This document shows, in pieces, positions 1-64,000 of a stretch of DNA of 64,000 bases. The first letter of the stretch is position 1. Each line of letters begins with the position of its first letter. Under the pieces are notes generated by a model that saw only the letters and a program-made list of their open reading frames with translations, did not search any database and was not told where the DNA came from. The DNA is taken from NCBI RefSeq assembly GCF_026241755.1, contig NZ_JAPJDA010000021.1:1-64000 (forward strand). The letters run 5' to 3'. Made by a program: the position numbers and the translations under genes. The stretch comes from Salinimicrobium profundisediminis (GTDB taxonomy: Bacteria > Bacteroidota > Bacteroidia > Flavobacteriales > Flavobacteriaceae).

Positions 1-897
1 GCCATAGTGACAGTTGTAGACAATGAACTACCAACTCTTAGCCTCCAAAATATAACCCGTAAACTTACCAGTATAGATGGGCTAACGGTTCCTGCGACAG
101 AATTTATTTCTACAGTAAACGATAATTGTAGCTATACTATCACACCAGCTAATTTTACCTTCGATTGTACAGATGTTGGATCTCAACAAGTGTCCATCAC
201 AGCAAAAGATGGTGCAGGGAATGAGGTTACCAAAAATGCCCAAATTACAATTGAAAACCCCGATGCTCTTGTAGAGCCCAGTGAGGGTAATACGGTAGTT
301 TCTTCACCGGGAAATTACACGGTAGTTGATAGTAATCTACTAATTCACCTGTCTGACAATGTCGATGGTGCAACTGTTTCTATCAATGAAAACTTCCATA
401 CAGGTGATGAGTTGAGGTTGGCTACTGGTTTTACTTTGCCTTCAGGGGTGACCAGCAACTATAGTGCTTCAACCGGAGTTCTTACCCTTTCGGGAACTAT
501 GACTTCCCAGGAACTACAGAGCATTTTTCAGAATATCCAGTTTCGCACCAGTAGTAGCAACGTTCTTGAAAGGGAAGTAGTTTTTAACATTGGAGGAGGA
601 GTATCTAATTCCGATAATGATCATTATTACGAATATGTAAGTGGTGCTTTCACCTGGGAACAGGCCAGGGCAGATGCCGCAACAAAAACCTTAAATGGTT
701 TGCAGGGATATCTTGCCACTGTTACCTCAGCTTCAGAAAATGAATTCATTACGACCAAACTATCCGATGATGGCTGGCTGGGAGGTTCTGATAGTTATAC
801 ACAAATTAATTCAGCTTTAGGAAGTTCACTTTACGCAAATCAAACAGAGGCTGAAGCAAAAAACTCCAGACAACTCAGCACTATGCAAAAATTTTAG
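1..897 (+). pseudogene. HYR / C-type-lectin-like adhesin, 3'-truncated and open at the left edge
   Basis: The frame is open to base 1, so the true start lies outside the window. The visible part begins inside a HYR-like Ig-fold repeat (DNELPTL, then a cysteine pair around residues 41 and 53), continues through a ~110-residue beta-rich segment, and enters a C-type-lectin-like domain from about residue 208 (YYEYVSGAFTWEQARADA, then GWLGGSD). Lectin domains of this type normally continue through a W-x-W-V-T-G-P-E stretch. Here similarity stops near QTEAEAK, and the last ~12 residues look like out-of-frame recombinase sequence. The gene is therefore probably the 3'-truncated remnant of a large secreted adhesin. 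Domain assignments are by eye and the ligand is unknown. Confidence 0.6.
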
Positions 898-974
898 ATA
901 GAAAAATCAGTGATGACATGGCTGCTTTGAAAGAAAGGTTAGATTCCTCTTTGGACGCAATAAGTTTGAAATAG
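855..974 (+). pseudogene. Tyrosine recombinase (integrase) C-terminal remnant
   Basis: In a different frame from the adhesin, bases 855-974 encode KKLQTTQHYAKILDRKISDD followed by a short helical tail and a TAG stop. The TTQHYAK-I-L-D-R-K motif is the active-site tyrosine segment typical of Bacteroidota tyrosine recombinases of mobile elements. Upstream in the same frame a TGA stop occurs at 852 and the sequence is lectin-like, so the catalytic Arg/His core and the arm-binding domain are absent. The remnant fused to a truncated lectin gene marks a deletion or recombination junction near base 855-862. It cannot be functional. Confidence 0.72.
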
Positions 975-1194
975 GGATTTCACTAATATTAAGCATCGAA
1001 AAAAAGTTTAGCTAAAACATGCATTTTCCCTAAGTGAAAATAACGTAAAAAAACAGATGCTGATTTTCAGATATAACAATTAATATTTTAGGAAGTTCTT
1101 CATCTGTATTTTAATTGTGAGAGTCAAATCCACTAGAACTTTAAAATAATATAAAACCAAAGCAAATTTATTATCAATTACTATCTGGCATTCA

Positions 1195-1880
1195 AATTTC
1201 AATTTTCAGTAGAAGAACTCAGCAGTTTTCTCCAGCAAATTCAAAAACGAGGATTCGAGAAAATACATAAAGGTAAACCAGATGGCCTTCTGAATTACGA
1301 AAGGAACCAGAAGATTGGATCAGGAAATACCAGGAATGGCTTTACTCAAAAGAAGGTTCGCAGTTCTTATGGGGAAGATATTATAAAAGTTCGCCAGGAC
1401 GAGTACGGATCCTTTAATCCCGTGATCGGTCCCAAACGTCAGAACACATTATTGACGGTATCAAAAATGTCAATGAATCGCTGTACGCCAAAGGAATGAC
1501 CAATGGTGATATCCAGAAGTAAATTTCTGAGATTTATGGATGTAATATCTCTACATCTACCATTTCCCGAATTATAGAACGGATCAGTAATGATATTGTT
1601 GTCTGGCAAACCGCACTTTAGTGCCTATTTATTTGATCATCTGGATGGCCGGAATCATTAATTAAGTGGGAGAGAACTCCAAAATAATCAATAAGACAGT
1701 AAATGGCTGTCGCCCTTAAAAGAGATAGTCAAAAGAGAATTGTCCTTCCCAACGGATGATGCTGTAATGAAATAGGTATTATGGCTCTACGCAAAGCAAC
1801 CAAAAAGGGCCAGTACCAATAAGAAACTGGGTAATCGTCCTCAATCAGTTTTTGATTAGATACGAAGGAAGGGTTTAGCT
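1195..1880 (+). pseudogene. Decayed IS256-family transposase
   Basis: Fragments in several frames match the layout of IS256/Mutator-type transposases. These are a GSGNTRNGFTQKKVRSSYGE stretch near 1315-1375, a D-E-Y-G-S-F-N-P-V-I block, LYAKGMTNGDIQ near 1480-1515 followed by an in-frame stop, STSTISRIIERISNDI near 1550-1600, and then, after an apparent internal deletion of the catalytic middle, LKEIVKRELSFPTDD near 1715-1765. Multiple stops and frameshifts show it is dead. I could not define terminal inverted repeats. The bases between the recombinase remnant and this relic (975-1194) hold nothing I recognise. Confidence 0.68.
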
Positions 1881-1943
1881 TTAAATGAAAGTCACCCCCC
1901 TTTACTTAGAATTTACACACATTACGGATCGTGTTTTTTTCTT

Positions 1944-2858
1944 TTAACTCTTGTATTTCATCTCAAAACCTGGTGCATAAATGAACTCTTTGACTTTATT
2001 GGGCTCCAACTTTGGATTTGCTCCTTTTTCTCCTGCAACCAAGGCGCCTACCGCACAGGCATAATCCAATGCAACTTGCACAGCTTCACCTTCAAAAAGC
2101 TTAGCGAGGAGACTTGCTAAAAAGGAATCACCAGCACCAACAGTGTCTTCTACCTTTATTTTGAATCCGCTGTTGTAGTAAAGCTTCTCATCTTTTAATA
2201 AAACTGCTCCATGTCTGCCTTTTGTAACACAAATAGTTTTGGCAGCAGATCTTTCGGCTATAAACCTGAGGTTTTGCTCTAAGGAGTGGTAGGGGGAGCC
2301 AAGGATTTCTGCTATTTCAAATAATTCGTCATCATTAAACTTAATAAAATCGGCTTTATTGATGAGATAACATAAAAGTTCTCTTGTATAGTGTGGAGGC
2401 CTAAGATTAAAATCCAAGACCTTATATTTTGCTGTTGGGAGCAACTCAAACAGGCTGTTTCTGCTTACCTCATCCCGGCATACCAAGCTTCCGAAAATAA
2501 ATATATCGGCCTCCTCTACGGCCTGTTGATTCTCCCGCTTTACCTGGATCTTATCCCAGGCGGCCGGATAGGCGATTTCATAGGTGGCCGATCCGCTTTT
2601 GGAAAGGCGCACATTCACCACTCCGGTCGGGTACTGAGGATCTCTGAGGACATTGGTAGTATCCACTCCTTGCTCTTCCAAAAATGTGATTATTTGTTCC
2701 CCTTTTTTATCGGTTCCTACTCTACTTATCATCCGGGTATTTACCCCCAGGCTGCTCAACCTTGCCGCAACATTTAATGGAGCGCCGCCAATTCTCTCCT
2801 CATCGGGAAAGACATCGTATAGTATTTCACCGAAACAGACTGCTCTAATTTTTGTCAT
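1944..2858 (-). CDS. Fructokinase, PfkB family
   Basis: This is a cytoplasmic sugar kinase that would phosphorylate fructose released from fructans to fructose-6-phosphate for glycolysis. The 304 residues are full length for a PfkB/ribokinase-family fructokinase. The N-terminal G-E-x-L-Y-D-x-F-P and R-I-G-G-A-P-L-N (residues 10-29) form the sugar-binding start, and the C-terminal signature D-T-V-G-A-G-D-S-F (238-246) carries the catalytic Asp244 and anion hole. It is the last gene of the minus-strand fructan operon, 31 bp after the GH32 stop. Its place beside two GH32 enzymes supports fructose over other PfkB substrates. The corresponding kinase in the Bacteroides thetaiotaomicron fructan locus is BT1757. 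Confidence 0.9.
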   Translation of the reverse strand: MTKIRAVCFGEILYDVFPDEERIGGAPLNVAARLSSLGVNTRMISRVGTDKKGEQIITFLEEQGVDTTNVLRDPQYPTGVVNVRLSKSGSATYEIAYPAAWDKIQVKRENQQAVEEADIFIFGSLVCRDEVSRNSLFELLPTAKYKVLDFNLRPPHYTRELLCYLINKADFIKFNDDELFEIAEILGSPYHSLEQNLRFIAERSAAKTICVTKGRHGAVLLKDEKLYYNSGFKIKVEDTVGAGDSFLASLLAKLFEGEAVQVALDYACAVGALVAGEKGANPKLEPNKVKEFIYAPGFEMKYKS

Positions 2859-2889
2859 ATTTAAGCTTGTTAATTCTAATTTTTCAACT

Positions 2890-4404
2890 CTATTTATTCA
2901 CTATAGGTTGGATGTAAAGCGATTGTATAAATTCTGCTTCAGAATCAGAGTGTATTTGAAGGTCCCCAAACGGGGTATTAGGAAATATTAAAAAAGTAAT
3001 AACACGCTCTCCTCCATTTACGAAAATCTCCACTGAAGATTTATCTACCCAAATTTCTAATTCTAATTCATTGCTCTCCGGTAATACGTATGGAATGAAT
3101 AAATTGTTATTATTCAGATTGTTAAAACTATAACCAGCATCATTTCTGTTTATTACAAATTCTGATGTAGTTTTATCATACTGCAATGATACTCCACTCG
3201 TTTCATTTCCCCAGAAGAGCTCTATAGATTTGTCTTTGGACAAATCTAGTGTTGTATTGATTTGAAAAGTCCCGGTTTTTAGAACTGGATCATTTTTAAT
3301 ATCTACACCGTTAGTAGTATATTCAACACTATTAGAAGCTAAAACTGAGCTCATCTCTTCAGCAGGTTTACTTAGAAGCAGATCACCGTTATTAGATAAT
3401 TCAAGCGTTCTGGGCAAGGTCATGGCACTTCTCCAAGCTGTTGTAGGTACATTTTGTGCGTAAGCCCAATTGCTCATCCATCCAATAAATAAATTTCTCC
3501 CATTCGGTTCATTACTCCAGGTCACGCCAGCATAATTATCGGTACCGTAATCTAGCCATTTAGTTTCTGTCTGACTTGTCTCAAAAGTTTCCCCATCAAA
3601 AGAACCAAGAAAATATTGAGTTCCTGAACCTCCATTAGGTGCTCCTGGATTAATGCTAACCAGCAGTGCCCATCGCTCTTCTCCATTTTCATTTCGAACA
3701 GTAAAAAGATCCGGACATTCCCAAACTCCTCCATGCGCCCCATGACCATGACCAAAACTTTGAAGATACTCCCACTCCTTAAGATTCGGGGAGGAATAAA
3801 AAATGATTTCCTGTCCTGCGGCGACCACCATTATCCATTGTTGCTTTTCTTCGTGCCAGATTACTTTTGGATCTCTAAAATCGGTTTTATCCTCATTGGT
3901 TAAAACAGGATTCCCCTCATACTTTTGCCAGCTACGCCCCTTATCATTGCTATATGCCAGACTCTGATATTGTTCATTAGTCTCTGGATTATGATGTGTA
4001 AATATTGCTGCCAATACATCTTCATCTCCCGTTTTGAATCCGGCAGTGTTGTGAGTATCAACAATCGCACTGCCGGAAAATATGTTTCCCAAATCATCAG
4101 GATACAGAGCCACCGGAAGCTCCTCCCAGTTTACCAGATCCTCACTCACTGCATGCCCCCAATGCATTGGCCCCCAAACATTGTCATCTGGATTGTATTG
4201 AAAAAACAAATGATATTCACCTTTGTAGTACACCATTCCATTTGGATCATTCATCCAATTCTTTTCCGGCGTGAAGTGGTAGGCAGGTCTAAAATTATTA
4301 TCTCCCACTTTAATCACTGAAGGCTCATTTTCTTCATCTTCCTTAGTACAGCCCAAAATGATTAATGAAAGCACAATAAGTAAATATTTATTTTTACTGA
4401 ACAT
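2890..4404 (-). CDS. GH32 fructanase lipoprotein (levanase/inulinase/invertase type)
   Basis: This is a retaining beta-fructosidase that would hydrolyse fructan at the cell surface or in the periplasm. The catalytic triad is visible: nucleophile Asp53 in W-M-N-D-P-N-G, transition-state stabiliser Asp178 in R-D-P, and acid/base Glu229 in E-C-P-D-L. A five-bladed propeller is followed by a C-terminal beta-sandwich (~365-504), as usual for the family. The signal peptide ends in L-G-C19, and the following T-K-E-D-E resembles flavobacterial lipoprotein surface-export signals. It lies between the binding lipoprotein and fructokinase genes, with 14 bp separating it from the former. Sequence does not decide endo versus exo action or levan versus inulin preference. 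Confidence 0.93.
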   Translation of the reverse strand: MFSKNKYLLIVLSLIILGCTKEDEENEPSVIKVGDNNFRPAYHFTPEKNWMNDPNGMVYYKGEYHLFFQYNPDDNVWGPMHWGHAVSEDLVNWEELPVALYPDDLGNIFSGSAIVDTHNTAGFKTGDEDVLAAIFTHHNPETNEQYQSLAYSNDKGRSWQKYEGNPVLTNEDKTDFRDPKVIWHEEKQQWIMVVAAGQEIIFYSSPNLKEWEYLQSFGHGHGAHGGVWECPDLFTVRNENGEERWALLVSINPGAPNGGSGTQYFLGSFDGETFETSQTETKWLDYGTDNYAGVTWSNEPNGRNLFIGWMSNWAYAQNVPTTAWRSAMTLPRTLELSNNGDLLLSKPAEEMSSVLASNSVEYTTNGVDIKNDPVLKTGTFQINTTLDLSKDKSIELFWGNETSGVSLQYDKTTSEFVINRNDAGYSFNNLNNNNLFIPYVLPESNELELEIWVDKSSVEIFVNGGERVITFLIFPNTPFGDLQIHSDSEAEFIQSLYIQPIVNK

Positions 4405-4418
4405 ATCCTTCTTTTGAT

Positions 4419-5831
4419 TTATTGCACTTTTAAATAATCCAGCGCATTTTTAGTAATAGCTTCGATATTTTCCTGAAAGTTATTTTTCCCATTATTTTGG
4501 TTCCACTCGAAGGATCCAATCCCAATTCCTATTGCGGTACCATTAAATTCGTCATTTGGTAAGGTTTCAAAAATTCCCATCATAAAATAATCTGCAATAC
4601 CATCCCAGGTGCCAAGTATATTTATTTGATTTTCTTCACTTATGGTTGTATAGGCAGCTTCATCAGCATTCCCATAGCCATAATAAGCCGGAAGATCTAC
4701 AAATACATAATTATGATCTTCTTTCCACCCAGGGCCAATAAGTGGGATTATTTTGCGACCATCAACATTGTTGGCATTCAGTCCTTCAAAGATGGGATGT
4801 GAACTTTTATCGTGAGCCCGCCCAATATTGACATTAACCCCCCAGGTATCCGGATTGTCAAATCCTCCCCCGGCACCTATAGCTGTTCCGAAATTGGGGG
4901 TCATACGACCGATGGTCCAGAGATACTGCACTGCATGGGTATTCAAGAGTAGAGCACCTCCTTTTCTATGGAATTCTGCAATAGCAGAAACAACTTTCTC
5001 ACTCGTGGCTTCTGCGGGAAGTGCTGGATTATTGCTGTCATTATCATAATGCCACCAAAGCACCCTAAACTCACTCAGGTCAAGCCCTTCTTCAATATCT
5101 GAAAATTGAACATATTCAGCATCAGGATAATTTTCAAAAAGCCAGTTTGCAGAAGCAATCACGTCATCATCGCTGATAGACCCAACATTTGGTGCAGTCC
5201 CCAAATAGCCAATTTTAGTTGCTCCCACAGTGAAGTTTAAGTATTTTGAAGGTGATGGATTGCCTTCTTCATCCATGGCGTTAATTTGAAATTTATAAGT
5301 GCTGTAAGTCTCATTATTAAAAGTATAGGAAGTGGCATCTGCCGGGAGGCTTATTTCTTCCGAATCAACTCTTAATCGAATACCTGATATGGTTTCCTCA
5401 GGCAAGGTCCAACTTAAGTTTATATTTGTTCCTTCCTGGACTCCTCTGAAGTTGGTTACAGCCTGAGGTCCTTCCCGATGCAGGATCACTGTTTCTCCTA
5501 AAGAGTAATTTCCTTGGTCATCCTGAAGCTTGACGGTGAAGAAGTAATCTGTATTAACATCTATGATTCCGTATTTAAATATATGGACGGGAGCATTAAT
5601 GTTTTCAATCCCTTTGTTGTGATTAATTCTTGTTGTAAGGTTACCTTCGTAGGAAGGATTATCCCACCTAACAACGGCAGTATCCCCCACCAGTTCTACC
5701 TGTAGGTTGTCGACTGAAGATATTACCGGCGCTGCTACAGGTTCGATATCGCGGTCATAGGAACATGAAATAAAAGTCCCCAGAAAAACAACTATTAAGA
5801 CAATATCTTTTAAATTATTAAAGTTGATCAT
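4419..5831 (-). CDS. Surface glycan-binding lipoprotein of the fructan locus (DUF4960-like C-terminus)
   Basis: This is a 470-residue lipoprotein (signal peptide with F-I-S-C23) with two fibronectin-like beta-sandwich segments (~35-115 and ~118-200). A ~260-residue C-terminal domain follows (V-G-A-T-K-I-G-Y-L-G onward), containing an alpha/beta glutamine-amidotransferase-like layout (F-R-V-L-W-W-H-Y-D, K-G-G-A-L-L-L-N-T-H). I associate this architecture with DUF4959/DUF4960 proteins beside SusD in fructan loci, such as levan-binding BT1761, but the family assignment is from memory. No catalytic residues are recognised. Its place directly after SusD and before GH32 fits a surface glycan-binding protein that captures fructan for SusC/D. 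Confidence 0.72.
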   Translation of the reverse strand: MINFNNLKDIVLIVVFLGTFISCSYDRDIEPVAAPVISSVDNLQVELVGDTAVVRWDNPSYEGNLTTRINHNKGIENINAPVHIFKYGIIDVNTDYFFTVKLQDDQGNYSLGETVILHREGPQAVTNFRGVQEGTNINLSWTLPEETISGIRLRVDSEEISLPADATSYTFNNETYSTYKFQINAMDEEGNPSPSKYLNFTVGATKIGYLGTAPNVGSISDDDVIASANWLFENYPDAEYVQFSDIEEGLDLSEFRVLWWHYDNDSNNPALPAEATSEKVVSAIAEFHRKGGALLLNTHAVQYLWTIGRMTPNFGTAIGAGGGFDNPDTWGVNVNIGRAHDKSSHPIFEGLNANNVDGRKIIPLIGPGWKEDHNYVFVDLPAYYGYGNADEAAYTTISEENQINILGTWDGIADYFMMGIFETLPNDEFNGTAIGIGIGSFEWNQNNGKNNFQENIEAITKNALDYLKVQ

Positions 5832-5843
5832 AATTATAATGTT

Positions 5844-7538
5844 TTAGTAGCCTGTATTTTGTACATATACATCCTGACTGAAGTTTATCTGAGCCTGTGG
5901 AATGGGTAAATATTCTTCCCGACCTTCATCAAATGAAGCGCCCTCGTAATAGGTGATTTCCTCGGCTTCTTCATCGTAATATTTGTTAAGAGTTTCTCCT
6001 GCAATACCCCATCTTACAAGATCAAAGAAGCGATTTCCCTCCATTGCAAGTTCTAACCTGCGTTCCCAGCGCAATGCCTCACGGGCTACATCTTGGGTCC
6101 AGTTGATGTTTTCGCCGTCTATATAAGGACTTACCCCAGCATTATTGGCGTAAGCCGATATTAAGGTAGTACTTTGATCTGCCCTTTCCCGTACTTCATT
6201 TATTAAAGGAAGCGCTTCATTGTGTCGTCCAAATTCGATTAAAGCCTCTGCTCGCATCAACAACACGTCTGCATAACGAATCTCGATTCTATTTTTCGAG
6301 TTTCCATAGAAAGGATCTATGTTAACGAGATACTCCGAATCTGCAGTCACATTCTCCTTTAAAGAAGCAGTATATCCGTAGGTACTTGGGGATCTTACCC
6401 AATTTTCCTGATAGATATCCTCTTCATCATATTTCCAGGGCAGACCAGGAATTGCTACAGTATGATATAACCGGGGATCTACACTATAATTTTCCAGATT
6501 ATTGAAATCAATATTTGATTCGTTGTAATTTGTAAATAGAGGTAAGCCTTCTTCGTTAACTTTATACGCATTTACCAGGTTTTGACTTGGTTTATGGAAG
6601 TCACAACATCCAATTCCCTGAGGGGTTGCCAATACATCTGAAAAATTCAACCTTCCGTGTAGTGTCCCATCATTGTCTGAAAATTGGATTGAAAATACTG
6701 CTTCCGGCCCGTTTTCAAAACTCCCGGGCAGAAAATTATAAGCAAAATCCTCTTCAAGTTGATGTTTCCCAATTACGTGAGCTGTTGCATCTAAAACTTG
6801 CTGTAATCTTTCGGGGTTAACATTGACGACATTGTGATTCTCATCTTGTTGGTAAGCCTGATAGAGCCGTGTTTTCGCCAGGTATGCATATGCTGCTGTT
6901 TCATCTGCTCTTCCGACTTCAGGTTGTGAAAGGGGGAGATTTTCGGCTGCTGCTTCGAAGTCACTCGCAATAGCGTTCCATAGTTCATCATTACTTAAAG
7001 CACGATTCGAAATATTCCCATACTCCTCCACAGGAATATCTTCTGTTACGTATGGAACATATTTGTACATGATCTTCAACATGAAATAAAAGTGTCCTCT
7101 CAAAAATCTCATTTCTGCGATTCTGGTTTCCTTCTTAGGAAAATCAGCTTCGTCGATTTGGTTCAAGGCAGCCAATGCTTTGTTTACTCTTGAAATAGCA
7201 ATAAAACTGTTGTACCAGAAAGCATCCAGTTCACCAAAATCGGGTCTTATATTCTCTGATACTTCAAAGAAGTGAAAAACCTGGATGTCATTTGTGCCAC
7301 TCCCTCCTTTGTAAGCATCATCAGAGCGGACATTTCCATAGGGCCAAAGACTAAAGGGAATGTCATAGTGATCATTACCCAATGCTGCATAAGCTGCTGT
7401 CACAAATCCATCAACGTTTTCAGGAGTTGCCAATTGTTCTTCAGATAGTACCGCATAAGGATCTTCCTCCAGAAAATCTGAACATGCAGCGGAAATAGTT
7501 AAAAGAACTATGCCGAGTAAATATTTTATTTTGTTCAT
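5844..7538 (-). CDS. SusD/RagB outer-membrane lipoprotein (fructan)
   Basis: This SusD-family lipoprotein caps the SusC transporter and binds the polysaccharide outside the outer membrane. The signal peptide ends I-S-A-A-C19-S-D-F-L-E-E, the usual SusD lipobox followed by an acidic stretch. The body shows family landmarks: R-F-L-R-G-H-F-Y-F after ~140 residues, an A-Y-A-Y-L-A-K-T-R-L-Y TPR segment, N-R-I-E-I-R-Y-A-D-V-L-L-M-R-A-E-A-L, and the C-terminal R-W-E-R-R-L-E-L-A-M-E-G-N-R-F-F-D-L-V-R-W-G. Length (564) is normal. It starts 19 bp after the SusC stop and is followed within 12 bp by the binding lipoprotein gene. Confidence 0.95.
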   Translation of the reverse strand: MNKIKYLLGIVLLTISAACSDFLEEDPYAVLSEEQLATPENVDGFVTAAYAALGNDHYDIPFSLWPYGNVRSDDAYKGGSGTNDIQVFHFFEVSENIRPDFGELDAFWYNSFIAISRVNKALAALNQIDEADFPKKETRIAEMRFLRGHFYFMLKIMYKYVPYVTEDIPVEEYGNISNRALSNDELWNAIASDFEAAAENLPLSQPEVGRADETAAYAYLAKTRLYQAYQQDENHNVVNVNPERLQQVLDATAHVIGKHQLEEDFAYNFLPGSFENGPEAVFSIQFSDNDGTLHGRLNFSDVLATPQGIGCCDFHKPSQNLVNAYKVNEEGLPLFTNYNESNIDFNNLENYSVDPRLYHTVAIPGLPWKYDEEDIYQENWVRSPSTYGYTASLKENVTADSEYLVNIDPFYGNSKNRIEIRYADVLLMRAEALIEFGRHNEALPLINEVRERADQSTTLISAYANNAGVSPYIDGENINWTQDVAREALRWERRLELAMEGNRFFDLVRWGIAGETLNKYYDEEAEEITYYEGASFDEGREEYLPIPQAQINFSQDVYVQNTGY

Positions 7539-7557
7539 AATAAAGAGTTTAATGTTT

Positions 7558-10500
7558 TTAGAGAGATAGGTTCAATCCAAGAGTTACTGTAAGTGGTTGG
7601 GGATAACCCCATCCTGCATTTTCAGGATCTACTCCAGTAAAATCTGAAGAAGTTATCATTAGGAGGTTCTGACCGCTTACATAGAACCTAGCATTCGTGA
7701 AATTCATCCTTTCCAGAACCGCTTCCGATAGGCTATAACCCACCTGAAGGTTTCTCAATTTCAAGTATCGTCCATTCTCCACATAATAGGTAGAAAACCG
7801 AGATTCTGCGTTTCTGTCGATTGTTGTTAGAGCTGGTATGGTTGAGTTTATATTTTCGGGAGACCAGGCGTCAAGAAGTCGGGCTCCCTTATTGGACCCA
7901 ACGTCATCAACGCTCCAAAAATCTGTTTGGAATTTGCGACTATTAATTACATCAACATTTCCAACTCCTTGCCAGAAAGAGGTAAAATCAAAATTTTTAT
8001 ATCCCAGTGTGATGTTAAAGCCATAACTAAAATCTGGATGTGGTATTCCAATCCATGTGCGGTCATCATCGGTAATAATTCCGTCCCCATCTAAATCTTT
8101 GTAGCGGAGTCTACCAAGGCCTTTCCCTTCTTGTTCAGCAGCATTCATTACCTCTTCTTCGGTCGTGAACAGACCGTCTGTAACATACCCATACATAGAA
8201 TTAATCGGTCTCCCAAGAATATTGTCCTCACCTCCATCACCACCATAGCTGTTCTGCACCTCTTCTGGCAGATAAGTTATTTCATTTCGGTTAGTGGAAA
8301 TATTGGCTGAAATCTCATAGCTGAAATCTCCTTCAGTTTCATCGCGGTAAGTTAGTGCGAATTCCCAACCTTCATTCTCCATGGAAGCCCCGTTTACCCA
8401 TCTGTTTCCTCCTTCACCTATTGTTCCCAGGTATGGAGGTAATACCAGAATATCTTCAGTTTCCTTAAAGTAATAGTCAAGATTTCCAAATAATTTATAT
8501 CCGAAAAATCCAAAATCAAGCCCGATATTAGTTTGAGTAGTAGTTTCCCATTTCAGGTCATCATTTCCAATCTGTATTCCTCTAAACCCTGAAGGCAATA
8601 AACCTGATCCACTTCCAGAGAGATCGTACGCTGTTCCATATGAGGTTCCCCAGGTAGGATCACCTCCAGCATAATCCGATACATATAAAGAATAGATAGC
8701 GTTGTTATCAATTTCCTGATTTCCAGTTTGCCCCCATCCAAGCCGTAGTTTTAGATCGGAAAAAAATGAATAATTATTGTGTATAAAATTTTCCTCACTT
8801 ATACGCCATCCAGCAGAAAAGGCCGGAAAAGTTCCAAAGCGATTATTTTCTCCAAATCTTGATGAGCCATCTCGTCGTATGGTAGCTGAGAATAAATATT
8901 TCCGATCGAAAGTGTAGTCCAGTTTCCCAAAGAAAGAGAGCAGGCTGTAAGAAGTAGCAGAACCTCCATTATAGGCTTCACCACTTCCTGCATCAGGATA
9001 CATATAATCCGGTGTTTCAAGAACAAAACCTTCCCTCCTTAGATTAATGTTCTTATAGTCATCTCTAAACATTTCTGTACCAGCGAGCAAACTTAATTCG
9101 TGATTCTGAATTTTTACCTCGTAAGTAGCTGTGTTAGTCCAGGTCCATTTCAAACTTCTCCAGTCCTCAATATTTACTGCTGTTTCATTGTTTTGCAGAT
9201 AACCTGATTTATAACTTCTTTGAAGAGAACGGCGATAAAAATTACTGTAGTCAATTCCAAGATTTGTCCTTAAATGAAGATTTTCAATAAGCTCCAGGTC
9301 AGCGTAAGCATTTCCAAACACCCGATGATATTCATATCCATTGTCTTTATTGTACTCAAGTAAACGTACAGGATTTTGCCTGTCGTTCATTCCACCAACG
9401 GGTCCACCCCAACCTTCTCCATCTACCGTGCGAACAGGAATAATAGGAGATGCTTTTAATGCCAGGTCTAGAACACCAGGATTTTGAACTTCATGAGTTT
9501 TATTGAAGGTAAAGTTTTCCCCTATTTCCAGCCTATCTTTAAACAATTTATAGCTACTGTTCATCCTTGCCGAAATCCTGTTAAATTCTGTGGTCTTTAC
9601 GATGCCTTCATTCTCATAATATCCAAGAGAAAAAAGATAATTCCCCTTTTCTGTTCCATTCGAAACTGACAAATCATAAGATTGGGCAAAACCTGTTTGA
9701 GAGATCTCATCAAACCAGTCTGTATCTGCAGAATATAAAGTTTGTTCATCATCCAGATATTCCGGAACTATAATATTGTTGAGAACAGCTTCGCCAATAT
9801 CATTGTAGCCCCAATCGAACTGGTATCGCAAATTGTTAGAATTAGGATCAATTCCGTCATTTATTTGTGCCTGCCAAAGGACTCTCCCATATTGTTCTGC
9901 ATTGAGCACTTCCTGTCTATTGGCATAAGTAGAGGCCGATACATAAGAATTAAGATTAATCTGCATTCTTCCTTCTCTTCCTTTTTTAGTTGTAACTATA
10001 ATTACCCCATTAGAAGCTCTTGATCCATATATACTGGCAGAAGAAGCATCTTTTAATACTTGAATTGACTCAATGTCATTTGGGTTCAATTCATGCATTC
10101 CAGCCTTGGTTGGTACTCCATCAATAACATATAGAGGATCTGTATTATTTAGAGTCCCAACTCCACGAATCACAACCTGAGTATTAGAGCCACTTGGAGA
10201 ACCATCTGAAGTAATTTGAACCCCAGGAAGCCGTCCCTGTAAAGCTCTAACCGGATTAGGTTCCGGTTGTTTATTGATTTCCTCCATGTCTACCACCGAA
10301 ATGGCTCCGGTAATATCAGTCCTTCTTTGAGATGTATAGCCCGTTACCACCACATCATCCAACTGTTGAGCATCCATGGTAAGAGATACATTAATTTCTG
10401 TTTGATTATTTACAGCTATTCTTTCAGTTCTAAAACCTAAATAACTATATAACAATGTGGCTTGAGGATCAACATTTGTAATGGTATAATTTCCGTCAAA

Positions 10501-10656
10501 ATCTGTTACTACACCTTCATTTGTCCCTTCTACCTGAATGGAAACTCCCGGTAGAGGCATTTGATCATCTTCGGAAATTACGGTTCCCGATATTTCTATT
10601 CCCTGCGCCCACATAGAAATGGGTAGGAGAAATAATATTAAGAATTTACTATTCAT
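7558..10656 (-). CDS. SusC/RagA TonB-dependent transporter (fructan)
   Basis: This is a 1032-residue outer-membrane beta-barrel importing fructo-oligosaccharides with energy from TonB. It has a signal peptide (ending M-W-A-Q-G), a carboxypeptidase-D-like N-terminal domain (I-S-G-T-V-I-S-E-D to ~105) and a TonB box-like stretch L-D-D-V-V-V-T-G-Y. The plug follows with the SusC signature L-Y-V-I-D-G-V-P and S-I-Q-V-L-K-D-A-S-S-A-S-I-Y-G-S-R-A-S-N-G. The C-terminus is S-L-N-L-S-L with a terminal hydrophobic residue, as barrels require. It lies mid-operon, 10 bp after the first GH32 gene and before susD. Confidence 0.96.
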   Translation of the reverse strand: MNSKFLILFLLPISMWAQGIEISGTVISEDDQMPLPGVSIQVEGTNEGVVTDFDGNYTITNVDPQATLLYSYLGFRTERIAVNNQTEINVSLTMDAQQLDDVVVTGYTSQRRTDITGAISVVDMEEINKQPEPNPVRALQGRLPGVQITSDGSPSGSNTQVVIRGVGTLNNTDPLYVIDGVPTKAGMHELNPNDIESIQVLKDASSASIYGSRASNGVIIVTTKKGREGRMQINLNSYVSASTYANRQEVLNAEQYGRVLWQAQINDGIDPNSNNLRYQFDWGYNDIGEAVLNNIIVPEYLDDEQTLYSADTDWFDEISQTGFAQSYDLSVSNGTEKGNYLFSLGYYENEGIVKTTEFNRISARMNSSYKLFKDRLEIGENFTFNKTHEVQNPGVLDLALKASPIIPVRTVDGEGWGGPVGGMNDRQNPVRLLEYNKDNGYEYHRVFGNAYADLELIENLHLRTNLGIDYSNFYRRSLQRSYKSGYLQNNETAVNIEDWRSLKWTWTNTATYEVKIQNHELSLLAGTEMFRDDYKNINLRREGFVLETPDYMYPDAGSGEAYNGGSATSYSLLSFFGKLDYTFDRKYLFSATIRRDGSSRFGENNRFGTFPAFSAGWRISEENFIHNNYSFFSDLKLRLGWGQTGNQEIDNNAIYSLYVSDYAGGDPTWGTSYGTAYDLSGSGSGLLPSGFRGIQIGNDDLKWETTTQTNIGLDFGFFGYKLFGNLDYYFKETEDILVLPPYLGTIGEGGNRWVNGASMENEGWEFALTYRDETEGDFSYEISANISTNRNEITYLPEEVQNSYGGDGGEDNILGRPINSMYGYVTDGLFTTEEEVMNAAEQEGKGLGRLRYKDLDGDGIITDDDRTWIGIPHPDFSYGFNITLGYKNFDFTSFWQGVGNVDVINSRKFQTDFWSVDDVGSNKGARLLDAWSPENINSTIPALTTIDRNAESRFSTYYVENGRYLKLRNLQVGYSLSEAVLERMNFTNARFYVSGQNLLMITSSDFTGVDPENAGWGYPQPLTVTLGLNLSL

Positions 10657-10666
10657 AGGAGTTGTA

Positions 10667-12268
10667 TTAATTGAAATTTAGTTGATTGATCTGAAAATTT
10701 TCTATTGTAAAATTCTGCTCTCCATCCGCAGTAATTGTTTGGAAAAGTTCATTGGGAAAGAAAATTTCGGTCATTACTGTCTTTCCATTATCATAAAAGA
10801 TCTCAATTGAAGTTTTATCCAGAACTATTTTAACGTTCAGAGATTCCGCATTGGATAATCTTGGTGCAGTCGAGACCTCCTTACCAAAGACATCCTTAAA
10901 TTCGGTTAGACCTGAATTCCCCCTGTTTAGAAAAAATTCTTTTTCTATTCCAGAGTATCCAAAAATTAATTGATCTCCTTCACTATTCCCAAGCGTGAAT
11001 TCATACCGTTGCTCCTGAAGGTTGGAAATATCAAAACTTAGAACAGCTTTTGATAGATTTATATCTTCACCCGCAAGTATGGTACTATCCTGAACTACTA
11101 TTTCTTTTTGGTCAACACCTGTAGAATAATATTGCTTCAGTTCTTGTACCGGAGAAGAAAGGATTCTATAGGTACTTCCTTCCTTATTTAATTTTAGAGT
11201 CCTGGGAATGGTCATAGAGCTACGCCATTGCTCGGTAGGAACTTCATTAGCATATTCCCAGTTAGACATCCAACCAATAAATAAACGACGGCCATCAGAT
11301 TCCGGAATATTTGACCAGGTAACCCCAGCGTAGTTATCTTTCCCGAAATCTATCCAATAGTCATGTTCTTCCCCAATCTCTGCAATAGATTCATGCGGAG
11401 TGAAAGTTGTTCCATCAAAATCTCCAATAAAATATTGTGTTGCCGAACCTCCATTAGGCCCGCCTGGATTTATACTAACAAGTAGTACCCATTTCTCTTC
11501 ACCTGTCTCTTCCACTGTCATTTTAAATAGATCAGGACACTCCCAAACACCTCCATGCCCCCCAAGGTTTTGTCCGAAATCGCTTTCGTGTTCCCACTCA
11601 AGAAGATTCAGTGAGGAGTAAAAACTAATATGGTCTTGAACAGCTAATGACATAATCCATTTTTGCTCTTCTTCAAACCATTCTACTTTGGGATCTCTAA
11701 AATCCCTAATGCCTGGATTTCCAAGCACTGGATTCTGATCATATTTGATCCAGGTTTTTCCTTTGTCTAGACTATATGCTATACCTTGAGTCTGGAAATC
11801 ATCTCTTCCTGCATCGGCGGCTTCAGCATCATGATAAGTAAAAATTGCTATAACCGGGGGAATGTCCCCTTCACCAAGACCTGAAGTGTTGTTATGGTCA
11901 ACAACTGCACTTCCTGAGAAAATTGTTCCATGTTTATCCGGTTCAAGAGCAATGGGCTGTTCTTCCCAGGTAATAAGATCGGTACTTGTGGCATGACCCC
12001 AGTGCATAGCCCCCCAGACATTATCATCGGGATTATGCTGAAAAAATAAATGATATGTTCCATCTAAATAGAACATTCCGTTGGGATCATTCATCCATCC
12101 TGAATCCGGTGTAAAATGAAAAATTGGTCTGTATGCGACTTCTTCTTCACTTTGTGCCGGTGCCACTTCTTCTTGTGTGGCTGCTCCTTCTTTACCTTTA
12201 TCCTGGCAAGAAGACAAACCAATACTCGCGAGGACAGAAATTTGTAATATTAGGATATACTTTTTCAT
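10667..12268 (-). CDS. GH32 fructanase lipoprotein, second copy
   Basis: This is a second GH32 enzyme of 533 residues, paralogous to the one at 2890-4404 and with the same triad: Asp61 in W-M-N-D-P-N-G, Asp192 in R-D-F-R-D-P, and Glu243 in E-C-P-D-L. The signal peptide ends G-L-S-S-C21, so it is a lipoprotein. A ~25-residue Glu/Ala/Pro-rich linker follows and would hold the catalytic domain away from the membrane. A C-terminal beta-sandwich covers ~395-533. It is the second gene of the operon, 3 bp after the transporter gene. Two GH32 enzymes may divide surface cutting and periplasmic trimming, which is inference; their linkage preferences are not readable. Confidence 0.93.
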   Translation of the reverse strand: MKKYILILQISVLASIGLSSCQDKGKEGAATQEEVAPAQSEEEVAYRPIFHFTPDSGWMNDPNGMFYLDGTYHLFFQHNPDDNVWGAMHWGHATSTDLITWEEQPIALEPDKHGTIFSGSAVVDHNNTSGLGEGDIPPVIAIFTYHDAEAADAGRDDFQTQGIAYSLDKGKTWIKYDQNPVLGNPGIRDFRDPKVEWFEEEQKWIMSLAVQDHISFYSSLNLLEWEHESDFGQNLGGHGGVWECPDLFKMTVEETGEEKWVLLVSINPGGPNGGSATQYFIGDFDGTTFTPHESIAEIGEEHDYWIDFGKDNYAGVTWSNIPESDGRRLFIGWMSNWEYANEVPTEQWRSSMTIPRTLKLNKEGSTYRILSSPVQELKQYYSTGVDQKEIVVQDSTILAGEDINLSKAVLSFDISNLQEQRYEFTLGNSEGDQLIFGYSGIEKEFFLNRGNSGLTEFKDVFGKEVSTAPRLSNAESLNVKIVLDKTSIEIFYDNGKTVMTEIFFPNELFQTITADGEQNFTIENFQINQLNFN

Positions 12269-12271
12269 ATT

Positions 12272-13624
12272 TTAGATAGTTTGTTGTTTTTTATTTGGGG
12301 TTTTTCTAATGGATAATTCTTCACTTAATTCTTCGAGAGACTTTCCTTTAGTTTCTGGCATCATGAAAATGACAAACAAGAGTTGAAGCACCATCATAAA
12401 TGCGAAAAACGCAAATACGTAAGCTGGACCTATGGTCGAGAACAAAAATGGGATCAATGAGGGAATGATTGCTGCTAATAACCAGTGAGTGGAAGATCCA
12501 AAAGCCTGTCCTGAAGCGCGTAGATGATTAGGGAAGATTTCAGAAATGAAAACCCAAATTACCGCTCCTTGTCCTATTGCATGAGCCGCAATGAACATGA
12601 ACAGGAAAATGGGAACAGTTAAACCTCCCCAATTCAGGAAAAAAGATGCTGCCACAAGAGATAGGGAAATAATATAACCTATGGAACCAATATACATTAA
12701 CAATTTTCGGCCCAGCTTATCGATAAGTACCACTCCAAGGATCGTAAAAAGCAGGTTTACCACTCCAATTCCGATACTGCTGAGCAATGCAGTACTTTCC
12801 CCTAAACCGGCTGCTTCAAAAATACGTGGTGCATAATATAGAAAGGCATTTATACCCGAGAGTTGATTGAAGAAAGCTACAAGGAAAGCAAGAATTAGAG
12901 GGAATCTGTACTTTTTCATAAAAATGTGTTCCCCCGTTAAGTTTGACTCTGATTGTTTCTTTATTTCAATCATCTTTTTTTCTACATCCCCATCTGGCTG
13001 TATCAAACTTAATATCTTACGGGCCTCTCCTTCTCTTGCCTTGGATATGAGCCACCTCGGACTCCTGGGGATAAAAAATACAAATGCAGTATAAATGAAT
13101 GCAGGTATGGCCTCCACGCCCATCATCCACCTCCAGGGTTCTTCTCCCGTATTTCTTAATAAGTAATTAGATAAAAAAGCGACCAGAATACCCAGAACGA
13201 TATTAAATTGATAAAGAGACACAAGACGCCCGCGATATTTTTGTGGAGCGATCTCTGACACATAAGTAGGTGCTGCAATAGTAGAAGCTCCTACCCCAAG
13301 TCCTCCAATAAATCTGAAAACGGCAAAAGAAACAGGATCATTGGCAAGTGCAGAACCAAGAGCAGAGATTATGTATAACAATCCTATAAATAACAAAGTA
13401 TTTTTTCTACCAAACTTATTTGTTGGAACGCCACCAAAAATGGCTCCTATTACTGTTCCCCACAGGGCCATCGCCATCACGACTGAGCCATGGAAGGCAT
13501 CAGAAGTACCCCAGGCAGCCTGAAGAGATTTGTCAGCTCCTGAAATAACAACTGTATCAAATCCGAATAAAAATCCTGCCAATGCAGCAGTTATTGACCA
13601 AGCTAAAATTTTGTTCATTTCCAC
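12272..13624 (-). CDS. MFS sugar porter (inner-membrane fructose/hexose importer)
   Basis: This is a 450-residue major facilitator of the sugar porter family with about 12 membrane segments. Diagnostic motifs are visible: G-x-x-x-G-F-D in TM1 (F-L-F-G-F-D), N-K-F-G-R-K after TM2, R-F-I-G-G-L-G-V-G, the P-E-S-P-R-W-L equivalent I-P-R-S-P-R-W-L-I, D-K-L-G-R-K between TM8 and TM9, and P-E-T-K-G-K-S-L-E-E at the C-terminus. It would import fructose or glucose released in the periplasm. It is the first gene of the fructan operon, downstream of the regulator, and corresponds in position to BT1758. Met3 is an alternative start. Confidence 0.93.
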   Translation of the reverse strand: MEMNKILAWSITAALAGFLFGFDTVVISGADKSLQAAWGTSDAFHGSVVMAMALWGTVIGAIFGGVPTNKFGRKNTLLFIGLLYIISALGSALANDPVSFAVFRFIGGLGVGASTIAAPTYVSEIAPQKYRGRLVSLYQFNIVLGILVAFLSNYLLRNTGEEPWRWMMGVEAIPAFIYTAFVFFIPRSPRWLISKAREGEARKILSLIQPDGDVEKKMIEIKKQSESNLTGEHIFMKKYRFPLILAFLVAFFNQLSGINAFLYYAPRIFEAAGLGESTALLSSIGIGVVNLLFTILGVVLIDKLGRKLLMYIGSIGYIISLSLVAASFFLNWGGLTVPIFLFMFIAAHAIGQGAVIWVFISEIFPNHLRASGQAFGSSTHWLLAAIIPSLIPFLFSTIGPAYVFAFFAFMMVLQLLFVIFMMPETKGKSLEELSEELSIRKTPNKKQQTI

Positions 13625-13767
13625 ATTTTTTAATCAGCAACTAAGATAAATGGAAAGGAACCTGAAGAAATTTAGGAATCACCTAAATCGTTATAATTTT
13701 GTTAAGTCGGATTTAAAAATACACAATACCTTGTTTAACAGTAATTTACGTCAATTAATTATTTTAG

Positions 13768-13781
13768 CTATAACGTTATAG
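13768..13781. promoter_or_regulatory. 14-bp perfect palindrome in the fructan operon promoter region
   Basis: CTATAACGTTATAG is a perfect 14-bp palindrome in the 204-bp gap between the regulator gene's stop (13829) and the transporter's start (13624). It is 144 bp upstream of the first operon gene. It is a candidate operator for the AraC-type DNA-binding domain of the neighbouring regulator. AraC proteins more often use direct repeats, so the assignment is weak. I did not find a convincing TAnnTTTG promoter in this gap. Confidence 0.3.
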
Positions 13782-13828
13782 TTTTAAAAATGATACCTCA
13801 AGTTTAATAATGTAACATCAGAAAGATT

Positions 13829-16594
13829 TTAAACAGAGTCTTTTAAAGGTTCTTTGGAATCTCTGAATTTTTTAGGAGTTAGACCGTACTTATTTTTAAA
13901 GGATGTGGAAAAATAACCTGGAGAAGAATACCCAACGCTGTAAGCAATCTCAGACACGTTTAGATTGGTATCCTCTAATAAATATTTTCCTTTTGCGAGT
14001 CGTTGGGAATTAATATATTCATTGACCGTTAATCCTAACATAGCTTTAACTTTTCTATACAAGTGTACTCTTGAAATATTGAAAATATTTGAAAGCTCCT
14101 CAACTGAAAAATTTTGATCCTGTAAATTTTTATCAATAACCTCATTTAGCTGTTTCAGGAATTCCTGTTCGGAGGTATTGAGCTTATTATCTTCAATTTC
14201 ATTAATCCTATTTGTGTAATAGTACCTCAATTTCTCTCGGTTGTACAGTACTGACACCACCGATTGCTTAAGAACTTCCAGATTAAAGGGTTTGGTAATA
14301 TAAAAATCCGCACCACTACGCAAAGCCTTTATCCTCGATTCCTCATCGTTAAGGGCGGTTAGAATTATTACCGGGATATGAGAGGTTCGAAGGTCATTCT
14401 TTAATTCTTTACATATTTCAAATCCGCTTTTGTCCGGAAGGTTTAAATCACATATTATCGCGTCCGGCACAATATCAAGAGCTTTCTCTATGGCATCCGT
14501 TCCGTCGGAATGATGTAGGTTGTATTCTTTATGAAAGTTCCTCTGAATTAAATTCGCCAAATCAAGATTATCTTCAATTAAAAGTATATTCAGTTCATTG
14601 TCCAAAACACCAGGAAGATCTTTCATCACTGCCTGTGGATACAGTGAGTCTATATGAGTCTCTAATTTTTCATACTTTAAAGGTTCATCTTGAGAAATTA
14701 TATAATCCTTTAGATGTTCCGTCCCTTCAAGCAGTGACACGCAAAACTCAGTTCCTTTCTTTGATCTTAAGGAAACCGTGCCTCCATGAAGTTTTACAAA
14801 TTCTCTGGTTAGATACAAGCCCATTCCTGAGCCCGGTTTAAGATTATTAGTTGCTTGAAAATAGGGATCAAAAATTCGTTCTTGTTCTCCTGAAGGAATT
14901 CCTATACCCGAGTCCTTCACGTAAATATTGATTTTTTTAGGATCGGAACTTTCTTCAATACGGACAGAAATTTTTCCGTTTTTCGGAGTGAATTTTAAGG
15001 CATTCGAGAGCAAGTTGAAAAAGACTTTGTCCATCATATTTCTATCAATATAAAGTTCAAGTTCCTTATTTGTACACTTTAAATCCATATCAATGGAATT
15101 TATAGCAGCTTCTGTTTTAAAATCATGAAAAATGGATTTAAAAAACTCATATATATTTGTTCGACTTGGTTTTATCACAAAAGATCTAGTCTCTAGTTTT
15201 CGGAAATCCAATAACTCATTAATAAGACGCAACAATCTTTTTGAATTATTCATTATAAGCCTTGTCTCATATTTGTAATTATCAAGGTCTTGATCTTTTG
15301 CTTTACTCAGAGACTCTACCGAGCTCGTAATAAGTGTAAGAGGAGTCTTAAATTCATGAGACAATGCAGTGAAAAAATTAATTTTTGTCTCGTTGGTTTT
15401 CCTCAACTGTTTAGCGAAATTTTCAATCTGATTCCTTTGAACCACAATTTTTTTATTAATGATTTCGAGACTTCTTTTTCCCCGTTTGACTCTAATTAAA
15501 AGATAAATACTATATAGGGCAAGAATCAACAGGAGGAATAACAAAAAAGCCATAAGCTGAATCAGACTGTTCTGAGTATTATAGGAGGTGATTTGTTCCC
15601 GAATGATCGCCTGCTGTTCTTCAATATCCGTCTGCTGCTGATTTAACTTATTAAACTGGTTCTGCATAATATCCACATTAACAGAATCTATGACCACTGT
15701 CTTAAGGATATTATTTTTTTCTACTACTTCATTTTGAAGCAGATTCTTTGCAAGCCGTATTGCTTCACTTCCTCCTGTTGGATAAAGTATGGTAGCTGAA
15801 AGTATTCCATCCTTTACCAGTTGGATTCCCCCACTGGGGCCATATAGTCCGTCCACTCCCACGAAAATAATGTTATCATCAAGGCCTTTTTTCCTGGCTA
15901 CCTCAAGAGCTCCCTGTGCCATTCTATCATTGTGAGTGAAGATGTAATTTACATTAGAGGTGGAATCAAGAATTTTTTTAAGTCCTACTTCAACTGAATG
16001 TTTCTCCCAGTCGCCCTGAACCGTACCTATGATCTTTAAATTGGTTTGTTTATTAATGACATTTCTGAATCCCAGAGAGCGTTCGTATGCTGGAGAAGAT
16101 CCCGCCAAACCTTTAATTTCAATTATATTCCCCTTCTTGTGGCTCGCATGAGACAATATGTACTTTGCAGCATTCCCTCCTACCTCTACATTGTTTGCCC
16201 CTACATATGCTGTGTAATTACTCCCTTCTATTTTGCGGTCTATCACAATAGTCGATATGCCTTCACTCATGGCCTTTTCAATTATTGGGGTAATAGGTGC
16301 AGATTGAATAGGAGAGACTATCAGTACATCAACCTTTTTATCAATTAAAAGATTTATGTCCTCTATTTGTTTTTGGATATTTCCAGCTGCGTCGAGAACT
16401 TCAAGATCAAGTTCAGGATGCAAAGAAGTTTCAATCCTCATAGATCGATTCATCTCTTTCCGCCAGTTATCTGTTGTCATTGCCTGGGAAAAACCTATTA
16501 AGTAGCCTTCACGCTCTTCATCTGGGCTACAGGCAGAAAACAGAATTATAAGGAGGATGGATATAGACCTTACATATTTCACTATTGTTTTCAT
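13829..16594 (-). CDS. Hybrid two-component system regulator with periplasmic sugar-binding domain (fructose sensor)
   Basis: This is a single-polypeptide sensor and regulator of 921 residues. In order it has: an N-terminal signal/anchor with C22; a type-1 periplasmic-binding domain (~30-315, ribose-binding-like, with V-D-V-L-I-V-S-P and T-I-V-I-D-R-K); a membrane helix (~345-368); a HisKA domain with phospho-acceptor His413 in S-H-E-F-K-T-P; an HATPase (N-A-L-K-F-T-P, D-S-G-I-G-I-P, G-S-G-M-G-L-Y); a receiver with Asp716 in I-C-D-L-N-L-P; and a C-terminal AraC HTH (~815-915). The same architecture in BT1754 binds fructose in the periplasm and switches on the fructan locus. Its place directly upstream of that operon supports the same role here. 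Confidence 0.93.
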   Translation of the reverse strand: MKTIVKYVRSISILLIILFSACSPDEEREGYLIGFSQAMTTDNWRKEMNRSMRIETSLHPELDLEVLDAAGNIQKQIEDINLLIDKKVDVLIVSPIQSAPITPIIEKAMSEGISTIVIDRKIEGSNYTAYVGANNVEVGGNAAKYILSHASHKKGNIIEIKGLAGSSPAYERSLGFRNVINKQTNLKIIGTVQGDWEKHSVEVGLKKILDSTSNVNYIFTHNDRMAQGALEVARKKGLDDNIIFVGVDGLYGPSGGIQLVKDGILSATILYPTGGSEAIRLAKNLLQNEVVEKNNILKTVVIDSVNVDIMQNQFNKLNQQQTDIEEQQAIIREQITSYNTQNSLIQLMAFLLFLLLILALYSIYLLIRVKRGKRSLEIINKKIVVQRNQIENFAKQLRKTNETKINFFTALSHEFKTPLTLITSSVESLSKAKDQDLDNYKYETRLIMNNSKRLLRLINELLDFRKLETRSFVIKPSRTNIYEFFKSIFHDFKTEAAINSIDMDLKCTNKELELYIDRNMMDKVFFNLLSNALKFTPKNGKISVRIEESSDPKKINIYVKDSGIGIPSGEQERIFDPYFQATNNLKPGSGMGLYLTREFVKLHGGTVSLRSKKGTEFCVSLLEGTEHLKDYIISQDEPLKYEKLETHIDSLYPQAVMKDLPGVLDNELNILLIEDNLDLANLIQRNFHKEYNLHHSDGTDAIEKALDIVPDAIICDLNLPDKSGFEICKELKNDLRTSHIPVIILTALNDEESRIKALRSGADFYITKPFNLEVLKQSVVSVLYNREKLRYYYTNRINEIEDNKLNTSEQEFLKQLNEVIDKNLQDQNFSVEELSNIFNISRVHLYRKVKAMLGLTVNEYINSQRLAKGKYLLEDTNLNVSEIAYSVGYSSPGYFSTSFKNKYGLTPKKFRDSKEPLKDSV

Positions 16595-17755
16595 AAAAAT
16601 GAATGTACCTCTGCATCTTCATAAGTTCCACCAAAATGTCCAAATATTTGGATTAACTTTTAACAGATGCCCTTTTTAAATTTTACGATTTTCCCGCCAA
16701 ACAAAAGGGAAAGTATATATGGGCTTATTAAAAGAGAACCTCATAAATAACCGCCACAATTTTGAATGCTGTTACTTTTTTTTTAGCAAATGGAAAGGTA
16801 ACAAATTTCAATAGGAGGCTTTCTGCTAGATTGAATTTACTAATCTTTTTTTTGCAATAATAAATTATACAATTTAAAAGCTTATATCAACATGTGACAA
16901 GAGACTTAGAAAGTTTTTTCAGATATCCCTTTAGATTTGCTGATTTAATCCTGTGATAGCATTAAAATTCTATGAAACTTTTTGCTTTTACTTCCTATTG
17001 CGCATTCCTAAGCTTATATACCCCTTTTTTCGTATATAATCAAGAACTGATTGAGGACGCTTCCCCGGTTTCTAATCGGGGTTTACCCTTTTGGTTGCTT
17101 ACCCTAGGGGCAAATATACAGATTACAGAACACTCGTTAGGTGAGGTCACAGACACTCACTGAATTTAAAGCATATACACGGTATGAGTTCACCTACTTT
17201 TAATTAGCTGAAATGCCTTTGTAAATAAATAGACAAAACACATAAGAATTAAGGCCTAGATATTCTCACATTATGTTTACGCCAAAAAAACTCTTTAAAA
17301 ATTGTGCAAGTAGAAAATATAAAGTTACAACCCTCATATTTTTTAATCTTGCCTGTGAAATTCCAGAGCTACTATTTATACATAATAGAAAATACATGAA
17401 GCTAATTTATGGTGTACCTGCCAAAGCTTCAGAAGTTGCCTAAGGGTTCTAACACTAGGTGGAATACCAAATATTCTTATAAAAACTGCATAATCAGGAT
17501 TTAATTATCGTTTAATTAATCAAAACCAGTACACATAAGGGCTCAGAAAATTTTACTGTATCCCCTACTCTAAAGTTCTAGGTAAGACAATATTATATAA
17601 CGAATAAAACTATTTGTATATCAGCACTATACAGATTTTTTTAATTAAATAACATCGCTTTAGCGTGTTATCCTCTTGCTTTCCTTTTTACCAGCTAATT
17701 AAATTGCTGCTTCTTATAAGTTTTTGACCATCTGGAGCAGTCAAAAGTTTCCTAC
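16595..17755. other. Long gene-poor AT-rich spacer
   Basis: About 1.16 kb between the regulator start and the RadC-side terminator holds no recognisable gene. The only open frame of note, a 63-codon frame at 16972-17163, has a hydrophobic N-terminus but no family resemblance. The regulator's promoter should lie at the left end (16600-16700), but no clear TAnnTTTG element was found. The rest looks like decayed or non-coding sequence. Confidence 0.5.
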
Positions 17756-17780
17756 AAAAAAAAGCCGGATCATCTCCGGC
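17756..17780 (-). terminator. Intrinsic terminator after the RadC-like gene
   Basis: On the minus strand, GCCGGA-GATGA-TCCGGC forms a 6-bp GC-rich stem with a 5-nt loop, directly followed by eight T residues. It begins ~20 bp after the RadC-like stop codon at 17800. This is a standard Rho-independent terminator ending the radC/ssb transcription unit. Confidence 0.85.
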
Positions 17781-17799
17781 CTGTCATGGGTTTGTTCTT

Positions 17800-18249
17800 T
17801 TATAAAATTCCTTCATCGGCAAATGAAAAGTATTTTCCTTCCGGAGTAATAATCAGGTGGTCCAGGAGTTTTATATCGAGAAGCAAACCTGCCTCTTTGA
17901 TTTTCCGGGTCAGGGTTTTATCGTCCTGGCTGGGCAAAAGAGTTCCTGAAGGATGATTATGAGCTACGATAATTGCAGTGGCTAATGATTTAAGCGCTAC
18001 TGCAAAAAGGATTCTCAGGTCTACCAGAGTAGCGGTAATACCCCCGGTGGATATTTCAACTATACCTTTCACCCGGTTTCCATTGTTGAGGAGCATCAGT
18101 TTAAAACATTCCTGCATGGCGATGTGGTTTAAGTTCCATTGGCAATAGAACTTCTCAAAAGCATCATTAGAAGAAGATATTTTTGGTGATTCCTTTATTC
18201 TCATGTTGCCGAGGTATTTCAGAGATATTTCATTAACTTTAGTTTTCAT
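17800..18249 (-). CDS. RadC/JAB-domain protein (element type)
   Basis: This is a 149-residue RadC-family (UPF0758/JAB-MPN) protein. The metal-binding motif H-N-H-P-S-G with a downstream Asp in S-Q-D-D-K is intact, as is the preceding T-G-G-I-T-A-T-L-V-D-L-R-I-L-F segment. The N-terminal helix-hairpin-helix of chromosomal RadC is absent, the usual form on mobile elements. I chose Met at 18249 (MKTKVNEIS): an in-frame extension to 18405 would run through the ssb 3' end and encodes unlike sequence. It follows ssb by ~67 bp and ends at a strong terminator. The biochemical role is unknown; such genes often accompany anti-restriction or replication functions of ICEs and plasmids. Confidence 0.85.
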   Translation of the reverse strand: MKTKVNEISLKYLGNMRIKESPKISSSNDAFEKFYCQWNLNHIAMQECFKLMLLNNGNRVKGIVEISTGGITATLVDLRILFAVALKSLATAIIVAHNHPSGTLLPSQDDKTLTRKIKEAGLLLDIKLLDHLIITPEGKYFSFADEGIL

Positions 18250-18316
18250 AAGTTTAGATGTTAATGCGATTATTTCAAAGAGGGTGCAAACGGACATATG
18301 CACCCTCTTTTGATTT

Positions 18317-18664
18317 TTAAGCTTTAGTGGAAGCAGTGCCCAGCAAAAGAATTTCACTGGCAATAATTTCAGATACATATCTCTTGGATCCTTCTGTAGT
18401 CTCATAGGAGCGGTTGGAGAGTTTTCCCTCTACGGCAATTTCTCTTCCTTTAGCTACATACTTCTCCACTATTTCAGCGGTTTTACCCCAGCAAATTATC
18501 TGGTGCCACTGAGTTTGTTCAACCTTGTCACCCTGTGAATTGTGATAAAATTCATTGGTGGCCATGGAAAAAGAAGCTACTTTTTTGCCATTTTCAAGGG
18601 TTCTGGTTTCGGGTGAATTTCCTACGTTCCCGATGAGCTGCACTTTGTTTCTAATAGTTCTCAT
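18317..18664 (-). CDS. Single-stranded DNA-binding protein (element type)
   Basis: This is a 115-residue OB-fold SSB. Landmarks are N-K-V-Q-L-I-G-N-V-G, the F-S-M-A-T-N-E-F-Y strand, T-Q-W-H-Q-I-I-C-W-G-K-T-A-E, and V-A-K-G-R-E-I-A-V-E-G-K-L-S-N-R-S-Y. It stops just after the OB fold with L-L-L-G-T-A-S-T-K-A, so it lacks the long linker and acidic D-D-x-I-P-F tail by which housekeeping SSB recruits repair proteins. Short tailless SSBs of this kind are common on Bacteroidota conjugative elements, where they would coat transferred single strands. It lies between a small basic ORF and the RadC-like gene on the same strand. Confidence 0.9.
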   Translation of the reverse strand: MRTIRNKVQLIGNVGNSPETRTLENGKKVASFSMATNEFYHNSQGDKVEQTQWHQIICWGKTAEIVEKYVAKGREIAVEGKLSNRSYETTEGSKRYVSEIIASEILLLGTASTKA

Positions 18665-18676
18665 AACATTAAATAT

Positions 18677-18850
18677 TTAAAGATTAATAATGGATTTACT
18701 TTTTATATCCGGAGCGTTTTCCTTTTTGTTTTTCTTTGGTGCCGCTTCCTTTTTGATGTTGTTGTTTGATTTCATTTTTCCTATTTTTTGATTTACTTCC
18801 CATAGAGCCTTCGCTGTTACCTTTTTTGTTGCTGTATGATTTTTAAACAT
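18677..18850 (-). CDS. Small Lys-rich hypothetical protein
   Basis: This is a 57-codon frame (from MFKNHTATKKV at 18850) ending 12 bp upstream of the ssb start. It is very rich in Lys, Asn and Ala (K-K-E-A-A-P-K-K-N-K-K-E-N-A-P), probably disordered and basic. The in-frame extension to 18907 is less likely because it crosses an inverted repeat (18847-18918). The placement suggests co-transcription with ssb and radC. I do not recognise the family; it could be a small nucleic-acid-binding accessory protein or a non-coding artefact. Confidence 0.45.
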   Translation of the reverse strand: MFKNHTATKKVTAKALWEVNQKIGKMKSNNNIKKEAAPKKNKKENAPDIKSKSIINL

Positions 18851-18918
18851 TCGGAATTGATAAGGACTTATAAAAAGGAGGTACGACTGGCTTATGCAGT
18901 CCGTCAACTTCCGAATGT
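18847..18918. repeat. 10-bp perfect inverted repeat at the 5' end of the ssb unit
   Basis: ACATTCGGAA (18847-18856) and TTCCGAATGT (18909-18918) are exact reverse complements separated by 52 bp. They straddle the start of the small Lys-rich gene on its promoter side. They could be paired operator half-sites for looping repression of the ssb/radC unit or a recombination/transfer site. Confidence 0.55.
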
Positions 18919-19041
18919 TGTTACTTTGCTTACAAAAAAGGTGAGGTCAGCGCAGGCTCGGGAGGATTCAAAAAGGCTTAGGGGAAGAACAGAACATCTG
19001 GAAGTGGCACCAAAGCCATAATATGAAAATCCATTTTGAGC

Positions 19042-19131
19042 GGACTTCATCCCCAATTATGTAGTGTAGCGCAGCCTTCAGAAGAAATGAATTTCCGGCG
19101 TAGTGAAAAAAAGAAATTGGGGATGATGTCC
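19042..19131. repeat. 17-bp inverted repeat (one mismatch) in a non-coding stretch
   Basis: GGACTTCATCCCCAATT (19042-19058) is repeated in inverse as AATTGGGGATGATGTCC (19115-19131), with 16 of 17 positions matching. The 56-bp spacer contains G/C-richer sequence (TAGCGCAGCC, TTCCGGCG). It lies upstream of the ssb unit, between element genes and the SusC locus, with no ORF of recognised type. It may be a large RNA or DNA stem, an oriT-like structure or an element boundary. Confidence 0.6.
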
Positions 19132-19524
19132 AGGAAGTTTTAAAGTGAAGCTCTTTTCCCGAAATGGAGCTTTTTCTGTGGAATGCAGCGGAAATGTGCT
19201 GAGCGGCTTTAGACCATGCAATATTCTCCGGTTATGAGAAATTACAATTCCTTTCTATTTCTTTATTAGTTAAAAGGAACACATATTCTATCATTTTTAG
19301 GGGATATATAATCCTTAATTTCTTGTTTTATCATTTAGTATTATGAAAAATTGAAATACTCCACTTTTTACCCAATAAACTTTTCTTAATCAATTCTTAA
19401 TCTAAAGCAAACTCACTTAAAGGTAGTTTTCGGTTGTTTTGCATTCATCAGTTCAGAAACGAAAACAGAAAAAATAATCTCTAAACAGATTACTTATAAG
19501 AAGAAAGTCAAATAAGAATTAGCC

Positions 19525-19560
19525 AAAAAAAAAGCCCACTCTGCTGCAACAGATTGGGCT
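19525..19560 (-). terminator. Minus-strand intrinsic terminator in the susC leader
   Basis: AGCCCA (19533-19538) pairs with TGGGCT (19555-19560), extended by TCTG (19540-19543) with CAGA (19550-19553) around a 6-nt loop. On the minus strand the stem is followed by nine T residues (plus-strand A run 19525-19533), a classic terminator. No minus-strand gene lies nearby to its right. The simplest transcript it could end is an antisense RNA starting inside the susC gene. TTAGCC at 19519-19524 could pair alternatively with GGCTAA at 19557-19562. Confidence 0.6.
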
Positions 19561-19603
19561 AACCAAAACTTAACTACAAAAATCAAATTTTAGCCAAATT
19601 GTA

Positions 19604-22600
19604 ATGAACACTAACATACAATTTTTTTTAAGATTACTCTTAAAGAAACACTTCATTTTGTTGTATTTTCTTTTAGTTATACCGGAAGCTTTTGCGTCCG
19701 ATACTAATAATATTATCCAAAATTTTAATTCTAAAGCATCTCAGCAAGTTGTTCAGGGCAAGGTAATAGACCAGGAAGGCTTACCCTTGCCCGGAGTTAC
19801 AGTTCAGATTAAAGGTACTTCGATAGGAACAGTAACAGATTTTGAAGGGAGATTCAGCTTAACCGCGTCAAGTCAAAGTGATACACTAGTTTTCTCTTAT
19901 TTAGGTTTTAAATCTCAGGAAAGAAAAATTGGTTCTCAAACTGAATTTGTAATAACTCTTGAACAGGACCTTCAAGCCCTTAATGAAGTTGTTGTGGTGG
20001 GGTATGGAAAAACCAGCAGAGAGAATTTATCCACCGCAGTCAGCACTGTGAATACGGAAAATATTGCAGAACGACCTGTAGCCGATATAACTTCCAGTTT
20101 ACAGGGTCTCAGTCCTGGACTGAACGTCACCCAATCCACAGGTAAAGTCGGTGCTGAACCCCGGATCAACATTCGTGGGTTTACCTCTATTAATGGAGGC
20201 CAGCCATTGATTTTAATAGATGGAGTTGAGGGCAACCTGAGTAACCTGAACCCCAATGACGTGGAATCCATAAGCGTTCTGAAGGATGCAGGATCTGCAG
20301 CTATATATGGAGCCAGGGCTGCTTTTGGTGTGGTGCTGGTAACCACTAAAAATGCAAAGGAGGGAAACATCCTGGTCAATCTTGGAAGTACTATAGCTGT
20401 TAGCAGCCCAACAATGAACACGGATTTTGTTACTGATCCGTATTTGGCTGTATCCATTGTTGATGAAGCCTTCAGAAATAACAGTGGAGCTTCCTATACC
20501 GGTTATTCTGAAGCCGACATGGAGGCTTTACTTGAAGTATCTCAAAATCCGTCATTAGCAAGAGTTATTGTTGACCAAAGAAATGGACGGGAACAATATG
20601 TACATTATGGACATACAGACTGGTGGGATACTTTTTTCAGGAAAAGATATCCTTCACAGATCTACACAGGATCAGTCTCGGGAGGGTCTGAAAAGATCCA
20701 GGCATATTTTTCATACCGCAATTTCCAGTCTACCGGGATATTAAAGGTCCAGGACGATGAATTCCAAAAATACAATCTCAGAGGTAAATTGGACATTCAA
20801 GCTAACGACTGGCTAAAATTCTCCAATAACATGCAATACAATAGCTCCGAAGATCTAGAGCATGGAGGAACCCAATACGGTTATCGTGACGTCTGGGGAA
20901 GCATGATATGGGTTCATGCCTTGCCTTCGTACATGCCTACAAATCCCGATGGTACTGCCTTGTGGAGAACAGAATTGAACAACTATACTATTGGGGACGG
21001 CATTTACGCTTCTTTATTACAGGGAACTTCTAAACAACAGACAAATGATAATGGCTTTTCCAATATAGCATCAGCTGAGTTAAAACTTTTTCCTTCCCTA
21101 AAAATTAACGGAAGCTATGCGATACGGAGAAATAACTACAGCCAATTTGAACGTTCCACCCGGATTCCCTATTCCATTTATCCCGGTCAAATAGACCTGA
21201 TGGGGTATGACTATCTAAACGAGTACAGGTCGGAAAGCAAGTATGATGCCCTGAACGTTTACGGGGAGTATAGAGGACTTTTTGGAGACCACAATTTAAA
21301 AGCTGTACTGGGGTACAACCATGAAACATTCCTGATAAAACGCATTGAAGCAGGAAAACAAAATCTTATCTCCGACAACCTTAATTCCCTCGGACTGGCC
21401 ACCAGTAACCCTTCTGCAGGAGGGAGTGCCTCTGAATGGGCCTTGCAAGGATTATTCTATCGCCTTTCATATGACTATAAGGATAAATACCTACTGGAGT
21501 TTAACGGAAGATATGATGCAACCTCAAGATTTCCATCCAACTACAGGTGGGGATTCTTTCCATCTGCATCAGCAGGTTGGTTGTTAAACAAAGAAGGTTT
21601 TTTTAGTGATCTTGAGAAGGATATTAACATGCTCAAATTGCGGGTCTCTTACGGTTCACTGGGTAACCAGAACATAAATGACTACGCATATTTCTCCACA
21701 CTTCCCAATGGTCTGTATGATTACGTAATGAATGGAAGCAGACTCAATTTTATTGAATCACCAGCTTTGAATCCCACGGAAATAACCTGGGAAGAAGTTA
21801 GTACTTTAAATCTGGGAACAGACATAGCCCTATTGGACAACCGGTTCTTCATGAGCTTCGACTGGTTTCAGAGGGACACCGAAGGAATGCTGGTGCCGGG
21901 AGCCACCTTACCTGCAGTGCTCGGAGCAGCTTCTCCACTTGAAAATGCAGCAGATCTGAGAACCCGGGGCTTTGAACTCTCTTTGACATATGGAGATTCT
22001 TTTGAACTGTCCAATGATCCTTTTTCATTTTCCTTAACCGGAAACTTGTCAAATTCAGTAACTAAAATCACACGATTTGAAAATCCCAATTTAAGCCTAA
22101 TCGATTTTTATGAAGGAATGACCAATGGAGAACTGTGGGGCTATCGTATAGATGGATTATTTCAGACGGAAGAAGAAATAGCAAATCATGCAGATCAGAG
22201 TTTTGTGTCCAACCGTATCACTTCAGGAGGAGGATTAAAGCCGGGTGATGTAAAATATTTGGATCTCAATGGAGATGGTGTCGTAAACCAGGGAGAAAAT
22301 ACGGTTAATGATCCCGGAGACAGGGAGATAATCGGTAACTCAGCACCACGATATTTATACAGTTTAACCCTGAACACGGAATGGAAAGGATTTGATCTTT
22401 CGGCCTTCTTCCAGGGTGTAGGCAAACAGGATTGGTATCCCAATTCAGACTCGCGACTTTTCTGGGGCCCCTACAACAGGCCATACAATTCTTTTATCAG
22501 AAAAGATCTTGCGGATAATATGTGGTCTCCTGAAAATCCCAACGCCTATTTCCCAAGGAATTATGGATATATAGCATTGGGAGGATCCTTGGAAAAGGTC

Positions 22601-22885
22601 AATGACAGATATCTTCAAAGCGTAGCCTATCTGCGGTTGAAGAACCTCACCTTTGGCTACACGGTACCAGAAGGGATCATTTCTCAGGTTCCTGCCACAA
22701 AATTACGGGTTTATTTCAGTGGAGAGAACCTATTCACATTTTCTCCCCTAACAGACTATATTGATCCGGAAGCAGCCAGTAATTCAGTTAATTTAAACCA
22801 ACCAACAACTTCCTCCAACCGAAGTACTGCCCAAACAGTTCCTTTTACCAAAACATATTCTTTGGGATTAACATTCCAATTCTAA
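19604..22885 (+). CDS. SusC/RagA TonB-dependent transporter (EEP-associated locus)
   Basis: This is a 1093-residue outer-membrane importer. It has a long signal peptide (ending near E-A-F-A-S), a carboxypeptidase-D-like domain (V-Q-G-K-V-I-D-Q-E-G-L-P-L-P-G-V-T) and the junction L-N-E-V-V-V-V-G-Y-G-K. The plug carries the SusC motif L-I-L-I-D-G-V-E-G-N and S-I-S-V-L-K-D-A-G-S-A-A-I-Y-G-A-R-A-A-F-G, and the barrel ends S-L-G-L-T-F-Q-F with terminal Phe. A 5' leader with a hairpin precedes it, and susD follows after 10 bp. No glycoside hydrolase is linked; the downstream genes are phosphodiesterase-fold enzymes, so the imported substrate may be a phosphorylated or phosphodiester-containing compound (inference). 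Confidence 0.95.
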   Translation: MNTNIQFFLRLLLKKHFILLYFLLVIPEAFASDTNNIIQNFNSKASQQVVQGKVIDQEGLPLPGVTVQIKGTSIGTVTDFEGRFSLTASSQSDTLVFSYLGFKSQERKIGSQTEFVITLEQDLQALNEVVVVGYGKTSRENLSTAVSTVNTENIAERPVADITSSLQGLSPGLNVTQSTGKVGAEPRINIRGFTSINGGQPLILIDGVEGNLSNLNPNDVESISVLKDAGSAAIYGARAAFGVVLVTTKNAKEGNILVNLGSTIAVSSPTMNTDFVTDPYLAVSIVDEAFRNNSGASYTGYSEADMEALLEVSQNPSLARVIVDQRNGREQYVHYGHTDWWDTFFRKRYPSQIYTGSVSGGSEKIQAYFSYRNFQSTGILKVQDDEFQKYNLRGKLDIQANDWLKFSNNMQYNSSEDLEHGGTQYGYRDVWGSMIWVHALPSYMPTNPDGTALWRTELNNYTIGDGIYASLLQGTSKQQTNDNGFSNIASAELKLFPSLKINGSYAIRRNNYSQFERSTRIPYSIYPGQIDLMGYDYLNEYRSESKYDALNVYGEYRGLFGDHNLKAVLGYNHETFLIKRIEAGKQNLISDNLNSLGLATSNPSAGGSASEWALQGLFYRLSYDYKDKYLLEFNGRYDATSRFPSNYRWGFFPSASAGWLLNKEGFFSDLEKDINMLKLRVSYGSLGNQNINDYAYFSTLPNGLYDYVMNGSRLNFIESPALNPTEITWEEVSTLNLGTDIALLDNRFFMSFDWFQRDTEGMLVPGATLPAVLGAASPLENAADLRTRGFELSLTYGDSFELSNDPFSFSLTGNLSNSVTKITRFENPNLSLIDFYEGMTNGELWGYRIDGLFQTEEEIANHADQSFVSNRITSGGGLKPGDVKYLDLNGDGVVNQGENTVNDPGDREIIGNSAPRYLYSLTLNTEWKGFDLSAFFQGVGKQDWYPNSDSRLFWGPYNRPYNSFIRKDLADNMWSPENPNAYFPRNYGYIALGGSLEKVNDRYLQSVAYLRLKNLTFGYTVPEGIISQVPATKLRVYFSGENLFTFSPLTDYIDPEAASNSVNLNQPTTSSNRSTAQTVPFTKTYSLGLTFQF

Positions 22886-22895
22886 AACAAGCCCT

Positions 22896-24635
22896 ATGAA
22901 CTATAAAAATATATTATTTCTTGCAGTTTTGTGCTGTACTCTGTTCTCGTGTAGCGAAGAATTCCTGGATAAAGAACCCTTATCAGAGGTTACTCCGGAA
23001 AACTTCTTTGTAACGGCCAGTGACCTGGAACTATACACCAACGGATTCTACAGGATGCTACCTCATACTTCCATCTACAACGGCGATTCAAGAACCGATA
23101 ATATCATACAAAATGAATTGAGTGATGAGATGAGGGGAACACGCCTGGTTCCCACATCCGGAGGAGGATGGGATTGGGCATATCTACGGGATATCAATTT
23201 TTTTCTTGAAAATTATACGAGAAGCGATGATGAAGCCGCCAAGAACCATTACGGAGGTGTCGCTCGTTTTTTCAGGGCCTACTTTTATTTCCAGAAGTTA
23301 CAACGTTTCGGAGAGGTGCCATGGTATGACTCGACTATAGACCCTTCAGATAAAGAAGCCCTTACTAAGCCAAGAGATTCCCGTCAATTTGTAGTAGATA
23401 AAATCCTGGAAGACCTGGATTGGGCTATAGCAAACATGGAAGCAGCCCAGAACATGTTCGAGGTCAGCAAATACACAGCATTGGCTTTAAAGTCAAGAGT
23501 TGGACTTTATGAAGGCACTTATGAAAAATACAGAAGTATAGACGGGTACGAAAAATACCTTGAAGCTTCAGTGGCAGCCTCTGAGGAGCTGATCAATAGT
23601 TCGCCCTATAGGATATACAGTACAGGAAAGCCAGAAGAAGATTATGCAAATCTGTTCAATTCTCATGAAGCCATAGGTACTGAAATAATTCTTGCACGGG
23701 CATATTCTGAAGCATTGAATATAGGACATAATGTCAATTACTATACTACCACCTCCTCTTACGGAAGACCTGGAATGCCTAAAGATTTGGTCAATAGTTA
23801 CCTGTACAGAGATGGGTCCCGCTTCACCGATCAAGATAATTACAATCAATTATTTTTTACAGAAGAGGTGAAAGATCGAGACCCAAGGCTTTCCCAAACC
23901 ATCCGGACCCCCGGCTACACCAGAAAAGGTGAGTCCATGGAACTGGCACCAAATTTAGGGGCCACTGTTACAGGATACCAGATTACAAAATACGTCACCG
24001 AACCGGTTTATGATACAAATGGACAATCTATAACAGATCTCACTTTATTCCGGTTTGCAGAAGTTGTTCTGAACTACGCGGAAGCGAAGGCAGAACTTGG
24101 TACTCTAACCCAGGAAGATCTGGATAATTCGATCAACCTGCTGAGAGACAGAGTGGGTATGGCCCATTTGTCATTGGAAACTGCCAATGGTAATCCTGAT
24201 CCTTTTATGGCTGATCAGTATCCTGGTGTAGCCGAAAATAACAAAGGAGTAATCCTGGAAATCCGACGGGAAAGACGTATTGAACTTTACATGGAAAACT
24301 TCAGATGGGATGATGTCGTACGTTGGAAAGCCGGAGAAACTTTAACGCAACCCATTCGAGGCATGTATTTTCCCGGTCCAGGCGAATATGATCTGACCGG
24401 AGATGGTGAAACCAACGTGGTGTTGTATCAGGGAGAGCGTCCAGACAAGCTTGTTCCGGGAGTTCAGTATTATGAAATAGGTTCAGATGTATTTCTTGAT
24501 GAGAACAACCTAATAGAGCCACATCCGGATTTCGACAATCGCACTTTCAATGAGAATAAGGATTACCTTTATCCGCTTCCACGTATCGAACTACAATTGA
24601 ACCCTAATTTAGAACAAAATCCAGGATGGGAATGA
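22896..24635 (+). CDS. SusD/RagB outer-membrane lipoprotein (EEP-associated locus)
   Basis: This is a 579-residue SusD-family lipoprotein with lipobox T-L-F-S-C19 followed by S-E-E-F-L-D-K-E-P-L. Family landmarks are R-F-F-R-A-Y-F-Y-F, Y-T-A-L-A-L-K-S-R-V-G-L-Y-E-G-T, L-F-R-F-A-E-V-V-L-N-Y-A-E-A-K-A-E-L and I-R-R-E-R-R-I-E-L-Y-M-E-N-F-R-W-D-D-V-V-R-W. The C-terminus (R-I-E-L-Q-L-N-P-N-L-E-Q-N-P-G-W) is intact. It pairs with the SusC 10 bp upstream, and its last codons overlap the start of the first EEP gene, so all are translated together. The ligand is not predictable from sequence. Confidence 0.95.
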   Translation: MNYKNILFLAVLCCTLFSCSEEFLDKEPLSEVTPENFFVTASDLELYTNGFYRMLPHTSIYNGDSRTDNIIQNELSDEMRGTRLVPTSGGGWDWAYLRDINFFLENYTRSDDEAAKNHYGGVARFFRAYFYFQKLQRFGEVPWYDSTIDPSDKEALTKPRDSRQFVVDKILEDLDWAIANMEAAQNMFEVSKYTALALKSRVGLYEGTYEKYRSIDGYEKYLEASVAASEELINSSPYRIYSTGKPEEDYANLFNSHEAIGTEIILARAYSEALNIGHNVNYYTTTSSYGRPGMPKDLVNSYLYRDGSRFTDQDNYNQLFFTEEVKDRDPRLSQTIRTPGYTRKGESMELAPNLGATVTGYQITKYVTEPVYDTNGQSITDLTLFRFAEVVLNYAEAKAELGTLTQEDLDNSINLLRDRVGMAHLSLETANGNPDPFMADQYPGVAENNKGVILEIRRERRIELYMENFRWDDVVRWKAGETLTQPIRGMYFPGPGEYDLTGDGETNVVLYQGERPDKLVPGVQYYEIGSDVFLDENNLIEPHPDFDNRTFNENKDYLYPLPRIELQLNPNLEQNPGWE

Positions 24636-25501
24636 AAAACTTACTAATCATTGCAATGGTGCTTCTTACTATAAATGTAACTGCACAGAACAATAATGGA
24701 AATCTAATCGTTGCCTCTTATAATATAAGATGGAACAGCTCTGAGGACGGTATCAATATTTGGGAGAACCGTAAAGATTGGCTGACTAAGAGCATAAAAT
24801 TCTTTGAACTGGACATCGTTGGTGCCCAGGAAGTCACCCATACCCAATTAAAAGATATGGAATCTTTGCTCCCAGGCTTTGAAGTTGTTGGGGAAGGCAG
24901 AGAAGGAGGTGAAAAAGGAGAATACAGTCCCATTTTTTATCGCAAGGATAGATTCGAGCTATTGGATAGTAGCACTTTCTGGTTGTCTGAAACTCCGGAT
25001 AAAACAGCCTCAAAAGGTTGGGACGCCGCTTTGCCCCGCATTGTTACCTGGGCAAGGTTCAGAGATAAAAAGGCAGGAGAAACCTTTTACTTTTTCAATA
25101 CTCATTTTGATCATAGGGGGAAAGCGGCAAGAAAAAACAGTGCTGAATTGATTGGTAAAAGAATGCAGGCCATTGCAGGAGAGGAGCAAGTCATATTAAC
25201 AGGCGATTTTAACACTGCACCAGACTCAGAACCTTATAACGTTCTGCTGGACAATAAGCTTGAAGATACCTTTTCCAACTTGCCCGAAGAACAAATTTAC
25301 TCTCCCGGTTATACCTTTAATAGTTGGGACGTAGAAGCCAGTGGGGATCGTTACAGAATAGACTATGTCTTCTACAAAGGAAAGAAATTACAGCCGGAAA
25401 AATATCATGTTTTGGACGGACAACGAGGAAGGTGGTTTATTTCAGATCATTTTCCTGTAATAGCAAAGTTTATCTGGAAAAAATCTTTAGATTGTAATTG
25501 A
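24626..25501 (+). CDS. Secreted endonuclease/exonuclease/phosphatase (EEP) family hydrolase
   Basis: This is a metal-dependent phosphoester hydrolase of the DNase I/sphingomyelinase/inositol-phosphatase superfamily with 291 residues. A signal peptide (M-K-N-L-L-I-I-A-M-V-L-L, ending V-T-A-Q) sends it out of the cytoplasm. Catalytic landmarks are intact: S-Y-N-I-R-W, G-A-Q-E-V (metal Glu), N-T-H-F-D-H-R, G-D-F-N-T-A-P-D-S-E and the terminal I-S-D-H-F-P-V. The start overlaps the SusD stop; ATG at 24632 in an ATGA overlap is an equally good start. Linkage to SusC/D implies it acts on what they bind or import. Candidates are nucleic acid, phospholipid head groups or phosphodiester-linked glycans; sequence does not decide. 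Confidence 0.88.
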   Translation: MGMKNLLIIAMVLLTINVTAQNNNGNLIVASYNIRWNSSEDGINIWENRKDWLTKSIKFFELDIVGAQEVTHTQLKDMESLLPGFEVVGEGREGGEKGEYSPIFYRKDRFELLDSSTFWLSETPDKTASKGWDAALPRIVTWARFRDKKAGETFYFFNTHFDHRGKAARKNSAELIGKRMQAIAGEEQVILTGDFNTAPDSEPYNVLLDNKLEDTFSNLPEEQIYSPGYTFNSWDVEASGDRYRIDYVFYKGKKLQPEKYHVLDGQRGRWFISDHFPVIAKFIWKKSLDCN

Positions 25502-25510
25502 TCGACTACT

Positions 25511-26359
25511 ATGAAAAATTTTTCACTGTTTCTACTATTGGGGGCTGTCTTCACGACGGCCTCAATTTTACCTAGTTTTCAACCAGGAGATGGAACTAGT
25601 AAACCGAAAGAAGAGAGCGCGGCACCTAAAGATCGAATAGATAGAAGTCTCCGGGTGATGACCTACAACATACATCACGCGAACCCTCCTTCAATTCCTG
25701 ATTCTATTAATATTTCGGCAATCGTTGAAACAATAGAAAAACAAAATCCTGATATTGTTGCATTGCAAGAAATCGATGTCAATACAGGAAGATCAGGGAA
25801 GGGAAACCAAGCAGAAATAATTGCTAAAAAGCTTAAAATGAATGTATTTTTCGGTAAAGCAATAGATTTTGATGGTGGACAATATGGAGTCGCAATTCTC
25901 TCAAAATACCAAATTTCAGAAGAGAGAATCCACCTGCTTCCCAGTGCTTTCGGCACTCATGGTGAACCGAGAGTATTGGCTACAGTAAAAGTTTCACTTC
26001 CTGATAATACTTTTATTCGTTTTGGTAGTACACACTTAGATGCTCAAAAAAAGGATTTTGATCGGCTTCTTCAAATAAAAGAAATTGTAAATCTTGCTTC
26101 ACAAGAAAAACTGCCAATGATTATAGCAGGAGATTTTAATGCACCTCCAGACTCAGAAGTCATTAATATTTTGGATATGAATTTTACCAGGACCTGTAGT
26201 ACATGTGAACCAACAATCCCAGTTCATGATCCTGAAAAAGCCATAGATTTCATTGCATATAAACCAAAAAAGTTATTTGCTATAAAAGAACATAGGGTTA
26301 TACAAACGTCCGCTTCAGATCATTTGCCTGTGTTGGCTGTTTTGAACATTATTAAGTGA
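25511..26359 (+). CDS. Second secreted EEP-family hydrolase
   Basis: This is a 282-residue EEP hydrolase following the previous one by 9 bp and paralogous in fold but divergent in sequence. A hydrophobic signal segment (residues ~5-22) is followed by a short Pro/Lys/Glu linker. Active-site landmarks are complete: M-T-Y-N-I-H-H, A-L-Q-E-I-D, G-S-T-H-L-D-A, G-D-F-N-A-P-P-D-S-E and A-S-D-H-L-P-V. The Y-N-I-H-H...Q-E-I-D...R pattern resembles the subgroup that includes secreted phosphodiesterases and glycosylphosphatidylinositol/sphingomyelin-cleaving enzymes. It ends the SusCD-EEP-EEP operon. No terminator was recognised after it. Confidence 0.88.
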   Translation: MKNFSLFLLLGAVFTTASILPSFQPGDGTSKPKEESAAPKDRIDRSLRVMTYNIHHANPPSIPDSINISAIVETIEKQNPDIVALQEIDVNTGRSGKGNQAEIIAKKLKMNVFFGKAIDFDGGQYGVAILSKYQISEERIHLLPSAFGTHGEPRVLATVKVSLPDNTFIRFGSTHLDAQKKDFDRLLQIKEIVNLASQEKLPMIIAGDFNAPPDSEVINILDMNFTRTCSTCEPTIPVHDPEKAIDFIAYKPKKLFAIKEHRVIQTSASDHLPVLAVLNIIK

Positions 26360-26895
26360 TTAAAATAAAAAAAATTACTTATTACTGCCAATAGCCTGTT
26401 ATATTCCCTGGAATTTCAGATCAAAATTGCTACAGATAAGGTAATTAAAGATAATAACCATTACGGCAGAAATGAAAAAAAAAGAACAAGAAATTCCACA
26501 AATGACTGTAATTAATGCTTCAGATGTCGTTGCGTCTAATTAGAACGGCAAATAAAAAATACCTGTGAATGATGACCATATTATTTCAGTTTTAAAACCA
26601 TCTGGATATAAAAGTTAGTGAAAGATGGCTTGAAGAAAAACTTGTTGATATAATGTACTATACTGATACAGGTTTTTTGTTTATACACAAGATTCTACTT
26701 CTCTTTAATAATTCTCATCTTGACCCTCTCCCAAAAAAGATATGCTTCAATTCCTGCTTAAGTAATAATGGTGAATCTTAATGATTCAACTGAATAATAA
26801 GAAGAAATTTTAGCATCTAAATTTTCCATTGAAACAATGTGAAAAATTCAAAATATCAGAAAGTGCACGACAAGGAGTTTTTCAGGAGTGGAAAG
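26360..26895. other. Gene-free stretch, possibly decayed coding sequence
   Basis: No intact gene is found. A few short open segments (for example around 26595-26700 and 26800-26895 on the plus strand) read like protein for 20-30 codons between stops, which hints at a decayed gene, but I could not match them to a family. No repeats or terminators of note were seen. Confidence 0.4.
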
Positions 26896-27597
26896 TTAAC
26901 CTTTTAAAATTGGAATCAAATCTTCTTTTTTGGGGATAACAGAAAACTTGATTAGACATGTAATCCCAAACAAATATAAAAGAGCAGAAGGGAAATAAAA
27001 CAAATTTAATTCCATATAATACGCAATAAACAATGTTACATCAGAAATAACCAGAAAAAGGATTGCATTTATGAAAAATAAAGAAGATCGATTGTTGTAC
27101 AAATTATTGTAGTAGACTGCTGCTAAAATTAAAAGAATACTTAAGCAGCCATATAAAAGAAAAAGATGCTCAACGAAAAGATCATTAAATTTCTCACGAA
27201 TGATATCTTTTAAATAAAAAACCAATGCACCGTCCAGGAGAAAGAGCGTTCCAAAAATGATTTTTTCCAAAAGAGAAATTCTAATTTTTCTTAATTCTGG
27301 CCAAAGATGAAGTACAAGAAAAAGATAACAGAATATTCCACTTAAATAATATCCTCTTCTAAAAACAGGAATTTCATAATGAATTACGCATACGTTAAGT
27401 ATAACGAAAAAAAATGCGGCCCCTATTATATACATATCTTTAAGAAGATGTTGCCTCAATAAAAATGATAAAAGAACAACACTTTCTAAAAGTCTCAGCC
27501 AACTGAAAACCTCGTTATCAGATATGGAAAAGCCAACGAGATTTAAAAGTAGTAGGACAGAAAAGACAGCCCACAAAAGATTTCTATAATTTTTCAT
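26896..27597 (-). CDS. Polytopic membrane protein, YhhN/TMEM86-like
   Basis: This is a 233-residue integral membrane protein with about eight hydrophobic helices separated by very short loops. The pattern of small helical hairpins, the D-N-E-V-F-S-W-L-R near the start and L-F-L-L-D-G-A-L-V-F-Y in the middle resemble YhhN-type proteins (the lysoplasmalogenase fold), but conserved catalytic residues could not be confirmed. It is transcribed alone on the minus strand between the EEP locus and the mobilisation module. I would call it a conserved hypothetical membrane protein. If YhhN-like, a lipid-hydrolase role beside two phosphodiesterase-fold enzymes would be notable, which is speculation. Confidence 0.6.
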   Translation of the reverse strand: MKNYRNLLWAVFSVLLLLNLVGFSISDNEVFSWLRLLESVVLLSFLLRQHLLKDMYIIGAAFFFVILNVCVIHYEIPVFRRGYYLSGIFCYLFLVLHLWPELRKIRISLLEKIIFGTLFLLDGALVFYLKDIIREKFNDLFVEHLFLLYGCLSILLILAAVYYNNLYNNRSSLFFINAILFLVISDVTLFIAYYMELNLFYFPSALLYLFGITCLIKFSVIPKKEDLIPILKG

Positions 27598-28071
27598 ATA
27601 AATTTAATACTGAAAATTTACACAAAAAATAGCACTCCACGAGAACGATAGCGAAAAATAAACAGACCATTATGTTACACTACGAATATCTATTTGCGAT
27701 CAAAATAAGGAGTATCATGAACAACTAAAAAAATTGGTTCAGTAATAACTATCTGGATTCTAATATTCAACTCTCTTTTCTTTTATACAAGCAACCTAAC
27801 AAAGGAATCAGGCCTGTAAATTAAAATCTAAGAGATACTATATTGCGAGTTAGAACCTGAATAGCTTCCTTGGCCAAACTCTCTTTAGTAATCCATTTAC
27901 GGAACTTTGGATAAATGTGCTATACTAGGCCACAAAAAGGTTTTTTTTTACAAAATACCTATTAGATCCCTACGATATTCATCATCATTTATGCAATTAA
28001 ACTAACATTTTATTAGGGAATCCGCTAAATGCGGTGGAAGTAGTTCTTAAAGTTCATTAAGAGATAAATAC
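27598..28071. other. Spacer upstream of the mobilisation module
   Basis: About 470 bp without a recognisable gene. It should hold the promoter of the minus-strand membrane protein and of the plus-strand mobilisation genes, and possibly the nick region of the origin of transfer. Apart from the hairpin beginning at 28072, no strong structure or consensus promoter was identified by eye. Confidence 0.4.
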
Positions 28072-28112
28072 TCAGGTTTCGGAAATATTATTTTAATATT
28101 TCCGAAACCTGA
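28072..28112. repeat. Perfect 19-bp hairpin upstream of the relaxase genes (oriT or operator candidate)
   Basis: TCAGGTTTCGGAAATATTA (28072-28090) and its exact reverse complement (28094-28112) are separated by only TTT. The structure ends 15 bp before the start codon of the BfmA-like gene. Long perfect inverted repeats beside mobilisation genes are typical of oriT regions bound by the accessory protein, or of operators for autoregulation. It is not followed by a T run, so it is not a standard terminator. Confidence 0.75.
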
Positions 28113-28127
28113 ATACAGACGCGCTGA

Positions 28128-28655
28128 ATGAGTACATTTTCCACCATTAGTATTAAAATAGAAACCGCTAGAAGGTTTCGTGCATTCTGCAGGGAGACGG
28201 GAGGATCAAATACGGAAATACTGGAGCTTGTGTTGGATTATTTTCAGAAGTACCAGATTTCGCCCCGTCATAAAGCTAAAATAGATTTACCAGCCTTGGA
28301 TGAAAAAATACAAAAGCGGCTTAATGCTATAGTAGCTATAATAAAGGAAATAGAAAAAACCCAAACCCAGCCTACTCTTGCGATGTTACAGCTACTTTTT
28401 GATCCTGCTCAGGCAACTTCTGTTCCTTCTACCCGTCTTCCACTGCCTCCTACACAGGAAAGAGCTACTTCAGTAAAATCTAAAGAAAATCTGTCCGGTT
28501 CGGAGATTAGAGTCTACGAGGAGATTAAAAAGGATCTTGAGTATATACTGAGTAAAGTAATCTATGACAAGAGGACGTTTGGTCCCGATAGATATGTGCT
28601 TGAAATGGCAGGAGAAGAGCTGGAAAGAATGAAAAGAAAATTAAACTCCTATTGA
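28128..28655 (+). CDS. BfmA/BtgA-like mobilisation accessory protein
   Basis: This is a 175-residue protein. The N-terminus (F-S-T-I-S-I-K-I-E-T-A-R-R-F-R-A-F-C) reads as a ribbon-helix-helix-like DNA-binding segment, followed by helices with L-E-L-V-L-D-Y-F-Q and the T-L-A-M-L-Q-L-L-F-D motif. I recognise this motif from BfmA/BtgA-type proteins of Bacteroides mobilisable transposons. Such proteins bind oriT and help the relaxase form the nicking complex. The C-terminal half is more variable and polar. It lies directly after the 19-bp hairpin and one base before the relaxase gene, the classical accessory-relaxase order. The family assignment rests on motif memory. Confidence 0.75.
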   Translation: MSTFSTISIKIETARRFRAFCRETGGSNTEILELVLDYFQKYQISPRHKAKIDLPALDEKIQKRLNAIVAIIKEIEKTQTQPTLAMLQLLFDPAQATSVPSTRLPLPPTQERATSVKSKENLSGSEIRVYEEIKKDLEYILSKVIYDKRTFGPDRYVLEMAGEELERMKRKLNSY

Positions 28656-28656
28656 A

Positions 28657-29682
28657 ATGTACCTTACCATCTCCCCCCAAAAAATAGGAGGCAATTTCAC
28701 CAGTAGTGTTGCTGACTTTGTGACTTATCTTGAAAAGGAGAATCGGGATCAACCCCTTGAGAAAATGAGTTATTTCTTTAACCAAACCGGAAATCAAATT
28801 TCGGAGCAACAGGTAATTGGAGAAATAGATGCCAATGCGGCTAAACTCAGGAAAACTGAACCCAGGTATTACTCTCTAACCATTAATCCCAGTCAGTATG
28901 AACTCAGGCATATCCAGAATAACTCAGCGTCTCTAAGGGAATACACCTTACAGGTCATGAAGGATTATGCTAAAGCCTTTAACCGGGAGATTGAGGGAAA
29001 ACCAGTGAGTATAGAAAATCTCAAATTTTTCGCAAAAATAGAATATCAGCGCAGTTATCATTATTACGATAAAGAAATTAGAGAGAACAGCCCCTACATC
29101 AAGAGGTTAGTAAAATTAGAACATGACCTGGTAAAAATCAGGAGAGGAGATATGGATGGAGATCTTCAAAAGATAAAAAAAGAAATCAGTCAACTTAAAA
29201 AGGAAATCCCACACAAAATTGGTAAAGCTTATATTAAAGAAGGGATGCTGAAGCCAGGACTTCAAACCCATGTTCATGTAATTGTCAGTCGGAAAGATGC
29301 CACGAACCGCTACAGCCTTTCTCCGGGCAGCAAATACAGGTCTTCTGCTGTTGAGATGCACGGCAGGACAGTAAAAAGGGGGTTTGACAGGAATCAGTTC
29401 TTTCAAAGTGCAGAAAAGACTTTTGACAGGATGTTTCAGTACCAAAGAAATTTTGTAGAAAAATATACTTCCAGGAAAGAGCTGCAAAATAATCCCGGGC
29501 TGTATTATTCAAGACTTATGAAGTTACCACTGAATGAAAGACAGTTAGCTTTTAAAGTACTCAGAACTGCTGGTATGACACTGCCTGCTACCGGGTTCAC
29601 ACCAGCCCAGGTACAACTGGCCATCAAAAATTTCAGACAAGCAATAGGGTTAGCTGTGAGGTCATCTTCCATTCATTACTGA
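28657..29682 (+). CDS. Relaxase/mobilisation protein (DUF5712-like, MobB type)
   Basis: This is a 341-residue protein predicted to nick oriT and stay bound to the transferred strand. The metal-binding histidine motif H-V-H-V-I-V-S-R-K-D (His205, His207) is of the HxH relaxase type and is preceded by a charged coiled-coil stretch (~135-185). An N-terminal R-Y-Y-S-L-T-I-N-P-S-Q-Y-E-L segment (~65-80) resembles the strand after the catalytic-Tyr region. Several tyrosines in residues 19-73 are candidates for the nucleophile. It starts one base after the accessory gene and its stop overlaps the start of the coupling ATPase. It is shorter than large multidomain relaxases and has no helicase domain, as usual for Bacteroidota mobilisation proteins. 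Confidence 0.8.
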   Translation: MYLTISPQKIGGNFTSSVADFVTYLEKENRDQPLEKMSYFFNQTGNQISEQQVIGEIDANAAKLRKTEPRYYSLTINPSQYELRHIQNNSASLREYTLQVMKDYAKAFNREIEGKPVSIENLKFFAKIEYQRSYHYYDKEIRENSPYIKRLVKLEHDLVKIRRGDMDGDLQKIKKEISQLKKEIPHKIGKAYIKEGMLKPGLQTHVHVIVSRKDATNRYSLSPGSKYRSSAVEMHGRTVKRGFDRNQFFQSAEKTFDRMFQYQRNFVEKYTSRKELQNNPGLYYSRLMKLPLNERQLAFKVLRTAGMTLPATGFTPAQVQLAIKNFRQAIGLAVRSSSIHY

Positions 29683-31289
29683 TGATTTCGGCTTTATACA
29701 TACTATGGATGGTCATTTACACAAGCATTTGCAGCCTGTTTATTCTTCACTTAAAACAGTTCAGAAAAGGTGTTCTTTTTAATCAGGCCTTCCTATTGTA
29801 TCTCAGCTATTGCTTACTCCCAGACCCAGTCAATTTAGCTATGCTCTTAGAACTTTCCTTAAAATTATTTTTACCGGCATCAGCTTTAAATCTGTGTTTG
29901 TATTGTTTTGTCTCACCACAAAATGAAGCATCATCATCAGTAAAAAAGTACAGAGCCAATCTTCCCCTGGCAACGGGAAACCTGGTATTAGACAACTTGA
30001 GGAGAGGAGTTTCCATTATTGGAGCTGCAGGAAGCGGCAAGACAGAAAGTGTGGTATATAGTCTACTAAGGCATTTCAAAAAATATTCCTTTAGTGGTCT
30101 ACTACACGATTATAAAAATTTTGAACTCACAGAGATCGCCTATCCCCTTTTTAAATCCGGGAAAATTCCTTTTTACATTATCTCCTTTGACCGCATATAC
30201 CACAGGGTCAATCCTATTGCTCCAAGATATATGATTGATGAAGAAAGTGTCAATGAAGTATCGAGGGTACTTCTGGAAAACCTCCTGGAACAAAAAGAAC
30301 TTCTCGCATCAGGTAGCACTAAATTCTTTAATGATGCCGTGGAAGGATTAGTTGGAGGCATGATCTGGAAATTAAAATCTGATTATCCTGAGTACTGCAC
30401 CCTCCCCCACCTTATAGCAGTTTACCAGAGCATGGATACCCCGGAGCTGGTTAGCTTTCTCAGCGGCAATATCACCTCGAGGTCAATGGCAGATGCGTTT
30501 ATTAGTGGGATTGCATCAGAACGTCAGACTGCAGCTGTTAAGAGCAGTCTTGCCAATGCATTAAAAAAAATCTGTACCCAAAGGATCTTTATGGCCCTTT
30601 CCAAAGATGAAGTGCCTTTAGATATTAATAATCCTGAGAACCCGGCAATAGTTTCCATAGTCAATAATCCCAAATATGAAACCGCCTATTCCCCGGTCAT
30701 AGCGACTACCATACATACTATCACAAAGCAGATGAGCATCCGGCAGCGCGATGCTTCCTTCCTACTCATGGAGGAGGCCCCTACCCTTCGTCTTTTGCAT
30801 ATGCATCGCATACCGGCAACCTTACGCAGTTATAACATATCCACTATTTATGTAATGCAGGACAAAATTCAGAATGATCTGCTTTACGGGGAAAAAGCCA
30901 GTAAAGCAATATTAAGTAATCTGTCATACCAATTTTTTGGAAAAGTAAATGATCCCGACACAGCGAAATACTACGAACAGTTCTTTGAAATTGTACAGAA
31001 GGAAAGCATTAGTATCCACCAGGGAGGAAGCCTTAATTTCGATACCCGGTTTACCAAAAGCCATAGGGACAGTACCAGGATTCGATTTGATGCCTTCTTC
31101 CGATTAAAAGCAGGAGAATTTGTGAGTTTTGCCGATGGCAAAGAGAAAAGAGTAAAATTCCCATATCCAAGAATGCGGAAAGAATTACCTGAAAAATTTA
31201 TTGAATATTCAGAAGAAGAAATAAGAAATAATTACTACAGAATATTCCAGGAGGTCCGGGATGAAATCCTGAACAAGAAGAGCAATTAA
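29682..31289 (+). CDS. Type IV coupling protein (TraG/TraD/VirD4 family ATPase)
   Basis: This is a 535-residue coupling ATPase that would hand the relaxase-DNA complex to the mating channel. N-terminal membrane helices (residues 1-25 and ~33-75) precede Walker A G-A-A-G-S-G-K-T-E (~114-122). A Walker B-like L-L-M-E-E-A-P-T lies near 361, followed by the T-Y-V-M-Q-type sensor segment S-T-I-Y-V-M-Q-D. Met at 29682 overlaps the relaxase stop (TGATG). It is the last gene of the mobilisation triad. It is distinct from the VirB4-type TraG at 50339-52738, despite the overlapping name used in other systems. Length is somewhat short for T4CPs but all ATPase motifs are present. Confidence 0.88.
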   Translation: MISALYILWMVIYTSICSLFILHLKQFRKGVLFNQAFLLYLSYCLLPDPVNLAMLLELSLKLFLPASALNLCLYCFVSPQNEASSSVKKYRANLPLATGNLVLDNLRRGVSIIGAAGSGKTESVVYSLLRHFKKYSFSGLLHDYKNFELTEIAYPLFKSGKIPFYIISFDRIYHRVNPIAPRYMIDEESVNEVSRVLLENLLEQKELLASGSTKFFNDAVEGLVGGMIWKLKSDYPEYCTLPHLIAVYQSMDTPELVSFLSGNITSRSMADAFISGIASERQTAAVKSSLANALKKICTQRIFMALSKDEVPLDINNPENPAIVSIVNNPKYETAYSPVIATTIHTITKQMSIRQRDASFLLMEEAPTLRLLHMHRIPATLRSYNISTIYVMQDKIQNDLLYGEKASKAILSNLSYQFFGKVNDPDTAKYYEQFFEIVQKESISIHQGGSLNFDTRFTKSHRDSTRIRFDAFFRLKAGEFVSFADGKEKRVKFPYPRMRKELPEKFIEYSEEEIRNNYYRIFQEVRDEILNKKSN

Positions 31290-31371
31290 TAAGAAGTCAT
31301 TGTATGAAATAAAAACGGGTATGTAACATTCTAGAACAAATGCATCTAAAGAGAAAACAAATACTTTAAAA

Positions 31372-32211
31372 ATGAAACAAACTTTACTTTGCCTAAGTTT
31401 ATTAGTTCTAAGCCTAAAGGCTTTTCCCCAACAAAGTTTCAATGTCAGTATAAAGGGTAATGGACAACCGGTACTGATATTCCCTGGTTTTACCAGTACC
31501 CCAGAAGCATTTACTACAATTATTGACGTTTTGTCTGAAGATTATGAAGTACATGCTTTTACCTTTGCCGGTTTTGGAGAGGTGCCTCCAATAGACTTTC
31601 CCTGGCTGAAGACAATCCAACAGGATATTCTACAATATATTAAAGAAAATAATCTAAATAACCCTATAATAATTGGTCATAGTATGGGTGGTACTTTGGG
31701 GCTTTGGCTTGCCACCAAAACCCCTGAAATCTCCCAATTAATAGTTATTGATGCCCTTCCTGCTATGGGAGCTTTGATGATACCAAATTATGATAGTTCA
31801 GTTATTCATTATGACACACCATATAACCAACAATTACTGACTATGGACACCACTGCATTTAAGGCAATGGCATTTCAAATGGCCAGAAGAATGTCCTTAA
31901 ATGAAGAGCAACACGAGAAAATAGCCACCCGGATAATTCAGAGCGATCGCAAAACGTATGTATACGGATATACTGATTTATTAAAATGGGATTTAAGACC
32001 TGACTTAGACAAAATAAAAATACCTGTTACCATAATTGCAGCAACAGAAACTTATGGTGAAGCAACAGTTTCCAGGAACTTCAATAGTCAATATGAAAAC
32101 TTAAATGGCTATAATCTTATAATGGCAGAAGGAGCGGCACATTATATTATGTACGATCAGCCAGAATGGCTCTTAAATAAAATCCAGAAAGTATTAATTA
32201 GGAATGACTAA
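31372..32211 (+). CDS. Secreted alpha/beta hydrolase
   Basis: This is a 279-residue alpha/beta-hydrolase with a signal peptide (ending L-K-A-F-P-Q-Q). The oxyanion strand F-P-G-F-T-S-T, the nucleophile elbow G-H-S-M-G-G (Ser around residue 105) and a late His in G-A-A-H-Y-I-M-Y-D define the fold and triad; the Asp is likely in the T-I-I-A-A-T-E-T region or just after. It could act as an esterase, lipase or lactonase in the envelope; no substrate can be assigned. It is the first gene of an operon in which the ECF sigma factor start overlaps its stop by 8 bp, so the hydrolase and the sigma regulon are probably linked in function. Confidence 0.85.
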   Translation: MKQTLLCLSLLVLSLKAFPQQSFNVSIKGNGQPVLIFPGFTSTPEAFTTIIDVLSEDYEVHAFTFAGFGEVPPIDFPWLKTIQQDILQYIKENNLNNPIIIGHSMGGTLGLWLATKTPEISQLIVIDALPAMGALMIPNYDSSVIHYDTPYNQQLLTMDTTAFKAMAFQMARRMSLNEEQHEKIATRIIQSDRKTYVYGYTDLLKWDLRPDLDKIKIPVTIIAATETYGEATVSRNFNSQYENLNGYNLIMAEGAAHYIMYDQPEWLLNKIQKVLIRND

Positions 32212-32689
32212 GGAATTGCAGTTTAAAGATCTTTACACGGCTCACTACTCAAAAGTTATCCGGCTTTGTTTGGGTTACACCAATGGAAGGGAAGAAAAGG
32301 CAAAAGATTTGACCCAGGAGGTGTTTATTAAGATTTGGCAAAATCTGGATAAATTTAGGAGTGAAGCAAATATTAGCACTTGGATTTACCGCATTACGGT
32401 TAATACATGTTTGCAAGAGCTGCGGAAAAAAAAAGTGGTGCCTTTGGAAATAGATTTAGCATCTCATGAAATTATAAGTTCAAATAACGATGAAATACGC
32501 TACAAAAAAATGTATGAGTGCATCAACAAACTTTCTGCCGATAATAAAACGATTATATTTCTTGAATTAGAAGAAGTACCGCAAGCAGAAATCGCTGAAA
32601 TAACAGGATATAGTCACCAGGCAATACGAACGCGTATTCACCGAATTAAAGAACAACTTTCAAAATGTGTAACAGATGGAGGAATTTAA
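32204..32689 (+). CDS. ECF-type RNA polymerase sigma factor
   Basis: This is a 161-residue sigma-70-family ECF factor. Region 2 carries Y-S-K-V-I-R-L-C-L-G-Y, the D-L-T-Q-E-V-F-I-K-I-W core-binding motif and A-N-I-S-T-W-I-Y-R-I-T-V-N-T-C for -10 recognition. Region 4 (~105-160) carries the V-P-Q-A-E-I-A-E-I-T-G-Y-S-H-Q-A-I-R-T-R-I-H-R helix-turn-helix. It overlaps the hydrolase gene upstream by 8 bp and the membrane-protein gene downstream by 14 bp, typical of sigma/anti-sigma translational coupling. It would direct RNA polymerase to an envelope-related regulon, possibly including this operon. Confidence 0.93.
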   Translation: MTKELQFKDLYTAHYSKVIRLCLGYTNGREEKAKDLTQEVFIKIWQNLDKFRSEANISTWIYRITVNTCLQELRKKKVVPLEIDLASHEIISSNNDEIRYKKMYECINKLSADNKTIIFLELEEVPQAEIAEITGYSHQAIRTRIHRIKEQLSKCVTDGGI

Positions 32690-33230
32690 AAAAATAAAAA
32701 AACAGTGGGACAAAAGAGGCCTCCCACCTATCCCGGAATCTGGTATTAGCAATATTGCCAGGAGAACAGAATATCTTAAACGGAAACAGCGTATTACCGG
32801 GGTTGTATTAGTAGTAACCATTGCAGTACTTATTGGATTTTACTTCTATTTATCTGCATATAAAAATACAGATCTGTTAATTGGTCTGGGGTTAATGGTT
32901 GGGAGTCTGGCTTTGAGGTTATTATTTGAGTATACCAATAGCATAGAAAAGGAGAAATTACCTATTTATAGTCCAATGAAAGTATTCAAAAAAAGATTGA
33001 CTGCTTATTACACTAGGAGAAAACGGATTCATTTTGTTCTTACACCAGTTCTTTTCACCACTTATGTGGTAGGTTTTTTTTGGCTTCTTCCTTTATTTGA
33101 GAGGAATTTATCCCAAAGTTTTTACTGGTATATATTGTGGTCGTCATTTTTTGTCTTTGCGGGGTTGGCAATTCTCATTTGGACACAAATCAAAAAAGAA
33201 TTACAAATCTTAAAACATCTCCAAAAATGA
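32676..33230 (+). CDS. Four-helix membrane protein, candidate anti-sigma factor
   Basis: This is a 184-residue protein with a ~35-residue polar N-terminus (M-E-E-F-K-K-I-K-K-Q-W-D-K-R-G) and four membrane helices (about 39-58, 63-83, 120-141, 147-168), ending in a basic tail. Its start lies inside the ECF sigma gene, which is the usual arrangement of a sigma factor with its membrane-bound inhibitor. I see no FecR or zinc-binding anti-sigma motif, so the role is inferred from context alone. The next gene begins in an ATGA overlap with its stop. Confidence 0.6.
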   Translation: MEEFKKIKKQWDKRGLPPIPESGISNIARRTEYLKRKQRITGVVLVVTIAVLIGFYFYLSAYKNTDLLIGLGLMVGSLALRLLFEYTNSIEKEKLPIYSPMKVFKKRLTAYYTRRKRIHFVLTPVLFTTYVVGFFWLLPLFERNLSQSFYWYILWSSFFVFAGLAILIWTQIKKELQILKHLQK

Positions 33231-33718
33231 AGAGGCTCCTTTTTAGCATTTTAATTATTGTAAATGCCATTATAACCACAGGTCTTTTAATCTATACAGT
33301 TAAAAACAATCAGCTCGAGGTAGATATGACCAACAAAATATTAACAGTTCGAGGTCTTGTTGTTATCGACTCTACCGGTACAGAACGGGTGATCATTGGT
33401 GCACATCTACCTCCGGCCCAATCTATAGGATATAGATTTTACAGAGGAGATAACTCTGGAGTCTCCGGAGTTATGCTTTATGATCACGAAGGACAAGAAA
33501 GAGGTGGTTATGTTACTGATGACTCGTATGGGAACGTCTTTTTCACTCTTGATTCAAAAATCTCCCAAAGGGTTTTATTTATGGCAGAACCTCAAGGTGC
33601 AGCCACACTAAGAATGTGGGGAAAGAATGGAAATGAAGTTAACCTGGGTGCTTCTGATGAAGGTTCCTGGTTGAATATCACAGAAAAAGGTAAAATGAAA
33701 AACATAGGGGACTTATGA
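33227..33718 (+). CDS. Membrane-anchored beta-rich envelope protein
   Basis: This is a 163-residue protein with one N-terminal membrane helix (residues 5-24), then a beta-rich extracytoplasmic domain of repeated short strands (R-G-L-V-V-I-D-S-T-G-T-E-R-V-I-I-G, G-V-M-L-Y-D-H-E-G-Q-E-R-G-G-Y, F-F-T-L-D-S-K). The motif I-D-x-x-G-x-E-R-x-x-I-G recurs in small hypothetical bacterial proteins of unknown function. I chose ATG at 33227, which overlaps the upstream stop and gives a proper N-terminal anchor; a frame extension to 33137 would run through the upstream gene. Function unknown. Confidence 0.65.
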   Translation: MKRLLFSILIIVNAIITTGLLIYTVKNNQLEVDMTNKILTVRGLVVIDSTGTERVIIGAHLPPAQSIGYRFYRGDNSGVSGVMLYDHEGQERGGYVTDDSYGNVFFTLDSKISQRVLFMAEPQGAATLRMWGKNGNEVNLGASDEGSWLNITEKGKMKNIGDL

Positions 33719-34689
33719 ATTTTTGCAGAAAATTAGTGGTGACTTTTATCTCCATTTATATATGGGGTTGTAAACAGGAAGTTATAATTAAAGATGGAAA
33801 ATTTACAGGAATTAATCCCGTCTCCCACACTGATGTAATCTACAAAGGAAAAAGTGATACCGTTCTTGTTTCCACCTACGACGGCAAGATTTATGAAGTA
33901 ATTAAAGGCAAGAGCTCAAAAAAACAATTAACAGCCATAAACGATGAAATCTATGCAATTGCTTACAATTCTGATAAAGATGAAATTTATGCTGCAACTT
34001 TAAATTCCGGGATTGCAGTAATTGATGTTTACAATGGGAATATATTAAAATATTTACCGCTCAATGACTCCTGGGCGAAACAGCTGGTCTTTAATTCCGA
34101 AAATGGCATTTTAGCTACCTATGATTATAAGGGTAATCATTACTTATGGAGGGTAAACGATGGTTTTAAAAGAATTCATACCCCTATAAAGTTACAAGAA
34201 CTGAAACCCAGGCATATACATAATAATGGAGATATCTATTTTGAGGATAAAAGAGGTTTTATTGTTTGGAATTACCAGACAAATTTTGAAGAAGAGAAAA
34301 GAACATTAAAGGGAGGATTGGCAGATATTGATAAAAACAAAGACCTTTTACTGATTAATGGCAAAGAATTCACACTTTACCGAACTACATCAGACAAAAT
34401 TCAATTTACACTTCAACACCCGGACTGGCCAATTTATGTTCCCGAGAGAGATACGACTATAGACATACCATTAAGTTTAGAGATTGTTTCCGGGCAACTC
34501 AGTGAAAAATATATTTTTACATGTGGACTGGACAAATCAATACGAAAGTGGGATAAACAATCAGGAGAATTGGTTAAAACCTATGGGCCGTTAAGAAATA
34601 CACCGAGTGGAATTGCCATTACCGAAGATGAAATGCAATTTGTAGTAACAGATTTAGGAGGCAATATTCTATTTCGGAATATTGATTAA
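33715..34689 (+). CDS. WD40/beta-propeller-like lipoprotein
   Basis: This is a 324-residue protein with lipobox-like Y-I-W-G-C19-K-Q-E and a series of repeats of about 40 residues resembling WD40 blades (S-T-Y-D-G-K-I-Y-E-V, A-Y-N-S-D-K-D-E-I-Y-A-A-T, L-V-F-N-S-E-N-G-I-L-A-T-Y-D, F-T-C-G-L-D-K-S-I-R-K-W-D, I-T-E-D-E-M-Q-F-V-V-T-D). The start overlaps the stop of the previous gene by 4 bp. It is the last gene of the ECF operon. Propeller lipoproteins of this type often act as interaction scaffolds in the envelope; here it could sense or present a ligand for the sigma pathway. No enzymatic motif was found. Confidence 0.72.
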   Translation: MNFCRKLVVTFISIYIWGCKQEVIIKDGKFTGINPVSHTDVIYKGKSDTVLVSTYDGKIYEVIKGKSSKKQLTAINDEIYAIAYNSDKDEIYAATLNSGIAVIDVYNGNILKYLPLNDSWAKQLVFNSENGILATYDYKGNHYLWRVNDGFKRIHTPIKLQELKPRHIHNNGDIYFEDKRGFIVWNYQTNFEEEKRTLKGGLADIDKNKDLLLINGKEFTLYRTTSDKIQFTLQHPDWPIYVPERDTTIDIPLSLEIVSGQLSEKYIFTCGLDKSIRKWDKQSGELVKTYGPLRNTPSGIAITEDEMQFVVTDLGGNILFRNID

Positions 34690-34767
34690 AAAATGTATAG
34701 AAACCAGCACTAAATTACAACCTAAATCTCCAGAGTATATAATCATTTTAGTTCCAGACCAACTTAT

Positions 34768-34814
34768 AAAAAAGTGACCCAAGAAATGAAAAAATTTTCC
34801 TTTCAAGGGTCACT
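34768..34814 (-). terminator. Terminator of the starch operon
   Basis: AGTGACCC (34773-34780) is the exact reverse complement of GGGTCACT (34807-34814), with a 26-nt loop containing weak extra pairing. On the minus strand the stem is followed by six T residues (plus-strand A run 34768-34773). It sits between the convergent propeller gene and the GH97 gene, 20 bp past the GH97 stop. The long loop makes it a moderate rather than ideal terminator. Confidence 0.6.
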
Positions 34815-34833
34815 CACCTAACAATTCAACAAT

Positions 34834-36984
<2,151 letters not shown>

Positions 36985-38370
36985 CTATTTCTTATTTAGT
37001 ACCAGGTATGTAAAAGGTTCTAAGCTCACTTGCTCTCCCAAAGATACCGAAGAGTTAGTAAAAACTTCTGTCCACTCCGAATTTCTGAAAACCGCAGGAA
37101 GTATATAATTCACCTCCTTGTTTCTTAGGTTAGACATTACCAAAACTGTGTCACCTCCCTTTTCCATAGTAAAGACCACTACGTCGTCACTGCTGAAACT
37201 CTTCAACTCACCTCTCCTGATAGCTTCACTGGCATTACGGAATTTTATAATTTCTTTGTATTCCGAGAGCATTTCTTCATCTATGTTATTCCAATTAATA
37301 GGATCACGATCGAAAAACTCAAGCCTCTTATTAAAACCAACTGCCTGACCATTATAGATCATTGGGACAGATCGTTGATAGGCAGCAACTACGAAAGCTG
37401 CCAATGATCCTTCATCTCCCCCAAAAAGTTCTTGAGGAGTACCATCTGAGAGATTTACATCATGGTTGGTAACATATTTAACTACTCGCTTGGAATCATC
37501 ATAGACATTGGCATATAGTTCGGCATGTGCTTTCTGCAACTCGGTCACTGGAGCACCATCCAAAAATACCTCTTTAAGAGCATCAAAATACCTGAACCCA
37601 AAAATGTAATCAAAACCTGCCCTGAGATGATCGGTACGACCACCTTCAGCAAACATTAAAAGGTCCTGATTTTTTATACCTCTCAAAACGGGAACTGCTT
37701 CATTCCAAAAACTGAAGGGAACATAATCTGCCGCATCCATTCTAAAACCATCAATATTTGCATTATAGATCCAATAAGACATTGCGTCTATCATTGCATC
37801 CTGAAGATCTTCATTCTCATAATTCAACTGAGCCACATCATTCCAGTTGGTTCCCGGGGGTACTATAATATTCCCATCTTCGTCCTGCTGATAATATTCT
37901 GGATTTTCAGTAATCCAGACATTGTCCCAGGCAGTATGATTGGCAACAAAATCCAGTATAACTGCAATACCTCTGTTATGAGCTTCCTCTACAAGGGAAC
38001 GAAGATCTTCAAGAGAGCCAAATTCCGGATTAACTGCTTTGAAATCACGCACAGCGTAAGGTGACCCCAAACCACCTGCAGACCTTTCTTCACCTACAGG
38101 ATAAACCGGCATAAGGTAGATTACATTTACGCCGAGGGAATCAATATGATCCATTCGATCTATGACACCTTGCAGAGTTCCCTCCGCACTAAATGCACGA
38201 ATATTCACCTGATAAATAGTGGCATCCTCGCTTGCAGGAACCTCCTGGAACGGTGTACCATATTGTTCATAGCCGTTTGGATTTGATATAATGTTATCAT
38301 CGGATTTTTCGCACGAAAGCAAAATATTGGATGAGAACAACCATAAAATTATATATAAGTAGTTTTTCAT
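36985..38370 (-). CDS. GH13 alpha-amylase-type lipoprotein
   Basis: This is a 461-residue family GH13 enzyme hydrolysing internal alpha-1,4-glucan bonds. All four conserved regions are visible: D-F-V-A-N-H-T (140-146), G-F-R-M-D-A-A-D (nucleophile Asp212), F-A-E-G-G (acid/base Glu242) and V-T-N-H-D-V (His303, Asp304). The signal peptide ends I-L-L-S-C20-E-K-S-D-D, so it is a lipoprotein, probably surface-exposed. At this length it has the catalytic barrel plus a short C-domain and no added carbohydrate-binding module. It lies between the SusE-like binder and GH97. It is likely the SusG/SusA functional counterpart in this locus. Confidence 0.94.
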   Translation of the reverse strand: MKNYLYIILWLFSSNILLSCEKSDDNIISNPNGYEQYGTPFQEVPASEDATIYQVNIRAFSAEGTLQGVIDRMDHIDSLGVNVIYLMPVYPVGEERSAGGLGSPYAVRDFKAVNPEFGSLEDLRSLVEEAHNRGIAVILDFVANHTAWDNVWITENPEYYQQDEDGNIIVPPGTNWNDVAQLNYENEDLQDAMIDAMSYWIYNANIDGFRMDAADYVPFSFWNEAVPVLRGIKNQDLLMFAEGGRTDHLRAGFDYIFGFRYFDALKEVFLDGAPVTELQKAHAELYANVYDDSKRVVKYVTNHDVNLSDGTPQELFGGDEGSLAAFVVAAYQRSVPMIYNGQAVGFNKRLEFFDRDPINWNNIDEEMLSEYKEIIKFRNASEAIRRGELKSFSSDDVVVFTMEKGGDTVLVMSNLRNKEVNYILPAVFRNSEWTEVFTNSSVSLGEQVSLEPFTYLVLNKK

Positions 38371-38401
38371 TATATTTTTTTTTTAAGGACTCAAGGCCCT
38401 G

Positions 38402-39754
38402 TTAGTCAATTTTTTCTATAGTGTAGTTTGCGGTTGATTGATCTTGAGAATTTAGATGCAGAGTGATCTCATAAGTTCCCACCTCAGATATACCGTGAGC
38501 TCCCGGATCATCCAGGTAGAGGATACCATCATCATTATTCCTTGGACCATAATTGATAGCCCAGGTATTATTACGCCTGAATTTTACCGCACCTGATATG
38601 AGTTCGGCAGTAATTCGCCATACATCTGCTTCAGGGTCATAGGTCATATCGGTGTCGGCATCCCAGCCTCCAGCAGTAGCGTCTCCAATAATTCCCCAGC
38701 TAATAGGTTCTATGGTGTAATATGCTATGGAAGGTTCTTGAGAATCAACTTTAAAAGTCACTTCATACATACCAGCTTCAGAAATTGTATAAGCTCCAGG
38801 ATCGTCCAGATATGCTGTACCCTCATCGTTATTTCGAGGACCGTAGTTTACAGTCCAGGCATCATTTAACCTCCATTTTAAGGCACCTGCCTGTAAGTAA
38901 GTTGATATTTGCCATGTCTCTGTTTCACTGTCGTAGAACATATTTGTATCAGCATCCCAGCCTCCTGGAGTGGCCGTTCCAATTATTCCGAAAGAATATG
39001 GTTCTGCTGACCATCTCATTGTATTAAGATTCACAGTTATACTATATGTGCCACCTGTTGGAACTGATAGGTTAGAACCATCAAAAATAAGGTTTCCATT
39101 ACCGTCACCTCCGTAATTTTCGTCCCAGGTTTGGTCGAGAGTGATCTTGAAATCTCTTGCTTCTTCAGGAAAGTAAATAATCCCCTGATAAATACCATTC
39201 ACACCAGTAGAAGGTATACTTAAAGAAGTAGAAGGATCCCATCCCTGATATGCTCCAGGAAGATATAATTCGGTAAGAGTTATTACAGTTTCAAAAGGAA
39301 TAACCGTTAATCCTACGGCCTCAGAAGCAATTGTACGATCCATATGAGCCAGCACTCTTACAACCAGATCTCCTTCAACATCAGGTTCAAAGCCAACTTC
39401 TTCTGCTATTTGATTTAAATCCAGAACTTGAAATGTTTTACTGTACACATCCTTTCCTGCATTGAAATTAATTGTATTATTCCAGCCACTTTCACCTATA
39501 GTATCTGCTGGTAAGGCAAATTGCACGGTGTATTCGACCGGAGCATCAATAGGAAAAATTACTTCTCCCCATGAAATATTTAGTGCCGGTTCGTTTTGTT
39601 CATCCTGAACAAGCTGCAGGGAAATAGAAGATAAATCTGGAGGAGAGGGAAAATTCACTTCTTGTAAAGTGGTTAATTCCGTATCCTTTTCACAGGAACA
39701 CATCAGTACTAACAGGGTTCCCAAAAAGAATAATTTATTCATATATTTTTTCAT
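38402..39754 (-). CDS. SusE/SusF-like starch-binding lipoprotein
   Basis: This is a 450-residue outer-surface lipoprotein (lipobox L-M-C-S-C with E-K-D-T-E) with an N-terminal SusE-type Ig-like domain (I-S-W-G-E...V-E-Y-T-V-Q-F-A) and three C-terminal starch-binding units. One is divergent (~residues 155-251) and two are near-identical in layout (252-349 and 350-447). Each of the latter has G-I-I-G-x-A-T-x-G-G-W-D-A-D-T, a conserved W, and N-Y-G-P-R-N-N-D aromatic/polar motifs. I chose ATG at 39754: it begins the signal peptide and lies just after the SusD stop, whereas an extension to 39805 overlaps susD. It helps hold starch at the cell surface for SusC/D and GH13. Confidence 0.9.
   Translation of the reverse strand: MKKYMNKLFFLGTLLVLMCSCEKDTELTTLQEVNFPSPPDLSSISLQLVQDEQNEPALNISWGEVIFPIDAPVEYTVQFALPADTIGESGWNNTINFNAGKDVYSKTFQVLDLNQIAEEVGFEPDVEGDLVVRVLAHMDRTIASEAVGLTVIPFETVITLTELYLPGAYQGWDPSTSLSIPSTGVNGIYQGIIYFPEEARDFKITLDQTWDENYGGDGNGNLIFDGSNLSVPTGGTYSITVNLNTMRWSAEPYSFGIIGTATPGGWDADTNMFYDSETETWQISTYLQAGALKWRLNDAWTVNYGPRNNDEGTAYLDDPGAYTISEAGMYEVTFKVDSQEPSIAYYTIEPISWGIIGDATAGGWDADTDMTYDPEADVWRITAELISGAVKFRRNNTWAINYGPRNNDDGILYLDDPGAHGISEVGTYEITLHLNSQDQSTANYTIEKID
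38414..39001 (-). repeat. Tandem duplication of a ~98-residue starch-binding unit
   Basis: Bases 38708-39001 and 38414-38707 each encode a 98-residue unit in tandem. Shared blocks include G-G-W-D-A-D-T, N-Y-G-P-R-N-N-D and L-Y/A-Y-L-D-D-P-G-A. Strict equality of unit length with moderate divergence indicates an internal gene duplication followed by substitution, a way of raising avidity for starch. Confidence 0.8.
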
Positions 39755-39767
39755 AGTCGGCTGTATT

Positions 39768-41264
39768 TTAATATCCCGGGTTCTGAACGAGGTTAGGATT
39801 AGCATCTAAGGCAGAAGTTGGGATTGGGTATAGTTTTCGGAATTCTTGTGAAGCTCCACGGAATTTGTTTGAGTCAAGGAAGGTTCCAAATCTTATCATA
39901 TCTTGTCTTCTATGTCCTTCCCAGTTTAATTCCAGTCCTCTTTCTTTATAAACATCTTCCAAGGTAGGGTTTGTCGTTAGTGGCTGAAGGCCGGCTCTTT
40001 GCCTTATGGCATCAACTAATGACTTAGCTTCTCCCTCTCTCCCAAGCCGAACTAAACTTTCAGCTTTCATAAGAATAAAGTCGGCATAACGGAAAATTGG
40101 GAAGTCATTTGATGCACCACCACCATCCATAGGGTCAACTGGATAAAATTTCATGTTTCGAACGCCTGCAAAAGGATCTGCACCAGGATTGTCTAAATTA
40201 TTAACCTCAAGAGTATACTCTACTCCTCCTGGCTGTGGACCCAATTTAAATTGAGCTTTTCTGACGTCTTGATCTTGATACATCGCATAGAAGGCAGAAG
40301 GCACAATTGTACCATTCCAGCCACTATATCCAAAGAGTGCCTGAGCGTGGGGGCCACTCAAACTTCTTACAGTAAGAATATTTCTGGACACAATATTTGC
40401 AGTTGCATACATTGCGAGTATAGTTTCATCTTCAGGTAGTACATCTCCAAAAAGCTCATAATATGAAAATCCTAAAGGATTGGTATCACTTGCCCCTCCT
40501 GGATGTAAGGAAAATCCACCTTCTTCAAGTTTTTCTATTGTTGCTATTGTCTGTTCGTATTGTGGAACTCCAATGTAGACTTCGGAATTCAGATAAACTT
40601 TAGCCAACAAAGCATACCCCGCCCATCTATTAAATCTTCCATAGAAAGCACCTCCTTTTGTAGTAGGTAAATGAGGAATATTTTTTTTCAATTCTTCCAC
40701 AACAAAATCATAAAGCTGTTCTCTGCTAATTTGTGGGAGTTGGTCAACTGTTACGTTGTTTTCAGTATAGAACGGAACATTTCCAAAGTCATCCATTAAA
40801 AGATAATAGAAGAATGCTCTCAGAACTTTTGCTTCTGCAATTTTTTCAATATTTGCATCTGATGATTCCAACTGCTCAACTGCCAGATTAGCACTAAAAA
40901 TCGAACTGTATAACCAATTCCAGGTGTTGTTTATAATTAAGTCTGTGGGCAACCATTCATGTAAAAAAAGCCTTGCAAAATCCAGTTGCCAATCACCAGT
41001 ATTCCTGTGGGGAATTACCTGTTCATCCGTACTCATTACATTAAGGTCATACCAACCGTTATCTGCACCGGCATATCCTACACCTCCCCAATTACCAGCT
41101 ATTTTGGCGTAAACTCCCGCCAGAGCAACATCGGCCCCTTCCGGCGAACCATAAAAATCATCTGCAGGATATTTGTCATACACCTCTTCATCAACTTTTG
41201 TACAGCTTGCTATAACCATCAAGCTGAAAAGCATCAATCCAATTATATATCTAAGTCTCATCAC
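39768..41264 (-). CDS. susD: SusD/RagB outer-membrane lipoprotein (starch)
   Basis: This is a 498-residue SusD-family lipoprotein with signal peptide and lipobox V-I-A-S-C-T-K-V-D-E-E. Landmarks are V-L-R-A-F-F-Y-Y-L-L-M-D-D-F-G-N-V-P, R-W-A-G-Y-A-L-L-A-K-V-Y-L-N-S-E, F-R-Y-A-D-F-I-L-M-K-A-E-S-L-V-R, and the C-terminal Y-P-I-P-T-S-A-L-D-A-N-P-N-L-V-Q-N-P-G-Y. It starts 4 bp after the SusC stop and precedes the SusE-like gene by 13 bp. In the starch system SusD binds maltodextrin helices and caps SusC; the specific aromatic arc cannot be placed without alignment. The symbol follows locus analogy. Confidence 0.93.
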   Translation of the reverse strand: MMRLRYIIGLMLFSLMVIASCTKVDEEVYDKYPADDFYGSPEGADVALAGVYAKIAGNWGGVGYAGADNGWYDLNVMSTDEQVIPHRNTGDWQLDFARLFLHEWLPTDLIINNTWNWLYSSIFSANLAVEQLESSDANIEKIAEAKVLRAFFYYLLMDDFGNVPFYTENNVTVDQLPQISREQLYDFVVEELKKNIPHLPTTKGGAFYGRFNRWAGYALLAKVYLNSEVYIGVPQYEQTIATIEKLEEGGFSLHPGGASDTNPLGFSYYELFGDVLPEDETILAMYATANIVSRNILTVRSLSGPHAQALFGYSGWNGTIVPSAFYAMYQDQDVRKAQFKLGPQPGGVEYTLEVNNLDNPGADPFAGVRNMKFYPVDPMDGGGASNDFPIFRYADFILMKAESLVRLGREGEAKSLVDAIRQRAGLQPLTTNPTLEDVYKERGLELNWEGHRRQDMIRFGTFLDSNKFRGASQEFRKLYPIPTSALDANPNLVQNPGY

Positions 41265-41268
41265 TTTT

Positions 41269-44200
41269 TTAATTAAATTTCACATTTAAACCCAAGGCTA
41301 AACTGCGGGTGCGGGGATATATTCCCATATCTCCACCAAATCCGTTTCCACCGCTTAAGTTGAGCTCGGGATCCAGACCGGAATAATCAGTAAACAGAAG
41401 TAAATTTCTTCCAGTAAGAGAAATCCGTACAGATTCAATGTATTTATAATCTGGTTGCATCAGATATCCAACAGTTACATTTTCCAACCTGATAAAGTCA
41501 CCATCTTCCAACCAAAGATCAGATCCATATTGAGTGGTGAATAATCCTAAAGGAATTGCACTCTCAAGCACATTTGATTTCCCAAGATTTTCCATCAAAC
41601 TCAGATTCTGCCTAAGATTATTGTAGATTTTGTTACCTCCAGAACCTCTCCAAACCATCGAAAAATCAAAATCTTTATATTGAAGTGTGGGATTAATTGA
41701 AAAGTTATAGGTAGGAAGTGCTGACCCTGCTTGTACCCGATCAGGACTTCGAATTCCCTGATCAATTATACCATCCCCATTTCGATCCAGCACAGTTTCT
41801 GCGTTGGCTTCATCCTTTCCTGTATGCTGAAGGATTGAAAAAGTACCTATGGGTTTGCCTTTTATCAGGAAAGAATTTGATCCCCATGGCACATAATTGG
41901 TGTTCAAAGGTACCCCATTTATACTACCGCTTAAATTCAAGACTTCATTGTCAACTAAAGACCCGTTTCCTGCAAGGGTGAACACCAGGTCATCATTTCT
42001 TATTAGTTCATAACTTAGAGCAAGCTCCAATCCCCTATTTTGAATACTACCTACATTGGCAATAATAGATCCATAAGGAAATGGTGGCTGAGGAACAGTA
42101 TAATTAAAAAGCAGATTGTCTGTTTTAGCGGTAAATGCATCTATAGATCCGGATAGGCGGTAATCAAGCATCGTAAAATCTACACCTACATTCGCTTGTT
42201 TCTTTGTTTCCCATCTCAAATCACTGTTCGCGTTCTGAGTAATATTAAAGTTAGTAATCTGAGATCCTCCGAAATAAGTAACCCCTGCCGCCCCTACGAG
42301 AGATAAAGAATTTTGAGGATATAATCCCTGCTGGTTTCCTGTTACACCGTAACCGGCGCGTAACTTGAGCTGGTCAAAGAAATCGTCACCTTCCATAAAT
42401 TTCTCCTCATCGATACGCCATCCCATTGCTACCGCAGGAAAGTCCCCCCACTTATGGTTCTCTCCGAAGACCGAAGAACCATCCCTCCTATAGCTCAGTG
42501 TAAGGAGATATCTATCCATAAAAGTATAGTTCACACGTCCCAAGAAAGAGATGAGGGTACGATCATTTTTATAAGAAGAAATATCACCTGGTTGTACTCT
42601 GGAAAGATCCCCCAATTGCAAGGCGTTATAGGTAGCAATGTCATTAAAAAATCCTCTTGCCTGGAGGTAATTTCCCTGATAAGTTTGATTTTGCCATTCA
42701 TATAGAGCTAAGGCATCAAAAAAATGATTTTCAAACTCTTTTTTATAGGCAAGGCTCATGTTCATTAATTTCTCATCCTGACGATTATTGTTGATGTTAG
42801 CAAATCCATCTTGATCAATGGCCGATGCAACTGTTGAACCTACAGGTAAGAAGAAACCAGTCATGTTATCTGTTTTTCTCCAGCTTCCAAACCAGGTGGC
42901 GGTCAAAGAGGATAAAAGTTCAAATTCAGCATTTAAACTTCCAAAAAGGTTGTTGTTTTGTCCTTCATTTACAACTTCCTCTGCTACTGCATAGGGATTG
43001 ATGTACTGAAAAACATTCGGATCAGTATAATAACTTCCATCCACATCAAAGACTGGATCTGTTGGCCTCATTAAGTAAGCATTAGATATAAGGTTTGATG
43101 TAAAGGCTGCTCTCCCAATACTCTGAACACTGCTTTTGGTATTGTTAATTCCACTGTTCAGGTTCATTGTTAAAGCCAATCTATCATCCAAAGCTTTTTG
43201 AGTGGCTGTAATCCGCCCAATAAATTTTCGATTATTGGAATTTATCACCACACCTTGTTGAAGAATTGCACTTACAGAGGCACGGTAATTAAAGCTGTTC
43301 CCTCCTCCTCCAAAAGCCACTGTGTGATTTTGAGTGGCACCAGTACGGGTGAGAATATTAAACCAGTCCGTATTTGCTCCGTGGTTTGTAGAAGGCGGCA
43401 CCTCAAATTTCTGAGCCTGCTGCCACCATTGGTTTGCATCGAGCATATCTAGTTGTTCGGGTATAAAATCTAAAGATCCAATAGAGGAGAATTCTACTAT
43501 TGACTTACCTGCCTTATTCTTTTTAGTAGTGATAATGATAACCCCTGGCGCACCTCTTGATCCATAAATGGCTGTAGCCGAGGCATCTTTAAGAATGTCT
43601 ACTGAGGCTATTTCACTAGGCGGAATCTGATTAAGAAGATCCATGTTCCCCTGTATACCATCTACAACAACTAACGGATCATTTCCTCCAATCAGGGAAG
43701 TAATACCTCTGATGCGTACATTTGGAGCAGAGCCAGGTTCACTACCTGTCTGATTAATACTCACACCAGCAGCTTTTCCAACTAACTGCTGAAGTGGATT
43801 AGTTATTGCTCCTTGGTTAAGGTCATCTTCAGAAACAGAGGAAACTGCTCCTGTAACGTCCCTTTTTACTGTCGTTCCATAACCAACTACAACTACTTCA
43901 TCAAGAGCAGCCGCATCGGGTTCCAATTGGACGACAATTTTTTCCTGATTAGCAGGAATTTTTTGTTGCTTGTAGCCAAGATAATTAACAACAAGAATGG
44001 AGTTTGGATTCTCCACAGAAATTGCAAAATTTCCGTCAAAATCTGTAACGACTCCATTTGTAGTACCTTCTTCCACCACAGAAGCCCCCGGTAGAGGAAT
44101 TCCGTTTTCGTCAAATACAGTCCCCGTTACCAATGCCTGAATTTGAAGATTCTCAAAAGAATTTATCTTCAAAAGTTTCATGTCATTGCCGGCGTAACCA

Positions 44201-44313
44201 GGGGCAGAAAAAAGTACTACCCCTACAAACAAACAAGCGGCCATCAACTTAAATCCCAGAGGTAATTCTGTCCTCCCAATTTTAGCTGAGACTAAACACA
44301 ATTTGTTCTTCAT
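41269..44313 (-). CDS. susC: SusC/RagA TonB-dependent transporter (starch)
   Basis: This is a 1014-residue outer-membrane maltodextrin importer. The signal peptide ends near A-P-G-Y-A-G. A carboxypeptidase-D-like domain (V-T-G-T-V-F-D-E-N-G-I-P-L-P-G-A-S) is followed by L-D-E-V-V-V-V-G-Y-G-T-T, and the plug carries L-V-V-V-D-G-I-Q-G-N and S-V-D-I-L-K-D-A-S-A-T-A-I-Y-G-S-R-G. The barrel ends L-G-L-N-V-K-F-N. I chose ATG at 44313 (MKNKLCLVS); an extension to 44394 adds an unlikely hydrophobic leader. It is the first gene of the starch operon, divergent from susR, with a TAnnTTTG-type promoter ~125 bp upstream. Confidence 0.95.
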   Translation of the reverse strand: MKNKLCLVSAKIGRTELPLGFKLMAACLFVGVVLFSAPGYAGNDMKLLKINSFENLQIQALVTGTVFDENGIPLPGASVVEEGTTNGVVTDFDGNFAISVENPNSILVVNYLGYKQQKIPANQEKIVVQLEPDAAALDEVVVVGYGTTVKRDVTGAVSSVSEDDLNQGAITNPLQQLVGKAAGVSINQTGSEPGSAPNVRIRGITSLIGGNDPLVVVDGIQGNMDLLNQIPPSEIASVDILKDASATAIYGSRGAPGVIIITTKKNKAGKSIVEFSSIGSLDFIPEQLDMLDANQWWQQAQKFEVPPSTNHGANTDWFNILTRTGATQNHTVAFGGGGNSFNYRASVSAILQQGVVINSNNRKFIGRITATQKALDDRLALTMNLNSGINNTKSSVQSIGRAAFTSNLISNAYLMRPTDPVFDVDGSYYTDPNVFQYINPYAVAEEVVNEGQNNNLFGSLNAEFELLSSLTATWFGSWRKTDNMTGFFLPVGSTVASAIDQDGFANINNNRQDEKLMNMSLAYKKEFENHFFDALALYEWQNQTYQGNYLQARGFFNDIATYNALQLGDLSRVQPGDISSYKNDRTLISFLGRVNYTFMDRYLLTLSYRRDGSSVFGENHKWGDFPAVAMGWRIDEEKFMEGDDFFDQLKLRAGYGVTGNQQGLYPQNSLSLVGAAGVTYFGGSQITNFNITQNANSDLRWETKKQANVGVDFTMLDYRLSGSIDAFTAKTDNLLFNYTVPQPPFPYGSIIANVGSIQNRGLELALSYELIRNDDLVFTLAGNGSLVDNEVLNLSGSINGVPLNTNYVPWGSNSFLIKGKPIGTFSILQHTGKDEANAETVLDRNGDGIIDQGIRSPDRVQAGSALPTYNFSINPTLQYKDFDFSMVWRGSGGNKIYNNLRQNLSLMENLGKSNVLESAIPLGLFTTQYGSDLWLEDGDFIRLENVTVGYLMQPDYKYIESVRISLTGRNLLLFTDYSGLDPELNLSGGNGFGGDMGIYPRTRSLALGLNVKFN

Positions 44314-44439
44314 ATTTACAATGTTTAGATAAAAATTTAAAATATATTTAACTATTACAGGGCAAATAAAAAAAGATACAATAGCTCTCAGCAATAACGT
44401 TTTCGAAGCCGATCAACCTCATTTTATTCTTCCTAATTT

Positions 44440-44470
44440 CAAATGTAGAAGAAAAGAAAGCCTCACTAAA
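44440..44470 (-). promoter_or_regulatory. Putative Bacteroidota-type promoter of the starch operon
   Basis: On the minus strand TACATTTG (44440-44447) matches the Bacteroidota -7 consensus TAnnTTTG exactly. A TTTA/TTTAG element 19 bp further upstream (44467-44470) partly matches the -33 TTTG box. Transcription would start ~130 bp before susC, leaving a long 5' leader. The region also separates the divergent susR gene, so SusR likely binds nearby. Confidence 0.5.
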
Positions 44471-44683
44471 GCGACGTAAAAATTATCAAGGTTGATTGAC
44501 CATACAATAGTATACAAAACCCTGATTTTTAATGATTAATAAGTTAGCGCAGAGATGTAAAATCAAGATTAAACCAAACAACAAGAGCTTTGATTAAATA
44601 AAATAATATCTTTGAACACCCTTTAAATGAAGTGTCATTTGTGAATTATTAAAGAAAAAGGTAATCCGATGTAAATTCATAAG

Positions 44684-46321
44684 ATGGAAGATCGCTTTAA
44701 TTTTTTTTTTATGAAACTATTGGAAATAAAATGGTGGTTGTCACTAATTATACTGTGCCTGAACTTTACCCTTGTAGCACAGAATAACCATAACTTATTA
44801 GAGACTTTGGATTTGGAACTGGGAAGACAGGATTCGCATGTGAAGATTAAGCATGAGAAGATCCAGGCATTAAAGCAAGAAATTGAAAAGACAAGGCTTC
44901 AAAATGATAAGTATTCACAGTATAAATATTATATGGATTTGTTTCAAGAATATAAGACCTTCAAATATGATTCTGCTTATTATTTTTTGGACAGGGCAAA
45001 AGAGACTGCAGAATTTATTGGAGAACCGAATATGTTGGCACACGTTAAAATGAAGGAGGGATTCATCCTACTATCCTCCGGTCTATTTATGGAGGCTATA
45101 GATACACTCAAGAATGTTCCGGTTTCATCTTTAATGGAAAAAGATATATACGACTACTATTTTACGCAGGCCCGGCTGTATTATGATCTGGCGGACTATA
45201 ACAATGACCAGCGGTTTCACATAAAATATATTCAAAAGGGGAATTTCTTTATTGAACAGGCTCTCAAACAAGTCGATTCATCTTCAGCAGATTTTTACGC
45301 AGCTGAAGGCCTAAAGAGAATGAAACAACATGACTGGAAAAAGGCGAAAACATCTTTCTATCAGCTCATCCATCACTTCGAATTATCTCCAGAGGATTTT
45401 GCAGTTGCCGCATCTAGCCTCAGTTTTGTACTTTCTCAGTTGGGCAATTCTTCCGATGCCTTAAAATATCTTACATTAGCTGCAATATCAGATATCAGAA
45501 GTGCCACAAAAGAGAACGTGGCGCTTCGAAACTTGGCAAGTGAACTTTATGCCTTAGGAGAAATAAAAAGGGCTAATGAATATGTTCACCAGGCTCTGGA
45601 GGATGCCACCTTCTATAATGCCAGGCACAGAAAATTTGAGATTTCTACTATTTTACCTATAATAGAAAGAGCTCAGCTGTTTAAGGTAGAACAGAAAAAC
45701 GCAAGCCTTAAAAAAACAGTAACTGTATTAGCTGTTTTAGCAGTAACGGTAATTATCTTCCTCTTTATTATTTATAAACAGTTAAAAGAAAAAAATAAGG
45801 CTCGACAAATTCTCAGTGAATATAACAGAAAACTACAGGAGATGAACCGTTATCTCGAGGAAGCTGACGCCATTAAACAAGACTACATCACCTATTTTCT
45901 ACGAACAACCTCTCAATTGTTTAGTAAAATAGGGCACTTCCAAGCCAGTACGGTACAAAAGATAAAGACTAAACAACCTGAAGAAGTATTGAATGTTGTA
46001 AAACAATATAGCATACAGAAGGAAAGAAATGAAGTTTTTCGTCAATTCGATGAAGTTTTTTTGAAGCTTTTCCCCACCTTTATTGAGGAATTCGACAGGC
46101 TTTTTCCCAAAGAAAAACAAAAAAACATTAAATCTAATGAACTTCTGAGTAAGGAACATAGAATATTCGCACTTTATAGGCTTGGAATTCAAGATAGCCA
46201 ACATGTAGCTGAATTTATGGATCTCTCTGTGTCAACTATTTACACCTACAAAGCAAGACTTAAAAGCACAGCAATAGATAAGGACAATTTCGAAAAAGAC
46301 ATCATGAAAATTAGATCCTAA
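44684..46321 (+). CDS. susR: SusR-type maltodextrin-responsive transcriptional activator
   Basis: This is a 545-residue membrane-spanning regulator. An N-terminal signal segment (ending T-L-V-A-Q) is followed by a TPR-rich sensor region (~35-330), one membrane helix (~344-364), a coiled-coil linker with E-M-N-R-Y-L-E-E-A-D-A-I-K-Q-D-Y-I, and a C-terminal helix-turn-helix (S-K-E-H-R-I-F-A-L-Y-R-L-G-I-Q-D-S-Q...V-S-T-I-Y-T-Y-K-A-R). This is the SusR (DUF6377-type) layout known from the Bacteroides starch system, where maltose or larger oligosaccharides activate sus genes. It is divergent from susC. Met10 (44711) is an alternative start with a cleaner signal peptide. Its 3' end converges on traN. 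Confidence 0.9.
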   Translation: MEDRFNFFFMKLLEIKWWLSLIILCLNFTLVAQNNHNLLETLDLELGRQDSHVKIKHEKIQALKQEIEKTRLQNDKYSQYKYYMDLFQEYKTFKYDSAYYFLDRAKETAEFIGEPNMLAHVKMKEGFILLSSGLFMEAIDTLKNVPVSSLMEKDIYDYYFTQARLYYDLADYNNDQRFHIKYIQKGNFFIEQALKQVDSSSADFYAAEGLKRMKQHDWKKAKTSFYQLIHHFELSPEDFAVAASSLSFVLSQLGNSSDALKYLTLAAISDIRSATKENVALRNLASELYALGEIKRANEYVHQALEDATFYNARHRKFEISTILPIIERAQLFKVEQKNASLKKTVTVLAVLAVTVIIFLFIIYKQLKEKNKARQILSEYNRKLQEMNRYLEEADAIKQDYITYFLRTTSQLFSKIGHFQASTVQKIKTKQPEEVLNVVKQYSIQKERNEVFRQFDEVFLKLFPTFIEEFDRLFPKEKQKNIKSNELLSKEHRIFALYRLGIQDSQHVAEFMDLSVSTIYTYKARLKSTAIDKDNFEKDIMKIRS

Positions 46322-46396
46322 GATTGACACCACTTGCCCCGCTTAAGAAAACCTAAGGAGTAAAAAGGAATTTATAAGGTATTATTATCTCTGGAC

Positions 46397-46424
46397 GAAC
46401 GAATATTTTTCTAAATATTTGTTC
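46397..46424. repeat. Hairpin in the susR-traN intergenic gap
   Basis: GAACGAATATTT (46397-46408) and AAATATTTGTTC (46413-46424) pair over 12 positions (one G-T pair) around TTCT. It lies in the 282-bp gap between the convergent susR and traN genes and could act as a bidirectional transcription barrier, though no T run follows on either strand. Nothing else was recognised in the gap. Confidence 0.45.
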
Positions 46425-46603
46425 TATATCAAACCAGATTTACCCCAATCCTCATTTTTAAATGGAAACAGATGAGTAGTGACAGAAAAAAAGTATAGAG
46501 CTAATGAGTAATTACACGTGTCTTGTTAATCTGAGATTGTATTAAAACTCATTCCATAAAATCCTTCGTTAAGTGTGGGTAGTGAGACAATATCTTCACC
46601 ACG

Positions 46604-47401
46604 TTAAAGTTTCAGTTTTACCAATCTATTTCCCCTTTTTTCCCTTAATTCAAGAATGATTTTTTCATTTTGCCCTAAAGTAAATTTCGGAAAAACACAT
46701 ACAAACCTTTTACGCTGTCCAGGCAAAACGGTCTCCGGAAATTTATAGGTGTAGAGTGGCTGCTGAAGAAGTTTCTGGTAAGAGGAGTTCCGTTGTCTAT
46801 TTCCAGTGGATAAGAAAAGTCTCAAAAATTCGGGTTCAAACTCTATGGTAGATTTATTTATTATTTCAAAAATGATAAATAAATCATTTTGATTATAGAA
46901 TACATCATTCACCTGCAAAACAATGCCATTTGTCCTTTTGTGCTTCAGGTTTCCTTTAGAAATGGAACAATAATAGGCTGAAAGTTTCTCAAGGTAATTA
47001 TTTCTTTGAATACTATCATTAGAATATATCGATCTGATTGGAGTTTGTTCTTCTTTAACGGTAGCCGGTTGTTCATTACCTATGGATTCCCTTTTGTCTA
47101 TAAAGTAAGTTACCTTTGGCAATTCTGTGCTGTACTTCAAAATGTAGGAATAGATTTGGCCATCCAAAGTAACGGCTAAAAGATTTGTGCTTTTCCCTGT
47201 GGAGCCCTTCAATAAACCGAAATACTGGGGATGTTCCTGATTATAGCTAAATACAAAATTCTCTGCACCCACTACTGCCTGGCGAATCTTTTCCGGGAAG
47301 AAAAGTGCTACGTTATGATGTTCATTTGCAAAAATTGTGTCCGGGGTTTGTCCATTTGCACTGAGAGCAAAAAGAACTAATAATACAGTTAGCTTTTTCA
47401 T
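46604..47401 (-). CDS. traN: Conjugative transposon protein TraN (DUF4138)
   Basis: This is a 265-residue secreted protein (signal peptide ending L-S-A-N-G-Q) of the Bacteroidota conjugation apparatus. The N-terminal T-I-F-A-N-E-H-H-N-V-A-L-F-F-P-E-K-I-R-Q-A-V-V-G and N-L-L-A-V-T-L-D-G-Q-I-Y-S-Y are the hallmark strands of TraN; the fold is VirB9-like with a beta-sandwich C-terminus. It would sit in the outer-membrane core of the mating channel with TraM. Its ATG overlaps the traM stop by 4 bp. It is the last tra gene here: the usual traO, traP and traQ do not follow, and the next gene is convergent susR. Confidence 0.88.
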   Translation of the reverse strand: MKKLTVLLVLFALSANGQTPDTIFANEHHNVALFFPEKIRQAVVGAENFVFSYNQEHPQYFGLLKGSTGKSTNLLAVTLDGQIYSYILKYSTELPKVTYFIDKRESIGNEQPATVKEEQTPIRSIYSNDSIQRNNYLEKLSAYYCSISKGNLKHKRTNGIVLQVNDVFYNQNDLFIIFEIINKSTIEFEPEFLRLFLSTGNRQRNSSYQKLLQQPLYTYKFPETVLPGQRKRFVCVFPKFTLGQNEKIILELREKRGNRLVKLKL

Positions 47402-48306
47402 TTTTCTGCTTTTAATAAAAGTTGATACTGATCAAAAATGGTAACCCTTGTATTGCGATTGCTTTTCCTAAATAAATTTTTCATTCCTCCTATTTGAGGA
47501 AACCCTGCAATGTTTACCTCCTGCACCAGATCATCAAGCACCTCTTTTCCCGCCTCAGCTCTAAAGCTATTCTTCACATATATCCCTTCGTTGCTGTCCT
47601 GAAGATCAAATGCCTTCAGCTTAATTGGAGTGCCCTCTATGTGAGTAATTGCAATATGTACCCTGTTCAACTGAAGATTGACAAAACCATACAACAGAGA
47701 ATTTTTTGGAATGAGTTTTTCCCCAATGTGGAAATCTTCAATTGAAATAAGTTCTAGCCTGTCTCCAGACCTCAGAACCTGTGTTCCATTTACTTCAGCC
47801 TGAAATTCAACCTGTAAATCACTGCCAGGGTCATGAGTCACTTTGGAGGTTACTGCACTAAGAAAGAAATTGGCATGGCCTACAGATAAATCTTCCAACC
47901 TGACCTGCTGGGGTAAGGCTGTATCTTCAGAAATGATTTTATTATTATTCAATACCTCAGGCACATCCTGATTGCTGTTTTGGCTTACAATTCCAATCAG
48001 CACCGTACTGTCGATCACCCATTCCCGCTCATCCTCAATTGCGGGTGCGTATGCATCAAGGGAGTCCAGATATCTTTCGGAATATACGTTGGGAATATTC
48101 CTCTCCCGTTCCTCTTTAATAGCATCCACAGCTTCAGTTTTTGAAGAATAGGTTTCCTGCTCTTCCTGTAACCTGGGGATTAATGGTTGCTGCAAACTTT
48201 CGGGAACCTCTTCATCCATGAAAATGAACATACTGTAGCTACCAATAAAAAGCAATACAATAATAATGATGCACACAAATACTACCTTCTTTTTATCTGC
48301 TTTCAT
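47398..48306 (-). CDS. traM: Conjugative transposon protein TraM
   Basis: This is a 302-residue inner-membrane-anchored protein with one N-terminal helix (V-V-F-V-C-I-I-I-I-V-L-L-F-I-G). A long proline/glutamate-rich spacer (~35-130) follows, then a C-terminal VirB10-like beta domain (A-V-T-S-K-V-T-H-D-P-G-S, V-L-R-S-G-D-R-L-E-L, I-P-K-N-S-L-L-Y-G-F-V). It would bridge inner and outer membrane in the mating channel. It overlaps traK by 14 bp at its start and traN by 4 bp at its end. Identity is supported by order and architecture. Confidence 0.87.
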   Translation of the reverse strand: MKADKKKVVFVCIIIIVLLFIGSYSMFIFMDEEVPESLQQPLIPRLQEEQETYSSKTEAVDAIKEERERNIPNVYSERYLDSLDAYAPAIEDEREWVIDSTVLIGIVSQNSNQDVPEVLNNNKIISEDTALPQQVRLEDLSVGHANFFLSAVTSKVTHDPGSDLQVEFQAEVNGTQVLRSGDRLELISIEDFHIGEKLIPKNSLLYGFVNLQLNRVHIAITHIEGTPIKLKAFDLQDSNEGIYVKNSFRAEAGKEVLDDLVQEVNIAGFPQIGGMKNLFRKSNRNTRVTIFDQYQLLLKAEK

Positions 48307-48910
48307 CGGATAGTTTCTTTAGGCTGTTTTCAAAAAAATCTGTTATTAATAGTCCATGCGAATTGCGAGGAAAGTGCCGGTCTACATGAATAAGTTTTCC
48401 TGTGGTAATGAGTTCATATTCATCCAAAACTTTTCCCCTGTTAATCTCAAAAATAGTGGTAGTTCTGAATTCATAAGGTTCCCGGCTAAGATCAAGAGCT
48501 GTTTGCACGCTTTGCACTTTTTGTACGAGAGAGTATTGGATTAACCTGTTATACAGACCATCAGCTTTCTTCTGGCGATAGATGTTATCAACCGAGCTAT
48601 TACCCAACCATAATGCTTTTTCAAGGTGTTTCTCGTAATTACTGGCATCTATTCCGTAGAAATACTGATGAAACATTTCCAGGTGCGCCAGGGCCTCTAC
48701 CTCGAGGTTTTCTTTGGCACTTGAGAGTTTAAGCGGAATTACACTCCCATCGGTATTTACGGCAAACATGCTGTTAAGCATCTTCTGATTCAGATCAAAA
48801 ACCGACCACAGGGATAAAGCACTGCTTAAGAACGCCAGGGAGACAACCAACATCACAATAAAACGGTTAATCTTTAAGACTGAATAAATATTCATATATG
48901 GTGTTTTCAT
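48293..48910 (-). CDS. traK: Conjugative transposon protein TraK (VirB8-like)
   Basis: This is a 205-residue protein with one N-terminal membrane helix (F-I-V-M-L-V-V-S-L-A-F-L-S-S-A-L) and a periplasmic domain with the T-D-G-S-V-I-P-L-K, A-L-A-H-L-E-M-F-H-Q-Y-F-Y and Y-E-F-R-T-T-T-I-F-E-I-N-R segments characteristic of TraK. It is a VirB8-type assembly factor of the mating channel. Met6 is an alternative start. It lies between traJ and traM in the conserved CTnDOT order; traL, often next, is absent here as in many flavobacterial elements. Confidence 0.88.
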   Translation of the reverse strand: MKTPYMNIYSVLKINRFIVMLVVSLAFLSSALSLWSVFDLNQKMLNSMFAVNTDGSVIPLKLSSAKENLEVEALAHLEMFHQYFYGIDASNYEKHLEKALWLGNSSVDNIYRQKKADGLYNRLIQYSLVQKVQSVQTALDLSREPYEFRTTTIFEINRGKVLDEYELITTGKLIHVDRHFPRNSHGLLITDFFENSLKKLSDESR

Positions 48911-48923
48911 CTATTGAATAGGA

Positions 48924-49754
48924 TTACGAGGCAAAGAGCCTGAAGGTGAATGAAATCGCTCTCCGGTAGAGTTTAAATTTGAGAAAGACAATAAAACCTA
49001 CAGATCCCAGCTGAACAATGGGAGCAAAAACTCCACTTTCTGCACCGGTACCCAGGAGGTTTCCCCAGAAATTGGTGTTGATTTCTTCATAAAGCAGGTT
49101 TACAAAAACATTGACAAGAAAAAATGCCGGAACAATCATATATACAGCAGCATAGAGGCGAAAGAACCTGTACCCCATCTCCCTGAACTTTTCAAAAACG
49201 GATAAACTGATAATCAGGGGAGAAAATGCCTGCATGAGCCCCAGGAGAAAGTAGCGTTCGGCCAGGAAGAGAGGATAGATAAAAAGATCCATGATCCACA
49301 AAAAGATACTAATGATAAAAGCCACGACCTTCATAGGATAAAATGGTGTCACGAGATATTCATAAAGCATACTGAGAGCTTTTGTACCCGCCTCCACAAA
49401 ATTGATATCTTCTTCAATTTCCATTTCCTGTAACTGAAGGGGAAGAAGTGCCGGGGCTGTATCCCTATATTCCATTTCAATGGCCACCAAGATGCTATCA
49501 AAGAATCCCAGCACCTGGGTGGAGAATATCACGACAAGAACTACCACAAAATTTTTGATCAATTCCGTCGGACTTAATCCCCAGGTATAGCCGTCATTAT
49601 TTACTGCCCCTTCGTTGTACTTCTTTATCAAATTGACAAGAAAAAGAAGGATGGCCAGCGATTTCATGCCCAAAATGGTGTACTGGGAAATACTGCTTTC
49701 CTTGATGGTACTAAAAACCGCATCTACGTACTCAAGTCCTATAGTCAATAACAT
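48924..49754 (-). CDS. traJ: Conjugative transposon protein TraJ (VirB6-like)
   Basis: This is a 276-residue polytopic membrane protein with five to seven helices (S-L-A-I-L-L-F-L-V-N-L-I, F-V-V-V-L-V-V-I-F-S-T-Q, F-I-I-S-I-F-L-W-I-M-D-L-F, F-L-L-G-L-M-Q-A-F-S-P-L-I-I). The G-L-M-Q-A-F-S-P-L region is the conserved core of TraJ. I chose ATG at 49754 (MLLTIGLEYVD): the in-frame extension to 49859 would run through the traI 3' end and is unlike the family. It forms part of the inner-membrane channel. It starts 10 bp after the traI stop. Confidence 0.88.
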   Translation of the reverse strand: MLLTIGLEYVDAVFSTIKESSISQYTILGMKSLAILLFLVNLIKKYNEGAVNNDGYTWGLSPTELIKNFVVVLVVIFSTQVLGFFDSILVAIEMEYRDTAPALLPLQLQEMEIEEDINFVEAGTKALSMLYEYLVTPFYPMKVVAFIISIFLWIMDLFIYPLFLAERYFLLGLMQAFSPLIISLSVFEKFREMGYRFFRLYAAVYMIVPAFFLVNVFVNLLYEEINTNFWGNLLGTGAESGVFAPIVQLGSVGFIVFLKFKLYRRAISFTFRLFAS

Positions 49755-49764
49755 CGTTTCAGTT

Positions 49765-50334
49765 TCAAAAGTTAATCGCCCTGTTATTGATCTTTGACTG
49801 CATTTCTCTGAAGGAAATAATTGTTTTGAATCTCCTGGTGCGAAGCCCCACTTCGACAATCATTTCCCGGGATCTTTCCTTTTGGGCTTCCAGTATGGCA
49901 AGACGTTCAGCATCTGTCATTTTCAGAAGGTTGCTGGTCAACAATTGCTGCATAAACTCCATATCCTGCATGGTAATGTCCATAATGGAGTGAAATGACA
50001 CTGTTACCCGCTCAATTTCCTCAGGTTTAATGAACGGAGAATTAAGAACCTCCTCAAGGTCGTGTTGTACCACCTTCACTAATTCTTGATTATTCCTGAT
50101 GATTTCCTTTACTGCCCTGATCTGTTTTATCACACTGTTTACCTGCTCGATGCGCTGTTTCTGTTCATTCAGAAATTCAACTGTCTTTAATAGCTGGGAA
50201 GTCTGTTTAGCAGATTCTACAAGAGACTTTGCCAGGGAGATAAAGTTGGTATTGTCATAAACCGGCATTCCCTGGGAGTGTCCATCCTGGCTGCATATAG
50301 CCAACAATAAAAAAAGGATAATTTTTGTTTTCAT
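49765..50334 (-). CDS. traI: Conjugative transposon protein TraI (DUF4141, VirB5-like)
   Basis: This is a 189-residue secreted, mostly helical protein: signal peptide (M-K-T-K-I-I-L-F-L-L-L-A-I-C-S), then heptad-rich helices (Q-L-L-K-T-V-E-F-L-N-E-Q-K-Q-R-I-E-Q-V-N), an M-D-I-T-M-Q-D-M-E segment and a basic C-terminal helix. This matches the DUF4141/TraI protein of Bacteroidota elements, thought to be VirB5-like. The name is not related to the F-plasmid relaxase TraI. I chose ATG at 50334, 4 bp after the traG stop; the longer frame to 50568 is a traG shadow. It lies between traG and traJ, as expected. Confidence 0.82.
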   Translation of the reverse strand: MKTKIILFLLLAICSQDGHSQGMPVYDNTNFISLAKSLVESAKQTSQLLKTVEFLNEQKQRIEQVNSVIKQIRAVKEIIRNNQELVKVVQHDLEEVLNSPFIKPEEIERVTVSFHSIMDITMQDMEFMQQLLTSNLLKMTDAERLAILEAQKERSREMIVEVGLRTRRFKTIISFREMQSKINNRAINF

Positions 50335-50338
50335 GATT

Positions 50339-52738
50339 TTATGGTTTTGTGATGAATAACCGGATTGCTTTTTCCATGGAACCTGTTTCCTCATAAAGCT
50401 GCATAAGGAGGTTGTTCTCCTGCCCGTCTGTGAGGTAAGCGGCATAAACTTCAGGAGGCACTTCAAGTCTGAAGATGTTACTCTGTCTACCGATCTTGAT
50501 AAATATTTCTGTATACTTTTGGTCCCCGGAAAGGTTATTCTTAATGGATTTAAGCTGATTGAGGTCATGGGATGAGAGGTTTAACCTTTCCTGAAGCTGG
50601 TCATATCCTTTTTCATTGTGCAAGCTGTAAATCACCTGGGTATTTTCTAAAATACTGGCCGAAGTAGCATTTTCAGGTAACTGATTGATGGATTGCAGGA
50701 TGATACCGATAGCCCCATTTTGTTTCCTAATCGCCTGGTAATAAAATTCAACGCTCTCCAGCACATTCCCGAATTTCAATTGTTTTGCGAATTCATCGAA
50801 TAGAATTATACCTTTTTCGTTGCGGTTTTGCCAGATAGTGCGTTGGATTGCCGACTTAATAAGCTTTAGCATTACAGATAAGATCTCTTTGTTATCCTTT
50901 ATCTCATCCAATTCAAAGACAATGAGCCGCTTTTCTTCCAACCTAAAGCTTTGATCTTCGCTAATCTCAAAAAGAAAACTGTAAAGCCCGCCTTTCACAT
51001 ATTCAGACATGATATGAAGGAAGTTCTCGACATCAAAGTAATCCCGATGGATCTGTAGATTAGTCAGAAGCCTTTCTTGTTCCACTTCAATGAAATCATA
51101 AAAACTTTCCATGGAGTGCCCCTGGACAACATTATCGTAGTAATGCTTAAGTATTTTTTTCATCGCAACCTCCCGTGCCTTGTCGAGCAGCTCTCCGCTT
51201 GCAAACAACTCCAGTAGAAATATGGTGAGATCTTCAAGATGCTGTGGCCCCAGATCTTTCATACTATTTATGAAAAATGGGTTAATACCCAGGTTTTTCC
51301 CCTGCTCATATCTCAAGATGAGATGATCTTGGGGATAGAGTTTGGCGAACTTGTTATATGAACCTCCCAGATCAATAATTACCAGGCGGACTCCATCTTC
51401 ATAGTACTGCCTCAGAATATTATTGGCCAGAAAAGATTTGCCTTCTCCTGTAGGGGCGAAAATGGCAAAATTTCTGGCCTTTATTCTTTTTTTATGTTCA
51501 TCCCACACATCCTTTATCACCGGAATATTGTGCTGTCTATCATTGAAGATAATCCCCTGCTCATCACTTTTATAATTTGTATTGTTAATGAGCAGACAGA
51601 GGGCATGTTTAAGGTCAGTTACAAAGAGATCCTCATTCGCAAAGTTTGAAGAAAAGCAAAAGAAGCTATTCAAAAAGTAATTCTTTCTTTCCTCTGCCAA
51701 CGGCAAGTAAGGAGTGATATCCAATTCTTTAAATCGGGTTTTTATTTCCGAGGCAGTTCGAAGGAGGTTTGTATAATTTTCACCCCAGAAGGTCACATTA
51801 AAATGTCCTCTAATTACCCTGGAACTGTCATCCTCATTAATTTGGTCCAGGATGTGACGAATTCTTTCCAGTACCACTTTGTTCTGACTTCCGAAATTGC
51901 TGCTCTTTTTAAGCTCTTCAATCCTCTTTTCCAAAAGCCTGCGCCACCTGGACTTATCATCAATGTAAAAGATCTGGTTGAGAATATGATCTTCATTAAG
52001 ATCCAGACCCAGTCCATCTATAAAACCCTGGTGAAAAACGAAATCATCTGCTGTATACTTTTCGTTTGTTTTTGAGGATTGTACGGCTTCACCAAAACAA
52101 AACTCATTGTTCACTGCCAGAACTTCAAATAGGTTTCTTCCTATTTGCAATTGTGATTTATCCAAAAGGATATCCGTATCAAATCCTTCATTATACCCGT
52201 TGAAATAGGAAGTGGAAAGCTGCAGGATTTTTTGCTCTCCCAGCGGAATGAGCTTTATTCTCTTACTGTTATTGAGGAAAGAAACTGTATCATTCACCGC
52301 TCTTGTAAAATCCTGCAGTCCTTCTTCTAATTCCGTTAGACTTTTGTGGGTTACTTTTTTAAAAGGATTGACAAACTTTTTATGATTTAAGGTTCTATTT
52401 TTTGGCCAGCAAAAGAACATATAACTTTCATGCTCAAGGTATTCCCGACCTTCAAAGTAATTTCGAGTTGCTTTTCCCAGAAAGCTGTCCTTCGGTGGCC
52501 TTATATCAGAATACTTTCTTTTTCGGTAGATATCCTGTTTGTGGACAACACAACCGGTCATACAGGAACGCAAAGCCTGAAACCAGATCCCGTGCAGATC
52601 ATCAAAATCCTTCTCAGACAAGGAGTATACTTCCGGAAGTTCAATTTTAAAGCACAGCACGAGATTCCCGTTGTTTGCGAACGCCAGATTCTCTTTAATC
52701 TCTATAATTGGAGGAAATGTCGAAAGATCAATCTTCAT
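50339..52738 (-). CDS. traG: Conjugation ATPase TraG (VirB4 family)
   Basis: This is a 799-residue motor of the mating channel. The N-terminal half carries the VirB4 scaffold and the C-terminal half the ATPase: Walker A A-P-T-G-E-G-K-S-F (~427-435), N-P-F-F-I-N-S-M, Walker B-like I-I-L-F-D-E-F-A-K, and the arginine/glutamine segment G-I-I-L-Q-S-I-N-Q-L. Full length for TraG of this system. It is preceded by traF with an 11-bp overlap and followed by traI. It works with the separate coupling ATPase at 29682-31289, which recruits DNA. Confidence 0.93.
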   Translation of the reverse strand: MKIDLSTFPPIIEIKENLAFANNGNLVLCFKIELPEVYSLSEKDFDDLHGIWFQALRSCMTGCVVHKQDIYRKRKYSDIRPPKDSFLGKATRNYFEGREYLEHESYMFFCWPKNRTLNHKKFVNPFKKVTHKSLTELEEGLQDFTRAVNDTVSFLNNSKRIKLIPLGEQKILQLSTSYFNGYNEGFDTDILLDKSQLQIGRNLFEVLAVNNEFCFGEAVQSSKTNEKYTADDFVFHQGFIDGLGLDLNEDHILNQIFYIDDKSRWRRLLEKRIEELKKSSNFGSQNKVVLERIRHILDQINEDDSSRVIRGHFNVTFWGENYTNLLRTASEIKTRFKELDITPYLPLAEERKNYFLNSFFCFSSNFANEDLFVTDLKHALCLLINNTNYKSDEQGIIFNDRQHNIPVIKDVWDEHKKRIKARNFAIFAPTGEGKSFLANNILRQYYEDGVRLVIIDLGGSYNKFAKLYPQDHLILRYEQGKNLGINPFFINSMKDLGPQHLEDLTIFLLELFASGELLDKAREVAMKKILKHYYDNVVQGHSMESFYDFIEVEQERLLTNLQIHRDYFDVENFLHIMSEYVKGGLYSFLFEISEDQSFRLEEKRLIVFELDEIKDNKEILSVMLKLIKSAIQRTIWQNRNEKGIILFDEFAKQLKFGNVLESVEFYYQAIRKQNGAIGIILQSINQLPENATSASILENTQVIYSLHNEKGYDQLQERLNLSSHDLNQLKSIKNNLSGDQKYTEIFIKIGRQSNIFRLEVPPEVYAAYLTDGQENNLLMQLYEETGSMEKAIRLFITKP

Positions 52739-53009
52739 AGTTCAGGTCTGTAATTTTCTTATTGGAGATCATTTTTGGAAAAACACGCCGATAATTGAGC
52801 AATTGTGGATTTTGATTAAGCCGCCCAAGGGATGCATAAAGTCCTAAATTCCATAGCACAGCTAAAAGAATAATGCTGAAACCAAAGGAGAAAATGATCA
52901 TCAGGAGCGAACCAATAACCGAAAGCATCATTAAAGCGAACATCCCAACAGGAAGGCCATAGATAAGGGCCTTCCTTCGAATGTGGCGGTAAATTTCATA
53001 GCGCTTCAT
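52728..53009 (-). CDS. traF: Conjugative transposon protein TraF (DUF4133, VirB3-like)
   Basis: This is a 93-residue protein with a short basic N-terminus (Y-R-H-I-R-R-K-A) and two close membrane helices (~17-35 and ~38-55), then a polar tail with P-Q-L-L-N-Y-R. Size, topology and position between traE and traG identify it as the DUF4133/TraF component, equivalent to VirB3. It overlaps traE by one base and traG by 11 bp, so translation is coupled. Confidence 0.85.
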   Translation of the reverse strand: MKRYEIYRHIRRKALIYGLPVGMFALMMLSVIGSLLMIIFSFGFSIILLAVLWNLGLYASLGRLNQNPQLLNYRRVFPKMISNKKITDLNYED

Positions 53010-53296
53010 TAGACTACAATTCCAATAAGGTAACTGAAGATCCCTACTACTGCACCTGCAATTAAGACGAAGACCAGTACCCGGGTAATTCCCTTTTTGA
53101 GATCTGCATTTTCCCCGAAGAAGTGCCCGGCATTAAACAGGAAACCCACAAGAAAAATCACCCCGAGAATAATGGGAAAAACCGCTCTGACTGTATCCGC
53201 AATTTCGGCGACAGAATTTTCTATACCTCCTATCTGCGCAAAGGCAGGCATAGATAAGGTCAAGAAACAAAAACTGGTGTACATAGATTTTTTCAT
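53009..53296 (-). CDS. traE: Conjugative transposon protein TraE (DUF4134, VirB2-like)
   Basis: This is a 95-residue protein with a cleavable signal peptide (ending M-P-A-F-A-Q), then two membrane helices (V-F-P-I-I-L-G-V-I-F-L-V-G-F-L and V-L-V-F-V-L-I-A-G-A-V-V-G-I-F) separated by a short basic loop (E-N-A-D-L-K-K-G-I-T-R). This is the pilin-like VirB2 topology of TraE/DUF4134. It is the first gene of the visible tra operon; traA, traB, traC and traD, usually upstream, are not found in the window. Confidence 0.87.
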   Translation of the reverse strand: MKKSMYTSFCFLTLSMPAFAQIGGIENSVAEIADTVRAVFPIILGVIFLVGFLFNAGHFFGENADLKKGITRVLVFVLIAGAVVGIFSYLIGIVV

Positions 53297-53570
53297 CGGA
53301 AAGATGTTTTTAAATTAAACCGATGATGAATCTATAACAGGAAAATGCCTGGAGAATTAAGGCCTTAAATAATTAACATACAATAATTTATATTTTATGG
53401 AATCACTTTAAAAACAGGGAAAATATTAGAAGGTTTTTAATAAATAACTGAGGGATACCGGGTATGTCCATCCTCAGAAAGTAGATTATAATGCACTGGG
53501 CGGCACACCTTTTGTTATTAAAAATAAAAATCCTTGATGAAATAAATAACCTATAAGAAGTTAAACGAAT
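53297..53570. other. Divergent promoter gap between traE and the SRAP unit
   Basis: These 274 bp separate the minus-strand tra operon from the plus-strand small ORF/SRAP unit, so both promoters should lie here. The sequence is AT-rich (53360-53440) with no clear TAnnTTTG box, repeat or terminator that I could support. Confidence 0.4.
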
Positions 53571-53717
53571 ATGACACTTACAAAGATTTATAACAGAATT
53601 GAAGAGCTACTGGATATCATAAAGAGGAGTACTGAAAACCAGGATCTTTATTTTAATTCAGAATTGGAATTAGCTTATCTTGAAGATCTCAGAGAAGAAC
53701 TAGAAGAAGGAGCCTGA
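53571..53717 (+). CDS. Small acidic hypothetical protein upstream of SRAP
   Basis: This is a 48-residue frame, MTLTKIYNRIEELLDIIK to a C-terminal E-E-L-E-E-G-A. It is highly helical and acidic with heptad spacing (I-x-x-R-I-E-E-L-L-D-I-I), so a short coiled coil is likely. It ends 26 bp before the SRAP start on the same strand, suggesting co-transcription. No recognised family; a role as a small antitoxin-like or regulatory partner cannot be tested by eye. Coding status is supported by codon-like structure and position only. Confidence 0.5.
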   Translation: MTLTKIYNRIEELLDIIKRSTENQDLYFNSELELAYLEDLREELEEGA

Positions 53718-53743
53718 TATGTAATTACTTTTGTTTTCTGCCT

Positions 53744-54394
53744 ATGTGTTACCGAACTAAACTAAATTCAAAACTTCAGGAGATTGAAAGCAGCTTTGAA
53801 GCAGTGTTTATCGATCCCGATTCTTATATTCCAAAGGAAGAAATAAACGGATTTGCGCATCATGAAACTCCTGTAATTACAGATGAGAACCCACAGGAAA
53901 TTACTCTTTCGAAGTGGGGATTAATCCCTTTTTGGGCTAAAAGCACAGAAATACAGAAGAGTACTTTAAATGCAAAGATAGAAACTGCCCAAGAAAAGCC
54001 ATCCTTCCAAAAAGCAGTGAACAACCGCTGCCTGGTAATTGCTGACGGCTATTACGAGTGGCAATGGCTGGACGCTAAAGGGGGTATAAAACAGAAATAT
54101 CTTATAAGAACAAAAGATCAGTCAGTTTTTGCCTTTGCTGGTATTTATTCGTATTGGAAAGAGCCAGCAACAAATTATCTTCACCATACCTATTCGATTT
54201 TGACTACAGAAGCCAATGAGCTTATGAGCAGAATTCATAATAACAAGAGGAGGATGCCTGTTGTGCTCGAAAAACGGGATCAAAGGAAGTGGCTAGATGG
54301 CACTGACCTTTCAAAATTTGCCTTCCCTTATGAAGTAGCTCTGACAGCTACTCCTGTAGATGAGCCCGGAAAACAACAGGCTTTAAATTTCTAA
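53744..54394 (+). CDS. SOS response-associated peptidase (SRAP, YedK/HMCES family)
   Basis: This is a 216-residue SRAP protein that caps abasic sites in single-stranded DNA by a covalent bond through Cys2, exposed after removal of Met1. Conserved residues are present: Cys2, Asn76 in T-L-N-A-K-I-E-T, Glu105 in A-D-G-Y-Y-E-W and His165 in S-R-I-H-N-N-K-R-R-M-P-V. Length is normal. Its stop overlaps that of the convergent EEP-fold gene by about 3 bp. Next to translesion polymerases on a conjugative element, it would protect the single-stranded intermediate formed during transfer (inference). Confidence 0.93.
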   Translation: MCYRTKLNSKLQEIESSFEAVFIDPDSYIPKEEINGFAHHETPVITDENPQEITLSKWGLIPFWAKSTEIQKSTLNAKIETAQEKPSFQKAVNNRCLVIADGYYEWQWLDAKGGIKQKYLIRTKDQSVFAFAGIYSYWKEPATNYLHHTYSILTTEANELMSRIHNNKRRMPVVLEKRDQRKWLDGTDLSKFAFPYEVALTATPVDEPGKQQALNF

Positions 54395-55518
54395 ATATCC
54401 AGATCCACCCAGAGTGCAGGATGTTCACTTGCCGCGTCTTTTAAACGTTTAATCTGAGGATAAATCGGCCATTGAGACTTACGTTGTGGCCAAACTCCAT
54501 TTCGGTTCATTCCTGCAGATATGATTCTATTGAACAGGACCGGTGACAGCAAAAGGTAGTCCCTTTGTTTTAAGTTAATTCCTTTTCCGTATGCACCCAA
54601 ACTGTGATAACCTGAATCTCTGCCCTGGTCAGCGACCACTGTAAATTTTTGGTGCCTGCTTATTTCTTTTAGACTGGTATCCCGCAACAGAGAAGAGAGG
54701 GAATAACAATAGGATGGTGCATTAAGCGTCCCACAAACCACAATGTTTTGTTGTCCCTCTGTCAGCAGCCGCTCATATTGTGATGCAATATAAAGAGCCT
54801 GCTCAGCTCTTTTTCTATCACTTTCTTCCTTTTTAAGGTTGTCTTCAGTGAGATGTGCAGAAATAATAGTTATCCTTTCTCCAGCCGGAGAGAAAACTTC
54901 ATATTCCAGCAGGTTCCTTTCAAAGAGCGGTTCATTATTTTCTCCTGGTACGGAATGATGACTTCTGGAGCTGCCCATGGTATATCCAGTTCTTGTCAGC
55001 AAAGCCATATCCTGCCCAATATTTGTATTACCGGAAATAAACAAGTAATTGTAAAAAGGAAAACATTGAAACTGTGGAAGAAGGGTTTTATTAAACAATC
55101 TTAGTGCTTCGCAACTTTCCACCTCTTGCAGGATGAGTAGATCGGGATTTATGGCAGAAACAACCCGTGCCTTATTTTCAATCTGGACAGAGGACAATGG
55201 GTGATTTTCAACTTCTATCCAACCATTCCAGTTATTATAAGGTGCGGCATGCATCTCTTTTGAAAAATGGATTCCTTTGACAAAAAAATTCCCTCCTTTT
55301 CTACGCATCACTACATACCCGGACTGGTCGATATGTTCAAAACCTATCAGAAAGGAAAGTTCCCGCAATCTTTCCAAATCACATCCAGTCTTTCTGAATT
55401 TCACCATTAACTCGTCCATCTCCTTTAGCCAATTTGCGAAGTTTTTGGTCTTACTGCTGTTCAAAAGTCTTTTATGTCGAAAAAATAAATTCTGGACATT
55501 GTAGGTTGCTATCTTCAT
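54391..55518 (-). CDS. EEP-fold protein with atypical active site
   Basis: This is a 375-residue cytoplasmic protein of the endonuclease/exonuclease/phosphatase fold (M-K-I-A-T-Y-N-V-Q-N-L-F start, D-L-L-I-L-Q-E-V-E for the metal Glu, T-I-I-S-A-H-L-T). Two catalytic motifs deviate: the usual G-D-x-N reads G-T-L-N, and the terminal S-D-H reads S-E-H. Activity may be altered. I chose ATG at 55518, which gives the canonical N-terminus; a frame start at 55551 overlaps the upstream gene's end. It lies on the minus strand after the DnaC-like ATPase, converging with SRAP. A role in DNA processing is plausible from context. Confidence 0.8.
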   Translation of the reverse strand: MKIATYNVQNLFFRHKRLLNSSKTKNFANWLKEMDELMVKFRKTGCDLERLRELSFLIGFEHIDQSGYVVMRRKGGNFFVKGIHFSKEMHAAPYNNWNGWIEVENHPLSSVQIENKARVVSAINPDLLILQEVESCEALRLFNKTLLPQFQCFPFYNYLFISGNTNIGQDMALLTRTGYTMGSSRSHHSVPGENNEPLFERNLLEYEVFSPAGERITIISAHLTEDNLKKEESDRKRAEQALYIASQYERLLTEGQQNIVVCGTLNAPSYCYSLSSLLRDTSLKEISRHQKFTVVADQGRDSGYHSLGAYGKGINLKQRDYLLLSPVLFNRIISAGMNRNGVWPQRKSQWPIYPQIKRLKDAASEHPALWVDLDI

Positions 55519-55528
55519 CACACAATAA

Positions 55529-56185
55529 TTAGTTTCGTTTATCTTTTGCATTTTTTGGAAAGGCGATCAGGTTATATGCCTGTCGCATTCTGCTTCTCAC
55601 CCTGCTCCCATACCTCTCTTCTAATTCATTAGCATTTAAGTTGGTAGTCAGGTGAGTTTTGAGGTTATGGTTCAGAAATAAATCGTGACGACTCAGAAGT
55701 AGTTCTCCCATAACGTTACAATCGTTTCCGAAAAATTTTCCTTCCGGTTCAATTCCCAGGTCATCAAAACAGAAAAGACCACTTTTACCATAATCCTCAA
55801 TTATTTTATAGCCTATGAGGTTGAAACCGAAAACAATATTTCGGGCCGGAATCACCTCATACGGCCGTTGGTGTGGCACAAGATGCTTCAATAAGCGCAT
55901 CATACTGGTTTTGCCACAACCCACCGGACCTGAGAGAAGTATTCCTTTGTCAGTATCAATGTTGTACTTATGACATTTCTCCTGATCCTTTATGAAGTAG
56001 TTAGCCAGTTTATACCAGGTTAGGTGGTCCTCATCAATGATCCTGAATTTTTTTCCAAATAGTAATTTCCCTTTAGCTTCCAGATAAGTCAGGATCTTTG
56101 AGAAATCATAAATTAATTCCGTTCCGGTAAAGGTGCCAAGGCTATATTCCACGCCACCTTCAACAATTTTAGAGGGGTTGATCAT
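55529..56185 (-). CDS. DnaC/IstB-like AAA+ ATPase (helicase-loader type)
   Basis: This is a 218-residue P-loop ATPase: Walker A S-G-P-V-G-C-G-K-T-S and Walker B G-L-F-C-F-D-D-L-G with the sensor-1 L-T-T-N-L-N and an arginine-rich Y-G-S-R-V-R-S-R-M end, as in DnaC, DnaA and IstB loaders. I chose ATG at 56185 (MINPSKIVEGG), overlapping the upstream gene by 17 bp; the frame extension to 56434 is antisense-free shadow of the upstream gene. With the winged-helix protein upstream it probably forms the element's replication module, loading helicase at an element origin. Confidence 0.85.
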   Translation of the reverse strand: MINPSKIVEGGVEYSLGTFTGTELIYDFSKILTYLEAKGKLLFGKKFRIIDEDHLTWYKLANYFIKDQEKCHKYNIDTDKGILLSGPVGCGKTSMMRLLKHLVPHQRPYEVIPARNIVFGFNLIGYKIIEDYGKSGLFCFDDLGIEPEGKFFGNDCNVMGELLLSRHDLFLNHNLKTHLTTNLNANELEERYGSRVRSRMRQAYNLIAFPKNAKDKRN

Positions 56186-56900
56186 AATCCTTAGCATTAG
56201 ATGTTTGGAGACTGTCTTTTTTAGAAAATTTCTTACCAGAAAACCTGAAGGTATTTTTAATCCAGCTGTGAGCCAGAGCCTCCCAGTCCCGTACCTGCTC
56301 TCCATCACCCGTTCTCCATTCGTTTTTCTGGTAATAATCGAAAAACCTTTTCCCTTCCTCAGGTGAAAGACCCTTAGCATTGAAAAACAATAAAACATCC
56401 ATCCTGTCTTTAGGTTGTTTAGATATTTTTTCAAGTTTAGTACTGTTTATATTTGATCCCACCAGAGGTTTATGGTTGGGACTGGATGGTTTCGACAGAT
56501 GTCCACTTTCAGGACTGTACTGGGATTGTACGGGAACATTTTTGGAACTGTACTGCCCCGCAATTCCGTCAAGAAAGGAGTCAAAATCTTCTTCTGCTTT
56601 TGTTTCCTGTTTTTCCAGTACGCACATCCTAATTCTACTACCTTTAAATGCACTCTTAGATGGAAAATAATCAAGATAACCCCAGTCATTAAGGTTTACG
56701 ATACAGCGGTGATAAGTAGATTTAGAGCCTATTTTTGCAGCACGCATGAGGTCTCTGCGATTCACAGAAATTTCTCCGACAAACCTACTACAGTTCCATT
56801 CCTGGAATAGAGCCAGGTATAGGGTAACATGAGCCGGGTTGAGACGATCATCGAAGTAGAATTTTTCAAAGGCGGCATTAAGGAGCTTAATGTAATTCAT
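56169..56900 (-). CDS. Winged-helix replication/regulatory protein (DnaD-like context)
   Basis: This is a 243-residue protein. The N-terminal ~105 residues read as a winged helix (N-P-A-H-V-T-L-Y-L-A-L-F-Q-E-W-N, I-S-V-N-R-R-D-L-M-R-A-A-K-I-G-S-K-S-T-Y, N-L-N-D-W-G-Y-L-D-Y). They are followed by a Ser/Pro-rich linker and a C-terminal helical end with F-F-D-Y-Y-Q-K-N-E-W and D-W-E-A-L-A-H-S-W-I-K-N. This two-domain form resembles DnaD-like primosome proteins and the helix-turn-helix partner of DnaC-like loaders in Bacteroidota ICEs. Its 3' end overlaps the ATPase gene start. Function is inferred from context. Confidence 0.72.
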   Translation of the reverse strand: MNYIKLLNAAFEKFYFDDRLNPAHVTLYLALFQEWNCSRFVGEISVNRRDLMRAAKIGSKSTYHRCIVNLNDWGYLDYFPSKSAFKGSRIRMCVLEKQETKAEEDFDSFLDGIAGQYSSKNVPVQSQYSPESGHLSKPSSPNHKPLVGSNINSTKLEKISKQPKDRMDVLLFFNAKGLSPEEGKRFFDYYQKNEWRTGDGEQVRDWEALAHSWIKNTFRFSGKKFSKKDSLQTSNAKDYDQPL

Positions 56901-56915
56901 AGCACTTCCTATTAG

Positions 56916-57188
56916 TTAATGAAGGACCTTTTTCTCTACCATTAGTTTTTGTATTTCATCAGAATCGAAATAAATGATGCCCCCCAGTTTGGTATAGGGT
57001 AGCGTTCCATTGAATTTCAGGTTTTGAAGAGTTCCGGGACTAATCTTTAATAGTTTTAAAACTTCGTTGGATTTTAGCCACTTCTTTGAACTCTGACCCT
57101 TGTGTTCAGTAAGCATTGACTGGATTTCTTGCAGAAGCTCCTTTTTGAACTCCTGAAGATCTTCTGTGGTAATAATAGATGTTGGCAT
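56916..57188 (-). CDS. Helix-turn-helix (excisionase-type) DNA-binding protein
   Basis: This is a 90-residue protein with an N-terminal coiled coil (~8-30) and a MerR/excisionase-type winged HTH: W-L-K-S-N-E-V-L-K-L-L-K-I-S-P-G-T-L-Q-N-L, then the wing L-P-Y-T-K-L-G-G-I-I-Y-F-D-S-D-E-I-Q-K-L-M. Proteins of this type in Bacteroidota conjugative elements act as excision factors or regulators of the replication genes. It is first in the transcription unit leading to the winged-helix and DnaC-like genes (15 bp). Palindromic repeats immediately upstream (57204-57416) are candidate binding sites. Confidence 0.83.
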   Translation of the reverse strand: MPTSIITTEDLQEFKKELLQEIQSMLTEHKGQSSKKWLKSNEVLKLLKISPGTLQNLKFNGTLPYTKLGGIIYFDSDEIQKLMVEKKVLH

Positions 57189-57203
57189 AATGATTCTTTT
57201 TTT

Positions 57204-57416
57204 AGCATTTAAAATGCTGGTTACAATTTCATTATGCTAAATTGATATGCCCTGCTGGCTTTTTTTCACAAGAGGTTTCGTACTACGAAAAAGTTTAACA
57301 TTCCTTTTCTTTGCGGAATTTTGGGCAGTTTTGAAAGAATATAATCCCTAGGATTCTCTCAAGAATTGCCATTTTTCCATCTTCCAAAGGTTTTTCCCAG
57401 CAATTCGTAGTACGAA
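57204..57416. repeat. Palindromic repeats upstream of the HTH gene
   Basis: Three symmetrical sites lie in the 415-bp gap between the HTH and DnaE genes. AGCATTT-A-AAATGCT is at 57204-57218. TTCGTACTACGAA is at 57277-57289, and TTCGTAGTACGAA, its reverse complement, is at 57404-57416; each of the latter is followed by an A run. The last two have 6-bp arms around one central base. They look like repeated operators or recombination-core-type sites. The remainder of the gap (57420-57600) contains only a 33-codon frame I do not trust. Confidence 0.55.
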
Positions 57417-57603
57417 AAAAGGGCATCATTTTATCCTTGCAGTGCTAATGATAAACGGGGTAATATGAATAGAGAGGTAGTGCTTTGTTTATTCAGGCAC
57501 CCTTATCCTGAGAAAAGCGAATTTGCAGGTGAAAATAAAAAAAGTAATATGGGAAGAAGTCCTTAAAGAAGATAAAGGAACAGCTCTGCGTTTACAAAAT
57601 CTA

Positions 57604-60582
57604 CTACTTCAATACCCGGCTTCTTTCTGTTCTTCTTGGATCTCCAGCAGTTTCCTGTCTGGAGATCCATTTTAGGTTAACGGCGATATATCCAAACTCC
57701 TCCACTACTTTTCCGTAACATAAAAAGATCCCTTTGCTGCGCAGTGGGTATTTCTCGGCTACTCCTGGAAAAGAAACTGTGTCAAAAATGTCATTATGTT
57801 GATCAAAGAAAGTCCCGAAATACATGTACTTATTATTTACTGTGGGAGTTCTTTTTGCTGTTATTAAATTTCCATATATAGAGATTTCCTTACCAATATA
57901 ATTTTTAAGATCTTTTGCTTTTACTGTGGGTTGCAGGTTATTTTTTAGAAGATCAAAATGGCTGCAAAGGGGAAAACCCAGTAACTCCATTTGATCATAT
58001 GCCTCCACCAAAAAATCAAAACTAAATTCGGGCAGGTCAAAATCTTTATGTGGTGTTCGGAAAAGCAACGCCTGAGTGGAGTTTGTTTTGTTATGATTCA
58101 GTTTGAAATGCGCTTTCCACAGCAGGTGGTGCTTGTCCAATCCTGTAAACCTGAACGCATTAATTTTAAGTAGTAAACTCAATTGATCTATGGAAATCTC
58201 TACCCGATCAATAAAATCATCCAAAGATCTAAAGCTGCCAAAAAACTGGCGATTCTCAAGGATGCGCTGTATTACCTTTAGCTCCAGCTCTTTTATGTAA
58301 GCAAACCCAAGGAAAATATCACGGCCACGTATTACGTTAGGGTGATCACTGTTATTGATACAGGGTGCATGAACAATTCCTCCACATTTTCTGATTTCCT
58401 GAATATAGGTTTCCACATCATAAAATCCACCTCCGTTGTTGAGTGCTGCCACCATAAATTCCAACGGGAAATATCGCTTTAGATATAAACTCTGGTAACT
58501 CTCCACAGCATAGGACGCAGAATGACCTTTGGGAAAAGCATAACCCGCAAAAGAAGCAATTTGATCCCATACCTCATTTATAAGAGTAACATCGTATCCC
58601 CGTTCCCTACAATTGTCCCGGAATTTCCGTTCAATTTTATCAATTTGGCCTTTAGAAGTTTTTTTTCCACTCATTCCCCGCCTCAGCACATCTGCTTCTT
58701 CAAAAGAAAGGCCTGCAAAATAGTGGGCAACTTTTAGAACATCTTCCTGGTATACCATGACTCCATAGGTCTCAGCCAGAATTTCGTATAATACAGGATG
58801 TGCCTGCCGCCTTCTTTGCGGGTTCCTGTGCCTTTGTATATATTCCTCTTTCATCCCGCCGTTGGAAACACCAGGTCTAATAATGGAACTTGCTGCAACA
58901 AGTTCAAGATAGCTCTGTGTTTGCAGCTTTTGGAATAAACCACGCATGGCGGGAGACTCAATGTAAAAAACGCCCATACAGTCCCCTGCCCTGAGTAAGT
59001 TATTTATTTCTGGATCATTTTTAAAAACTGCTACATTATCAATATCTTCAATATGAGCTTCAGGTTGGTTTTGCTTAATAATTTCGATGGCATCTGTAAT
59101 TTTTGAAAGTCCACGTTGTGCCAGAATATCAAATTTATGAATACCAACTTCTTCACTGATATTCATATCAACCTGAACTGTGGCAAAACCCTTTGGCGGC
59201 ATAAAAGTACCGCTGTAATTATAAACAGAATCATTCAGGATAAGGATACCCCCGGAATGTACACTTAGATAATTAGGAAAACCAGTAATCAATCCACTAT
59301 ATCTAATTACCAGCTGTTCCAGGTGATCTAATTGCTCAAAATCAAAAAAACCAGCAGATAATTTATCGATGTTCTCTTTTGGGAGCCCAAATACCTTTCC
59401 TATTTCCCTTACTACCGCACGCCTTTTAAAGGTTACATAGGTTCCCATTAAAGCCGTATTCTTATGACGCCTAAAAATATAATCAGTTACATCCTGGCGA
59501 TCTTTCCAGGAAAAATCAATGTCAAAATCGGGGGGAGATTTTCTGCTTTCGTTTAGGAAACGTTCAAAATATAAATCCAGTTCTATTGGGTCGACATTGG
59601 TAATACCAATTATATAGGCTACAATGGAATTTGCCCCGCTACCCCGCCCTATGTAAGGGTAATTTTTGGATCTGGCGTATTGAATAATATCATAATTGAT
59701 CAGGAAATAAGAAACAAATCCAAGATTAAAAATCGCTTTTAACTCTTTTTCTATCCTATCACGTACTACTTGAGAGGCTTCGGGATATCGTTTTGGAAGA
59801 TTTTCTTTGCATAATTTTTTAAGGAGATTTTCATCTTCCTGCTTGCTTTTACCATAAATCTGTAAATTTCGGTTGAGCCGGTCTTTCCCAAAACCAAACT
59901 TAATTTCACAGCTTTCGATTAGGTTTTGAGTGTTATTTAAAATAAATGGATAATCTTCAAATGCCTTGTGAATTTCCTGTAAAGAGATCATTTGCTGATT
60001 GATTGAACCTTCCTCATCCCTGGGAAGTTTGCTCAAAAGAGTATTTTTATCAATGGCACGCAGAAGACGGTGAGCATTAAAATCTTTTTTATTTCGGAAG
60101 CTTACCGTTTGCAAAAGGATCAGTTTGTGTGAAAACCGGAGGTACGTTGAGAATTTTAGTTGTCGTAAAGTTTCTACGGAAACGCCGATGAACTCATTTT
60201 TCCGGAAATGCTTTTTTTTAGTCTTAACCACTTTTTCAAACGGATAAATGATATAGCAGTCAGATAAATCAGGTGCATTGTCTTCAAATGCTGAATGCTG
60301 ATGCAAATGAGCCGAAAGATGTTCATTGAGCTGTCGGAATCCGATATTGTTTCTGGCAATACCCACATATTGTTGGGATACACCATTCCTGAAATCAATG
60401 CCTATCAGTGGTTTTATTCCAAAGGCAGAGGCCTCCTTGACAAAATTCATACAGGCAGAAGTATTGTTGATGTCGGTTACAGCAATGGCTTCCATACCAT
60501 TCTTTTTTGCCAGAACACAAAGATCTTCTACAGAAAATGTTCCGTAGCGCAAAGAAAACCAGGTATGGCAGTTTAGAAACAT
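57604..60582 (-). CDS. DNA polymerase III alpha subunit (mobile DnaE/DnaE2-like)
   Basis: This is a 992-residue C-family polymerase. An N-terminal PHP domain (~1-200) is followed by the palm with S-P-P-D-F-D-I-D-F-S-W (~350-360, catalytic Asp pair), the G-R-G-S-G-A-N-S-I-V-A-Y motif, thumb/fingers (Y-Q-E-D-V...L-R-R-G-M-S-G-K), a helix-hairpin region with F-P-K-G-H-S-A-S-Y-A, and a C-terminal OB fold (Y-I-G-K-E-I-S-I-Y-G-N-L). It is shorter than the replicative DnaE (~1160) and encoded directly after DinB, the layout of error-prone DnaE2/ImuC cassettes. The first PHP metal residue appears replaced (N-C-H for H-x-H). A role in translesion synthesis on the element is likely. Confidence 0.9.
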   Translation of the reverse strand: MFLNCHTWFSLRYGTFSVEDLCVLAKKNGMEAIAVTDINNTSACMNFVKEASAFGIKPLIGIDFRNGVSQQYVGIARNNIGFRQLNEHLSAHLHQHSAFEDNAPDLSDCYIIYPFEKVVKTKKKHFRKNEFIGVSVETLRQLKFSTYLRFSHKLILLQTVSFRNKKDFNAHRLLRAIDKNTLLSKLPRDEEGSINQQMISLQEIHKAFEDYPFILNNTQNLIESCEIKFGFGKDRLNRNLQIYGKSKQEDENLLKKLCKENLPKRYPEASQVVRDRIEKELKAIFNLGFVSYFLINYDIIQYARSKNYPYIGRGSGANSIVAYIIGITNVDPIELDLYFERFLNESRKSPPDFDIDFSWKDRQDVTDYIFRRHKNTALMGTYVTFKRRAVVREIGKVFGLPKENIDKLSAGFFDFEQLDHLEQLVIRYSGLITGFPNYLSVHSGGILILNDSVYNYSGTFMPPKGFATVQVDMNISEEVGIHKFDILAQRGLSKITDAIEIIKQNQPEAHIEDIDNVAVFKNDPEINNLLRAGDCMGVFYIESPAMRGLFQKLQTQSYLELVAASSIIRPGVSNGGMKEEYIQRHRNPQRRRQAHPVLYEILAETYGVMVYQEDVLKVAHYFAGLSFEEADVLRRGMSGKKTSKGQIDKIERKFRDNCRERGYDVTLINEVWDQIASFAGYAFPKGHSASYAVESYQSLYLKRYFPLEFMVAALNNGGGFYDVETYIQEIRKCGGIVHAPCINNSDHPNVIRGRDIFLGFAYIKELELKVIQRILENRQFFGSFRSLDDFIDRVEISIDQLSLLLKINAFRFTGLDKHHLLWKAHFKLNHNKTNSTQALLFRTPHKDFDLPEFSFDFLVEAYDQMELLGFPLCSHFDLLKNNLQPTVKAKDLKNYIGKEISIYGNLITAKRTPTVNNKYMYFGTFFDQHNDIFDTVSFPGVAEKYPLRSKGIFLCYGKVVEEFGYIAVNLKWISRQETAGDPRRTERSRVLK

Positions 60583-60600
60583 CTATAAAATTCTTTGTTG

Positions 60601-61818
60601 TTATTGTTGCCGATGCGCATGTAATATTGGAGGTTCCCCGTTGAAAGGATTATTCATTCTTCCCACACTGGTACCACCTATGGTGGCTGCACGGATGACA
60701 CTGTGGTCTCCAAAACGCTCGCGGATTCTGTCCATCGAATTGTACAGGCTCAACATTTCCTCCGAATCGTCAAACAGGTTGATCTGGTAGTGTCCCCCCA
60801 CAAGACCAGTAAATTTAACCCCCACCAGTCTTATCAGTAGCCTGCGGTTATAGAGCTGGTTGAAAAGTTCCAGCACCTTAGGGATGATTAGATGATCGGC
60901 ACTGGTATAAGATATTTTTGCCTGTTTGGTATAGGTGTGAAAATCCGAGTACCTGATTTTCACACTCAGGTTCGACGTCAGTTTATTGCCACGCCGGAGT
61001 TGAAAGGCAAGATTCTCTGCCATTGCTACCAGAGTTGCCCGGAGTTGTACCATGTTGATGGTATCTTTATGGAAAGTGCGCTCTGCAGATATGGATTTCC
61101 TTTCATGAAAAGGAATAATGGGGGAATCATCTATGCCATTGGCCCTCTTCCATATAGATCGCCCGTTCTTGCCTAATACACCTTCCAACATCTCCACCGG
61201 CATCTCCTGGATCATTTGTATATCCCGAACCCCCAGATTTAAAAGCTTCTGAAATGTCTTCTCACCTATCATAGGAATCTTTCTTACTGACAAAGGAGCA
61301 AGGAAAGATTTTTCATTCCCTTGCAGAATGATCATCTGATTATTGGGTTTGGCCTCACCAGTTGCTACTTTGGATACCACCTTATTCTGGGATAATCCGA
61401 AAGAAATAGGTAATCCACTTTCTCTTATGATGGTTTGCCGAAGCTCTCCTGCAAATTTATAGGTGCCGAAGAATTTTTCCATCCCGCTGAGATCTGCATA
61501 AAATTCATCGATACTTGCTTTCTCAAATGAGGGCACTTTGCTTTTGATAATATCCGTGACTATATGGGAATGTTTGGTGTAAACACTGGAATCCCCTTTT
61601 ATAACAGTAGCCTGTGGACATAGCTGCCGTGCAACTTTCATGGCCATGCCTGAGTGTACACCGAACTTTCGGGTTTCATAGCTACATGCTGCCACTACCC
61701 CCCTGTCACCCAATCCCCCTACTAAAAGAGGTTTATCCTGTAACTCAGAATTGAGCAAACGTTCAACAGACACAAAGAAAGTATCCAAGTCCAGGTGTAA
61801 AATTGATCTCTTCAGCAT
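60601..61818 (-). CDS. dinB: Y-family DNA polymerase IV (DinB)
   Basis: This is a 405-residue translesion polymerase. The catalytic carboxylates are intact: Asp10 in H-L-D-L-D-T-F-F and Asp104/Glu105 in A-S-I-D-E-F-Y-A-D. Palm, helix-hairpin (I-P-M-I-G-E-K-T-F-Q) and little-finger domains are all recognisable. A clamp-binding pentapeptide Q-I-N-L-F occurs at 345-349. It precedes dnaE by 18 bp on the same strand, forming a two-polymerase unit. Active residues distinguish it from catalytically dead ImuB. No LexA/UmuD-like repressor is encoded beside it. Confidence 0.94.
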   Translation of the reverse strand: MLKRSILHLDLDTFFVSVERLLNSELQDKPLLVGGLGDRGVVAACSYETRKFGVHSGMAMKVARQLCPQATVIKGDSSVYTKHSHIVTDIIKSKVPSFEKASIDEFYADLSGMEKFFGTYKFAGELRQTIIRESGLPISFGLSQNKVVSKVATGEAKPNNQMIILQGNEKSFLAPLSVRKIPMIGEKTFQKLLNLGVRDIQMIQEMPVEMLEGVLGKNGRSIWKRANGIDDSPIIPFHERKSISAERTFHKDTINMVQLRATLVAMAENLAFQLRRGNKLTSNLSVKIRYSDFHTYTKQAKISYTSADHLIIPKVLELFNQLYNRRLLIRLVGVKFTGLVGGHYQINLFDDSEEMLSLYNSMDRIRERFGDHSVIRAATIGGTSVGRMNNPFNGEPPILHAHRQQ

Positions 61819-61976
61819 TTTATGGAATAATTCCTTATTATAGGATTTTTTCCAAATTTATAAAATTACAGATTACTATAATAAAGTATAACGTTAAAAC
61901 ATAAATGAATTTCAAATCCTTATTTAAAACCCTGATTATCAGACCAAAAACAAGATTTTCTTCCTAATAACCTGTA
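61819..61976 (-). promoter_or_regulatory. Promoter region of the dinB-dnaE unit
   Basis: This is a 158-bp gap between the rteC stop and the dinB start. It is AT-rich and contains TATAACGTTA (61887-61896), a shortened relative of the 14-bp palindrome at 13768-13781. It could hold a damage-responsive operator, but no known Bacteroidota SOS box or clear TAnnTTTG was recognised. Confidence 0.3.
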
Positions 61977-62861
61977 TTACAATTTATCATCCCGCGACAT
62001 TTTTTGTTCCAGCTGAAGCACGAGGTTCTGCAGGTATTTTGTTCTTGTTCCTTTTCTTGCTTTAATTTCAGAGTAGGTTTTATAGGTGTTATCCAGCCGG
62101 ATATTGAAGAAATCTTCAAAGGAGGAAATGATAGTAGCAAGGTCAGCAGTACCATGATTCAGGTCACCGGTAGCGTATAGGGCATAAATCAATTCTACTA
62201 ATGCAGTTTTAGATCCGGACCACAATACAATTTTATGTTTCTTCTCTACTGTAAAATCTCTACCGCCGGGCTTCAATTCCTGAATCGACTCCCTAACGTA
62301 ATGGATAAACCGGTACATCGCCTGGACCTTAGACCATAACATATCATGAGAGGTAGAAAATTCCGGGTACTGGTAATAATTAATCATAGGGGTGAATGGG
62401 AAGTTCTTCCGGTGATTCCGTGTAAACAACTGATGATCCATATAGGAATGCCCCTGCTCCATATAATGCACAAAGTCATTGTTCTTATGAAAAAACTTAT
62501 TAATTTTCCTCAATTCTTTTTCATAGAACCTTATTTGGAAGTTATCACCGGCTTTAGGCTTTCTCAATTCACAGGACCTCATTTCCGTAAAGTAAATAAG
62601 GTAACTCATTGGGCAGGGTTTGATACTCTTAAAAAACTCTATTTCATCAGGAACATTTTCAAAATCCTCTTTTTCAATAAGATCTTTTAAAACTGACAAA
62701 GTGGTGTTACACAAATCAATACCTGCATCAGCCTTTTTCAAAGGCTGGGGAATTTCCATGACCTGCGTACTTAGTTGGTTGTGAAAGGTATGTATAATCT
62801 CATCAAACATTTTATTATTGCCTTGAACCATTAAATAATAGTAGGGTAAGTTGATTTTCAA
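61977..62861 (-). CDS. rteC: RteC-family conjugative element regulator
   Basis: This is a 294-residue RteC protein. Characteristic segments are Y-L-I-Y-F-T-E-M-R-S-C-E-L-R-K-P, I-R-F-Y-E-K-E-L-R-K-I-N-K-F-F, Y-M-E-Q-G-H-S-Y-M-D-H-Q-L-F-T-R, a helical C-terminal DNA-binding part with V-L-W-S-G-S-K-T-A-L-V-E-L-I-Y-A-L-Y, and F-F-N-I-R-L-D-N-T-Y-K-T-Y-S-E-I-K-A-R-K. In CTnDOT, RteC activates the excision operon after tetracycline induction through RteA/RteB. Here no rteA/rteB neighbours are visible, so the inducing signal is unknown. Met at 62810 (MFDEIIHTF) is an alternative start closer to typical RteC N-termini. Confidence 0.88.
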   Translation of the reverse strand: MKINLPYYYLMVQGNNKMFDEIIHTFHNQLSTQVMEIPQPLKKADAGIDLCNTTLSVLKDLIEKEDFENVPDEIEFFKSIKPCPMSYLIYFTEMRSCELRKPKAGDNFQIRFYEKELRKINKFFHKNNDFVHYMEQGHSYMDHQLFTRNHRKNFPFTPMINYYQYPEFSTSHDMLWSKVQAMYRFIHYVRESIQELKPGGRDFTVEKKHKIVLWSGSKTALVELIYALYATGDLNHGTADLATIISSFEDFFNIRLDNTYKTYSEIKARKGTRTKYLQNLVLQLEQKMSRDDKL

Positions 62862-62920
62862 ATTCCTAATTTTAATGGATACACAGTGGGTTCCTTGAGA
62901 GTGAATTTACAGGTGATCCC

Positions 62921-64000
62921 TTAGGATTCATTTCTCATCATACCTATACTTTCCATTTTATAGTTGTCTTCCGTTTGCACATAAGATAATCTTCTCTTTA
63001 CCGTGGCTCCGAATTTTCGTTTTTCAAAAGAAGCGCTTAACCCGAAGTCTATTCTTTTAAACCCAAGATCTTTGGCCCTTTTAATAGTTTGATATAATAA
63101 CTGCCGATACACCTGAAATTCCGTTGCGTATTTATAATCCATTCCCACAAGGGAGGGAACATAAGTAATACCGAGGTTTTTATAGCAGAACATCACACCT
63201 ACTATTGAAGGCTCAGTACCTTCAAATAGTGAGGAGTGGAGTTTTAAAACAATAAATTCCCAGTTGGGGCTTTCTGCCATGCTAAAGAATAATTTTTGCG
63301 GATAGGTGAAAGTGTTGATGCCGTAGTTATTCTGCTTTACATTTTTATACAATTGATAAAATTTTTCAATTTCACCGGGATGAGGATTTTGAACAATCCT
63401 GATATCAAATTTATCTTCATACGGCTGAACTTCCTTTCTAAAATGTCTCCTGGACCTGGAGCTTAAGCGTTCCATGTAATCCTGCTCATCTTTCCAGTCC
63501 AAGTCTTCCAGAACACAGGATTCAGGCATTTCCGCTGGAATATATCCTTCATCATTGAAAATCTTTGCCAGCGTATCATCCTTCTCAAAATCCCGCAGGA
63601 CCACCATTTCTGCCCTGACCTTCTCCGACAGCTTTTCAATCTCCTGTAAAAGAAGCTTTAATGCTTCTTCCCACCGGGGATGTTTTCGGTTAATAAACAG
63701 ATGTTCCCCCTCTGTAAAGGTTGAACCAAGGGAAAGAACCGGTGAAGTCATAAAATAGGGATCTCTTTCCCGGGTTTCCTCGAGCTTTTTGGATACAGAA
63801 GCGGGAGCAGTCATATCATCCTTCCACAGCGAATTGCTTAAAAAGGTGCTAAGCACAGAATTTTTGTATTCATCCCGGATAATAAAATAATGGAATGACC
63901 ACTGATGTTCCCGCTTTTCATTTCCATTAAAAACTTTCTCGAGGAAAAGCTGACCATCCCAATCAAATGTGCCCTTGCCTCCCATACATTTATTCCATTC
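62921..64000 (-). CDS. FemAB/GNAT-like acyltransferase, open at the right edge
   Basis: The protein is at least 354 residues plus the five codons before the internal Met at 63985; the frame stays open to base 64000, so the N-terminus is outside. The fold reads as two GNAT-type domains in tandem, as in FemAB or peptidoglycan-type acyltransferases: R-S-R-R-H-F-R-K-E-V, Y-Q-L-Y-K-N-V-K, I-V-G-V-M-F-C-Y-K, Y-A-T-E-F-Q-V-Y-R-Q-L-L-Y, and the ending G-F-K-R-I-D-F-G-L-S-A-S-F-E-K-R-K-F-G-A. It lies ~60 bp upstream of rteC on the same strand. Substrate unknown; it could modify lipid or cell-wall amines as cargo of the element. Confidence 0.72.
   Translation of the reverse strand, partial: EWNKCMGGKGTFDWDGQLFLEKVFNGNEKREHQWSFHYFIIRDEYKNSVLSTFLSNSLWKDDMTAPASVSKKLEETRERDPYFMTSPVLSLGSTFTEGEHLFINRKHPRWEEALKLLLQEIEKLSEKVRAEMVVLRDFEKDDTLAKIFNDEGYIPAEMPESCVLEDLDWKDEQDYMERLSSRSRRHFRKEVQPYEDKFDIRIVQNPHPGEIEKFYQLYKNVKQNNYGINTFTYPQKLFFSMAESPNWEFIVLKLHSSLFEGTEPSIVGVMFCYKNLGITYVPSLVGMDYKYATEFQVYRQLLYQTIKRAKDLGFKRIDFGLSASFEKRKFGATVKRRLSYVQTEDNYKMESIGMMRNES

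Follow-up and report, generated by a model that had tools for sequence, protein, structure and literature searches.

Where a giant surface adhesin gene meets the last codons of a tyrosine recombinase, as happens near the end of a contig of Salinimicrobium profundisediminis, the question arises as to whether the two make a new fused gene, or whether the DNA was joined by deletion, by recombination, or in assembly. The window analyzed here is a stretch of 64,000 nucleotides, bases 1-64000 of contig C15 (82,639 bp) in a draft genome of 4.04 Mb in 101 contigs, and its base 1 is the contig end. C-numbers (C3, C9, C13, C15, C20, C21, C37, and C90) denote contigs of this same genome, and G002, G004, G007, G010, and G011 are congener genomes, that of G010 being in one contig. 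The junction is most likely a product of ordinary genome decay rather than a newly fused gene, and 1-897 should not be annotated as an adhesin, nor 855-974 as a recombinase. The features around it are as follows.

1-856, + strand: adhesin fragment of a 3'-truncated giant surface adhesin, from the paralogues on C37 and C3; frame open from the contig end
610-856, + strand: tract near-identical to C37 with a single mismatch at 786, from alignment with C37
848-856, + strand: AGGCTGAAG, common to the adhesin and the native PorP-downstream flank; presumed deletion joint, from sequence comparison
857-974, + strand: 3' end left over from a tyrosine recombinase (integrase) gene, corresponding to C90 integrase residues 377-412 and closed by its own stop at 972-974
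975-1205, + strand: sequence that followed the lost integrase gene; C13 has 975-1199 as well, within its 90% match
1206-1934, + strand: Mutator-type transposase debris (PF00872, 23.8 bits against a cut-off of 21)

The two truncated parents

The reading frame at 1-897 (+) is open from the contig end, the 5' part of this adhesin lying beyond it and outside the sequence, and encodes HYR-like repeats followed by the N-terminal part of a C-type-lectin-like domain. Its product is 93% identical in amino acids to the paralogue on C37 and 85% to that on C3, both of which extend past the joint. DNA and protein alignments with the two paralogues hold to base 856, the last certain adhesin base, in agreement with an earlier note in which the frame lost lectin similarity at about 855-862; past this point C37 stays lectin (GKWYWITGPEAG...), the window diverges, and its frame closes at 895-897 in non-adhesin sequence. 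The lectin label is borrowed from the paralogues: Lectin_C (PF00059) scores above cut-off in one piece of C37 (L002; 24.9 versus 22.6 bits) and narrowly under it in longer pieces of C37 (L028; 20.9 bits) and C3 (L029; 22.1 bits), and a Pfam search at E 0.1 gave no Lectin_C match in the window fragment. In a genus-wide search with a 442-position adhesin model, four of 11 genomes match besides the genome's own, and among the rows listed only at columns 1-106, the repeat part of the adhesin; a scan of genome contigs with the fragment returned 39 pattern matches, none of them confirmed as a relative. We note that the C3 adhesin, the presumed ancestral copy, lies in three overlapping frames within its repeats (L029 1-6628), from frameshifts or assembly errors.

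Similarity to C37 is uneven. Over 287-586 the two are identical at 254 of 300 positions, and 610-856 differs at one base only (C37 locus L028 325-571). The sharp mosaic border to the left of 610-856 resembles those left by paralogue gene conversion, and appears to reflect a recent event, gene conversion or exchange, among the copies of the adhesin.

From 857/858, in a different frame from the adhesin, the sequence holds the final 39 codons of a tyrosine recombinase gene (translation of the frame at 855-974: SKKLQTTQHYAKILDRKISDDMAALKERLDSSLDAISLK, then the stop). Bases 857-942 match C90:101374-101459 (97% DNA identity over 86 bp, E 3.6e-34) within an intact 412-amino-acid integrase that has all three domains (arm, SAM-like, and catalytic) above the Pfam cut-off and lies 243 bp behind a tRNA-Ser. 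The recombinase segment that had been proposed to run in another frame to a stop at 974 is thus real. The proposed fusion of adhesin to recombinase tail stands as a DNA junction and falls as a protein, since the frames differ, and a functional adhesin-recombinase fusion gene was rejected on the same ground. Tested for the arm, SAM-like, and catalytic domains of a functional tyrosine recombinase, the isolated 39-amino-acid tail gave no Pfam match. The segment presumably retains the catalytic tyrosine, and the tail should be inert because no other integrase domain is kept with it. It resembles the tRNA/tmRNA-linked tyrosine integrases of genomic islands (PF00589, PF13102, and PF17293), with one of which (C90) it shares the DNA identity given above; unlike these, the window keeps 39 codons only and has no tRNA (ARAGORN).

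Broken integrase genes of this type are not rare. The tail has matches in 97 of 299 family genomes, and among the 150 matches listed (there are more than 150 in all) 131 lie in frames of at least 400 amino acids and 14 in frames shorter than 200, window and C13 included. When all 14 of these listed short-frame tails were examined, only those of the window and C13 began at residue 377; four others that look truncated or internally deleted begin at residues 205, 346, 356, and 368, and the remainder are mainly frameshifted longer genes, with one cut by a contig end. The window and C13 tails are probably of one origin.

The joint and its history

On C13, the integrase tail and about 230 bp of downstream DNA lie behind a PorP/SprF gene (ending at 771; TIGR03519) and precede an amidohydrolase gene (PF01979) ending at 1243; sought as a synteny anchor, the amidohydrolase has a best match of 29% identity in the other 11 genus genomes. 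Window 848-1199 aligns with C13:871-1221 at 90% identity (E 1.5e-131), and with this match and that to C90 at E 3.6e-34, a chance origin of the similarity at the joint is excluded. A second PorP copy, on C9, is 97% identical to that on C13 over 561 bp, and the match stops at the joint: the C9 flank (TTTAAGGCTGAAGCAAAAAACTTCCGAAG) continues, with no integrase, into genes for a LytTR response regulator and histidine kinase. The PorP flank of G010 is the same as that of C9, also without an integrase; this native PorP-downstream flank reads AGGCTGAAGCAAAAAACTTCC. Since C9 and G010 have this flank without an integrase, GGCTGAAGCAAAAAACTTCC is native PorP-downstream sequence, and C13 has that flank joined to an integrase tail.

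These comparisons suggest that the joint in the window is probably not a direct adhesin-by-integrase event, because the C13 tail has the same left border behind PorP, and because the bases to the left of the tail are native PorP-downstream sequence, present without an integrase in C9 and G010. We placed the joint at 848-856, where the bases AGGCTGAAG fit either side; they are present at both parental kinds of site, in the C37 adhesin and in the PorP flanks of C9, C13, and G010. When the window adhesin was compared with the PorP flank, only one of 847 positions matched by at least 5 bp, and this was the joint (9 bp); among 6277 positions of the longer C37 adhesin there was one match of 9 bp and another of 8 bp. 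Against a passage through a PorP-bearing copy, PorP remains in the window as a few flank bases only. A mobile repeat of 350 bp delimited by 848-1205 was also considered, and was put second because its left border falls in native PorP-downstream sequence.

We consider it likely that an adhesin-PorP pair was duplicated, that a copy was joined to an integrase remnant, and that about 7 kb was then deleted between AGGCTGAAG repeats in the window. The ancestral order would have been an AraC-type regulator, the giant adhesin, PorP/SprF, and a LytTR regulator, represented in this genome by C3 (regulator and adhesin) and C9 (PorP, LytTR, and kinase). This order is contiguous in G010, with an AraC-type regulator (81% amino acid identity), an adhesin bearing a TIGR04131 sorting domain, PorP (96%), and a LytTR gene (93% over the residues left). 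Against this reading, the LytTR gene there is cut to 68 residues, the lectin segment has no match in the G010 adhesin, and no histidine kinase was found in the stretch read at this locus. Behind the cut LytTR gene lies a sodium:alanine symporter gene (PF01235; L231 5829-7157); a gene of the same family stands beside tRNA-Arg and an integrase on C20 of the window's own genome (L031 2283-3677), orthology not being implied. An adhesin-PorP copy would then have been linked, at a point some 120 bp past the end of PorP, to what was left of the 3' end of a tRNA-linked integrase gene together with its downstream region, a state that C13 may preserve, and a sister copy, that of the window, would have undergone deletion between AGGCTGAAG in the lectin-like domain and AGGCTGAAG in the PorP flank, losing the rest of the adhesin together with PorP. 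With C37, G010, and C13 as rulers, the deletion comes to 5716 (adhesin) + 378 (gap) + 879 (PorP and flank) = 6973 bp, a figure of about 7.0 kb that holds if the window adhesin was as long as that of C37. The order of events is our reconstruction from these copies.

The contig links C3-C9, C37-C13, and C20 or C21 to C15 are likewise inferred. There are three 5' ends (C3, C20, and C21), three bodies (C3, C37, and C15), and PorP ends on C9 and C13 plus the truncated end, parts that would add up to three loci; C20 and C21 are taken as probable adhesin ends from a common upstream stretch. Contig searches from the left end of the window led to C3 and C37 only, and from the right end of C37 to C3 only, and no short repeat contig was found between C37/C3 and PorP.

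The chief alternative is a one-step illegitimate joining of adhesin to integrase, independent of C13, whose own breakpoint would then be there by coincidence or later exchange. To the right of 856, a single substitution separates the window from the C90 integrase, whose frame is kept, and the window tail is nearer to C90 (97%) than to C13; over 857-869, direct joining leaves one substitution and the route through C13 one missing base, an equal fit. But two independent breaks would be needed within a few bases of the same codon region, both with the same downstream region, and the nine bases to the left of the joint occur unchanged in two native settings that have nothing else in common, so that we regard one-step joining as unlikely.

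The preferred history also has to be weighed against an assembly artifact, in which two contig ends were bridged across the 9-bp overlap by gap-closing or scaffolding. Such an error would suit a joint that is 850 bp from a contig end, in an adhesin family that breaks contigs (C37 and C3 have 77 terminal bases in common, as do C20 and C21) and next to a tract, 610-856, nearly identical to C37. The common ends of 77 bases suggest assembly with a de Bruijn graph at k=77, with contigs ending as at branch points, and such a graph would make no edge from a 9-bp overlap; moreover, no more than 77 bases separate the window-specific base at 786 from the joint, which sets the copy running into the joint apart from C37. 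We judge an artifact distinctly improbable.

Comparisons with C37, C3, C90, and C13 agree with the earlier claim that both parents are truncated at one joint, as in a deletion or recombination scar. Of the checks suggested with that claim, the search for an unbroken adhesin and an intact integrase of the same clade led to C37/C3, which extend past the joint, and to C90, all in the same genome; nothing found elsewhere had the joint sequence as a normal adhesin 3' end, the condition named as refuting the claim. A search for an undeleted form of the window locus returned only the G010 orthologue of the ancestral locus and the paralogous copies on C37, C13, C3, and C9. Side by side in one genome, the parallel copies display the native flank, an intermediate, and the end state, and make the origin of an odd junction readable.

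Deletions between short direct repeats by illegitimate recombination, as described for Salmonella LT2 (PMC3411829), are alike in having a repeat at the joint, one copy kept, and the intervening DNA gone, and the microhomology cut-off deduced there for confirmed spontaneous deletions was at least 8 bp. The present case differs in that the process is read from parallel copies and not from an undeleted parent of the window locus.

As for function, the window adhesin should not be displayed on the cell, because the region of the sorting domain (located in G010) and the PorP partner have been lost. Tested for the C-terminal sorting domain and adjacent PorP/SprF gene of a type B T9SS adhesin, the window has neither: its frame stops at 897, and integrase tail and transposase debris follow. 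Adhesins with type B C-terminal domains are suggested to be anchored by a PorP-like partner, as in the SprB-SprF type (PMC9143113). The paralogous modules are alike in pairing a giant adhesin with PorP/SprF (TIGR03519 on C13; TIGR04131 in the G010 adhesin), and the window copy is unlike them in being without sorting domain and partner.

Downstream debris and the fructan locus

The downstream region of the lost integrase has a partial counterpart in this genome, 1095-1205 matching, at 76% identity, a stretch some 120 bp past a second intact integrase gene, on C20. When 80 named integrase loci with 3-kb flanks were searched, the coding tail alone was matched; 975-1205, its C20 counterpart, the PorP flank, and the transposase debris had no match there. 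The debris (IS256 by IS name) lacks its first ~16 codons (starting at about residue 17), contains stops and frameshifts, and has lost some 470 bp from its interior when set against a copy in G010. An 80-bp piece of it (1794-1873) recurs inverted at 17022-17100 with 81% identity, beyond the other end of the gene cluster common to G002, and G010 matches the window at 17297-17480 also.

Behind the debris, the fructan locus (the earlier note's label) starts with a PfkB kinase at 1944-2858. The suggestion that the scar marks a former element boundary to the left of this locus is not supported. The orthologous locus of G002 matches window 1954-16603 at 84% with other left-hand genes, related loci in G004 and G007 have another gene order and their own left flank, and there is no tRNA in the window. 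What speaks for the idea is an integrase to the same side of the locus in two congeners, about 16 kb away beside a tmRNA gene in G002 and about 33 kb away in G004; none was found in the 16 kb read to the left of the G007 locus. Repeats of the att type around the locus were sought with three tRNA/tmRNA 3' ends only. Judged by a flanking integrase with att/tRNA sequence and the same flank in relatives, the scar does not qualify as the boundary of an integrative element carrying the locus, and a standing link between it and the integrase remnant is not supported.

Integrases around the adhesin copies

Several ends of the inferred adhesin copies bear integrase or tRNA-att-like sequence, beside otherwise ordinary decay. 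The three inferred copies have six ends, four of which carry an integrase, an att-like copy, or an integrase tail:

C20: integrase beside tRNA-Arg
C21: att-like copy of the tRNA-Arg 3' end
C13 and C15: integrase tail

The ends of the presumed ancestral copy (C3 and C9) carry no integrase or att-like sequence. On C20, tRNA-Arg, the intact integrase, and the 1095-1205-like region are followed by the start codon of the next gene at the contig end, and the last 198 bp are 94% identical to C21. Part of this common stretch (91 bp, 90%) is also found upstream of the C3 adhesin. At C21:53605-53689 (L081 3606-3690), the tRNA-Arg 3' end is repeated together with the DNA that follows it, in a copy of 85 nt with 92% identity. 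We note that it stands just before the gene start common to C20 and resembles the far att site of an island.

One explanation of integrase or att-like sequence near several adhesin ends is cleavage by the recombinase at AAAAACYTCC within its own 3' end, for example in a switch of adhesin 3' ends, and the PorP flank AAAAACTTCC does resemble the integrase sequence AAAAACCTCC at the C13 joint. A recurrent breakpoint is absent, however, with only window and C13 at residue 377 among the 14 listed tails, no reciprocal product was seen in the comparisons made, and integrases of this clade lie beside tRNA-Ser(TGA) in 23 of the 27 loci scanned, which makes such cutting highly improbable.

A bolder reading, which we offer tentatively and consider possible but doubtful, is that giant T9SS adhesin-PorP modules grew in number in this genome as cargo carried by, or lying next to, integrase islands that target tRNA genes, the scar in the window being a worn module boundary. 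Should the window and C37 adhesins prove to continue from C20 and C21, the duplicated modules would be inside or beside tRNA-linked islands, and the pattern, if true, would illustrate one route by which marine Flavobacteriaceae add to and vary their large surface adhesins. Against this stand the unassembled links and the tRNA-poor surroundings of congener adhesins, since eight stretches around these contain a single tRNA-type gene, the tmRNA of G011, some 20 kb away from the adhesin there.

The choice of integrase target tracks integrase subclade. The tRNA-Ser(TGA) lies about 240 bp upstream of integrases at least 60% identical to that of C90 (27 of the 32 such loci were included in the tRNA scan, which covered L151-L191, 40 of the 80 named integrase loci, and L032), and a tmRNA gene occupies that place in 13 of 13 loci whose integrases are 50-53% identical to it. 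Two or more broken integrase tails are also found on the minus strand of C5 (~105990-109430; L082/L033), with direct repeats of 54-61 bp (85-95%) nearby, one of them directly behind a tail, an arrangement that resembles a worn tandem array of att sites.
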